Shown here piece after piece: positions 1-42,834 of a stretch of DNA of 42,834 nucleotides. Below the pieces are notes generated by a model. The model was not told the DNA's origin. It saw only the letters and a list, made by a program, of their open reading frames with translations, and ran no database searches. The position numbers and the translations under genes were made by a program. Source of the DNA: a virus; the IMG/VR virus record IMGVR_UViG_3300020548_000020, positions 1-42,834 of that record. The stretch is one strand, 5' to 3'. Positions within the stretch are counted from its first letter, which is position 1. Each line of letters opens with the position of its first letter.

Positions 1-35
1 TCTATAAGAATATCATCTAATATACTTTTACCCAT
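1..35 (-). CDS. Start of a further gene, cut by the window edge
   Basis: An ATG at 33-35 opens a reading frame that runs off the left edge. Only eleven full codons are visible (MGKSILDDILI). The start overlaps the end of the Cas4-like gene, whose TAA is at 28-30, by 8 bases. That is the same overlap style seen elsewhere in this operon, which is the main reason to believe the start. The neighbours are a helicase, an endonuclease and a Cas4-like protein, so a replication or recombination protein is likely by position. The visible residues do not identify a family. Confidence 0.5.
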   Translation of the reverse strand, partial: MGKSILDDILI

Positions 36-819
36 TTTTATCTTCTTTCTTCCAGTCGTTCCAATTTGAACAAGGTTCATCAAACGGACATTTTTTACAA
101 TAAGATATCAGCCCTCTTTTAGGTACTAAAACCTCGGTGTTTAACATTTTGTTGCACCAGTAATCATAATACTGGAGATCTTCATTTCTTATTTGGAATT
201 CATTAAAACCTATATTCTGACTCAATGGATCTATGAAACCAAATTTAGTATTTGCCATTCTTTCTGGGTGCCTATTGTGGTAAGCCTTATACAAGGTACA
301 AAAATCTGTTCGATACAAATCTCTATTGCTAAACTTATACCCAAATATAATTTTGGTTACAAAATATTGTTTCTTATAAAAGAATATAATATCAAAAGTA
401 TCCTGTAGATTAAGATTACCTATCGGCATGTTGTACTCTTCGCTTATGGCCACAGGTATATATGGAGATTCCGAATAGGTTTCGTGGAATCCCAGTAGGA
501 TGCCAGCTGCTTTAGAGGTCAAGCTGGCGGTGTTCCCGTATGCGGTCTCGTGTTGTTCTGTCACGATATCGTATGAGTTAGTATTCTTAGGAAACCAAAT
601 CTTTTCCCATCTATTTAATAGAGATGAATAAGATGGAATTATCCCACCTTGTTTTTTGAAAAAGAAAAAATACATTATACTCTTAATAGTTGATTCAAAC
701 TTTTCGGTATGTATGTCTCTTGCATATATCTTTTCTGGCAACTTTTGCTGATGCCTATAATCAAATAGGCGTTCACATAGTTGAAAATCTTTTAAAGATT
801 GTACTGATACAGGTTCCAT
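28..819 (-). CDS. Cas4/RecB-like PD-(D/E)XK family protein with Fe-S-type cysteines
   Basis: 263 residues. The N-terminus (SVQSLKDFQLCERLFDYRH) has the form typical of RecB/Cas4 nucleases, with Cys15. The C-terminus carries Cys241, Cys244 and Cys250 (CKKCPFDEPC). One N-terminal plus three C-terminal cysteines is the Fe-S cluster layout of Cas4 and AddB. A motif II aspartate is plausible at Asp143 (TFDIIFF). The following strand, where D/E-x-K is expected, reads Val154-Thr155-Lys156, so the acidic residue appears to be missing. Family members are 5'-3' exonucleases or recombination partners. Here the fold is likely but activity is doubtful. It starts at the ATG at 817-819, overlapping the helicase stop by one base (TAATG), so it is probably translationally coupled to the helicase. 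No CRISPR array or cas1 is present, so a role in phage recombination or replication is more likely than adaptation. Confidence 0.65.
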   Translation of the reverse strand: MEPVSVQSLKDFQLCERLFDYRHQQKLPEKIYARDIHTEKFESTIKSIMYFFFFKKQGGIIPSYSSLLNRWEKIWFPKNTNSYDIVTEQHETAYGNTASLTSKAAGILLGFHETYSESPYIPVAISEEYNMPIGNLNLQDTFDIIFFYKKQYFVTKIIFGYKFSNRDLYRTDFCTLYKAYHNRHPERMANTKFGFIDPLSQNIGFNEFQIRNEDLQYYDYWCNKMLNTEVLVPKRGLISYCKKCPFDEPCSNWNDWKKEDKNG

Positions 820-2282
820 TAATGAAAATCCTTTCCACTTAATAAGTCATCTAATAAAGATGATGAAGACGTATACGAGCTATCGGTAACTGGATCATAA
901 TCTTCGTAGGTTTTCTTGTAGTCAACATACTTGACTAAGGGCGGATCATACAAAAATGCTGAACCAGTAATTCTATTCTTGGGAATCTGAAGCTGCATTA
1001 TATTTTCATCTTCAGTTTCATCGTTTGTTGCTAATCTTTTTTCTGTAATAAAAATTGTTACTGCACACTTTTGCTGAATAGCTAAGGAGCCACCAGTGTC
1101 AGACTGTTGGACTACCTCACGCTTTTCCTTCATTCTGTTTGAATTTTCCTGTGCTGTAATTATTAAAGCGCAATTCATATCTCTTGCAAGCTTTTCTAAA
1201 CGCACCATCATTTCTTCAAACTCACCCCAACGTGGCTTGCCCTTACCCCCACCCTTAGTGAACATAGACTGGATTGTATCTATTATAACTATGTCTGGCA
1301 TGTTGATGTTCTGCCCAATTATATCTCTTAACCAAAATTCTAGGTCTTCAAAGTACGGAGTATCCGGGTCATGTCTAACCATAAGACGGTCACCCCACTT
1401 AGCCAGTCGGGCCTTAAAGGTATTCAGGTGTTTATTCTTTTCTTCTTCTGACCACTTTGATGACTCTAGGTAAACATTCTTTTCTATTATCTGTGTCATT
1501 AAGATTCTCTCCCAGTGACCAGTAGCTTCTTCAAAGTTTACATATAAAACTCTATAACCGTTATCTAACCAATTGTTTGCTAGGCACTTGACGAACGTGC
1601 TCTTGCCCTTGCCTGATGCGGCGATGACTGCGTGTACAGCCCCCCTAAAGAAGCCGCCCTCGTCCGTGTACCCCATGGCCCTATTAAGTGCCTTAAATTG
1701 AGTAGGTAAGAAGTTCGGTATATCTAATAGCGAATCTACTCTGCTAGCTATTTCGTCAGCAGTTGTTATTTTATCTAGTGGATTATATCTTATTTGATTT
1801 TCTAATTCTCTTATTTCAGAAGTAAGAGTTTGGATTCTAGATATATCATCTTCAGTCTTTTGTCCTTTTTGAGATATTATAGATTGAAGTTCTTGTAAAT
1901 AGTTAATCTGTTTTCTTTTATTAGCTTTATACTTTACTAATTCAGAAACAGATTCTTGCGTTGACAGTTCGGCAGACATTAATAAATCAACCATGACGCC
2001 GACCCCAGCGTTACCACCAAGAGCTTCGTGTATATCCGTTTCTGTTTGTAGCCAAGACTTAAAAGCTATTGGGTCAACAATATCAAGTTGTGTAGCATTC
2101 TCAAAAGCTAGAAGAGCCTTATAGAATTCATTTATTCCTTTTTCCCCATGTATGGAACCAACAATTTCTTCTGGAAGATTTTCCTTGAAGTAATTAATCG
2201 CTCCATTTTTTCTAAGTGAGAGAGCAAAGATCTGGTACTCTAGTGGAATGTTATCCTCTACCTTTTCATTTGCTTGTGTCAT
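819..2282 (-). CDS. DnaB-type replicative DNA helicase
   Basis: 487 residues, the usual size of a DnaB/gp41-type helicase. It would unwind the fork and recruit primase. The N-terminal ~110 residues are helical, followed by a charged predicted coiled linker (about 115-165). The RecA-like ATPase domain starts near 200. The Walker A motif is ASGKGKST (222-229, catalytic Lys227). The first position is Ala rather than the usual Gly. Walker B is PDIVIIDTI, preceded by the arginine- and histidine-rich strand seen in the family. A TAQENSNR sequence follows, corresponding to the DnaB motif 3 glutamine region. It overlaps the upstream endonuclease gene by 4 bases (ATGA) and the downstream Cas4-like gene by 1. 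No primase is seen in the window. The assignment is firm at family level. Confidence 0.9.
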   Translation of the reverse strand: MTQANEKVEDNIPLEYQIFALSLRKNGAINYFKENLPEEIVGSIHGEKGINEFYKALLAFENATQLDIVDPIAFKSWLQTETDIHEALGGNAGVGVMVDLLMSAELSTQESVSELVKYKANKRKQINYLQELQSIISQKGQKTEDDISRIQTLTSEIRELENQIRYNPLDKITTADEIASRVDSLLDIPNFLPTQFKALNRAMGYTDEGGFFRGAVHAVIAASGKGKSTFVKCLANNWLDNGYRVLYVNFEEATGHWERILMTQIIEKNVYLESSKWSEEEKNKHLNTFKARLAKWGDRLMVRHDPDTPYFEDLEFWLRDIIGQNINMPDIVIIDTIQSMFTKGGGKGKPRWGEFEEMMVRLEKLARDMNCALIITAQENSNRMKEKREVVQQSDTGGSLAIQQKCAVTIFITEKRLATNDETEDENIMQLQIPKNRITGSAFLYDPPLVKYVDYKKTYEDYDPVTDSSYTSSSSLLDDLLSGKDFH

Positions 2283-2917
2283 TGTTTCTTTTTCTCTTTT
2301 ATAGATCGGTAAATTTTTTTCTTGTACTCTGAATTTTTCTTCTTAATACTTCTGTAAGCTTCGGAGGACGTCGTAGTATTTTTCTTCTTCTCTTTGGGCT
2401 TATAAGGGTTTGATCTAATCGCTTCGAGCAATCTGTCGAACACTGATTGTTCCGTTAAGCTATCATTATAGCGGAAGACAATCAATGCCACACCATTATC
2501 TATGCACCATTGTTCTTTTTTTTCGTCTCTCTTAATAGCTTCTTCAAAATCATATTTAGATTCAAAAAATCTACTGGTGTAATAATAGTGCTGTCTTCCA
2601 TGAAATTCTGCAGCTATCTCATACTTAGGGCAGTAAACATCTAGCTTTAATTTATCGCCTATATGATATTCGTTTATAATTTTTTCTCCTGGAAGGAGCT
2701 TTTGCAGTGCTGACGTTAAAGCTGTCTGACCTCTAGACATTTTTTTTCTACTGTCTTTTAACCACGTTAACCCAATAGAGTTAATCTTCTTATTTACCTG
2801 TGGTATAGTCCAGCCTAATTCTTTTGCTATTTCAGAAATAGATAAAGAAGTTTCCAATAATAGATCTTTTAGAAAATCAATATCGTCTTGGTCTTTGTCT
2901 ACTTTTTTACCATGCAT
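2279..2917 (-). CDS. Helix-turn-helix plus Vsr/DUF559-like PD-(D/E)XK endonuclease
   Basis: 212 residues. Residues 27-46 (ISEIAKELGWTIPQVNKKI) read as a helix-turn-helix, suggesting DNA binding. Residues ~80-170 match the Vsr/DUF559/MutH-like PD-(D/E)XK pattern. Asp93 is in KLDVYCP. Glu104 and His106 lie in AAEFHGRQHYYY, like the ExxGxQH motif of that group. Then come RDEKKEQWC and ALIVFRYND, which match the family's core helix and final strand. The C-terminal 35 residues are lysine- and serine-rich. Such proteins act as nicking, repair or homing-type endonucleases in phages. The position directly ahead of the helicase (4-base overlap) suggests a role in replication or recombination. A free-standing homing endonuclease is an alternative. 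Substrate specificity cannot be told from the sequence. Confidence 0.7.
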   Translation of the reverse strand: MHGKKVDKDQDDIDFLKDLLLETSLSISEIAKELGWTIPQVNKKINSIGLTWLKDSRKKMSRGQTALTSALQKLLPGEKIINEYHIGDKLKLDVYCPKYEIAAEFHGRQHYYYTSRFFESKYDFEEAIKRDEKKEQWCIDNGVALIVFRYNDSLTEQSVFDRLLEAIRSNPYKPKEKKKNTTTSSEAYRSIKKKNSEYKKKIYRSIKEKKKQ

Positions 2918-2918
2918 T

Positions 2919-3548
2919 TCACTCAGCCGTGTTATATGTTTTTGAATAACTAATAGTTTTACCCAAATCTATAATCGACATGTTTAGCTTGTTCCAAATT
3001 GAATTTGATAAAGCTAATCCCAAAGAAGAGCAATCTAAAATACAATAATCTATCTTACCTTCTAAGGCAGCAATTTTCTCGAAGGTATCTTCTAGTCTAG
3101 AAAAATAATTGTTGAAAGGAACACTAATTACATTTGTTTTAAATCCCATAAATTTATATATAGTTTTTTTATCATGAAAAGAAACTACTGCCGTATTAGT
3201 ATTCTTAATATAAAAGTTAAAAATTGAATTATATACTTCTCTATTATTTTCGTAGTAGTACTCAAACAGATTAGGGCTATAGAACTTGCCATCATCAACC
3301 AGGCCAATGCCAGAATGCTTTGAAGCAACCACTTCTTCGACAAGTGATTCAGGTATGCTCTTTATAATTCTACTGTCGGACAAATTAATCGATCTAATAA
3401 TTTCTTTATTAAAACGAGAAGGTGTACCATCCGCATTTTTCTTGCTTAAAGAAACTATTGAAGACTTTGCTATATTTAAGAAAGCAAACTTTTCCTTTGA
3501 GTTCATCAGCTTAGTTAATTCTATTGAAGCTTGTATTTGATTTTTCAT
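2919..3548 (-). CDS. Uncharacterised protein, possibly GT-D (DUF1792-like) glycosyltransferase
   Basis: 209 residues, no signal peptide or membrane segment. The C-terminal half has alternating strands and helices. One segment (residues ~165-198) contains DYCILDCSSLGLALSNSIWN, followed by MSIIDLGKTISY. It resembles the end of GT-D/DUF1792 enzymes, where a 'LGPTA..LA..L' helix is followed by 'iDiGH'. This is resemblance by eye only, and the hallmark N-terminal RFGDGE-type motif is not obvious. Circumstantial support comes from the next gene downstream, a GT2 glycosyltransferase. A good Shine-Dalgarno (AAGGAG) precedes the ATG at 3548. If the similarity fails, treat it as a protein of unknown function. 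Confidence 0.4.
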   Translation of the reverse strand: MKNQIQASIELTKLMNSKEKFAFLNIAKSSIVSLSKKNADGTPSRFNKEIIRSINLSDSRIIKSIPESLVEEVVASKHSGIGLVDDGKFYSPNLFEYYYENNREVYNSIFNFYIKNTNTAVVSFHDKKTIYKFMGFKTNVISVPFNNYFSRLEDTFEKIAALEGKIDYCILDCSSLGLALSNSIWNKLNMSIIDLGKTISYSKTYNTAE

Positions 3549-3557
3549 TTGTACTCC

Positions 3558-4271
3558 TTAAATTCCAAAGTTCCCCCAGTTAATTAAAACTGGGTTTGGA
3601 TCTACGATTGAATTGATATGATTTAACGCGTGGAATTCTCCACCATCTATAGTTGAATATCTCTCATACTTTGATTGCTTGTCTTCATCTTTTATGTATC
3701 CAAGATGTTGCATGATCAAATTTGAATTAACAAAATAATTTCTTTGGTTTATTAAATCTAAAACATACGTTGGTTCAGATCCACAAGCTAGTGCTCTATC
3801 TCTAAACATAGCACCAGACATAAATCTAAATATTCTACTGCTGTTATTTGGTGCCCAAAGTTTGTCCACTCTATACTGAGTATCATTCCACATGTGGTAG
3901 AACCTAACATTAACAACATCTTTTTCTGATGAATTTAATATCTGTCTAATATCGGTTTTTGTTATATCGGAAGAGTCATAAAGCATTTCATCGCAGTCTA
4001 TGGCGATGATCCAGTCGCCTTCTGTGGCATGATTCTCAAGATTCAACCAAGCGTATCTGCGTAGTCTTCCTTCATGCGTGGTGAACATTGGCTTAGGCGT
4101 CTTGTAAACATTGGCGTACTTAGACGCTATTTCTGCGGTGTTATCATCAGAGCAATCGTCTGTAAAAACAATTTCATCTACTTGGCTTTTTAATCTTTCC
4201 AACACCTCTGGAAGATATTTGTTGGCTTCATTTCGGCCTACCATTTGGGCTATTACTTTTGGTTGTGACAT
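3558..4271 (-). CDS. Family 2 glycosyltransferase (GT-A fold)
   Basis: 237 residues. The N-terminus has the GT2 nucleotide-sugar binding layout: a strand followed by RNEANKYLPEVLERL, then VDEIVFTDDCSDDNT (nucleotide-binding aspartates) and, near residue 88, WIIAIDCDEMLYD. IDCDE supplies the DxD-type metal-binding motif. The pattern resembles small cytosolic GT2 enzymes that glycosylate lipids, proteins or phage DNA; the acceptor cannot be deduced. The start at 4271 is preceded by a modest GAG. The gene lies just below a hairpin terminator (4296-4326), so it may depend on read-through or on a promoter I do not see. It is the first of two GT2 genes in the window (the other is 5857-6666), and they are not close copies. 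Confidence 0.85.
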   Translation of the reverse strand: MSQPKVIAQMVGRNEANKYLPEVLERLKSQVDEIVFTDDCSDDNTAEIASKYANVYKTPKPMFTTHEGRLRRYAWLNLENHATEGDWIIAIDCDEMLYDSSDITKTDIRQILNSSEKDVVNVRFYHMWNDTQYRVDKLWAPNNSSRIFRFMSGAMFRDRALACGSEPTYVLDLINQRNYFVNSNLIMQHLGYIKDEDKQSKYERYSTIDGGEFHALNHINSIVDPNPVLINWGNFGI

Positions 4272-4295
4272 TTTTACTCACTTGTATAAGAAGAA

Positions 4296-4326
4296 GAACA
4301 ACGGCAGGGAGGGCCTGCCGTTGTTC
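4296..4326 (-). terminator. Intrinsic terminator below the 64-residue gene
   Basis: A perfect 13-bp inverted repeat (4296-4308 against 4314-4326) with a 5-base loop. On the minus strand it is followed by a U-rich run, TTCTTCTTAT. There is no T-run on the plus-strand side, so it acts on minus-strand transcription. It closes the short unit 4346-4540. It may be leaky, because the glycosyltransferase gene begins only 25 bases further on. Confidence 0.75.
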
Positions 4327-4345
4327 AAATGGATAAAACTATTTA

Positions 4346-4540
4346 TTAACTCTCTAGTTGTTCGCGAGCTTTTACTGCTGTAATTCTTTCAACATCAACA
4401 TCTTTGAAAAGAAGTTCTCCAGATACCCCAGATACTGTTCTGCGATTACCACTAGCAATCTTCTCTGCTTCTGTCATATTTGAAGCTTTGACAATCGATG
4501 TAGTTGTAACTGTAAAATACTTGAATTTATTTTCAGCCAT
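4346..4540 (-). CDS. Small protein: stand-alone copy of the phosphoesterase N-terminal domain
   Basis: 64 residues from the ATG at 4540. An in-frame start 45 bases upstream exists, but the 4540 start has a strong Shine-Dalgarno (AAAGGAA) four bases before it and the extra residues look non-coding. Residues 6-24 (KYFTVTTTSIVKASNMTEA) align with residues 3-21 of the metallophosphoesterase at 31485-32735 (KTFVVTNKHIVRAPNIAQA): 9 of 19 identical, followed in both by a similar acidic C-terminal segment. The function of the domain is unknown. The gene has its own promoter (4588-4616) and terminator (4296-4326), so it looks like a separately expressed monocistronic unit, suggesting abundant or early production. 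A small regulator or interaction module is possible but unproven. Confidence 0.75.
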   Translation of the reverse strand: MAENKFKYFTVTTTSIVKASNMTEAEKIASGNRRTVSGVSGELLFKDVDVERITAVKAREQLES

Positions 4541-4587
4541 TGTATTCCTTTTTTTAGTGGCACTTTGCCAATTTATGTAACACACTT

Positions 4588-4616
4588 ATTATATCATGTG
4601 CGATATGCTAGATCAA
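4588..4616 (-). promoter_or_regulatory. Sigma70-type promoter for the 64-residue gene
   Basis: On the minus strand: TTGATC (complement of 4611-4616), a 17-base spacer, then TATAAT (complement of 4588-4593) preceded by TG, giving the extended -10 TGATATAAT. The predicted start is near 4581, leaving a leader of about 40 bases with a good ribosome site before the ATG at 4540. The same TGATATAAT occurs upstream of thyX and at 11235-11243. Confidence 0.7.
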
Positions 4617-4628
4617 ACCTAGTAAAGT

Positions 4629-5039
4629 TTATCTTTTTGAAGGATAAGTTTTAGCTATATATTCAATAGCCTCTTCTAAAGAAGAAGTTATTTTTGTTGA
4701 CAAGAAATTAAGATAGACTCTTGACTGATATGAATCGTCTGCGAATACAACTACTGGTTGGTTGTTAAAATGAGCCCAGGTTATTTCAAAATCTGTACCG
4801 ATATAAGCTCTACCCGGTATCGTATACTCTACTAAAAGTATGTCACAATTTTTTTGTAAAAATATATTCTTATCTACTATCTCTTTTGGTTCACAATCGG
4901 TTTCTTCCAAAGCGTAATCCATTGGATTGACAGCTTCAAAACCCCTATCGGCTAATAGTTTTACGGCTTTATTTCTCCAACCGTGTGCGAATATGCCAAC
5001 TTCTTCTATTGCTCCAGATAAAAAAACTTTAGTTTGCAT
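4629..5039 (-). CDS. Nucleoside 2-deoxyribosyltransferase-like protein
   Basis: 136 residues, matching the size of the nucleoside 2-deoxyribosyltransferase/RCL/DUF4406 superfamily. Visible features in order: KVFLSGAIEE (first strand and phosphate loop), GFEAVNPMDY, EIVDKNIFLQKNCDILLVEY (the conserved 'D..li.aDilva' helix-strand), PGRAYIGTDFEITWAHFNNQ (the 'G T..E...A' helix carrying the family's catalytic Glu) and PVVVF. Members exchange bases on, or hydrolyse, 2-deoxynucleosides and dNMPs. In a phage this could serve nucleotide salvage or a modified-base pathway. The start overlaps the Pyr_excise gene by 11 bases. Family confidence is good; the exact reaction is unknown. Confidence 0.75.
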   Translation of the reverse strand: MQTKVFLSGAIEEVGIFAHGWRNKAVKLLADRGFEAVNPMDYALEETDCEPKEIVDKNIFLQKNCDILLVEYTIPGRAYIGTDFEITWAHFNNQPVVVFADDSYQSRVYLNFLSTKITSSLEEAIEYIAKTYPSKR

Positions 5040-5454
5040 TGATTATTTCCTTAGATGGCCAATAATATTCTAGATTTATATCTTCATCAAAATATTGAGA
5101 ATAGTATGCGTAGTCTTTGCGCAGTAGATTTGATCTATGCGACCTATGAAATTGATCTAAGCCAAACCATGGTGGCATAACCACTTCAATTGGATCAAAC
5201 TCTTCAAAAAGCATTGTATTTTTATAACCTCTATCTATCCATTCTTGGATAGTATAATTCTGGTAAAGCTGTAAAGCGGACTCGTACCCAGCCCACATTA
5301 GTGTGACCGGATGATTACGCCAACCTTTTGCAGGGGTCCTATCAAGAAGGATGTTCAAAACTTGGAAAGTTTCTACTCGTTGCTTCCCAAGTCTACGGTA
5401 ATCTAATACCCGAACTGATTCCTTAAGATCTGAATATGGTAAAAATGTTTGCAT
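5029..5454 (-). CDS. Pyr_excise (T4 endonuclease V-related) DNA glycosylase-like protein
   Basis: 141 residues. The start MQTFLPYSDLKESVRVLDYR, then RLGKQRVETFQVL, GWRNHPVTLMWAGYE and the end segment HRSHRSNLLRKDYAYY match the actinobacterial-type branch of the pyrimidine dimer DNA glycosylase family (PF03013). T4 endonuclease V removes UV dimers using its N-terminal threonine amine after Met removal. Here the N-terminus is Met-Gln-Thr and Met before Gln is not normally cleaved, so the chemistry may differ or the biochemical role may be something else. It is coupled by a 1-base overlap (TAATG) to the upstream nuclease gene. The neighbourhood of nucleases and nucleotide enzymes fits a DNA repair job. 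Confidence 0.75.
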   Translation of the reverse strand: MQTFLPYSDLKESVRVLDYRRLGKQRVETFQVLNILLDRTPAKGWRNHPVTLMWAGYESALQLYQNYTIQEWIDRGYKNTMLFEEFDPIEVVMPPWFGLDQFHRSHRSNLLRKDYAYYSQYFDEDINLEYYWPSKEIINAN

Positions 5455-5855
5455 TACGCTTTCTTAAATTCCTCAAAAGTTTTGTCACCTACACCAAAGT
5501 ATTCTCTAGCTAGTCCAGCCTTAACAATTTCCGTATTAAGGCATTCGCCAGCTTCGTTCCATACTCTAGCTAAAATTCTGCCATACTTTTCATTCTTGTC
5601 TAAAATAGTTTCAATCTTTACTTTATTATTAGCTTTCTTGATCCATTGATCAGTAAACTCTTTTGCAGCAAGACCCATCTTCTTTTCTTCCAAGTTTGTG
5701 GTGCGGCTCTCTGGTGTATTAACACCGTATAATCTTACGCTCTTTGGCCCAATGTGGACTTCAAAGCCAAGATCTATCTTAATCTTGAATGTATCTCCGT
5801 CAACTATCTTAACTACTTCTGCATTATACAAATAAACATTAAACTTATCTGACAT
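5454..5855 (-). CDS. Staphylococcal nuclease-type thermonuclease (SNase)
   Basis: 133 residues covering a single SNase (TNase, OB-fold) domain. Metal ligands and catalytic residues are visible: VDGDT with Asp19 and Asp21, Arg41 and Glu49 in RLYGVNTPE (equivalent to Arg35 and Glu43 of S. aureus nuclease, same 8-residue spacing), and Arg93 in YGRILARVW (equivalent to Arg87). It should be a Ca-dependent phosphodiesterase. No signal peptide is visible, so it acts in the cytoplasm, perhaps degrading host DNA or RNA. A second SNase-like domain, interrupted by an insertion, is found in the virion protein at 37480-42834. The Shine-Dalgarno is weak (AAAGAGAT). Confidence 0.9.
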   Translation of the reverse strand: MSDKFNVYLYNAEVVKIVDGDTFKIKIDLGFEVHIGPKSVRLYGVNTPESRTTNLEEKKMGLAAKEFTDQWIKKANNKVKIETILDKNEKYGRILARVWNEAGECLNTEIVKAGLAREYFGVGDKTFEEFKKA

Positions 5856-5856
5856 T

Positions 5857-6666
5857 TTAATCTCTTTCTATTCCTATGAAATCGCATGCATTGCGAAATA
5901 TTTTTTGACTTACTGTGAACTGTGCATCGGCGTGGCTATAACCTTCGCCCGGTTTGGGGGAAGAGGCATGCCAGCTGTGACCAATCGACACACTACCATC
6001 ATACACCACATTGTACCCAAGATGACGAGCGAAATATGAACACCAAGTTTCCTCATAATAGTGTGGAGTTGGCAAGAAAGCTCCTTCTGCGTTTGGATAC
6101 ATTTGTTTATACTTTTCATCGTTGGTCATTGCGTTCCACACCTCTCTTCTTATAAAATAAGCTGAACCAGAAACCGTAACACAATTAACTCTATCTTTAA
6201 AGAGTAAATCTTCAGGATCTTTTTCTCTCCACCCACGATGTTTTGGCGCTGTGTTGGTTCCGACTATGCCAGCATGTGTTATGAGCCCATTCTCGTCTCT
6301 TTGTTTTGGGCCCAGAATATGTATCTCTGGATTATCGTCGAATATCTTTTGTACTTTGATAAGGTCACTGGTTGTCATCCAAACGTCGGCATTGAGTAGG
6401 CAAATGATGTCAGAAAAAGAATGCTTTGCCATCATATTACATGCAGCGGAGTACCCTATGTTTTCATTTTTCCAAGCTCTAGCAACGTAGTACTTGTTCA
6501 CATTAGCCTCTAGCCATTCCCAGCTATCATCGGCTGAGCCATTATCGCATATGTTTAAGTACCAAGCCTGATCGGTTCCAGCAACATCGCTATGGAGTGT
6601 GTCAAGAAATCTTTGGAGCATCGGTCTAGTGTTATAATTGACAACGCATAAGTCTATCATTTTCAA
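5857..6666 (-). CDS. Family 2 glycosyltransferase (rhamnosyltransferase-like)
   Basis: 269 residues. GT2 features in order: CVVNYNTRPMLQRFLDTL, NICDNGSADDSWEWL (nucleotide-binding acidic residues), NENIGYSAACNMM, and CLLNADVWMT (near residue 95), where N-A-D-V stands for the DxD region as in WcaA/rhamnosyltransferase-type GT2 enzymes. A GSAYFIRREVWN segment and a later ED-type region (PHYYEETWCSYFARHLGY) fit the acceptor/catalytic part. The enzyme is predicted soluble. It overlaps the preceding gene by 4 bases (ATGA). The acceptor is unknown: host surface glycans (superinfection exclusion), virion proteins or phage DNA are all possible. Confidence 0.85.
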   Translation of the reverse strand: MKMIDLCVVNYNTRPMLQRFLDTLHSDVAGTDQAWYLNICDNGSADDSWEWLEANVNKYYVARAWKNENIGYSAACNMMAKHSFSDIICLLNADVWMTTSDLIKVQKIFDDNPEIHILGPKQRDENGLITHAGIVGTNTAPKHRGWREKDPEDLLFKDRVNCVTVSGSAYFIRREVWNAMTNDEKYKQMYPNAEGAFLPTPHYYEETWCSYFARHLGYNVVYDGSVSIGHSWHASSPKPGEGYSHADAQFTVSQKIFRNACDFIGIERD

Positions 6667-6926
6667 AATCTTTCTATACTGGATTCTTGTATAACCATCG
6701 CAAAGGCATCTTCTGCGTTTATTCCGTGATCCATGAACTCACACATGCTTTGCATTTTTCTATTCACGTCTTCTTCTAAAAAGAATTCTTTTAACCTATT
6801 TTTATATTGATCAAGGGAAGTTTTATTTTGGATCTGCTTTATACTTTGCCTACTGAAAAAACAAGATGCGGCGGCGACAGTCAATAAACCCAATATGAAT
6901 GGCTTCATATTACCATTCGTCTTCAT
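6663..6926 (-). CDS. Small membrane-anchored or lipoprotein-like protein
   Basis: 87 residues. The N-terminus has a basic start and one hydrophobic stretch (PFILGLLTVAAASCFF, ~8-23), followed by a hydrophilic helical tail. The AAAS-Cys sequence is a poor lipobox, so a signal anchor is as likely as a lipoprotein. The start at 6926 has a GGGAGA eight bases upstream, whereas the alternative Met7 at 6908 lacks a clear ribosome site, so I chose 6926. That gives a 17-base overlap with the upstream gene and a 4-base overlap with the GT2 gene. No family is recognised. Confidence 0.6.
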   Translation of the reverse strand: MKTNGNMKPFILGLLTVAAASCFFSRQSIKQIQNKTSLDQYKNRLKEFFLEEDVNRKMQSMCEFMDHGINAEDAFAMVIQESSIERF

Positions 6927-7146
6927 CTTTTACATCTCCCGTGTACTTGTTCTCGGCAATTGCTTTAGTGGCTTCTTCGCTAATCTTTAAAATCTCTAAA
7001 CGTTCTTTATCGTCTTTGATAGTTGAAGCTAGGTGTATCAAAGCTGTCGACACCTTGAACATTTCCTCAGCGTCTAGTACCAAGTAAGTTTGTCCAGACA
7101 GAAGCTTAATATTAATCTTTTTTTTATCTATTTGTTTCTTAGCCAT
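6910..7146 (-). CDS. Small hypothetical protein, charged
   Basis: 78 residues with a lysine-rich start (AKKQIDKKKINIKLL), a short beta hairpin-like segment (GQTYLVLDAEEM), a helix containing KDDKERLEILKISEEATKAI and a very acidic end (DVKDEDEW). There is no membrane segment. I do not recognise a family. It sits between two other small genes, 4 bases after the stop of the gene at 7151. Charge patterning suggests a small interaction or DNA-mimic-like protein, but nothing supports a particular role. Confidence 0.6.
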   Translation of the reverse strand: MAKKQIDKKKINIKLLSGQTYLVLDAEEMFKVSTALIHLASTIKDDKERLEILKISEEATKAIAENKYTGDVKDEDEW

Positions 7147-7150
7147 ATTG

Positions 7151-7414
7151 TTATTTATCTTTTTTTGCTACTCTTTTTAGTTTGTCTGGTTTATCATCTA
7201 TATCGTAACCGCCTAATTCAGAATGCGAACCAGAGTATTTATATAAACAAATGTTATCTGAATCTGGTTCAAAGGTTACAAAAAATATATTTTTATCTTC
7301 TTCAGTTAAGCCTTCTGGCGGCGATGATTCTAAAGCTATCTTAGGGTTAGAGCAACCATAAACTTGACTGTGATTCTTATAAACAACAATATAATTTAAT
7401 TTAGAAGCTGGCAT
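7151..7414 (-). CDS. Small hypothetical protein
   Basis: 87 residues, soluble. It begins with alternating strands (KLNYIVVYKNHSQVYGC), contains KNIFFVTFEPDSDNICLY, and ends in a lysine-rich tail (DKLKRVAKKDK). The start ATG overlaps the stop of the small membrane gene 7414-7584 by one base (TAATG), which supports both genes. No family is recognised. Confidence 0.6.
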   Translation of the reverse strand: MPASKLNYIVVYKNHSQVYGCSNPKIALESSPPEGLTEEDKNIFFVTFEPDSDNICLYKYSGSHSELGGYDIDDKPDKLKRVAKKDK

Positions 7415-7584
7415 TACAAACCTAATATAACTATGTAGCCAGCAGCAAATGCTGATATAACTGCTACTACGCTGGAAATAATCTTTACGTTTTTATTTTT
7501 TGATACTTGATTTAGCATCTGCATACCTATGCTCCAGTTAATCAGTGCAGAAAAAATAATACAAAAAAACAAATTTTTAAACAT
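7414..7584 (-). CDS. 56-residue two-helix membrane protein
   Basis: A 56-residue frame that fills what would otherwise be a 162-base gap. It begins at the ATG at 7582-7584, inside the last codons of thyX (8-base overlap), and ends with a TAA that overlaps the next ATG by one base. Both junctions match the coupling style of this operon. Two hydrophobic segments are visible: residues ~4-19 (NLFFCIIFSALINWSI) and ~35-56 (IISSVVAVISAFAAGYIVIL), joined by a short polar, lysine-containing loop. That is holin- or antiholin-like in shape, but many small phage membrane proteins look like this and there is no lysis cassette next to it. Function unknown. Confidence 0.65.
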   Translation of the reverse strand: MFKNLFFCIIFSALINWSIGMQMLNQVSKNKNVKIISSVVAVISAFAAGYIVILGL

Positions 7585-8281
7585 TTCTAATATCTACCAA
7601 TCCACCAATGCTAATAGGAAATTCGGGCTGTATCAATGATAGCACAGCTCTAGCGTAATCTCTAATCTCTACTTGCGAACCTTCATCTAATCTTTGATTT
7701 AAAAACAATGCAATAGACTGTAAGCTGCAGGTCCACCTATATACAACGTACATCCCATAGGCCGGCAAAAACAATCTAGCTTGCTCTGCGGCGACACCAT
7801 TGTCCATTGCCATTGTGTACAGAGCCTCACCCTGCTCTATGTATCTAATTAGCTCCGCGGTCAACACAGAGCCAATCCAAGGACCTATGGGGCCACCTGA
7901 GCCCTGCTTCTTGTTATCTGGCGCTAAACGCCACTCATCTACAGCTGGCACATAAAACTCTGGTTCAATTGTTATGTATCTTCTAGAAGACTCATTCCAA
8001 GAATCCATTGTATGGTCAGACCCGACAACATATTTCCAGTGTTGGCGGGCCACCATCAAAGGTGCCTTGAATTCAAATGTAGCAAAAGCATGCCTAAAAG
8101 GAGACATGTGATTTTCTCTAATTAAAAAATCTATAAGATGGACATCTTTTTGATCCAGCTCTAAAGATTCTTTAGCAAAAGATGCACGAGCTGCGTTAAC
8201 AACAGATAGATCACTACCCATTGTGTCAACAAGTCTTACGTAACCCTTATCAAGAACTTGAATTGTATTTTTTAAATTCAT
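7577..8281 (-). CDS. thyX: Flavin-dependent thymidylate synthase
   Basis: 234 residues, typical ThyX length. It makes dTMP from dUMP with methylene-tetrahydrofolate, FAD and NADPH. Visible are LIRENHMSPFRHAFATFEFK (conserved His and Ser), the signature region at 79-102 and the C-terminal SQVEIRDYARAV helix with the dUMP-binding Arg. The signature deviates. The usual RHRxxSxNExSxRY is preceded by RQ and a short spacer, but here KYV (83-85) stands where RHR is expected and a 7-residue stretch separates GS (87-88) from NESSRRY (96-102). The gene is 3' of the ribonucleotide reductase, so the pair supplies dTTP. Its promoter appears to place +1 at the A of the ATG (leaderless), and no Shine-Dalgarno is visible. 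Confidence 0.92.
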   Translation of the reverse strand: MNLKNTIQVLDKGYVRLVDTMGSDLSVVNAARASFAKESLELDQKDVHLIDFLIRENHMSPFRHAFATFEFKAPLMVARQHWKYVVGSDHTMDSWNESSRRYITIEPEFYVPAVDEWRLAPDNKKQGSGGPIGPWIGSVLTAELIRYIEQGEALYTMAMDNGVAAEQARLFLPAYGMYVVYRWTCSLQSIALFLNQRLDEGSQVEIRDYARAVLSLIQPEFPISIGGLVDIRNV

Positions 8282-8287
8282 AGATAT

Positions 8288-8296
8288 ATTATATCA
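8288..8296 (-). promoter_or_regulatory. Extended -10 promoter giving a leaderless thyX mRNA
   Basis: In the 23-base gap between the reductase and thyX the minus strand reads TGATATAAT (complement of 8288-8296), then six bases (ATATCT), then the thyX ATG at 8281. With a standard -10 geometry, +1 falls on the A of the start codon. No good -35 is seen at the right distance, as is common with extended -10 promoters. Confidence 0.6.
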
Positions 8297-8304
8297 CCAG
8301 ATAA

Positions 8305-10410
8305 TTACTTATTGTTATCCTTTATGAATTTAATTTCACATGCGTCTGTAGTGCAGTATCTTTCGCCTATTGCGTCTGCTGCCATTCCTGCATATACACC
8401 AGTTAAATCTATTGGGAATAGTTTTAACCCTGCTTCTGCATACTCTTCTTCTGTTATTTGAGTATAAGGCATTTGAGGATAGGTATCATTACCGCTCGGC
8501 AAGAATGAAACAGTTTTTAGCTGACCATCATACATGTGAAGAACGGTGCCAACATGCTGTGCTTCTGTGTCCTTATCAAATGATATAGTCACAGATACAG
8601 AGTTGTCTGACCAATATCTCTGTGCAGTTGCCGCTAACGACATCTTCTCAAAGATCGTAACATCACGCTCTGCTCTTGCAGCTTGTGATTTAATTGGGAA
8701 ATAAACTACAGAAGTTGTATCCGGAGATTCAGAAGCTGGTTCTACTTTATAATTAGCCATTCTAAACAACGGAAGCATAGGGTCATCATTAGAGAACCTA
8801 ATAGTTCTATTAAAGTACTTGCCACCTGGAGTCCAGTGAACGCCTGGTGATTCACCAGCAAGAATAGATACGGTTCCAGATGGTTTGATTGTCGTCATCT
8901 TAATTGATTCACGAATTCCAAGCCATTCAGAATAAACATTGTCATAACGCTGAATTGTCTTGTAACCTTGGTCCATCCATTCGCGCAATGCAGGAACTCC
9001 AACACGGTCAGCAAAGTTTGCTACACCTGACATAGAAGCCCCGATGCGACGATTGCGTTGCATGATAGCATTAGTTTCTTCCCAGTGTGTCGGCAGCAGG
9101 GTTACTGTCTTTGCATAAAGATACGCAAACTTTAATGTGCGTTTGTAATCCTCTAGGCTATCGTGCCTATTAAGATAGGTCTCTACAAGAGTACAACACT
9201 CATAGGACTCTAGGGATTGCTCTGCGCACGGGTTGTACCCTGCCACTCTGTGATCCTTGTTATTTGGTGGATCAGCTAATCTTCCATACTTGCGTGACAT
9301 ATCCATCCATAAAACACCTGGCTCACCATTGAGTGAAATGCCCTCAACGATGCTAGAAAGATCCACGCCAACAGATGTTTCTATTGAGTTGTTAGACATC
9401 CAAGCCCAACCTGGATTGTTTCTATCGTAAGAGTTTCTTTCGGGGAACACTGCGGCATTCTTAAGATTGAGGAAGTTGTCATCTTCTAAGCGGCCGATAA
9501 GTAACTCGGCTGATCTACGGACGTTGCCAGAAACCACACAGACGCCTATGACGTTGCCTATGTCTGCAATATCAACACGGGTAAGCTTCTCTCCCTTACG
9601 GCCACTAAACATCTTTACAATGTGCTTGTGGAGCTTCTCTAGTGGCTCATGGCCTGCAGCTACACCACCAAATGTTTTAATCGGTGTGCCAAGTGGTCTT
9701 ATCAAAGAGTAATCAAATTGAATTAATTCTTGATCTGGCTTTAGATATGAGTTCAGCAGCAGTGCCATCGAATCAACCCAGCCCTCTCTAGTATCCGCAA
9801 TCACCAAAGGAGTACTGCCGTCAACAGTTTTTGGTTCATAGATTGTAAAATCTTTATCTGCTCCCTTATCATCAAATCCTACCCCAACTCCAAGCATTGA
9901 TGCTTCCATCAAGAACGCAAATGGTTTTGCTGGATTAAACTTATTCATTTCTCCAGTAGAAACAAATGCACAGTTCTGTAGTGCTGCGGAATTCTTTTGA
10001 ACGTTAACAATGTTTGTGCCCATTGCCCATAAGCCTCGTCCAGGAGGTGTCCACTTAAGATTAAACAGTCTGTCAAAAGCTTCTTTAGCCGAAGCTTGTG
10101 CCTTGGCATCGTTCCAAGGTAAACGGTTCTTCTTGCAGTGATCTTTCTGAAGAGAATACATTCCATTTATTACGCGCTCGCAAACATCGGACCAAGATTC
10201 TTTTGTGCCATCTTCTTTTAGTCTAGAGTATGTACGTAAAAATGTTATTTCCCCAACTGAGTTACCGCCAGCATCCCTATACCCAAATGGGGCAACAGCA
10301 TTTTTGTAACCTGATACAAAATCATCTGTTAACTTAAAAGAAAACATTGATGGTATTCTGTTTGGGATTGGGGTTAAGTCTGGGTTACCGTTTTCAATTT
10401 CTTCTGGCAT
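8305..10410 (-). CDS. nrdJ: Class II (B12-dependent) ribonucleoside-triphosphate reductase
   Basis: 701 residues, resembling the monomeric adenosylcobalamin-dependent RTPR of Lactobacillus leichmannii (739 residues). It reduces NTPs to dNTPs, working with or without oxygen. Key residues are visible. Cys147 (LQNCAFVS) and Cys406 form the redox pair. The radical cysteine Cys395 and Glu397 lie in NPCAEQSLESYECC; the 395-to-406 spacing equals the 408-to-419 spacing of the model enzyme. A C-terminal swinging pair, Cys686/Cys691, lies in YCTTDACEIKF. A separate small subunit is not needed, and I see none. Start at 10410 with AGGAG seven bases upstream. The enzyme requires host cobalamin. No glutaredoxin or thioredoxin gene is in the window. 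Confidence 0.92.
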   Translation of the reverse strand: MPEEIENGNPDLTPIPNRIPSMFSFKLTDDFVSGYKNAVAPFGYRDAGGNSVGEITFLRTYSRLKEDGTKESWSDVCERVINGMYSLQKDHCKKNRLPWNDAKAQASAKEAFDRLFNLKWTPPGRGLWAMGTNIVNVQKNSAALQNCAFVSTGEMNKFNPAKPFAFLMEASMLGVGVGFDDKGADKDFTIYEPKTVDGSTPLVIADTREGWVDSMALLLNSYLKPDQELIQFDYSLIRPLGTPIKTFGGVAAGHEPLEKLHKHIVKMFSGRKGEKLTRVDIADIGNVIGVCVVSGNVRRSAELLIGRLEDDNFLNLKNAAVFPERNSYDRNNPGWAWMSNNSIETSVGVDLSSIVEGISLNGEPGVLWMDMSRKYGRLADPPNNKDHRVAGYNPCAEQSLESYECCTLVETYLNRHDSLEDYKRTLKFAYLYAKTVTLLPTHWEETNAIMQRNRRIGASMSGVANFADRVGVPALREWMDQGYKTIQRYDNVYSEWLGIRESIKMTTIKPSGTVSILAGESPGVHWTPGGKYFNRTIRFSNDDPMLPLFRMANYKVEPASESPDTTSVVYFPIKSQAARAERDVTIFEKMSLAATAQRYWSDNSVSVTISFDKDTEAQHVGTVLHMYDGQLKTVSFLPSGNDTYPQMPYTQITEEEYAEAGLKLFPIDLTGVYAGMAADAIGERYCTTDACEIKFIKDNNK

Positions 10411-10418
10411 CTTTGCTC

Positions 10419-11117
10419 CTAATTGCTAATTTTTTTTATATATTTAGAATTTGTTTTTTCAATCTCTGTGTTTTTAATTTTTAGAATATCCTGTAAAGAG
10501 TATACCTTGTGTATTTCTCTTTCAAAGAAATAACCGCTTCTCCAATTAAAAACATTGTTAACATTTTTCTTATGATTAACAAACATGTTACAGACTACAG
10601 CACCGCCATAGGATTTAACGATGTTTGATAACTTAATCTTTAACCCCTCTACGTTCAGAGTGTCTAAGTCTTCATTTTCTCTAGCCTTTTCATAAAGCCA
10701 ATTAAATGCTTGTCTACCTAAAGGAGATATATCTATTGGATCTATGACTCCTAATAGTATTGCTTTATTTCTATTCTTTGCTATATCAATATCTTCTTTA
10801 ACAACTTTTTTAAAAATATCAAACCAATCTTTTTCATTAAACTGGACCCAAGCTGTGCACCAAAACAAAAGATTTTCTGGAGGAGATGGGACTTGGCTTT
10901 TTTCGGTGTAAGGTAAGAGCACTGCGCAGCTGATGGCTCTCTTCATGAAAGCTTTTCTTGAATCTACATCTTTAGATTTGGAACCTGATATTTCCCAAAG
11001 TTTATTTATATTCTTTTTCCAATCTGTTGGGCCTAAAAATATGTTTAGATATCTTTCTGCAACCTCCAGTGGGATGGTGTCTTCCTGAATAACTTTTTCT
11101 AGAATATCTAAAGACAT
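10419..11117 (-). CDS. Protein of unknown function
   Basis: 232 residues, soluble and mostly helical. Distinctive segments are a DILEKVIQEDTIPLEVAERY start, LLFWCTAWVQFNEKDWFDIF, VIDPIDISPLGRQAFNWLYEKA and a basic, asparagine-rich C-terminus. I do not recognise a family. It is the first gene below the 11168-11197 terminator and lies 8 bases ahead of the ribonucleotide reductase, so it should head the metabolism operon. A Shine-Dalgarno (AAGGAT) precedes the ATG. Tryptophan- and helix-rich composition hints at a protein-interaction role, but that is guesswork. Confidence 0.65.
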   Translation of the reverse strand: MSLDILEKVIQEDTIPLEVAERYLNIFLGPTDWKKNINKLWEISGSKSKDVDSRKAFMKRAISCAVLLPYTEKSQVPSPPENLLFWCTAWVQFNEKDWFDIFKKVVKEDIDIAKNRNKAILLGVIDPIDISPLGRQAFNWLYEKARENEDLDTLNVEGLKIKLSNIVKSYGGAVVCNMFVNHKKNVNNVFNWRSGYFFEREIHKVYSLQDILKIKNTEIEKTNSKYIKKISN

Positions 11118-11160
11118 TTATAATCCTTTATAAAACTACTAAAACTCATAAAAGAACCGT

Positions 11161-11197
11161 ATAAAAAGATCATCCCGCTCGAAAGAGCGGGATGATC
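11161..11197 (-). terminator. Strong intrinsic terminator at end of the structural region
   Basis: A perfect 13-bp stem (11168-11180 with 11185-11197) and a four-base loop, rich in G+C. On the minus strand it is followed by TTTTTAT (complement of 11161-11167). It separates the structural module from the metabolism module and is the best terminator in the window. It would stop transcripts from the 210-residue gene and from the promoter at 11235-11243. Confidence 0.88.
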
Positions 11198-11228
11198 CTT
11201 AACGCACTAGTGAGCGTCGGTTTCCGTG
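11161..11228 (-). ncRNA. Candidate small RNA of about 68 nt
   Basis: An extended -10 (11235-11243) predicts a start near 11228, and the strong terminator ends near 11161. The intervening transcript has no ribosome site or ORF. It contains a possible first hairpin (ACGC...GCGT arms around 11202-11217) followed by the terminator hairpin, as in many bacterial small RNAs. Read-through of the 210-residue gene into the same terminator is the alternative explanation for this sequence. Confidence 0.4.
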
Positions 11229-11234
11229 ATACTG

Positions 11235-11259
11235 ATTATATCACAGTAGCCGTGCGGCT
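11235..11259 (-). promoter_or_regulatory. Extended -10 with upstream palindrome
   Basis: TGATATAAT on the minus strand (complement of 11235-11243), identical to the elements at 4588 and 8288. About five bases upstream lies the palindrome AGCCG-TG-CGGCT (11248-11259), placed where an operator or activator site could overlap the -35 region. No consensus -35 is visible. Confidence 0.45.
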
Positions 11260-11281
11260 CATGCTATGTTATTCAATTTTA

Positions 11282-11605
11282 TTACAATGCTTTTGCTGAT
11301 GGAACACCTTTGTATTCTTTTGGATGTGCTCTACCATAAATTGTGGTATCGTTAGCTTGCCCATAATTGGCAGTAAATACTTTTGTGCTAGCAACACCTT
11401 GGACATCGAACGGTCTAAACAAACCAAACGATGCTGGCGCACCTTCTGCGTCAGTTCTTGGTGCATGACCGTATGTTGCTGGCATAACATTTGCCGATGT
11501 AACACCGTCAAAAATAAAGTTGCTATACGAACCGTAGTACAAGCTTCTCTTAGCGTGACCACCGTCGAGAGCTTTTGCTCCAGCGATGCCCTTGTATTCA
11601 AGCGG
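11282..11605 (-). repeat. Diverged protein-level repeats in the 210-residue gene
   Basis: Four copies with the pattern (E/F)(Y/D)xGV/I-x-(S/G)-A/T-K-A/V-(L/F), glycine-to-glycine spacing 28, 36 and 30 residues, the last copy forming the exact C-terminus. The DNA copies have diverged, so these are old duplications. Confidence 0.6.
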
Positions 11606-11914
11606 GCGGTATCTTGCGCCTGCGTATGTTGCTGTACCGTCTGCGAATGTTCCGGCCAAAGGTGTAGTGCCAACATAAAGTGTTGAGCCAGTGAACAATT
11701 GCGACAGAAGAACGTTACCAGGACGAGCTCCAGATCCAGGAGTATACGCATTATCTGGTGCGCCTGTAAGTAACTGGCTGGTATTGCGCAGTGGGTAGTA
11801 CGAGTATGTGCCTTTGCCTTTTGCTTTGCCAGTGAGAGTGTAATATGGGTTCACCATATCATTGGTGTTTTGGCCTCTCAAAACAGGTCTTGGACCAACG
11901 TAGAATGTAGCCAT
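11282..11914 (-). CDS. Putative virion protein with C-terminal repeats
   Basis: 210 residues, rich in Gly, Ala and Tyr, and low in Lys and Glu compared with its neighbours. The N-terminus is TFYVGPRPVLRGQNTNDMV. The C-terminal half has four diverged repeats of about 30 residues centred on EYKGIAGAKAL (106-116), FDGVTSANVM (135-144), VQGVASTKVF (171-180) and EYKGVPSAKAL (200-210), the first three followed by a YYG/TYG/NYG motif. The gene has its own candidate promoter (11958-11987), a perfect Shine-Dalgarno (AAGGAG) and a downstream terminator, so it is probably a highly expressed monocistronic late gene. A decoration or tail-surface protein is plausible; the family is not recognised. Confidence 0.7.
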   Translation of the reverse strand: MATFYVGPRPVLRGQNTNDMVNPYYTLTGKAKGKGTYSYYPLRNTSQLLTGAPDNAYTPGSGARPGNVLLSQLFTGSTLYVGTTPLAGTFADGTATYAGARYRPLEYKGIAGAKALDGGHAKRSLYYGSYSNFIFDGVTSANVMPATYGHAPRTDAEGAPASFGLFRPFDVQGVASTKVFTANYGQANDTTIYGRAHPKEYKGVPSAKAL

Positions 11915-11957
11915 TATGTAATCTCCTTATAGAACCTTGATGCCTATATAGTAAAAT

Positions 11958-11987
11958 TGTATATGATTTTTCGAACTTTTATTTCAA
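11958..11987 (-). promoter_or_regulatory. Candidate promoter for the 210-residue gene
   Basis: Minus strand: TTGAAA (complement of 11982-11987), 18-base spacer, TATACA (complement of 11958-11963). The start would be near 11951, giving a leader of about 37 bases. An A+T-only inverted repeat (11977-11984 with 11988-11995) overlaps the -35 box and also follows the stop of the upstream gene. Confidence 0.4.
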
Positions 11988-11996
11988 AAATAAAAA

Positions 11997-13286
11997 TTAA
12001 GCTTGGTCCAAAGTATCATAATCGATAATCAGATCCGACAATACTGGAGCTGTTTTATCCTCAAGCATGTTAAGAGTAATTTCTATCCAGACTTCTGTTG
12101 AAGCACCGGGGTTAGATGTGCTGTAAGCGGCGTCTATAAGCTCGTTACCGCCGTCAAAAGGGTAGATGACTCTGTAAGAGAAGGCTTGAGAAACTAGCGA
12201 CCTAGGGACGTTATATATAACCGGGTCAACGCTATTTATCGAACCTATAAGTTTGCCAACTGGAGCTTTAAAATTAATTATTGTCTTACCAGAAGAAGCG
12301 AACTTATCGTACCTTACATCTAGGTCCGACAAACCATATGTATATACATACTTGTCGAGTTCTTTAAAGTAATTTTGTTGACGCAAAACTATTCTTACGG
12401 CTGTCATATCTAAGTCTGAAAAATAGAAGCACAGGGGACCAGAATTTCTGATCTCATCCGACCCATCCACTACCCATGCCCCAGGAGGAACATTCCCAAT
12501 AGCTTCAGTCTCCCCATCATACAGGGAATTGAAGTTAAGTGGGGTCCAACCATCTGCTGAAGATAACGTAGGGTTTGCTTTATTTGTATACTCTATGGAA
12601 TAAACATTAACAGAATGCATTGGATAAGGGTTTAGTTTTATGCAGTTTGTTTTTAATGATCCAGTAAACTCTGCGGATATTTTGCAGTAGAAGGTTAGCT
12701 GAGCTACCCCCAGCCCATTGCTATCAGCCACTATAGTTCTACTCCAAACCTTGGTGGGATCATCTAAGATGGCGTTATAGATCGGAGTTGTATTAACAAT
12801 AGCTCCAGGTGTATCTACACCGCCTAGATTATTCTCTATATTCGTTTTGAATAGATCTGATATAAGTTGACCAACTGAAGAATTGTAAAATTTTACCTTT
12901 GAACTTGAAGCGTTAGGTACTTTGGGTAGCGTAATTACGTTGTAGTGGGGATCAATGGTGAGTAGATCTGTTGGCCCTATGGAGAAATCTGTACCGTTAA
13001 ACTTACTGTATTCTATTTGATTAAACGAATGTATAGAAGTTTTGCCGCCGCCAGCTTCAAGTGCCGATATTCTATCGCTTAAATCATCCACGGCATTAGC
13101 CAACATTGACTGGTCTTTTAGTACTCTCTCGAAAGCTTGTTCTAACCTTGCGTCAATAACGTTTGCTTTATTATAAAGATAGAGAAGGTCTTGATAGTTT
13201 TCTTCTATTCTAGAATTATAATCGTTGCTATCTGTTGGACCACCATACTGGATGTTCCTCTTTTTAGTGTTCAATATGTCAGCCAT
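11997..13286 (-). CDS. Tail/baseplate-associated protein with coiled coil and beta-sandwich
   Basis: 429 residues. The N-terminus (about 25-78) is a coiled coil (NKANVIDARLEQAFERVL, VDDLSDRISALEAGGG). The rest is beta-rich, with segments such as AVRIVLRQQNYFKELDKYVY and GLSDLDVRY (about 293-325). Those two segments have counterparts in the 706-, 640- and, in part, 882-residue proteins nearby, with the pattern I-x-L-x-Q-x-x-Y and then a short 'GLxDL' strand. This looks like a discoidin/galactose-binding-type sandwich. Such proteins commonly build baseplate or tail-fibre parts. It is the last of the large-protein run. No signal or enzyme motif is visible, and the exact position in the virion is unknown. 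Confidence 0.65.
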   Translation of the reverse strand: MADILNTKKRNIQYGGPTDSNDYNSRIEENYQDLLYLYNKANVIDARLEQAFERVLKDQSMLANAVDDLSDRISALEAGGGKTSIHSFNQIEYSKFNGTDFSIGPTDLLTIDPHYNVITLPKVPNASSSKVKFYNSSVGQLISDLFKTNIENNLGGVDTPGAIVNTTPIYNAILDDPTKVWSRTIVADSNGLGVAQLTFYCKISAEFTGSLKTNCIKLNPYPMHSVNVYSIEYTNKANPTLSSADGWTPLNFNSLYDGETEAIGNVPPGAWVVDGSDEIRNSGPLCFYFSDLDMTAVRIVLRQQNYFKELDKYVYTYGLSDLDVRYDKFASSGKTIINFKAPVGKLIGSINSVDPVIYNVPRSLVSQAFSYRVIYPFDGGNELIDAAYSTSNPGASTEVWIEITLNMLEDKTAPVLSDLIIDYDTLDQA

Positions 13287-13287
13287 T

Positions 13288-13692
13288 TTATCTACCGTTC
13301 TCTAATCTAATTACTTTTTTTTCGATCCTTGAAAGCACAGCCGATAATCTATTGGCTTTACTCAAAACTAGATTCTTTTCCGAAGCGGTGTTTAAACCGC
13401 TCATATCTTTATAGTAAACTTTTATTGGCGTTAAATCATAAGATAAGCCATCATTGGATATGTCAAAGTCTGATAAGTTGTTTAAGTTTCCTATAAAATT
13501 ACCTTCAATATTATCTATAGTTTCTTCTATATCTGATAATGAATTGTTTATTTTATTGATATCTATTAAAAAGAAATTTAATTCCCTATTTTCTGCGATG
13601 CTACTTCTATACCCTCTATATATTTGTCTAAACCTATTAAAGAATGGTTGGAACAATTTGTTTTTAGCGTTGCTTGCGTAGGTCATTGGCAT
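13288..13692 (-). CDS. Small coiled-coil structural protein
   Basis: 134 residues, helical. Two amphipathic helices are visible: NRELNFFLIDINKINNSLSD with DIEETIDNIEG (about 36-65) and EKNLVLSKANRLSAVLSRIE (about 103-125). They are separated by a short loop region containing DLTPIKVYYKDMSG. A basic N-terminus (KNKLFQPFFNRFRQIYRGYR) precedes them. The start at 13692 has GGAG eight bases upstream. Wedged between two proteins with coiled-coil N-termini, it could be an adaptor pairing with them. No family is recognised. Confidence 0.6.
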   Translation of the reverse strand: MPMTYASNAKNKLFQPFFNRFRQIYRGYRSSIAENRELNFFLIDINKINNSLSDIEETIDNIEGNFIGNLNNLSDFDISNDGLSYDLTPIKVYYKDMSGLNTASEKNLVLSKANRLSAVLSRIEKKVIRLENGR

Positions 13693-13711
13693 AAGGTCAC
13701 TCCGGTAATGT

Positions 13712-15832
13712 CTATAAGTCTTTGTGCTTAAACTTAATTTTTAAAGAATCAACTTTTGGACTAGCAAAAGGGTTTTCAAATCTGGTTAAATCTATTCTGT
13801 ATCTTATGCTTGAAGGAGCAGTTGCTTTATTCGATAGATAAGAGAATCTAGACAACCCATTTGTAGGTGCAGATGCTAGTATTTCTTTTCTACCAAAAGG
13901 ATTATCTATAGTAAAATATAAGTTGTCATTCATATTTCTATTTCTAAAATCAAAACTATTTAAATAGAAAAAGTAATCAGTAAATATAGTGCCATAAGTA
14001 GACAGGTCCGTTCCATCTGTTAGCGTGAAAGAAACGGCCCCCGTGCCTGGCTTATTGTAAGTTATGACAAGATCATTTATTCCACTTAAAAAATTCCACT
14101 CAATAGTTTCATTTAGCTTACCCGATGGTAGATCTGCTATTCTAACTCCGTTTAAATATACAGCTAAATCAAATGTGGTTATAGATTTTTTGATGTTATT
14201 GATAACTGTATTTTCTGTTTCGCAAGAAATCTTTGTTTGTATATACCCATAGCTTGGGGAAGTAATGCCAGTTGATATTGTCCCCAGATTTTGCACTAGA
14301 ACATTGCTTAACAAGTTATTATCTACGTTGTTGATTTCACTAACCCAATAATTAACATCTTTATATACTTGAGACTCACTACCCAGGTAATAATAATGCT
14401 TAAATGAATTTAGATTACCTAATAGCATTGGCATTATATGATCTTCGCTCTGGTCCAATGCAGCTACTCTGTAAACTTTTTTGTCTTGATATATTCTAGA
14501 GTTAGGGTTCAGGTCATTTATATTTTTAGAGCTTTCATTTATTGGTATCAATTGCAACTGCTCTGAATTCGGAGAAGAAGAAATGTATTTAACATTCTTT
14601 AAAGACCCATCAAAATTAACTATGTTTTTAAAACCAATATTTTGTGATCCGGAAGGAGAAATTGGTGTCCAATTAAAGTCATATATCGAAGTTGCATTCG
14701 GGTTATCTACTGCAACAAAATAAGATATGGAGCCATCAGTTATATATTGCTCCTGGACATCTAAAGACACTGAGTCTATAACCATTTGGCTGTTTGTGCT
14801 GACTGGGAGTGCTATAGGTTTTGAAACTATAGTACCATTCTTAGATCTGGTCACTGAACCTATTATAAGATCCCTTAGCCCTATCCTATAGACGTATGGG
14901 GAAGGTGATTCCTTGTCTATATAATCCGGTTCATTTTTAAATAGTGTTATTTCAACAGAAGAATAGTTTTTTGGTTTTATAGAAAAACTAAAAACATCAT
15001 AATCTAAATTAGAATTTTTGATGAACACTTCTTGGGGCGAACCATCTGAATAATTAACTTTTAGTTGAGTTAAAATTGGGGAAGAAGTTAATACATAGCC
15101 TTCTACTTTTGATAAAATAATATTTCTATTTATAGGCATATTCATGACTAAAGAAACAGGGACAGGAGATTGAGTCCTGTGCTCATACATCCAGTAGGTG
15201 TCGTTCAGACCATCAAAAACATTGCCGAATGTGTCGACGTCAATATTGTTTGACACCAACTCCCCATTTTCATATAGAGAGATTGTTGGCCTTATACCAG
15301 AAACATTATCTAAAGCAAATGCAGAATACCTATCTGAATTTTCTGAACTTATTACCGCTGAACCGTTTGACGTATCAACAAACCCAGTGGTAAATGGTAT
15401 ATCTATTTTATCTGCGGAAGAAAAATTCTCAGTATAAGAATAAAAATATCCGTCTGCGTTATTATTAACAAATAAAAGATTGTCTACTTTTGATTCAAGT
15501 AATTTTCTTTTTGTTTTTAAGTTTTCAATTTTTTTGTTTAAAGTTGTTGCGACTTTAAAAAGCTCGTCATTATTTTCTAAAATAGTATCATACAAAACAT
15601 CTAGATTGAACAAGCTGTTGATCATCAGTTCATTTAAAATATCAACATTAGTTTTATCTGTTCCGTTAAGTGCAGCATAATCTATCGGCAAAGGGAAGCC
15701 TGCTTTGTTTACCGAAAAATAGTCACTAAACGCATTTAATATTTGCTGCTCTGTTGGCTTGGTGCCATTAGAATAATATAACTTATATATATTTTCTAAA
15801 AATCTTCTTTTTTGTATTGTTGATATGTTCAT
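13712..15832 (-). CDS. Large tail/baseplate protein, discoidin-like domain
   Basis: 706 residues. An N-terminal helical part (1-120) ends in a coiled coil around LFKVATTLNKKIENLKTKRK. Next comes a stretch like a discoidin/F5-8-C domain (about 190-330): NVFDGLNDTYWMYEH has the 'DG..tTyW' look of that family, then VSLVMNMPINRNIILSK, then VEITLFKNEPDY and YVYRIGLRDLIIGS. Further beta domains follow to the end. The 4-base ATGA overlap with the 640-residue gene shows coupling. Galactose-binding-type folds in phage tails bind cell-surface sugars or pack baseplate subunits. Assignment to structure is good; receptor binding is an inference. Confidence 0.65.
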   Translation of the reverse strand: MNISTIQKRRFLENIYKLYYSNGTKPTEQQILNAFSDYFSVNKAGFPLPIDYAALNGTDKTNVDILNELMINSLFNLDVLYDTILENNDELFKVATTLNKKIENLKTKRKLLESKVDNLLFVNNNADGYFYSYTENFSSADKIDIPFTTGFVDTSNGSAVISSENSDRYSAFALDNVSGIRPTISLYENGELVSNNIDVDTFGNVFDGLNDTYWMYEHRTQSPVPVSLVMNMPINRNIILSKVEGYVLTSSPILTQLKVNYSDGSPQEVFIKNSNLDYDVFSFSIKPKNYSSVEITLFKNEPDYIDKESPSPYVYRIGLRDLIIGSVTRSKNGTIVSKPIALPVSTNSQMVIDSVSLDVQEQYITDGSISYFVAVDNPNATSIYDFNWTPISPSGSQNIGFKNIVNFDGSLKNVKYISSSPNSEQLQLIPINESSKNINDLNPNSRIYQDKKVYRVAALDQSEDHIMPMLLGNLNSFKHYYYLGSESQVYKDVNYWVSEINNVDNNLLSNVLVQNLGTISTGITSPSYGYIQTKISCETENTVINNIKKSITTFDLAVYLNGVRIADLPSGKLNETIEWNFLSGINDLVITYNKPGTGAVSFTLTDGTDLSTYGTIFTDYFFYLNSFDFRNRNMNDNLYFTIDNPFGRKEILASAPTNGLSRFSYLSNKATAPSSIRYRIDLTRFENPFASPKVDSLKIKFKHKDL

Positions 15833-17751
15833 ACTTGCTTAACCTTTGCTGCCAATTTATAAGAGTAGACAACTGGTGTAACGTTAGATGAACCCTTAAC
15901 TATTCTGATCTTAACTAGAATATTTTTTACCTGGCTTGGAACGGAATATTCAATTTTATTTATTGTTGTCTTTGGATAATTAAGGTATTGGACACCAGGC
16001 AACTTAAAACCCACGGCTATGTTTTGGTTGAAAGCTAGTATCTCAGGGATTGATATGTTAGATGTTTTGCTTACAGTAAAACCGTATTGCACTGGTGCAA
16101 TTTCTATCCACTTTTCTCCACCGTCCAAAGATACATAGCTCTGTATGTACCCGCCCGATCCTGAAATTTCGTTATAGTTACTTTCAATATCTAGCATCAG
16201 CGACTCTATGGGGGTATCAAATAAATACGGTTTTGAAATTATATCTGCAGACAACTCATACTCCTGGTAGGCAAGAGCTACATCCCTAATGCCTATTGAC
16301 ATTCTTTTTGCCGGCAGAACTTCGTTTGAAATTTTTAATGGAATAGTAAAATTCTCTTCAGTCAAACCGGCTGAATCAGATTCATTTGAAGTTTTAATCA
16401 CAACATTTAAATTTTGACTTAAACTATTATCTTTTTTAAAAACATTAGGGTTAGTCAACGTTGGTACTGTCGCGGATTTATTGTAAATAGTTTTAGTATA
16501 TAGATCTTTATCAATCATTTCTGGGTTAAATCTATTGATTCCATAAAAAGGGCTGTTGTCTGCATTAGCAGATTCGTAATTTGTTTCCCAATAGGTATGC
16601 AATACTTCTACGTCTTGATAGTATGGTTGTTCAAGAACTATTCTGCATTCTTTTACTCTTCTTTCTGAAAAGAAAAAAACTGCTGAGTTTAGAGAGTAAT
16701 TATTTAAAGATTCCTTAGTAAGATTTTCTAAAGATAAACCTATAAAAAATTCTTTCTTTAATATGTTTTCTGTATTCCCGGCTAGATCTGTTAAGTGTAT
16801 CTCTTTTACTTTAACTATTTTAGATGAATCAAAATATGGAGTTATATTTATTGAATTTGCTTTTTGAGCTGTATTAGATTTAATTGTGAAATCAAATATC
16901 AAAGGCTCATTTATGTCGTGGTCGGCCCAATTAATTAATGAGTTCTGTTCTGCACTAACTATGCTAGGGTCATTGACGATATAGCTAAATTCTTCTTCGC
17001 TCCTATACACATCATCAGTTGGAGTAACCCTTAAGGCTTCATAGACAAAATATGTAGCCGGGTTAGAATCAATTAAGCTGTTAACATTTGAAGAACTTGG
17101 AGAGTTAACAAAACTGTATTCATAATTTATGCCAGAAATATCATTTTGTTTTTTTACAGCCAAGTTGTTATTGCCTATAAAGCCATTGGAACGGTTAATG
17201 TTTACTCTGCTTGGCAGCCATTTAATTGGCCTGTCTTTTATCCTTAGTGAAGCAAAACCGTTTGTTATCATCGGGTTTTGATTTACTTGAACTTTTTGCC
17301 AATCAATATAGTCTCCGTTTTCAAAAGAATCACCATTGTAAATTAAATCGTTTGAAGGACTAAGGCTGTACATCTGCAGGACTTTTGTCTTTGAAAGTAT
17401 TCTTTCTGAATACTTTTTTTCATTTTCTATCTCTGAAGTGAAAAGGTTAAACAAACTAACTGCTTTGGCATTCAAAAAATCAAGCTGCTTAGCGGAAACA
17501 TTTATATCATCTCTTATTGAATTTATAAATTTATTCATCTTAGTAGACGAAGGGGGCTCACTCTTGGTGAATAGTTCTAGAGAAGTTTGCGGCGAATTAA
17601 TCTTATCGTATATATCTTTTAGATTTTTATTGAAATCTTCTAGAACATCTTGCTTAGTTACATAGTCCCCAGCAGCCTGCTTCTTAAGCATGTTTGCAAT
17701 ACTTAAAGCGATCTGATCATAGACTAAAGTTATTGGAGAAAGTTGTGTCAT
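15829..17751 (-). CDS. Large tail/baseplate protein, paralogue of neighbours
   Basis: 640 residues. Helical N-terminus up to ~125 (LDFLNAKAVSLFNLFTSEIE, NEKKYSERILSKTKVLQMYS), then beta-rich domains. NSLIDSNPATYFVYEALRV (about 225-243) resembles the 'D.n..TyW' turn of discoidin-like domains. CRIVLEQPYYQDVEVLHTYW (about 368-387) and MSIGIRDVALAYQEYEL (about 480-496) match the paired motifs of the 706- and 429-residue proteins, here separated by about 100 extra residues. A C-terminal sandwich includes SYVSLDGGEKWIEIAPVQYG. No enzyme motif is visible. By context it is a virion protein of the baseplate periphery or fibre system. Confidence 0.65.
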   Translation of the reverse strand: MTQLSPITLVYDQIALSIANMLKKQAAGDYVTKQDVLEDFNKNLKDIYDKINSPQTSLELFTKSEPPSSTKMNKFINSIRDDINVSAKQLDFLNAKAVSLFNLFTSEIENEKKYSERILSKTKVLQMYSLSPSNDLIYNGDSFENGDYIDWQKVQVNQNPMITNGFASLRIKDRPIKWLPSRVNINRSNGFIGNNNLAVKKQNDISGINYEYSFVNSPSSSNVNSLIDSNPATYFVYEALRVTPTDDVYRSEEEFSYIVNDPSIVSAEQNSLINWADHDINEPLIFDFTIKSNTAQKANSINITPYFDSSKIVKVKEIHLTDLAGNTENILKKEFFIGLSLENLTKESLNNYSLNSAVFFFSERRVKECRIVLEQPYYQDVEVLHTYWETNYESANADNSPFYGINRFNPEMIDKDLYTKTIYNKSATVPTLTNPNVFKKDNSLSQNLNVVIKTSNESDSAGLTEENFTIPLKISNEVLPAKRMSIGIRDVALAYQEYELSADIISKPYLFDTPIESLMLDIESNYNEISGSGGYIQSYVSLDGGEKWIEIAPVQYGFTVSKTSNISIPEILAFNQNIAVGFKLPGVQYLNYPKTTINKIEYSVPSQVKNILVKIRIVKGSSNVTPVVYSYKLAAKVKQV

Positions 17752-17760
17752 AATTTTTCT

Positions 17761-20409
17761 TTAATTACTAGAAATTGCTTTAGTTAGCTTATCATAATAA
17801 GGGTCATAGTTCTTTGTTTTTGCTTTAAGCATGACGAGATCTACGGCTCCAGAATAGCTTGTGTCTGGGACGTTCTTTCTCATGACCAATCTGAACCTAA
17901 TAGTATCGGCCAAGTAGTCATAAAAAACAACTATTTCTCCCGCTACCTCTTTATCAAAGATAATATTTTTACCGTTTTGTATAAAATAATACAATGAATT
18001 AGAATCCCTAAATTGAGGGAAGTCTTTAGTCCCAGTGTAATTTGTGAGGTTGATAGCCAAAGAGCCGTCTGGCATTTGAATCTTGATTGGGGCGTACCCT
18101 GTCTGACTGCCCTGGAATATAGTCCCTATTAAAGGACTGTAGATAGCACTATTTATATCTTTATTGTTAATATGCGGTATATTCTGTAGTTGTATTCTGT
18201 TGAGTGCGTCGGTGCCACCAAAAGTTTCATTAGAATAACCATTGCTAGATGATGACTTTAGGGTTTCATCTAGTAAATTCAACCTAAAAAAATCAACATA
18301 ATCTACGTTATAAAGTGACAGGTCTATTTGGTAAGCACAGGAGTATATTGAATTTTTTTCTAATTTAAAAACACTAATAGAATTATTGTCAGATATTTTG
18401 TAGTCAGATGGCTTTAGGGTCATACCATTTTTGTACAATACAAATGCATTACCCTTAAAAGGGAACCTGGTATTGGCCTGGTAAGTTTGTTCATCAAAAA
18501 ATAAAACTTCTGAATCTATTTTTTCAACACCAGATTCAACTATAGGTGTCCAATCCGTTTCTGAAAAAGGAATATCTTTATTTGATATAGATAGTTCATA
18601 AGAAATTGGATATTTTAAATCTAATTTAGAATCTAGAATATTGAATTCATTATCATTTTTTATTATCTTAGATTTAATTGCTAAAGGATACCCATTAAAG
18701 TTTATTTTCTTACTCATAAAACAAGACTTAAGAGATTGGCTAGGTTGAGTTTCGCAAAAATCTATGCTTTGTAGCGAGAAACTGTACTCATAAGCATCCG
18801 ATATTTCCTGAGTCACCAACTCTTTTAAGGTTCTATTCTTCCAAGCAAAGCTATTCTCTGCCCCAATTTCTCCATTAATTATGTTATTGTTTGAATTTTG
18901 TGTCGGCAAGAACATTGGTTTAGTAAAGTTGAATATTGAATTTACATTACTGTCGGTATTGACAAACACTGGGTTGTCAAATATCTCTCCCCTATCGCCA
19001 ATCGCATTGATGAAGATGCTTCTAAATAAATTAGTTATAAGATTGTTTGGAAGAACATGAACTAAATCAGCTGAGAATTTTTCATTGATATAATTATTTT
19101 GATAGTTTGAGGACAATATATTATCATTTATAATTGGATATTTATATGAATAATAATCATTAATCCTATTGTAAGGATTCTTTGAAGTCTGCCTAAAGCT
19201 ATTCTTTTTTAAGAATAGATTATAAACTAAACTTTGAAGTTTATCTGTATTTTTATTTTTTATTTCTTTTACAAATTTAGCTGTGTTATATAAATTTTTC
19301 GAATTTATTTCTGTTGCAATTGGCAGGTTTTCTGTCCTGGTATATGTTGGTTGATTAAATATCAGGATAACTTTGTTAACATTCTTTTTTGTAAATGAAA
19401 TTTCCGTTGACCCCTCTATCAATCTAGGAGAAGACAGGACTCCGTATTCAGTTGATGTGTCAGAAGGTACCGGCATAATCGTGACAATTTCATCGAATTC
19501 TTCTGAGTAATTATTTACCGAGAATTTACTTTCATCCAGATTAGAGAACAACACCACCTGTAGCAGCTGTAGTCCATTGCCATGACCGCCATCTATCAGT
19601 ATGGAATCCATTGTCTGAGGGAAAGCAAACTGTAACTCGACAGCTGTTTGAGCCCCAAAAATATTTGCAGTAGAATAAGCAATATACTTAGAGTAGTTAG
19701 ACAATTTTGAAGTAATAACTACAGGCGATTTAGCCGTTACGCTCCATGAGTCTGTGTAAACATTATTTATTGCAGAAGAAAAATCAGTATCAGTGGTTAT
19801 ATAATCGGCATAGTTAGATGTTATAGAGTAGCTTTGAATAAAATCTAAAGAATTTTTTGTATAAGTTTTTTCTCCTATTTTAAACAAGCCTAATTTAGTA
19901 TCTATAAACCCATTCCCAGATTCATTAAAATTAATTCCATCCCTGTCTGGCAAGGGCAAGACATATCCGTCTGCCCTGTAATCGTTCATAAAATTATCAA
20001 ATTTTTCTACATAATTAGAATTAAATAAATCATCTTTGCCAGATATATATTCATAGTTATCTATATAAGATTCTAAAGCTTGAATATCTTTTTCTATTTT
20101 TTGTATCTCTGAAGAAAAAACATCTATTATAGAATTAATAAACAAGTTAACCACATTGACAGACGAGTAATAAGACTTAGTCCTTAGGTCTGCATCTCTA
20201 AATATATCTATGAAGACTTGTTTATTCATTTCTGAAAGAGCGCCGAAGTTAGCCGGAGAAAAGTTTGCATCAGCTCTAAAGGAATTAAGCCTTGATATAA
20301 GTGAAGAAATATCTTGTTTACTTGTTTTTATTTCTTTTATTATAGAACCTATAGCTGATTGGGAATTGTTTGATAAAGTATTAATCATCGATGGAAGAAA
20401 TCTATTCAT
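17761..20409 (-). CDS. Large tail/baseplate protein, paralogue of neighbours
   Basis: 882 residues. The N-terminal ~130 residues are helical with a coiled coil (IIDVFSSEIQKIEKDIQALE). A beta sandwich follows: NNVYTDSWSVTAKSPV, VELQFAFPQTMDSILIDGGH and VNKVILIFNQPTYTRTENLP (about 341-360), the last matching the Q-x-x-Y motif of the other paralogues. The remainder is long, asparagine- and serine-rich and beta-like, consistent with a fibrous or multi-domain tail component. It overlaps the 2046-residue gene by 8 bases, so the two are co-translated. No signal peptide or enzyme motif is visible. Confidence 0.65.
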   Translation of the reverse strand: MNRFLPSMINTLSNNSQSAIGSIIKEIKTSKQDISSLISRLNSFRADANFSPANFGALSEMNKQVFIDIFRDADLRTKSYYSSVNVVNLFINSIIDVFSSEIQKIEKDIQALESYIDNYEYISGKDDLFNSNYVEKFDNFMNDYRADGYVLPLPDRDGINFNESGNGFIDTKLGLFKIGEKTYTKNSLDFIQSYSITSNYADYITTDTDFSSAINNVYTDSWSVTAKSPVVITSKLSNYSKYIAYSTANIFGAQTAVELQFAFPQTMDSILIDGGHGNGLQLLQVVLFSNLDESKFSVNNYSEEFDEIVTIMPVPSDTSTEYGVLSSPRLIEGSTEISFTKKNVNKVILIFNQPTYTRTENLPIATEINSKNLYNTAKFVKEIKNKNTDKLQSLVYNLFLKKNSFRQTSKNPYNRINDYYSYKYPIINDNILSSNYQNNYINEKFSADLVHVLPNNLITNLFRSIFINAIGDRGEIFDNPVFVNTDSNVNSIFNFTKPMFLPTQNSNNNIINGEIGAENSFAWKNRTLKELVTQEISDAYEYSFSLQSIDFCETQPSQSLKSCFMSKKINFNGYPLAIKSKIIKNDNEFNILDSKLDLKYPISYELSISNKDIPFSETDWTPIVESGVEKIDSEVLFFDEQTYQANTRFPFKGNAFVLYKNGMTLKPSDYKISDNNSISVFKLEKNSIYSCAYQIDLSLYNVDYVDFFRLNLLDETLKSSSSNGYSNETFGGTDALNRIQLQNIPHINNKDINSAIYSPLIGTIFQGSQTGYAPIKIQMPDGSLAINLTNYTGTKDFPQFRDSNSLYYFIQNGKNIIFDKEVAGEIVVFYDYLADTIRFRLVMRKNVPDTSYSGAVDLVMLKAKTKNYDPYYDKLTKAISSN

Positions 20410-23400
20410 AAGTCTTTGTCCTCCAAGCTACACCATCTAAGTTTTGGATCTCGAACCCAACACCCGCAGTAATGTTCCTATTAACTATATCATATATTTC
20501 TTCTATAGATTTAAAATTGTCTTTAACTGCGTCAGGAATCCTTATTATCACATAACCGCCCTTAGGATATGTTGTAGGGTTCATCGAATAAATGTCCCAG
20601 TAAGAATTAACTCCATTGATTTGTCTTAATTCAGAGTAAGAAGTGACATCTGAAACAACGCCACCACCCTTGACCCTAACGTCATTTATGTTCACAGAAG
20701 AATTTTGATCAGAATTTGTTATATAAACAACGCCTATAGGTAAAGCTATAGGATCATATCTATGAGAAAGCTTATTGAACATATTTTTATCAGAAGTAAA
20801 ATGAACTGGATAAGAATTTGCATATTCAGATACTGCAATCTTCTTGTTAATAGACGGTTGATTGACTGGCCCCTCATACATTGTGTGGACTGGGTTACTT
20901 AATACATCTATCTTTGTCGGCATAAGGTATATGTATAGTGGTTTATTATCATCTATTTTATCATAATTCAAGAAAGGATTAAGCGGCACTTCTTCGCCCT
21001 CTACTTGGTAAATCCAAACCGTATTATCGACTATGGTGTAATCAACTTTTATCAAGTCAGAAGAAGCAACTATTGCTGATTTGAATTCTATGATGCCACT
21101 GTTCGAATCAATATCTTTAACTTCGCTGTATGGAAGCTCAAGCCAAGTGGAAGATGTATCTGCCCTTACATAGACTGTTAAGGCTGGAATAATTGCTGGC
21201 AATTTAGACTCCACCTGGTCGTCTATCGGCATGGTGTACATCAAGAGCGGTGTCCTACGAAGTTTTATTTTCTTCGAGGAAATTACCAAAGGTATTTCAT
21301 TTTTTATATCTTTATTTTTATGACCAAAAATTCTTGAGAAATTGTTGGCAAGAATAGAAGCTGAAGTGTCATACGTACAGCTAAGAACCTGACCAACGTA
21401 CTTTGCTCTCCAGTCAGAGAAGGCATAATTCCTTGATAGGAATATGTTTTTATTAAAGGATCCGGCAGTTACCCTCAATGGCCATGGTTCTTTCCTGGTT
21501 ATCGGGTCTGACATTTCTGTGATCTTTATCGCACTCGAATTACGGTACTTGACTGAATAGACAGGAGTGATCATTTTTGGGCTCAAAGATATAGGCTTAT
21601 AGGTGTTTGTATTTTGTGCCCCGATATAATCTACAGACTGGTCTAAGTTGCCATCTGCGTCAAATGCCATTGTCGCAACGTAAATATTGTTTACCCCTCT
21701 TGAAATAATATCGTTATAAGAAACTAGCTTGCCTATGAATTCTTTTTCTTTTCTATCATAGAACCCATAAACCAAACCATCATTTTCATATGTATTATTA
21801 TTAATTGATACGTAACCATACTTAATATCAAATGTGAAAGATGGATCATATTGGGTGGTACTTATTATGTCAGCGCCAACATCCTCAGGAGAAGGCACCC
21901 CGACCGGCTTGCCAGAAGAATCACACAAAAGAATTAAACCATCATTAACAGTGATCGAATTAACTTTTTCTATAAATTCTCCATCTGTATTAATTAAAGA
22001 ATATGTATCTATTATATTTTCTTCAGATAAATAAGTATCTCTACCCGAATAATAAGTGGCAGATGTTTTTATTTTAAATCCACTAGATTTAGGTTGAGTA
22101 GGCGTCAAAATATTTGGTACATTTCCATGATAAAACACTGTGCAAACAGACGAAGGTGTGACGGATTGAGCATTAACTTTTGACGTTACTGAAATTAATT
22201 CAACTGATGTACCGTTGTCTATAGAAACAGCAACTGGGTTTGCAAAGTTGATCGTTATTCCATTATTTTGTATTGTATCTATTGTGTTTGGATCGCTCAC
22301 AACCTGCTCGTTTAGTAGTGCATTAAGTGAAGTGTCTATTATAGGAGTCTGTGATGATAATGTTTTTGAGTAAGATTTTCCTAAATAATTATAGGAAAAA
22401 CTATCAAGTAATACGTTTTTGCCACTTAAATATCCAACGTTGTAATCAACACTGTACTCTGACAGTGAAGAAAGATTATCAAAGTTTTCAGTTAAATAAG
22501 CTGTTGCACTAATGTATACATCTGTTGTTTGTATCAAATCTTTATAAACTATACTTCTTTCAACTTCATCTAAATCTAAATTGATTGGATTTATTTCCTG
22601 ATTCTCATCAGGCGTTGGGTTAAAGAAGGAAATGATATCTTCTGTCCAATTTTGACTAGCGTTACTCCATACATAAAACTTGTTAGTCAAAGTTGTATAT
22701 ATTAAGTGTCCATCAAGGGAGCTGACAAGTTTATTGCCTGACCAAGATAAGTTAACATCCTGGATTCCGTCTTGGTCCAGTAGCCAATAGTTTGCAAGCT
22801 CTTCTATTTCTGGCTTGTCTATACTTGGGAAAGCTTGATGCACCTTATTGTAGTCAAAAGGTGTATCTTCTATAGAATCTTTTGGTGGTTCTGATGTATC
22901 TTTGGTTTTTAGATCTGCGGTAATGCCAACGATCCCAAATCCTTCCGCAAGACTGCCCCAAGGTCCGCCTAATTGTCTGCCATTGGTTTGTATCCTGACG
23001 AACATATTCTTACACGTTGCAGTAGAGACTCCAGCTAAATCTATCTCCAAATTATTTCCGACTAAGGTGACCCCATTGGTTGCCTTGTTTACAGCATAAG
23101 CCTTAAAGATGGTGTTAGCAGCGAATCTTTTTTGTCCACCCTGGATTGGATCTTCTGGCGAATAACCATAGCCCACCAACTTAACCTTATTCCACGGAGC
23201 GCCTTCTAATTTAATTCTTATCTTATTAACCTTTTGATAATTTTCTGGGTTTGGAATAGAAAAGAAAATGAAGTCTTCTATGGTTGAAGGAGAGTTTGAA
23301 ACATTTCCCGTAAAAGAAATTCTTCTATATGATCCACCAGAATTAATTTGTGAAGCTTCAATCTGCTTAAAGACTGACTCAACGAATCTACTTACGTCAT

Positions 23401-26400
23401 GCTCTGCTGCAAGGCTAATTAACCTGTTGTAATATATCGGCTCATACCTGCTCCAAAACTTTATAACATATGCCATCAAAGATTTTGTTTCACTATCAAC
23501 AACTCCATCCGGAGGATATAACAGTGGAACTCTTGGCACTGCGCCAGCCCCTAAAGTCCCTAACTTAACTCTTGTTTGGAATTCTTTAACAGCTGCTGAC
23601 AAGCCGGCAGTGTACGTCGTATTGTTTTCTGGTTGTTCTTTTACTTTTGTCTTTGCGTTTACTAGAGTTTTATTCATGTTGTAAAAACCAGCAGCTTGCA
23701 TAACACATTTAATATACTTGACGTATGGGTGCTTAGCCCCAACCCTCCAAGTCGCAATGGGGTACCCAGCCGTAGCTGCTTCTATATCCCATGTGTATTC
23801 AAAGCTTTTAAAGTTCTGTGCACTTAGTTCGGATATAACCGGCAGTCTTCCGGACACATCAAGCTGTCTACCGGATACTATGTTGGTACAAGGTACGTCT
23901 AAAACATTTTGTCCTTCAATTATAATTGGGTCAGCATCGGGTGCTGGGTGCGTTATTAGTCTGTTTGTTCCTGCGTAGTTTCTAGTGACAGTACCGACAA
24001 CTTTTACTGACCTTAATGCCCCTTGTGCTTTATAGGTTAAATTAAGTTTTGTTTTTACTGTTCCAGAAAACGCTAATGCTTTTTCTGTGGTTGATATTCT
24101 TGAATACTTTACGCCAAATCTAAATGGATATGATTTAAAATACGAAGAAGGACTTATCGAACTGTTTAGTTTTTTGTTTCCTCCAACTTTTATCTCACCC
24201 ATTTCCCTTACCTCATAAGGGCCATATCCTTCTGGTATATATAATTTGTTAGATATCTTTTCTGTAAATGCAAAAATCTTTTGATCTTTATTTAATAGCT
24301 TATATAAATAATATGAAGTAGAAAAATTTTCCAGCGTGCTAGATAGCACTTTTGATTGAACTAATTCATTGGCGGTAAAAGAAGGAGACGAAATAATAAT
24401 GTCAGGGTTTGTTATTTCAATATAAAAATCTGTGTTATTAGATACAACGCTTGGACTAATTAACTGTGAAGACAAAGATCCTGGCAATGATTCAGAAACT
24501 TTTCTTAAGTAGTACTTTTTTAAAGAATCGTCATTGCCCAAAAGATCTCTTGCATATTGGACCGTTGATGAACTGTTAGAAATGTTTGTAAAGTATTTTG
24601 TCTTTTCATCATCCATCAAAGCTGACTGATCCATTACCCAAGATGACTCCCAAGGGCCAACAAAATTGTACAGAGAAGGTCTTAAATCTATTTTTCTTGT
24701 GGCTTGGCTTCTGGAGTAAAGTGCATACATTAAAGAGTTATACAGAAGCTTGAATGGCCCCTCTACAAAGCCAGGCATCGTGCTGTAGTCTAGCTGCTCA
24801 TAAACAGAAGCTGATGCATTAATGTTTAGGACGTTTGGCTGATCATTTAGGTGGAATACACTATTGCAATATTCTAAAAATGAGAATGAACAAAAAACTA
24901 TATTACCTTGAGAAAGCTTATCGCCACTTGAAGTGAAGGTGAATGTTGCTCCAGCTGGTCTTTTTGCACCTGCAGTTGGGCCGACATTGAAAAAAACTTT
25001 ACTTTGATCAACGGAAACTATACTTCTATATGTGCCCTTTTTAACCCCAAAGATTCCATAATCTTCATTATTAAAAATTGTTGAATCAATATTCCATCCA
25101 CCATTTTTATTTTCATCTAAAATATTTGATTCAAGATATTCGTAATATGAATCTACGACTTGCGCTTGAAAGCCAGCAACTTGTATATCATTAAATACAA
25201 AAGGTTTATCTCCTGGGTACGAAGACGCGTCTACCAGTAACGTCCCGTTTTTTAACGTTACATATTCACTAATAAGATTTGTTGCTTTTTGGGTTAAGGC
25301 ACTCGTAGGACTAAACGAAAGGATATCAAAATCAGCTAAACTGTCAACAGACTGTACGTCCACCATCCAATATCTTGCTTCTGATTTACTTGGCTTGCCA
25401 CCCTCTATCGACTGAATCCAAACCTTAGATTCAACCTCTGGATTTTCAAAAATATAATTTGACATGTTAAAAGCTGATTTTTGTAATCTATAAAAAACAT
25501 ATGGATTTATATTTTCAAGTGCAGTTGTATCAGTAGAGTCATATAGGACTCCGACATTGACTGTCCTTTGCTTTATCTGACCTGACTCTTCTGCGTCTTT
25601 TGAGTTGTCCATGATGTCATAGTTGACCGATTGGTTTACTCTTGCTACTAATCTCCAGTTGAAGACCTCATAGTTTCTATTGTCGAATAAAGCTTTTCTA
25701 GGAGCAAAAACTTGATAGCTGTTATAGTCTAGGTTATGAGAAAATATTTCAGAATATTTTTTATTAAACTTTTTTATAGAATAAATCTTTTTACTATGCT
25801 TTGATATAACGGAAGCTTCTTCTGCAACTTCTGAATAGAACGGAACAGCATTAATTGTTTCAACGTATCTTAATGTTTGAGATACCACTTCTCCATCCTC
25901 ATCAAGAATGATTTTATCGTAAACTAACTTTAAGTTTATTGGATCAGAAGAATCTAAACCGATGAAAACCCTATACGGTATTTCTGTATTTGTAGAATTT
26001 GATTCAGTTAAATAAGGATCTAAAAGAATTTTATATTTTTTTCTTCCAGTATTCTTATCTATATATTCTTGGTTTTGAGAATCTATAACTTTAATATTTA
26101 TATTCTTGTAATAAGAAGCATCGTGGTAGTCGTCTAGATCATTAATGCCATAACCAGACGGAGCTGAAATAAAGTATCTACTAATATAATAGTGATGTAG
26201 GAAGTCGTTTTCGTTCACTGAATCGGAATATATTCTTTCAGTAGTAAAATCTTTAGAAAGAAAAGTATCGCTGATAGTTAAATCAGAGGTGTGGAAATCT
26301 GTATTGCCGTCTTTGTCTTGCAGGATCCCCATCTCGTTGGCAAAGAATATTTTTGTTTCATCTTGTGAAACAATTTTGTTTTCTGCTATCGTGTCAGATA

Positions 26401-26542
26401 TATCTATAATCTTTAAATTGTCTATTGGGTTTAACGGCTGACTGGAAAAATAAGCTAACCCTGCTCCATTGCCTGGGATAAAGTTGCCAATCTTAACGGC
26501 TTCTTCATTCCCTATGGTTGTTATATTATTAAATTTTTCCAT
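20402..26542 (-). CDS. Giant virion protein with possible peptidoglycan-binding domain
   Basis: 2046 residues, mainly beta-structured and without membrane segments. Around residues 945-1030 a PG_binding_1-like module can be seen: KYIKCVMQAAGFYN, LSAAVKEFQTRVKLG and then PPDGVVDSETKSLMAYVI. The last fits the 'DG.vg..T...v' core of peptidoglycan-binding domains, with a longer loop between the helices. This would let the protein hold the cell wall. Other segments (for example RPAGATFTFTSSGDKLSQGN and the region after FNKNIFLSRNYAFSDWR) look like repeated sandwich domains but match nothing I know. A 1-base overlap with the 1584-residue gene upstream and an 8-base overlap downstream show coupled expression. 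Best reading: an outer baseplate or tail-fibre component; tape-measure is unlikely because it is not helical. Confidence 0.6.
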   Translation of the reverse strand: MEKFNNITTIGNEEAVKIGNFIPGNGAGLAYFSSQPLNPIDNLKIIDISDTIAENKIVSQDETKIFFANEMGILQDKDGNTDFHTSDLTISDTFLSKDFTTERIYSDSVNENDFLHHYYISRYFISAPSGYGINDLDDYHDASYYKNINIKVIDSQNQEYIDKNTGRKKYKILLDPYLTESNSTNTEIPYRVFIGLDSSDPINLKLVYDKIILDEDGEVVSQTLRYVETINAVPFYSEVAEEASVISKHSKKIYSIKKFNKKYSEIFSHNLDYNSYQVFAPRKALFDNRNYEVFNWRLVARVNQSVNYDIMDNSKDAEESGQIKQRTVNVGVLYDSTDTTALENINPYVFYRLQKSAFNMSNYIFENPEVESKVWIQSIEGGKPSKSEARYWMVDVQSVDSLADFDILSFSPTSALTQKATNLISEYVTLKNGTLLVDASSYPGDKPFVFNDIQVAGFQAQVVDSYYEYLESNILDENKNGGWNIDSTIFNNEDYGIFGVKKGTYRSIVSVDQSKVFFNVGPTAGAKRPAGATFTFTSSGDKLSQGNIVFCSFSFLEYCNSVFHLNDQPNVLNINASASVYEQLDYSTMPGFVEGPFKLLYNSLMYALYSRSQATRKIDLRPSLYNFVGPWESSWVMDQSALMDDEKTKYFTNISNSSSTVQYARDLLGNDDSLKKYYLRKVSESLPGSLSSQLISPSVVSNNTDFYIEITNPDIIISSPSFTANELVQSKVLSSTLENFSTSYYLYKLLNKDQKIFAFTEKISNKLYIPEGYGPYEVREMGEIKVGGNKKLNSSISPSSYFKSYPFRFGVKYSRISTTEKALAFSGTVKTKLNLTYKAQGALRSVKVVGTVTRNYAGTNRLITHPAPDADPIIIEGQNVLDVPCTNIVSGRQLDVSGRLPVISELSAQNFKSFEYTWDIEAATAGYPIATWRVGAKHPYVKYIKCVMQAAGFYNMNKTLVNAKTKVKEQPENNTTYTAGLSAAVKEFQTRVKLGTLGAGAVPRVPLLYPPDGVVDSETKSLMAYVIKFWSRYEPIYYNRLISLAAEHDVSRFVESVFKQIEASQINSGGSYRRISFTGNVSNSPSTIEDFIFFSIPNPENYQKVNKIRIKLEGAPWNKVKLVGYGYSPEDPIQGGQKRFAANTIFKAYAVNKATNGVTLVGNNLEIDLAGVSTATCKNMFVRIQTNGRQLGGPWGSLAEGFGIVGITADLKTKDTSEPPKDSIEDTPFDYNKVHQAFPSIDKPEIEELANYWLLDQDGIQDVNLSWSGNKLVSSLDGHLIYTTLTNKFYVWSNASQNWTEDIISFFNPTPDENQEINPINLDLDEVERSIVYKDLIQTTDVYISATAYLTENFDNLSSLSEYSVDYNVGYLSGKNVLLDSFSYNYLGKSYSKTLSSQTPIIDTSLNALLNEQVVSDPNTIDTIQNNGITINFANPVAVSIDNGTSVELISVTSKVNAQSVTPSSVCTVFYHGNVPNILTPTQPKSSGFKIKTSATYYSGRDTYLSEENIIDTYSLINTDGEFIEKVNSITVNDGLILLCDSSGKPVGVPSPEDVGADIISTTQYDPSFTFDIKYGYVSINNNTYENDGLVYGFYDRKEKEFIGKLVSYNDIISRGVNNIYVATMAFDADGNLDQSVDYIGAQNTNTYKPISLSPKMITPVYSVKYRNSSAIKITEMSDPITRKEPWPLRVTAGSFNKNIFLSRNYAFSDWRAKYVGQVLSCTYDTSASILANNFSRIFGHKNKDIKNEIPLVISSKKIKLRRTPLLMYTMPIDDQVESKLPAIIPALTVYVRADTSSTWLELPYSEVKDIDSNSGIIEFKSAIVASSDLIKVDYTIVDNTVWIYQVEGEEVPLNPFLNYDKIDDNKPLYIYLMPTKIDVLSNPVHTMYEGPVNQPSINKKIAVSEYANSYPVHFTSDKNMFNKLSHRYDPIALPIGVVYITNSDQNSSVNINDVRVKGGGVVSDVTSYSELRQINGVNSYWDIYSMNPTTYPKGGYVIIRIPDAVKDNFKSIEEIYDIVNRNITAGVGFEIQNLDGVAWRTKTYE

Positions 26543-29500
26543 TAACTTTCCTCATAACCGACTATATAATTCGGTGTAGCTATAACATTTGGTGTTGAAC
26601 CGAACAGACCCATTTGGTACTGGTCGTAATAATCAACCGGCAACCATCTAGGTGGCAACCAATTAAGATTCGGCGTTGCACTTGGCGTTGCCCCAAAGTC
26701 TTGTGTAATTAAATTAAATGTAAAGTTTGGAGTAGCTATTATGTCTTCATCGTCACTTGTATTAATATAGTACGAAGGCAGTACAGTTTGTTCATCTAAA
26801 TATTGGATATTATCAAATCTTTCATACCAGTAAGCGACATCGCCATACAGCGTATTTGGTGTTGCCGAAGCCACCCCTGCCATATCTGTTTCCACTGAAA
26901 CAAACCAATACCCTGGGTTATTTCTTGGCTGAGAATAGAACGGTCCGACGGAAAACTTGCCGTCTGGAGAAGCATGTGTGTAGCCAGATATATAATTTCT
27001 TCCTGGCGATACTGAAGAGGTGCTGTAGTCCACCGTGTTTAGAACATCATATAAAGTTCTAGCTTTTCTCCAGTATATTACTGGGGTAGAAGAAGGTGGA
27101 TTGTTGTTTGAATTAATATAGCCATAAATATAATTTTCACTTATTCCATCAGACTCTATTATTAGCTTAGAACTAGCAGCTTTAAATTCATAGGCCGAAT
27201 TATAATTATCTATAAACTCTATATTTGCCCCAGTTATAAATGCGCCAGATTCGCTATTAGTATGAGCATTGGCCTGAGGGTATGAAACGCCAGTTACAAG
27301 TATAGAAGCATATAGGGCTGCTGTTGGAACACCAGTGAATCTTATTTTTGTTTTAGCAAGACCGTATTTGTTCGTTGTGAGATACTCATCTTGCAAATCA
27401 AGAAGGTCGCTCGATAGCTGGAACGTTTGATAAGGTTTAAAGTTGCCAGCTGAATCGTAAGATGTTATTGTTAAATAAATAATATCATCTATATTTTTTG
27501 ATATTTGTTGCGGAGATATTTCAACAACTGCGGTGCTAAAATCGTACTCATCCTTGCTTAGATAAACATAACCTTCTTCTACTGGAATCTCTGCGCCACT
27601 TAAATGTAATCCAAGCGGGGTGGATGTTTCCTGCATAGCTGATTCATATATTATTTCATAAGAGCCAGTAGCTGCACTTGGGGTTGCTGAAAAATAAACT
27701 TTTGAATAATATTCATCTTTTGTTTCAGAGTAAACATTTCTATCCACATAAAAAGCTTGAGACAAAGAATAACTAATGGTGTATTCTCTGCCAGGCACAA
27801 GGATACTGCCGCTTGTAGCGACATTGTCATACACTTCTATTTTGTTAACCTTATAGGAATACTTGTCTTCACCACTCATTAAATAGTCTGAACTGGAAAT
27901 GTAGAATTCTCCATCAAGGTAAAGAGGTATTATCCCAGGAGTTGAATAGTCTGTGCCTATTGACCAAATATAAAATTCTGGATTTAATGGAGATTGTGTT
28001 AAAACTTTTCCTGTATAGTTGTCTTTTATTATAATATCTTTTACATTTAAATGAGAGATGTATAGTGCGCCGTGCTCTGAGCAAACCAATGTTTCTTGGT
28101 TGTTAAACACAACCTTACCAGGAGTTGCTGTATCGGAGAATGCCATCTCCTCAAGAGTAAAATCCATATCTCCATCTTTAACTGAGATAAGAACTGGGGC
28201 TCCCTGCGTTGGCGTCTTAGACAAATCAACATTAAAGAAGCTACCCTGATACAAGTCAACTATAGGTTTAGCATAAACATAGTTCTGTTCATCGGCTAGA
28301 TTTAACCACCCTGTGTTCATCGAAATTGGATTTGAGCTTATTGAATTTGAAAAAGTATTCTTATAACCTTTATCTAAATTAACATTTATATCAATTGGAG
28401 AAAAGTAAAAAGTTTTATCTAAAGAATTATATATTTCTTTGATAACCTTAGAAGAATCTTGGCTGTATTGAAGCAGTGCGCTATCTTCTCTAAGCACTGT
28501 CTCCTGCGAAGCCTCAAGGATTACCTTATCGTTCAATGATACTGGCTTGATTTCCGTTATATAATATTGATTATTTGAATCTGTAGTTAAACCAAAATCT
28601 TGTCTATCCAAAGAATAAGTGTCTAAGAATGTATCTCTTTTATTTTGATCGAATGGGCTATTGCTTTCTTGTGCTACTTCTTCTCTCTTGTAAATGTTTC
28701 CAAGATAGTCAGCGTAGCCTCTAATCATTGGAGTTGTTTTTAGTTCGCCTTCTTCAGTAGGTATCCAAACTGGGCTCTTAAACGGATAGTTTGGTGTCGA
28801 TTGAAGATTGTTTGTCACGCCCAACACATACGGCAGTGCGCTGTAATTAAAAGTTGCTGACTCAAAATGATTAGAATAAATAGGTGTTGTAAGTTCTGTT
28901 TCTGAATAAGAATTCAAAATTATATTTGGCGAGGAAGGAACAAAGTATTTAGTATCCAACATAGGGAAGTAAGACTTACCACCGTAGTTTGGGGAGAAAT
29001 CAAGCGTAGTAACAGGTTGCCCTGGCTCCCTATAGATTTCTTCAACTGTGAAAATTGGCTTAGAATCTATTTTAATATTTTCTATGATTAATCTATTAGG
29101 GGTTCCACTAGTCGGAATCAACAAATTCTTTGTTAAATCAGATACAAATATTGTTTCATCTTGTGTCAAATCTGGATCATTATCTTTATTTATTATAATT
29201 GAATCTTCAACAACGTTAGAATATTTTATTGTTGGGGTTGAACCGTAAACTGTTGAACCTATTTTAAAGTTTGCATTTATATAATTAATATTTGGAGTAG
29301 CCAACGTTATCGCTGTAAATCCTGGGTTTACTGCTGAAACATTTGATTCATTAAATGTGACTCTATACTCGCCGCCAGGTACGAATGTATACATTTGGGC
29401 CTCTGGTGACCATTGAAGCTTATTAACTATCCTTACTGAACTTGCTTTCTTTATATCTATAGATGAAGTTCTAGGTGTTGCTAAAGAATTTTCATATTCA

Positions 29501-31296
29501 TAATTATAAGTTTTTTCTTTAAAAATTACATTTTGATTTGTTAAACCATTTGAATCAACAATGGATATATAGTTGTATTCTGGACTGGCTTGATCATTCT
29601 GCCCAAAATAATTGCGAACAAAAAAATCATTTCTATTAAGGTAGTTTAAGTTGGCGTAAAATGCAGACGGGGTTGCATACTGGTTGTGCGCAGGCATCGT
29701 GATTTCGTAGACTAGGCCAACTCCTGCATTCATTTTGCTTGCAGCATCGGGGCCAAAAAAGTTAAAATAAAGATTTGGTGATGCGAGTAAAGTTTGAGAT
29801 GTAAGTTCTGTAAGGTTGATTGCATTAGGATCTGGTAATACTTCCGTATACTGTGCCTTATATGTGTACCCAATTTCAATCGGCATGTAATAATCCGTAA
29901 GTGATTCTGTTCTGAACCCTTCTGCGGCGAAGTAGCCCTCAAATGATATCGTAGCTGAATCTGCTTTTGATATTTCAATACTAAGGTCTTTAAAATCACC
30001 AACACCTGGCTGGAAATAATCGGCTAACGGAGTTGCATTGTCATAGGTGCTCGGGATGTAATCCACGCCCTCATTGTCTAGGCCAGCATAATCCCATATG
30101 CTTTCTCCCCAGTTCGCATAGCCCAAGTTGAATGGATATTGTTCATTTATGTATTTAACAAAATCATAAAAGCGGTTTTCCGGCACACCATTATCGGCAA
30201 TGTATGGAGTGGAAGATTCTATGTCTCTAATCTCTAAAACATCTGGTGTTGCGCCCTGGTAATTTGAATCTGGAGTAGCGCCATAAGCTGCCCAAATATT
30301 TAATTCTCTTCTTAGAGTTTTCTTAAAACCATCTAAGCTTACCGACGGAGGGTTTATATACGCATCGAGTATTCTTTTTTTGAAAGAAAGATTTTCCTCT
30401 AGGTACAATCTTTTCAGCCCAACCCTTGCGCCAAATTCATCAAATATGTTAAACAACATAATCGGTTCTTGTGAATAAATTGATCCATCTATAGTTAACG
30501 AATCAAATTTTCTCAATGTCATTATTTGACTATCTAATAGATTGTGATAATAGATATAGTCAGTAGACCTTGAAGAATTAAAGTTTTCTAATGAAGACGC
30601 TCTAGCTAATTTAATTAGATCGCCAACAAAATTTAAAGAAGCTGCTGGTATATTGTAGGATACATAGCCCCAGGCTGGAATGTCAATATCTGCTGTGCTA
30701 ATAAAATTGTTTATATTTGAAACATCTAATTGAGTATTAAAATCATCTAAGTAATGACTGACTAAAGAGTTAACAAATTTACCACCAACAGTTACTGGGG
30801 TGGCTAGTTCTGGTGTGGCGTGCTCAATTGAGTCATCATAGATGTCCATCCATGTAGGAAATTTTCTTAAAATATTTCTAGCAGAATCAGATATTACTGG
30901 GGTTGTAGTATCATGTATTGCTACGTTAACATACAATAATAAACCAAGTGCTGACAAGTCTTCTACGTCAGAAAATATTGTTAATTCTATTTTTATATAT
31001 GGTTTAGAATTGCTTAAAAATATTGAATTTGAATCTATGTTTAACGTTGATTTAAGCCAAGGTCCGTTGTCTTTATCTGACTCATATATTTGAAACGTGA
31101 ATGTTGGCTGTTGATCGCCAGGAACACTCGTGAATTTATGCTTGAATGATATTATGTCAACTCTAGAACTAGTGTCAACAAATCTGAGCAGTGAGGGGCT
31201 TGCCTCGTCCCTAACTACTTCTCCATAGTTAGTTACGTAGGAAGCTAGCGGGTCTATTGGCGTTGAATGGCCAGCGGAATAAGACGGAGAAGACAC
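26542..31296 (-). CDS. Giant baseplate-periphery protein, Thr-Pro rich
   Basis: 1584 residues from the GTG at 31296; an in-frame TAA lies 11 codons upstream, so the frame cannot extend far. Residues ~265-320 (GARVGLKRLYLEENLSFKKR, ILDAYINPPSVSLDGFKKTL) follow the pattern 'L.R...E.n..fr.Ril...nPp..s.dGl...i.reL' found in phage baseplate and tail proteins. A bacterial Ig-like (Big_1-type) domain lies at ~1255-1335, with IIYLTITSYDSAGNFKPYQT and NKYGLAKTKIRF as its 'D..G' and 'T...G.A' strands. I count 28 Thr-Pro pairs, 15 of them in Ala-Thr-Pro, far more than composition predicts. It follows the J-like and phosphoesterase genes, so it is probably a wedge or fibre-anchoring protein. A short ORF overlaps its start by 68 bases. 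Confidence 0.65.
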   Translation of the reverse strand: MSSPSYSAGHSTPIDPLASYVTNYGEVVRDEASPSLLRFVDTSSRVDIISFKHKFTSVPGDQQPTFTFQIYESDKDNGPWLKSTLNIDSNSIFLSNSKPYIKIELTIFSDVEDLSALGLLLYVNVAIHDTTTPVISDSARNILRKFPTWMDIYDDSIEHATPELATPVTVGGKFVNSLVSHYLDDFNTQLDVSNINNFISTADIDIPAWGYVSYNIPAASLNFVGDLIKLARASSLENFNSSRSTDYIYYHNLLDSQIMTLRKFDSLTIDGSIYSQEPIMLFNIFDEFGARVGLKRLYLEENLSFKKRILDAYINPPSVSLDGFKKTLRRELNIWAAYGATPDSNYQGATPDVLEIRDIESSTPYIADNGVPENRFYDFVKYINEQYPFNLGYANWGESIWDYAGLDNEGVDYIPSTYDNATPLADYFQPGVGDFKDLSIEISKADSATISFEGYFAAEGFRTESLTDYYMPIEIGYTYKAQYTEVLPDPNAINLTELTSQTLLASPNLYFNFFGPDAASKMNAGVGLVYEITMPAHNQYATPSAFYANLNYLNRNDFFVRNYFGQNDQASPEYNYISIVDSNGLTNQNVIFKEKTYNYEYENSLATPRTSSIDIKKASSVRIVNKLQWSPEAQMYTFVPGGEYRVTFNESNVSAVNPGFTAITLATPNINYINANFKIGSTVYGSTPTIKYSNVVEDSIIINKDNDPDLTQDETIFVSDLTKNLLIPTSGTPNRLIIENIKIDSKPIFTVEEIYREPGQPVTTLDFSPNYGGKSYFPMLDTKYFVPSSPNIILNSYSETELTTPIYSNHFESATFNYSALPYVLGVTNNLQSTPNYPFKSPVWIPTEEGELKTTPMIRGYADYLGNIYKREEVAQESNSPFDQNKRDTFLDTYSLDRQDFGLTTDSNNQYYITEIKPVSLNDKVILEASQETVLREDSALLQYSQDSSKVIKEIYNSLDKTFYFSPIDINVNLDKGYKNTFSNSISSNPISMNTGWLNLADEQNYVYAKPIVDLYQGSFFNVDLSKTPTQGAPVLISVKDGDMDFTLEEMAFSDTATPGKVVFNNQETLVCSEHGALYISHLNVKDIIIKDNYTGKVLTQSPLNPEFYIWSIGTDYSTPGIIPLYLDGEFYISSSDYLMSGEDKYSYKVNKIEVYDNVATSGSILVPGREYTISYSLSQAFYVDRNVYSETKDEYYSKVYFSATPSAATGSYEIIYESAMQETSTPLGLHLSGAEIPVEEGYVYLSKDEYDFSTAVVEISPQQISKNIDDIIYLTITSYDSAGNFKPYQTFQLSSDLLDLQDEYLTTNKYGLAKTKIRFTGVPTAALYASILVTGVSYPQANAHTNSESGAFITGANIEFIDNYNSAYEFKAASSKLIIESDGISENYIYGYINSNNNPPSSTPVIYWRKARTLYDVLNTVDYSTSSVSPGRNYISGYTHASPDGKFSVGPFYSQPRNNPGYWFVSVETDMAGVASATPNTLYGDVAYWYERFDNIQYLDEQTVLPSYYINTSDDEDIIATPNFTFNLITQDFGATPSATPNLNWLPPRWLPVDYYDQYQMGLFGSTPNVIATPNYIVGYEES

Positions 31297-31468
31297 CTCT
31301 GTTCCAACAAAGGTGTAATCTCCGTATTAAGTTTAATCCAGTTTTTGATCTATAATATGAATAATTTTTATAAAACTTATTGCTGTACAGGTTGATAGAA
31401 CCAGTTGTCCAAATGTTCCCATTTTTATTAAAGTCTCCAGTTTGGAAACCTAACAGGTAACTTTTCAT
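31229..31468 (-). CDS. Short ORF overlapping the giant protein's start
   Basis: 79 residues if read to its stop, with a good ribosome site (AAAGGA plus AGGA) before the ATG at 31468. The first ~49 residues (KSYLLGFQTGDFNKNGNIWT, then TGSINLYSNKFYKNYSYYRS) look like a genuine beta-rich protein. The last ~25 (RRLHLCWNRGVFSVLFRWPF) look out-of-frame and overlap the 1584-residue gene by 68 bases. The +1 frame at the junction reads YGDYTFVGTEVSSPSY and leads into the giant protein after a TAA. It could be a real small structural protein, the true N-terminus joined by a programmed shift, or the product of an indel in the assembly. Confidence 0.45.
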   Translation of the reverse strand: MKSYLLGFQTGDFNKNGNIWTTGSINLYSNKFYKNYSYYRSKTGLNLIRRLHLCWNRGVFSVLFRWPFNANRPASFLRN

Positions 31469-31484
31469 TCCTGATTCCTTTAAC

Positions 31485-32735
31485 TTAGTCTAGCCAAATA
31501 GAATACTCTGAAGTTACTCCATTTTCTGGGTGCACAAACATTAAATGCTGACAAGGTCTGCTCATAGACGAGAAGTATTCTTGGGCATAAGTGTTATAGC
31601 TTTCTGGAGAACCAGAGATTCTTAACATGGAACTTCCTATCGTCATCTTAAATTGCTGATGATAATGGCCCATGAAAACATCATCAAAATGTTCAGGAAT
31701 TGCTCCATCTTTCCATCCCATTATTTTTTTATAGTAACCATGGAAAGCGTTTGGTGCAGGCATTTGATCGCCATGAATTAATAAGCTGCTGTAGTTGCCG
31801 ATTGTGTCAACGGCATACCAGTTTCTTTCTCCTACGCCATCTGGAATATTAAAGGTTACTCTTTCGTCGTCTCCAACAATCAACTCTATAATCTTATAGA
31901 GCATTCTATCCATGTTGGTTTCTGGATCGTGCTGCTTGCGTGCTCTTCCGCCTACTGCTCCATGGTTTCCTATCACGCCAGTAATGTGCACATGATTGAA
32001 GTTTTCCAATGCAGTCTTAACAAAGTTCCCAAGTATTCTTGGACCATTAACGGCAACTTGTCTGTACAGACCAGAGTCTATAAGGTGGCTTTGCCCAGGG
32101 AAAATCTCTTCACCTTCGACTATATCGCCCAACAACCAGATATGAAGATCATTTACTTCATGATCCATTCTTTGAATCTCTGTTATTTCTAACAGCTTTT
32201 CTGTGTATCTTTCTATTCTTTCTTCTAATACATTAGTATTATAATCAGGTGTTACCTTACCCATTTGCCAGTCTGCAAAGACTACTACTGCAGTTTCTGG
32301 AACTTTTTCTTTATTCTTTTTTAAAGAAGGAGCTTTAATTTCTGGGAACTCAAAGCCGGCAAAGGCATCGTAGGCTGCGGCATAGGCTGCTCTTACAACC
32401 TCGTCTTGTACGTTTTTAAGAGTCTCTACTCTCTTAGCCAATCTTCTATTTTCTGATCTTAGGAAGTCATTTCTTGAATCAGATATTTCTGACAAAAGAT
32501 CTTCTGACTCTTCCTCTTCTTCTTCGTCTACTATTTCTACAGCGGCTGACTGTACGTACATTGAATCTTTTTCATTAATATAATCAATAACTTCTTCTTG
32601 CGAGATTTCTTCTACAGAAGAAGACTCCCCCAAGACGTCGCCATGGCCTTCGCCAGTAAAAACCACATTTTTAGCTTGAGCTATATTTGGGGCGCGAACT
32701 ATATGCTTGTTTGTAACAACAAAAGTCTTTTTCAT
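31485..32735 (-). CDS. Calcineurin-like metallophosphoesterase with small N-terminal domain
   Basis: 416 residues. Domain order: a small domain (1-60) shared with the free-standing protein at 4346-4540, an acidic run (70-79, DEEEEEESED), a coiled coil (85-120) and then the phosphoesterase domain (~148-416). Metal-binding motifs: D155-W-Q157 (where DxH is usual), LLGD204, GVIGNH258, IHGD (321-323) and GHYH (356-359). Asp155, Asp204, Asn257, His258, His321, His357 and His359 provide a nearly full site; Gln157 replaces the first His, which is known to occur in some members. The family cleaves phosphomono- or diesters, including DNA ends and cyclic nucleotides. It sits between the J-like and giant tail genes, a surprising place for an enzyme. 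No signal peptide is seen. Confidence 0.85.
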   Translation of the reverse strand: MKKTFVVTNKHIVRAPNIAQAKNVVFTGEGHGDVLGESSSVEEISQEEVIDYINEKDSMYVQSAAVEIVDEEEEEESEDLLSEISDSRNDFLRSENRRLAKRVETLKNVQDEVVRAAYAAAYDAFAGFEFPEIKAPSLKKNKEKVPETAVVVFADWQMGKVTPDYNTNVLEERIERYTEKLLEITEIQRMDHEVNDLHIWLLGDIVEGEEIFPGQSHLIDSGLYRQVAVNGPRILGNFVKTALENFNHVHITGVIGNHGAVGGRARKQHDPETNMDRMLYKIIELIVGDDERVTFNIPDGVGERNWYAVDTIGNYSSLLIHGDQMPAPNAFHGYYKKIMGWKDGAIPEHFDDVFMGHYHQQFKMTIGSSMLRISGSPESYNTYAQEYFSSMSRPCQHLMFVHPENGVTSEYSIWLD

Positions 32736-32753
32736 ACCTAACCTATTCTAGGG

Positions 32754-33920
32754 TTAATAATTGTTAATGCCCATTATAACAGAATTAATAGAAACACTTC
32801 CAGCTACAGGGTATATTTTATCGCTAGATGGGGTAAAATCTTTTAGCGGTATTTCTTTTCCATCTGCATTAAACGAGTTTATCGTTACAGACCTTATGTA
32901 ATCTGAAGACAACTTAATTTGTCTTTCTATTTCAGATACAGATATAGTGGTTCCAACCGTAGATGAATTCAAGTATCTTCTCACAAATAACGCAGCTTGG
33001 TTTCTGATGCCGGCAGCAAGGCTTTCTGAAGCAGTTGATGAAACCATTATTGTAGCCATAACGTTTACAGAAATCTTCTCTGCCACTCTAACGTTAAACC
33101 TAACGCCAACTGGCTTAACGTTAATTATTGTGTTATAAACCATTTCTGGCATCATCTTTATTTCTGCTGTTGATTCAGGGACAATAATAACATCGCAAGA
33201 ACCCAGGCCATACGAAGACTCTCTCAGCCTAACATCCTTGACACCCTTTATGGATAGGGCTGCAAAACGCACTGCCTCAACCGTACCAGCCGTACGGGTC
33301 TTTAATGCGCCTATTATTCTTGTTCTATAGTTGTCGTCAGATTCTGAGTTAATAATGGCATAAACTTCTTTTGGGTTATTGCAATATACCACAACGCCAG
33401 GAGGGCTAATAAAATTATGTCTAGTCAAAGAACCTACTGGAGCAGTATATGTATTATCTGTGAAATCTGGTATAACTAAACCATAGGCCCTTGTTGTGCT
33501 CGCCCCTATGCTCACAGCACCATTGAGTTTAAACCTATACTGCTTTGTGCTAAAATTATCTACGTTAGTGTATATGATCGTTCCCTTAGGGATCACAATA
33601 TCTACGCTATACGGAGTCTGTATATAGAACTCTATATTATAAGACTGTCTTTCCGCCGCGGCATTGTCTGAAATGTCTTTTCTTCTAATATTATATAGGT
33701 CGCCAATCAGATCTAAGTTACGGCCAGAAGCAGTAGACAAACCCCCTTGTCTAAGGGTAAAAGAAAGCGAAGAATAAAGATCTGCTATTTCAGAACCCAT
33801 GGCTTCAGCGAATGCTCTGGCTACCGAACCAGGTTGTACAGCAGCAATACCGGCATTTTGTTGTAATGAATCTAAAATAGAATTAACTATTTGTGATTTA
33901 TCTTTTGTACCGTATATCAT
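32754..33920 (-). CDS. Baseplate J-like protein (gpJ/T4 gp6 family)
   Basis: 388 residues. The N-terminus (SILDSLQQNAGIAAVQPGSV, then ARAFAEAMGSEIADLYSSLS) and the following GRNLDLIGDLYNIRRK are classic Baseplate_J features. The central part includes PKGTIIYTN and a long beta domain. The C-terminal part carries TRIIGALKTRTAGTVEAVRF and IKGVKDVRLRES, the conserved 'gT..al...al.i.GV..v.v' helix-strand unit. This protein forms the baseplate wedge ring that joins hub to fibres and changes shape on contraction. It lies directly after the gp25-like gene, the usual order (gp25 then gpJ). Start at 33920 has GAGGAT upstream. Confidence 0.9.
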   Translation of the reverse strand: MIYGTKDKSQIVNSILDSLQQNAGIAAVQPGSVARAFAEAMGSEIADLYSSLSFTLRQGGLSTASGRNLDLIGDLYNIRRKDISDNAAAERQSYNIEFYIQTPYSVDIVIPKGTIIYTNVDNFSTKQYRFKLNGAVSIGASTTRAYGLVIPDFTDNTYTAPVGSLTRHNFISPPGVVVYCNNPKEVYAIINSESDDNYRTRIIGALKTRTAGTVEAVRFAALSIKGVKDVRLRESSYGLGSCDVIIVPESTAEIKMMPEMVYNTIINVKPVGVRFNVRVAEKISVNVMATIMVSSTASESLAAGIRNQAALFVRRYLNSSTVGTTISVSEIERQIKLSSDYIRSVTINSFNADGKEIPLKDFTPSSDKIYPVAGSVSINSVIMGINNY

Positions 33921-33927
33921 TTTATCC

Positions 33928-34302
33928 TCACAAATTTTGTGTTACAGACAACACAATTGGTTCATTGCTATCAGTGGTTATGTGCACATCAAATCTAATT
34001 GAGTCTGCACTGGTGGGGACAGAAGTTATTTCTATATTCCTACCTTGAAAAATATTTTCTTTTTCAAGCGCTGCCCTAATTAATCTTTGTCCTAAATCTC
34101 CGGTTTCTTTACTCTGTGGCATCCCGTAAAGAATAGAAAGGTCAGTCCCCAAATTTGGATATGTAAAAAAGTCACCAGGCTCTGTCATCAATCTAATATA
34201 AATTTGTTGGACATCATTTTGAGCTCCAGAATTAACTAATGATAAATCTTTATTGCCATTAATTAATAAATCACCAGACATCGTTAAAAATAAATCAGAC
34301 AT
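33928..34302 (-). CDS. gp25-like baseplate wedge protein
   Basis: 124 residues from the ATG at 34302. An upstream in-frame ATG at 34350 lies inside the previous gene and would add a lysine-rich segment that fits the family poorly. The 34302 start gives an 8-base overlap like other junctions here. The GPW/gp25 pattern is clear: LLINGNKDLSLVNSGAQNDV, then QQIYIRLMTEPGDFFTYPNL, GTDLSILYG, ALEKENIFQGRNIEITSVP and a last strand IRFDVHITTD. gp25 is a conserved sheath-initiation and wedge component of contractile tails, so this gene is the firmest evidence for a myovirus tail. Confidence 0.88.
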   Translation of the reverse strand: MSDLFLTMSGDLLINGNKDLSLVNSGAQNDVQQIYIRLMTEPGDFFTYPNLGTDLSILYGMPQSKETGDLGQRLIRAALEKENIFQGRNIEITSVPTSADSIRFDVHITTDSNEPIVLSVTQNL

Positions 34303-34939
34303 TTTTATCTTTATCAGCCTTTTCTTTAGCCTGTTGATTTGAATAACCATTCTTCATTAGTTCTACTACGTACTCTACATATTCAGTAGAATGATCTTTT
34401 AGAATATTGTCCAAGAAAACAATCTGGTCAGGGTTTAAACCTTCCATTGAAAATGCGGAGGTATACTTCTGCCCAGTTTCAGGTTGTTGTTGACTAAAAC
34501 CGTACTCTTCGTTAATAGTAATAGGCTTTTGAGCTTCTTTCTGATCTATATCTTTAAGTTTAGCGAGGTAATGATACGCGCTATTCTGTGCCATATGTAT
34601 GCTTTTAGGGTCTACCTTTACTAGAGTTGGCTGGGAGTAGTCAGATGCTGAATAATTAAAGTTAAACTCATTCCACCTCAAGCCGTCTTCAGCGCAGAAA
34701 AATCTTACCTTCTCCGCGAAGAAGGATATCGTTCTGCTGGATGCGCTTATAACTATGCCAACCCCTGGAGCAGCAAATATCTCTACATCTCCTTCATCAT
34801 TCAATCTTAAGAATGAATTTGTGTCAGGGTGGTTTAGCCCAACTTCTCTTTGAGAAAACTGGTTTCTTCTACTAAGTTCAGCCCCTACAGGGAAATTTGC
34901 ATTTGGTTGACTTGCATTTTGTTTTGCTGTGTTGTCCAT
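34295..34939 (-). CDS. Baseplate-region protein, possibly spike-associated
   Basis: 214 residues. A beta-rich N-terminal part (about 35-95) has repeating short strands, NSFLRLNDEGDVEIFAAP, GVGIVISASSRTISFFAE and KVRFF. This is the type of pattern seen in spike or needle beta-prism segments. The C-terminal part is helical and charged (LNPDQIVFLDNILKDHSTEY, QQAKEKADKDKNV). It is placed between the OB-fold protein and the gp25-like protein, and each junction is tight (1-base gap, then 8-base overlap). A baseplate role is inferred from neighbours; no family is recognised with confidence. Confidence 0.55.
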   Translation of the reverse strand: MDNTAKQNASQPNANFPVGAELSRRNQFSQREVGLNHPDTNSFLRLNDEGDVEIFAAPGVGIVISASSRTISFFAEKVRFFCAEDGLRWNEFNFNYSASDYSQPTLVKVDPKSIHMAQNSAYHYLAKLKDIDQKEAQKPITINEEYGFSQQQPETGQKYTSAFSMEGLNPDQIVFLDNILKDHSTEYVEYVVELMKNGYSNQQAKEKADKDKNV

Positions 34940-34940
34940 C

Positions 34941-35309
34941 TTATCTTGCCATAAACTTTGGTATTCCAGTATTAACCGTATAATTACTAGAGTAGTTAGA
35001 CCCTAAATTGCTTTCTTCAAAATAGCTTATAACATAAGCCTTGTTCTCATTGTCGTCCCTAAAGCCTACTAAGCAACGTGTTCCTGGTTCTGGTGCAACA
35101 TTTTGAACACCCATTATAGCAGGGCAGGGGACTGAACTTATAATGTTTCCAACCTGGCCAGAATACGCATCGTCCAATATGATTGTCGCCAGATTGCTTT
35201 TTTTATCAAATTGCATGATGACACCAGGCCTTGTCTTGGCTTGACGCATTCTTGATAAATCAATTTGATTTTGTATTTTATTGTCAAATTTTGGATAATT
35301 AGTTGCCAT
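34941..35309 (-). CDS. OB-fold spike-type baseplate protein (gp5/gpV-like)
   Basis: 122 residues. The sequence follows the OB-fold pattern of phage gpV/gp5 N-terminal domains: RPGVIMQFDKKSNLATIILD, then a loop and VPCPAIMGVQNVAPEPGTRC followed by LVGFRDDNENKAYVISYF. The 'G' and 'aPepGtrClVgF.d' parts are typical. A short helical N-terminus precedes it. This domain closes the hub tube and leads the spike through the cell envelope. The C-terminal part after ~105 is short and disordered-looking, so the protein lacks its own beta-helix. It lies between the tail lysin and the small baseplate gene. Confidence 0.7.
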   Translation of the reverse strand: MATNYPKFDNKIQNQIDLSRMRQAKTRPGVIMQFDKKSNLATIILDDAYSGQVGNIISSVPCPAIMGVQNVAPEPGTRCLVGFRDDNENKAYVISYFEESNLGSNYSSNYTVNTGIPKFMAR

Positions 35310-35318
35310 AAAAATTCC

Positions 35319-37478
35319 TTACTTTAACCATTTGTCAGAAGACGTTGCGTCTCGCGTTGGAGTGAATACTCCATTTTTCCAATTACCGTACTGCTCACCT
35401 AAATAAACCTCTTCGTTTACCCAAGCTTCTATTTTAGTTTTATCAGAATGCTCTTCGTCATCAAAATTATACCAGGCTGTGGAATCTTTTGGCACTGTTT
35501 TTAAAATCCAAGCTTTTAAGGTTTCAACATCTCCGCCAGCTTTTATGTAAACAATTTTAGCCTTCTGGAAATCAACACTTGTCATCCAACTGTTTCTTAA
35601 AAAAGATTCACCCCAGGCAAAGAATACACAACTGTCTCTTTTTGGTCCAGACGTGACTTCATTTGCATAATTTCTTTGACCTAACTTAGACCTTAGCATT
35701 CTAACCTGGTTTACTGGTATCCATAATTGATCTGATGCACCGGCATAGAACTCTGCGCTTCTTTCTGATCTAGACCTAGAATTTATTAATGCTTGTATTT
35801 CATCACCGGTTAAATTTGTTGATTCATATTTATCTGCCAAAGCCAACTGCCACATTTTAACTGTAGATTCAAATGGTAGCTGTAGATCTATCACTAAATC
35901 TCTGCTCCATGATTCCTTAGTGCCTATTTGGAAAAGACCAACAAAAGAATCGCTGTTAACCACCCTTGGCCTCCAGCTTGATTCTCTAAATGCTATCGCT
36001 GTAAAAACAGCTGCCATTTCTGGAGAAAAGTTTCCGTATTCTTTTAGAACAGTAAAAACTTCTAAGTCTGTCATTTTACTTTGATCAGTATAAACCTTGG
36101 TTAAAGCTGAGGTGTTTACTACCACTGGTGCACTATCGGGCCTTGTTGAAGAAGATGACCCAGCCGATGCGTTAGAATCGGCTTTACTGTAAACCGAAGA
36201 TAGTGCGCCATTCTCACCAACATATATTCCACCTCTTTGTGGAGAAAAACTCATGTGTATATGATCTGCATGGGCGTTGGAATCAAGTATTATTTTTACA
36301 AATTTTAAATTTGGATATCTTTGAGATAATTTACTTACAGTTCCATTTGTTTTCCCATTAGCATAATCTTGACCAACCCAACTGTTCACCATTATAAAAT
36401 CCGGAAGTATGTGCTGCGGGGCAGTACTCAACTTAAGTAGCAAGTTTTCAAAATGCACCTTATACGCTTCAACTCCAGAAGCTAACGGCCTTACTGTTTG
36501 GCCAGATGTTGTTATAGAACTAAAATCAAAAGCTCTACCAAATGCGTGATCAGTTATGCTGTTCCCCGAAACTAATTCAGTTAAGTTTGCCCCTTGGTCA
36601 GATGAACCTGAAGCTCTAAACGCTCCAAACCCACCAATTATTTTCAAAGATTCTCCACCAGTGTCGCTTGATAAATATATTAAGCATTCGGTCAAAGCTG
36701 CTGAAATAAAAGCTTTTTGAGGTTTTGCTTTTATTATATCTTCTGGTACTGTTTGGATCTTGCCAGATCCTTCTATGCCAGGAAATATTGTTGTTGAATT
36801 ATAAGTTATGTCAATAAGACTATCTGTTATATCAAATTGAAAACCCTGAGTTAATACTCCGGAATCATTTATGCTAGCTGAAGATTTTAATATACTTCCT
36901 CTTGAAATATAATATTTGATTTCTTGTTCTGTTAAGTTTGATGCTAGTGCTATAGGCATATAGCCTGAGCTAACCGCTTCTGTTGTTGGTGGTCCGTTCT
37001 CCCCAGAATGACCACCCTCAGAATCATTTTGCCTGTACTTGCTTTCTAGCAAATTTTGGAAATCTGGGATAATACCTGCATTGTAACTTCTGCCTAAACT
37101 ACTTGAAGCGATTATACTCAGTGCTGCTTCTGATCCCTTTTTCATAATTGGGTTTCCATCAGCGTCAACTTGATTTGCAGATGGTATCTGTAAGTCGGAA
37201 TCTTCAGAACCTAATATGGAACTACTTAAACTTGAAAGACTTTCTCTAGTCATATTTAATCTATACATATTTGCATAGACTCCGCTGGCCAAAAGGTCTT
37301 TGCCGCTTGCCGCTGAAACTAAATCAGTTGAACTTAAAGTTTGACCAGAATAACCTCTTTGGGCTGTAGTTGTTCCTATTATGTTTTTGCCATTTTTGGG
37401 GACTATGTTATCAGCTATTGCATTGGCAAAAGTTTCTGAATTTTGCAAACTGTCAATAGATATATCAAAATAAGACAT
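35319..37478 (-). CDS. Tail lysin: M15-type peptidase plus SLT-type lysozyme
   Basis: 719 residues. Residues 1-215 are low-complexity and Ser/Asn-rich, probably anchoring to the tail. An M15/VanY-like peptidase lies at ~255-415: the zinc ligands are His311 and Asp318 in DHAFGRAFDF and His406/His408 in HADHIHMSF. It would cut peptide crosslinks of the cell wall. An SLT/lysozyme-like domain follows at ~480-610: the catalytic Glu499 in AIAFRESSWRP and the VGLFQIG loop (about 514-520) match goose-type lysozyme/SLT folds. So one virion protein cuts both peptide and glycan chains. The gene sits between the hub and the OB-fold spike, as expected for tail-associated lysins. No signal peptide. Confidence 0.82.
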   Translation of the reverse strand: MSYFDISIDSLQNSETFANAIADNIVPKNGKNIIGTTTAQRGYSGQTLSSTDLVSAASGKDLLASGVYANMYRLNMTRESLSSLSSSILGSEDSDLQIPSANQVDADGNPIMKKGSEAALSIIASSSLGRSYNAGIIPDFQNLLESKYRQNDSEGGHSGENGPPTTEAVSSGYMPIALASNLTEQEIKYYISRGSILKSSASINDSGVLTQGFQFDITDSLIDITYNSTTIFPGIEGSGKIQTVPEDIIKAKPQKAFISAALTECLIYLSSDTGGESLKIIGGFGAFRASGSSDQGANLTELVSGNSITDHAFGRAFDFSSITTSGQTVRPLASGVEAYKVHFENLLLKLSTAPQHILPDFIMVNSWVGQDYANGKTNGTVSKLSQRYPNLKFVKIILDSNAHADHIHMSFSPQRGGIYVGENGALSSVYSKADSNASAGSSSSTRPDSAPVVVNTSALTKVYTDQSKMTDLEVFTVLKEYGNFSPEMAAVFTAIAFRESSWRPRVVNSDSFVGLFQIGTKESWSRDLVIDLQLPFESTVKMWQLALADKYESTNLTGDEIQALINSRSRSERSAEFYAGASDQLWIPVNQVRMLRSKLGQRNYANEVTSGPKRDSCVFFAWGESFLRNSWMTSVDFQKAKIVYIKAGGDVETLKAWILKTVPKDSTAWYNFDDEEHSDKTKIEAWVNEEVYLGEQYGNWKNGVFTPTRDATSSDKWLK

Positions 37479-37479
37479 T

Positions 37480-40400
37480 TTATTTACCCTTTGTTATCAT
37501 TTGTTCAGAACTAGTTATAACTGATTCGGACTCAGTTAATAAATCTTTTGTATAAACTGTTGTTCCGTAATTTCTGGTAATTAATTCCCAGTTAAGAGTT
37601 ACTGGAGTTCCATCTTCATAGTACTCATCCCATAGCATAATTGGCCATTTTGACGCATTGCCATAAAGTTCATACAGCTTAAGAACTTCTATCAAAGCAT
37701 AGAATGTTCTCACTCTTTCTTCGCCCCTTGGCTCACCCTCAGATAACATTTCTGTATAATCATTATTGTTCCAATCGAATCTATTGTTCAATTCATATGC
37801 AGTGCTAAATATGTATGGGAAATTAATATAGAATGGTTCTTTTGAATCAAAAAATTCATCTTTAAATTTAGCCCTAATTAGGTCAGAGTTAAAGTCGTAA
37901 TTTTTCATAAAAGTAAATACAGTATTTTTGTATTTCTCCATAGCTCCAGATGGCACGCTGTAGAAGACTGTTCCCAGAGTTCTTTGGTATCTTTCTTTCA
38001 AGAACTTAATTCTATTGTCATTACCATTTGGTTCAAAATCGTTTTCATTTTCAAATTTATTTGGAGCAGTTCTTGACTGTTTAATCCTGACAACAAATGT
38101 TTTATTCTCCAAAACAGTTTTTACAAATTCTGTTGCGACCATTCCCGGACTACCAAAGTCTTGAATTACTAAATCATTTTCAATAGGTTCAGAACTATAT
38201 TTTATTTGTTTTTCGTTATTCAAATCAAATATTAACTTGTTGTCTATTGGAGTTATAGTATTTTGTAAATTGCTATCATAATAATTTTGTACTGGGCCAT
38301 ATAAATCTATCGATGATTGATTTGGATTTAACTCATATGTTACGTAATTAACTATGTTTGAATTGAAATTTGGATCAACTACAACAGACGATAAGACATT
38401 AAATGTTCCATCGAATGGATAGCCTAAATTCCTTACTGTTATATTATCCCCAGAAGCAACTTGATTATTAATCATTCTAGCTGGAATTAAATTATTTTCT
38501 ATTGGCTTAGGAACAGGATATCCGAAAGAATCTTTTATTATTTCATCCTCGGAATCGTAATCGTAACCACCAGTAACTAATGTAGCGTAATATTTGCCAT
38601 TTATTAATCTTATATTTTTTCCTATTACATAACCATTCTTAGAGGTTTCTGTGAATCCTACTTGGACTTTTTCGGAAACGTTTATTCCATCTAAACGAAG
38701 TGTAAATTTAACATTAGGATTCAATACATCTTTAACATGTATTGTGTCGCCGTCAATTACACCCGAACCACCCAATCCAGTTCCCTTATCTAAGGTGCAC
38801 AAAACCTTAAAGAATGGTTCAAAACCAGTTTTATCTGGACCAAGACCAGCTAAGCCCAGGACTTGTGCGTGGACTAGTGCATTTTCATAGCTAGCGTATC
38901 TAACAAAATTTGCTGTTTCTCTTTCACTCCAACCAAGACTCTTCATCAAATCGTTGGTTCTAATATATTCGTAACCATCTGCTGAACGAGTTTTTGTTCT
39001 TACACCAAGTATTCCTGGCAGTAAGCTTATAGAGTGATACCTTCCCACGACCATGCCCTGGTTATAAGAAAGGCCAGCTTCCATTGGTTGGCCGTTTCTT
39101 GTTAGATACTGTACATAGCATCCGTGCTGATCTAACAAATTGTTTCTAACCCACTTCCAAGCCTTCCAGGCTAAAGGACCCAACAACATGCCAGCTGTAG
39201 CTATGATAGGGGCTGCACCAACTCCAGCAATTGTTCCAGCCGACACTGCTGCTGCGCCAGCTGCAACGCCATAACCAGCTGAACCGACAGCTACTGCCAA
39301 GCCAGCTGTTCCAGATATTACTCCAGCAATAGCTGCACCATCTACTTGACCATTGTTTCCATTCTTAGCCGCTTGTGCTTTTATTGATTCTGATAGACCA
39401 GAATTTGTAAAACCAGAAGCAGTGACGTTGGCCACAACGTCTTTTATCAAAGCTGAAGATCCACCAGTAAATTGCATGCCGCCTATTAATTGTGGAGTTA
39501 ACGAATTGCCTAGAGCGTCTAAAGATATTTCTCCGCCCATAGTTATACCAGTATTGCCAGCTCTTAATGAATCTAGATATATTCTAGTATCATTTCTTAC
39601 TGTTTGGACATTCATCCAAGAATGCAACCAGGAAGTCATAAACCATCTTGCTGGGTCATTAACAGTTACTAGGGCGTTTGGGGTTATCGAAGTTACAAAA
39701 CCAAGCTCTGAAGTAAAGTGATGTACGACTTGTTCTACTTCAAACATACCGTACATTCTTTCATATATATCAGCAAGGTAAACCAAGTCATGAGGTCTTA
39801 TGTCTGCGTTACCTAATATAATTATTTCTCCGCTGTATATATCTTTTACGGATTCTCTTAGGTGACTGAGCGCAACTCTTTTCGCACTTAACTCATCTGG
39901 TGCTCCAGTTACGTTTTTAGATATTCCTCTTCCAGTTTCAAAAGGATGCAACAACGGGTGTAAGAACCCAAAAAATCCACTACCAACTACGTTGTCGAAA
40001 TAGATACCAGTCTCTACAGTATTCTCAACTTGCCTATCAGCTGGCGCACCCTTATCTAAAGATACAGTTACTGGGTACTTGCCATCGGATACCGCTGTTA
40101 TTGTCGTGGCAACTCCAGAATTTTCTTGGATTTGATTTGATAATATATGAGAGAAAGAACTTAGATAATGTATTCTTTGGAATGGCTCTCTAATTTCTAC
40201 TACCGGTTCTGCGTATTCTCTTGTAAACGGATTATCTACAGCCCTTAACAAAGAACCTGGTCTTCCCAACTGATAATATATAGAATCGTTTAAAGCTTTA
40301 TTCAGAATATTTGCCTGTCTTGCAAGCACTGTACTCTGAGAAAGCCCATAGCCAGTTTGAAGCATGTTGAGTCTGAACACGTTGAACAACGCAGATAAGC

Positions 40401-42834
40401 TGTCGGTGACAGCATTAAATATCTGACCAATACTCTTATCATAAAAATCGCCTAAACTACTTAAAGTTCTACTTGCTAAGTTAGTTGTACTATTTCCCTC
40501 ACTCTTGTTCTTAAAAAGAAGTTGAAGGAATTTAGTTTTATCTTTAGCGTACGTGTTCCCTGGAAAAATAAAAGCTTGGAATATTTTATCAACAGGTTTG
40601 AATGACCAGGTTTCATCTGTAGGAGAATTGCCATAATTTATTCTTCTATCTGGCTTAAGAACCAACCAAGCTCTTGCGTAGGCGTCGTTCCACATAGCCT
40701 GTCTGAATAGACCAACAAGATAATAGAATAAATCTTGAGGGTTTCTTATTACAGAACCTAGGTCTGCTTCAGTTAACGTTTCGCCATATATATTGCCCAT
40801 TTGGACTGGATCAAATAAGTTTGATTTTAAAAGTGCTATTTTTTCTATGCTAAGTGCATTAAAATATTCTATTAAACCACCATCAGCTATAGGTGCATCT
40901 ATGAAATTTTTTCTCGCAAACTCTATTGCATCTGCCTGGGATGAAGTCGGCTTATCCCCAAACAATAAACTAAATTCATCTAAAGCGCTGTTGCCCGTAA
41001 CATTAAATTTGTTATAAGTTCCAAAATTATCTGGCAGTTGCTTGCCACTAAAAATCTTTTGTATTTCGCCAGTGAATGGAGTCGTATCATCCCAATTCAT
41101 TAAATATGTTTCTTCAAAAATGATTTTAACTGATTCGTATGTATGATAACCATAGCGGAACTGGTCCCATATTTGCTGAGCTTGAGCTAAAGTTCTTCCG
41201 TTTCCAGCTATAACTGTTGTGTTCAAATCATAATCTTCATCGTAGAATTTTCTTGACTCAATTGAAGTACTATCTTGAAGAGAATAAACTGATGGGAACT
41301 GTATTCTTCCAGAAGAGCTATAATCTTTATCTGATTTTTCGCTTTTAAGAATATTTATTCCATACAGTAAATCATTTAAATTTCCTCTACTTGCATCATC
41401 AACTGGTTTTCTTATCAGGTCATAATAGCTTTTAAAATTTCCACCGCGTGCATAATTAGCGTCACCTGTATCAGCTGCATTTTCTGGAACATACTGTCTA
41501 ATTGCTTCTAGGTTTGGATTTTTTAAGATAGCGTACAAGTCTCCACCATTTGTCCCCGCTGTCCAAGGACCAAACCCAATTACAACTGAATCCTCTGTAG
41601 GCGCCTCAGTTGGACCAGGGTTAAATGGTTCAAGCCCAGGTCCATTATTATTGGATTTTTTAATTTTGAAATTTTTAATTGGCACTACAGAACTAAAGGC
41701 TACACCAAGTGGGACTGTATTCGGAACAAATGCAAAATAACATTCTTCTATATCTGGTACCGGTGCGTATCCCTTATCTTCGTATCTCCATGCATCTTTG
41801 CCTGGTTCATCTCTTTTAACAGAAAGTTTATTAACAGTTAAAACGTCCAAATAATAAGCTGCGTCTGGAGAAACTACGGCATCTATTTCTGTTTGCTCTA
41901 GATTAATTGCATCGCTTCCATTAGCATTTGCAAGTTTAATATCTACTGTTTCGTTTTTTCCCCAAAGAAAGTAGGCTGGTTTACAAACTACGGCTGCACC
42001 TTGTCCGTTATTAGCGGAAGGGTTATACACAAGTACGTGCATATTTTGATAGTCTTTAGCTTCACCATACAAAGATGCGCTGTCATTATCAAAATACCAT
42101 TTTTTAAATTTCTTAACCAAATTTTCATCTGACACTGCAACGTTGTAAGGCCATCTCATGGCTATATAGAATTGTTCTTCTAGACTTGTTTTTGGTGGTT
42201 CCCACTCGTTGTAGGAGAACGGCCTACTCCCATTTAACTCTGGGCTAAGTTCCAATATATCTGATGAATTTTGATTGTTTAAAGTTGGCTCAGGAAAAGG
42301 CATGGTTATTGATAGTGACTGTTGGTTTGCAATTGTCTCCGGGATAAAACCATTCAAAGAAAAATCAATAGGATTATTTAATATCTCTACAATCTGAGAA
42401 CCAGAAAGACCTTTTTCTGTTTGATAGTCTATGTCATATATTAAAAAATCTTTAAATTCTTGTCCATATATATTATCAACCCTATTCAGAATAAATGATT
42501 CACCACCAGAAGTATTCTGTCCAGTGCTTGTATTGCCCGCTCCGGTCTTAGCGATATCGTACTGGAAAGCATAGGTATCTAAAGTTTTATCGTCATTGTT
42601 TCTTGCAGTAAAGAACGGATACCTAAATCTACTTGGGAGTTGTTGAATCTGCGCGTGTGAGGAACCAGTTAAATCAGTTACGATCTCGACATTATTGCCC
42701 ACAGGTAAGTGAAATCCTATTGTTACTTTTCCTTTTGATGTAGGAAGTTTTGCAATTATATTTCCTTTTGCGTCTGCTATTTCTTGAAAATCTTTATCAT
42801 TAAAATTAATTAATATTCCTTGTTCCCTCAAATA
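37480..42834 (-). CDS. Giant baseplate hub protein with hydrophobic and split SNase-like domains (5' end cut)
   Basis: 1784 residues visible and open at the window edge. The first possible start is a TTG at 42831 without a visible ribosome site, so the true start may lie beyond. Residues ~880-1060 resemble the gp27/late-control-gene-D hub pattern: SGEIIILGNADIRPHDLVYL, then MYGMFEVEQVVHHFTSELGF and VTSITPNALVTVND. Residues ~1163-1225 are a Gly/Ala-rich hydrophobic stretch (AGLAVAVGSAGYGVAAGAAA and more) ending in WKAWKWVRNNLLDQ. Residues ~1355-1640 contain an SNase-like domain in two parts. The first is VIDGDTIHV with Asp1360 and Asp1362 and RLDGINVSE with Arg1379 and Glu1387. The second begins at SPGMVATEFVKTVLENKTFV (1561 on), with Arg1617 in RYQRTLGTVFY. 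About 165 residues are inserted between them. Function: tail hub for certain by context, nuclease activity possible. Confidence 0.7.
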   Translation of the reverse strand, partial: YLREQGILINFNDKDFQEIADAKGNIIAKLPTSKGKVTIGFHLPVGNNVEIVTDLTGSSHAQIQQLPSRFRYPFFTARNNDDKTLDTYAFQYDIAKTGAGNTSTGQNTSGGESFILNRVDNIYGQEFKDFLIYDIDYQTEKGLSGSQIVEILNNPIDFSLNGFIPETIANQQSLSITMPFPEPTLNNQNSSDILELSPELNGSRPFSYNEWEPPKTSLEEQFYIAMRWPYNVAVSDENLVKKFKKWYFDNDSASLYGEAKDYQNMHVLVYNPSANNGQGAAVVCKPAYFLWGKNETVDIKLANANGSDAINLEQTEIDAVVSPDAAYYLDVLTVNKLSVKRDEPGKDAWRYEDKGYAPVPDIEECYFAFVPNTVPLGVAFSSVVPIKNFKIKKSNNNGPGLEPFNPGPTEAPTEDSVVIGFGPWTAGTNGGDLYAILKNPNLEAIRQYVPENAADTGDANYARGGNFKSYYDLIRKPVDDASRGNLNDLLYGINILKSEKSDKDYSSSGRIQFPSVYSLQDSTSIESRKFYDEDYDLNTTVIAGNGRTLAQAQQIWDQFRYGYHTYESVKIIFEETYLMNWDDTTPFTGEIQKIFSGKQLPDNFGTYNKFNVTGNSALDEFSLLFGDKPTSSQADAIEFARKNFIDAPIADGGLIEYFNALSIEKIALLKSNLFDPVQMGNIYGETLTEADLGSVIRNPQDLFYYLVGLFRQAMWNDAYARAWLVLKPDRRINYGNSPTDETWSFKPVDKIFQAFIFPGNTYAKDKTKFLQLLFKNKSEGNSTTNLASRTLSSLGDFYDKSIGQIFNAVTDSLSALFNVFRLNMLQTGYGLSQSTVLARQANILNKALNDSIYYQLGRPGSLLRAVDNPFTREYAEPVVEIREPFQRIHYLSSFSHILSNQIQENSGVATTITAVSDGKYPVTVSLDKGAPADRQVENTVETGIYFDNVVGSGFFGFLHPLLHPFETGRGISKNVTGAPDELSAKRVALSHLRESVKDIYSGEIIILGNADIRPHDLVYLADIYERMYGMFEVEQVVHHFTSELGFVTSITPNALVTVNDPARWFMTSWLHSWMNVQTVRNDTRIYLDSLRAGNTGITMGGEISLDALGNSLTPQLIGGMQFTGGSSALIKDVVANVTASGFTNSGLSESIKAQAAKNGNNGQVDGAAIAGVISGTAGLAVAVGSAGYGVAAGAAAVSAGTIAGVGAAPIIATAGMLLGPLAWKAWKWVRNNLLDQHGCYVQYLTRNGQPMEAGLSYNQGMVVGRYHSISLLPGILGVRTKTRSADGYEYIRTNDLMKSLGWSERETANFVRYASYENALVHAQVLGLAGLGPDKTGFEPFFKVLCTLDKGTGLGGSGVIDGDTIHVKDVLNPNVKFTLRLDGINVSEKVQVGFTETSKNGYVIGKNIRLINGKYYATLVTGGYDYDSEDEIIKDSFGYPVPKPIENNLIPARMINNQVASGDNITVRNLGYPFDGTFNVLSSVVVDPNFNSNIVNYVTYELNPNQSSIDLYGPVQNYYDSNLQNTITPIDNKLIFDLNNEKQIKYSSEPIENDLVIQDFGSPGMVATEFVKTVLENKTFVVRIKQSRTAPNKFENENDFEPNGNDNRIKFLKERYQRTLGTVFYSVPSGAMEKYKNTVFTFMKNYDFNSDLIRAKFKDEFFDSKEPFYINFPYIFSTAYELNNRFDWNNNDYTEMLSEGEPRGEERVRTFYALIEVLKLYELYGNASKWPIMLWDEYYEDGTPVTLNWELITRNYGTTVYTKDLLTESESVITSSEQMITKGK

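Follow-up and report, generated by a model that had tools for sequence, protein, structure and literature searches.

Hub Proteins Carrying Terminal Enzymes

The closest described relatives of the protein studied here are gp27-like baseplate hubs of a large myovirus lineage that includes Bacillus thuringiensis phage 0305phi8-36. The parts of the published account drawn on here describe exchangeable terminal enzymes on these hubs, assign to the BtI1 hub (RBTH_07687, a homologue of gp147 of 0305phi8-36) an N-terminal domain related to staphylococcal nuclease (SNase) whose utility is called "obscure," and propose that the hub SNase was transferred from stand-alone genes (Hardies et al., 2007; PMC2147016). 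An earlier note on the present DNA, which had described a baseplate hub with an SNase domain interrupted by an insertion, knew of no described phage case; the BtI1 hub supplies one. SNase-hub fusion is known in the lineage, and what is new in the window (the whole 42,834-base virus record, IMGVR_UViG_3300020548_000020) is the C-terminal placement and the insertions. The BtI1 SNase is N-terminal, with no insertions described in the parts of the paper used, whereas the window SNase is C-terminal and lies in three pieces; as far as the same account goes, the two are alike in that terminal enzyme domains are exchanged and the hub core is conserved. Among the matches listed, we recognized no further report of a hub SNase beyond Hardies et al. 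(2007), subscription journals lying mostly outside the scope.

Hubs with an N-terminal SNase recur in the isolated Bacillus phage vB_BauM_KLEB27-3 (KLEB27-3; phrog_452, E 1.8e-9) and in two plasmids with phage genes, pAD3 (1.8e-6) and pN497-ZHONG (0.0016). All three hubs end about 60 residues past an AGIN[GN]HxGxV motif, without a long C-terminal extension. Equivalents of R35, E43, and R87 of staphylococcal nuclease can be read by eye in the KLEB27-3 and pAD3 hub SNases, as in the window. The N-terminal parts of the three proteins gave no Pfam SNase match at E ≤ 0.01, and phmmer found no PDB match for the pAD3 N-terminal region (187 residues) at the same threshold. A further hub-SNase fusion, with the SNase internal, is suggested by phrog_8809, a profile of 2317 positions matched both by hub residues 991–1070 (4.5e-10) and by the stand-alone SNase L126 (4.2e-12), its SNase part (profile 1099–1206) lying upstream of its hub part (1894–1969). 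A Rhizobium phage match (H74) was rejected as a hub fusion; it overlaps no annotated gene and falls in a region rich in tRNAs.

Separate SNase genes that exceed the Pfam cut-off are present in 13 of the 15 IMG/VR records searched and in both plasmids, and are absent from KLEB27-3; their presence in these phages is consistent with the transfer from stand-alone genes proposed in 2007. Unlike the window hub, these stand-alone phage SNases (phrog_452, PF00565) are separate genes of about 135 residues without large insertions. They have the same catalytic residues, and 9 of the 10 aligned have Asn at the D40 position (alignment A3, 10 of 12 loci; the omitted L125 and L127 both have Asn). Staphylococcal nuclease and EcnA, which are secreted, likewise share the fold and R35, E43, and R87 with the hub SNase, but are single small enzymes without insertions, and staphylococcal nuclease has Asp at position 40 where the window has Asn. 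The separate genes of about 135 residues, mostly with Asn at D40, were observed at L122 (pAD3) and L123–L133 (G001–G006, G008, G010, and G012–G014).

A Very Large Hub Gene at the End of the Window

The last ORF of the window is open at the window end, and its product, P0001, covers the last 1784 residues of a gp27-like baseplate hub; the 5′ end of the gene lies outside the window. Residue numbers here are those of P0001, the truncated ORF, and run one higher than those of the earlier note. In L004, a relative that is 100% identical over P0001, the ORF measures 3695 codons from stop to stop, and P0001 starts at codon 1912. The hub ORF and the features that precede the nuclease are:

37480..42834, minus strand: C-terminal 1784 residues of the hub ORF (P0001), from the ORF list and the L004 comparison
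39346..40200, minus strand: hub homology region, P0001 879–1163, from tblastn and BLAST of full-length L004
39178..39339, minus strand: Gly/Ala-rich hydrophobic stretch, P0001 1166–1219, from hydropathy
38839..39132, minus strand: linker module DQHG...AGLxxxQGMVVG, P0001 1235–1332, from alignment and BLAST

By tblastn, P0001 879–1163 matches the putative baseplate protein of Bacillus phage KLEB27-3 (28.6% identity, E 3e-18), 883–1095 a Moorella phage MTATph1 protein annotated as an endolysin (4e-18), and 829–1079 the ME3 baseplate hub protein (3e-7), which has been noted as homologous to the 0305phi8-36 hub. BLAST of full-length L004 against seven hubs gave E values of 6e-13 to 3e-25 for the piece over P0001 879–1163. 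The alignments with KLEB27-3, the Moorella phage, and four Bacillus, Cytobacillus, and Paenibacillus plasmid hubs are piecewise and end at about P0001 1264–1289, so that homology with six of the seven other hubs extends into the linker, and the ME3 hub aligns in two pieces ending at P0001 1078. Homology to annotated hubs of the 0305phi8-36 gp147-type lineage is thus present by both methods, and the gp27-like assignment rests on it together with the parts of PMC2147016 used here. PHROGs labels the hub region "endolysin" (phrog_20474, 8.5e-24), a label that probably derives from such multi-domain hubs. A baseplate wedge gene lies at 32754–33920 (phrog_6, 3.9e-35). We regard the fusion of the nuclease domain to a hub as highly probable. 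The N-terminal 1911–2000 residues of five relatives contain no confident Pfam domain (best 0.023, below the cut-off), and no hub-SNase relative was found in the genome contigs scanned for a host.

Two further features of the region were observed. A phage exonuclease gene (31485–32735; phrog_284, 1.9e-46) adjoins the wedge gene, among the tail genes. In some relatives the hub gene is divided into two ORFs, with three break sites among different relatives, near P0001 441–464, 294–306, and 905–907 (L021/L022/L032, L024/L025/L027/L030, and L034/L036).

The C-terminal slot after the hub core is exchangeable, and related hubs carry peptidoglycan hydrolases there: a glucosaminidase in L120 (Pfam 3.1e-14, over the cut-off) and a VanY-like stretch in L040 (Pfam 0.0026, below the cut-off). 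Such hub-borne cell-wall hydrolases in the same slot are a closer comparison in these data than the type VI secretion effectors to which the earlier note had likened the arrangement. Between hub core and nuclease, the 12 windows of highest hydropathy in P0001 all fall within residues 1166–1219 (maximum 1.72). Windows of at least 1.6 occur within 120 residues upstream of DQHG in 48 of the 70 family sequences defined below, the remaining 22 reaching 1.34–1.58. By its hydropathy the stretch is a borderline candidate for a membrane segment, possibly one that contacts the membrane.

A Staphylococcal Nuclease Fold in Three Pieces

The nuclease occupies the C-terminal part of P0001 as three pieces separated by two insertions, placed by alignment and model matching:

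38671..38814, minus strand: SNase piece 1, P0001 1341–1388
38137..38670, minus strand: insertion 1, P0001 1389–1566, located in the loop that follows E43 (178 residues; 14 in the nuclease)
37960..38136, minus strand: SNase piece 2, P0001 1567–1625, with helix 1, strand 4, an enlarged loop, and strand 5 with R87 (1618)
37597..37959, minus strand: insertion 2, P0001 1626–1746
37531..37596, minus strand: SNase piece 3, P0001 1747–1768, with LNWELITRNYGTTVY, the equivalent of the VNEALVRQGLA helix

SNases use R35, E43, and R87 in catalysis and bind calcium through D21 and D40. Residue equivalences to staphylococcal nuclease, taken from sequence alignment, place D19 and D21 at 1361 and 1363, R35 at 1380, the D40 position at Asn1385, and E43 at 1388. 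The motifs VIDGDT (from 1359), RLDGINVSE (1380–1388), ATEFVKTV(LE) (from 1567), QRTLGTVFY (1617–1625), and LNWELITRNYG (from 1747) mark the pieces along P0001. The 8-residue spacing from Arg to Glu that first drew attention to the domain is correct (R1380, E1388). The accompanying statement that all key residues are kept holds for R35, E43, and R87 (R1380, E1388, and R1618) and fails at D40. At the calcium site, D21 is kept in all 70 family sequences, and Asn replaces D40 in the window and in 49 of the 70; because the same Asn is found in 9 of the 10 aligned stand-alone SNases, Asp at position 40 is no strict feature of SNase membership.

Family models do not recognize the window's own sequence: P0001 has no Pfam match at E ≤ 10, and the isolated domain has no PHROGs or NCBIfam match at E ≤ 0.1. 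The case for an SNase therefore rests on relatives and on models. Among eight family members including the window, all matched phrog_452 (endonuclease) at E ≤ 10 (best 9.3e-7), seven matched EcnA (best 7.5e-7), three matched NucI (best 1.2e-4), and one matched the Pfam SNase family PF00565 (0.042, below the cut-off), which probably misses the hub SNase because the insertions break the profile. Scored against a profile of 10 stand-alone SNases, 62 of 71 rows (the window plus 70 family sequences, one of them identical to the window's) exceeded the 99th percentile of residue shuffles and 26 exceeded every shuffle; the window itself scored 4.5 bits, against 3.5 at the 99th percentile and 10.2 for the top shuffle, the percentile being taken over 931 scored shuffles (489 of 1420 yielded no score). 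Positions 104–122 of this profile align weakly to piece 3 and follow the match to piece 1 in the right order. When hub and stand-alone SNases were compared profile to profile, piece 1 alone aligned, over 34 and 36 columns at probabilities of 83 and 88, and the profile of alignment A1 found no SNase among PDB sequences. The hub domain is best described as a divergent SNase homologue rather than a Pfam-grade member.

AlphaFold2 models were built from 26 and from 67 aligned family members, with a modest mean pLDDT of 59.6 and 67.0; within the SNase core, ten-residue blocks mostly reach 73–88, falling to 48–69 at piece edges. VIA-align was used to re-align the models to Foldseek's own top 1000 chains, and staphylococcal nuclease ranked first for both: for the first model with Z 11.8 over 110 residues at rmsd 3.6 (model 106–532 against nuclease 6–123), and for the second with Z 12.3 over 123 residues at rmsd 4.5. 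SND1 and Tudor-type SN domains followed for the first model (Z 9–12), with unrelated OB folds (RPA, SSB) below 5. For the second model every row listed is an SNase or SND1, and 42 of the 50 listed rows align 102–106 residues at rmsd 2.3–2.7. With Foldseek by itself, neither model found a PDB match at E ≤ 0.001, and the single BFVD match at that threshold is an uncultured phage "Baseplate hub protein" (3.3e-21). In both modest-confidence models the three pieces rebuild, across both insertions, one SNase OB fold with its helices, as the check proposed in the earlier note had envisaged. From sequence and models together, we consider homology to SNases close to certain. The initial observation, that a baseplate hub carries an SNase fold interrupted by a beta-rich segment, is borne out by hub homology, the models, and the structure matches, and is confirmed as real and larger than first reported.

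Insertions into the Nuclease

The distances E43–A58, A58–R87, and Y93–N100 are 178, 51, and 122 residues in the window alignment, compared with 14, 29, and 6 in staphylococcal nuclease, and so reveal two large insertions (about +164 and +116) and one enlarged loop (+22). The first of these agrees with the insertion of about 165 residues originally noticed; the 22 residues added between helix 1 and R87, and insertion 2, which precedes LNWELITRNYG and is near-universal in the family, had been missed. In the AlphaFold2 model insertion 1 is beta-rich and insertion 2 mostly helical. Pfam searches gave sub-threshold matches for insertion 1, with no family over the cut-off, and no match for insertion 2 (searched as window 37600–37962); by eye, insertion 1 resembles a phage-tail beta domain (GDxVxI...NGTYxV).

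The stretch from E43 to the helix measures 22–40 residues in 45 of the 70 sequences, 107–135 in 13, 172–178 in 9, and 222–226 in 3. A long insertion 1 is therefore present in 25 of 70, by three parsimony changes on the tree, and the insertions of different clades align weakly with one another. Insertion 2 is 116–146 residues long in 66 of the 67 wholly readable sequences. In the divergent L031 it spans 44 residues, and there the distance from the helix to R87 (30) is likewise close to the nuclease value. Many of the structure matches of the second model are "Delta+PHS" nuclease variants, which lack part of the insertion-1 loop, so the loop after E43 tolerates change. The family clearly illustrates how large insertions can be tolerated at a single active-site loop of an enzyme. 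Compared with L028, L016, L017, and L019 have about 100 further residues nested inside the loop insertion; the 225-residue insertion of L017 resembles the 125-residue one of L028 with such a nested segment.

Conservation and Selection Across the Family

One IMG/VR scan listed 36 loci, and a second the best 80 of 166 stretches passing tblastn with the linker-plus-SNase alignment as query; the contigs are partly shared. From the 116 ORFs matching the family profile came 70 distinct C-terminal sequences, of which one equals that of the window; the set excludes three ORFs that lack DQHG (second halves in L051–L053). Alignment A2 was drawn from 28 distinct rows and contains 26 of them (a row identical and a row near-identical to the window omitted), A4 14 of the 70, and A5 the window plus 66 of the 70 (L051, L053, L055, and the window-identical row omitted).

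D19, D21, and R35 are invariant in all 70. The E43 position is Glu in 58, Ser in 9, and Lys in 3; the R87 position is Arg in 56 and Lys in 12, with 2 unreadable; and the D40 position is Asn in 49, Ile in 12, Asp in 6, Gln in 2, and Ala in 1. The homologue conservation on which the earlier note would have staked its claim thus largely stands, for D19, D21, and R35 throughout and for E43 and R87 outside a clade of 12. The 12 sequences without E43 (L081, L092, L094, L095, L098, L102, L103, L106, L110, L111, L112, and L117) are the same 12 that have R87K, D40I, and T22E, and they form one clade with an SH-aLRT of 100 in a quick tree of the hub region without the SNase. On this tree the loss of E43 requires one change and D40 eight. 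The core has dN/dS values, rough because dS is often >1, of 0.035–0.136 in the 11 pairs, out of 12, that allowed an estimate of dS, and long insertion 1 of 0.066–0.252 in the six pairs that have it; within the E43-less clade the core gives 0.054–0.086 in the 3 pairs, out of 4, with estimable dS.

These patterns bear on whether the domain is an enzyme at all. It might instead be a structural or nucleic-acid-binding module of the hub, such as a DNA guide at the tail exit or a part of spike packing, in which catalysis is gone or irrelevant. The clade lacking E43 and R87 keeps D19, D21, and R35 under purifying selection, so a role of the domain independent of catalysis exists; Asn at D40 in 49 of 70 and the general abundance of OB folds in hub spikes point the same way. 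Against this, E43 is present in all the other 58 sequences and R87 in all 56 that are readable outside the clade, and the tree needs one change to explain the loss. Conservation of E43 and R87 together with purifying selection suggests that catalysis is probably maintained by selection in most family members, and we think a purely structural module fairly unlikely, though the strongest of the alternatives.

A Proposed Role at Host Entry

Building on the hub homology, SNase fold, residue conservation, purifying selection, and exchangeable slot obtained from sequence and models, we propose that a phage SNase of the stand-alone type was fused to the C terminus of a very large gp27-like hub, at the slot that holds peptidoglycan hydrolases in related hubs, and that in the window, as in most of the lineage, it probably works as a nuclease. 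The tail tip would present the nuclease at entry, where its substrate may be nucleic acid located at the host envelope or immediately within it. Both insertions would be surface loops that have grown into domains; since insertion 1 emerges from the loop beside the catalytic Glu, it may help to shield the active site or to aim it. On balance we favor this reading as a whole, that of an exchangeable hub-borne entry enzyme, active in most members and in the window. Catalysis in the window's phage is predicted as rather likely, and use at host entry is put forward tentatively. A free nuclease beside the DNA exit would presumably endanger the phage's own genome, which speaks against the proposal. 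The Asn at D40, the modest confidence of the models, the null family-model searches with the window's own sequence, the null Foldseek PDB searches, the profile-profile alignment limited to piece 1, and the clade lacking E43 and R87 count on the same side.

In a more elaborate account, which we consider improbable, the SNase would be delivered at injection and cut host or competitor nucleic acid, the hydrophobic stretch touching or crossing the cytoplasmic membrane, and a lid formed by the loop insertion would protect the phage's own genome. Highly doubtful is the idea that the nuclease goes unused on the virion hub, its C-terminal module being produced or set free as a protein of its own. The hub of L034 and L036 is split so that the SNase has its own 739-codon ORF, and other relatives are split elsewhere, but that ORF retains hub homology alongside the SNase, and in the window and most relatives examined for splits the nuclease and hub form one continuous ORF. 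Chance OB-fold or motif resemblance without SNase homology, for which the null single-sequence family searches, the window score below the top shuffle, and the A1 profile without an SNase among PDB sequences could be cited, is close to negligible given the matches of relatives to EcnA (7.5e-7) and phrog_452 (9.3e-7), the 62 of 71 rows that outscore the shuffles' 99th percentile, and the ranking of SNase and Tudor-SN kin over other OB folds.

With this family, the 2007 remark on one hub SNase of "obscure" utility becomes a recurrent and conserved arrangement. As a natural set, the family includes hub SNases presumed to be active and others presumed inactive, and the role of a nuclease on a phage tail tip becomes directly testable.

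One additional observation concerns L051/L052 and L053, in which the SNase lies in two overlapping ORFs related by a +1 frame change at locus position ~6870–6910, in the strand 4–5 loop. The frame change is common to divergent contigs and may represent a programmed frameshift, a two-chain nuclease, or decay.
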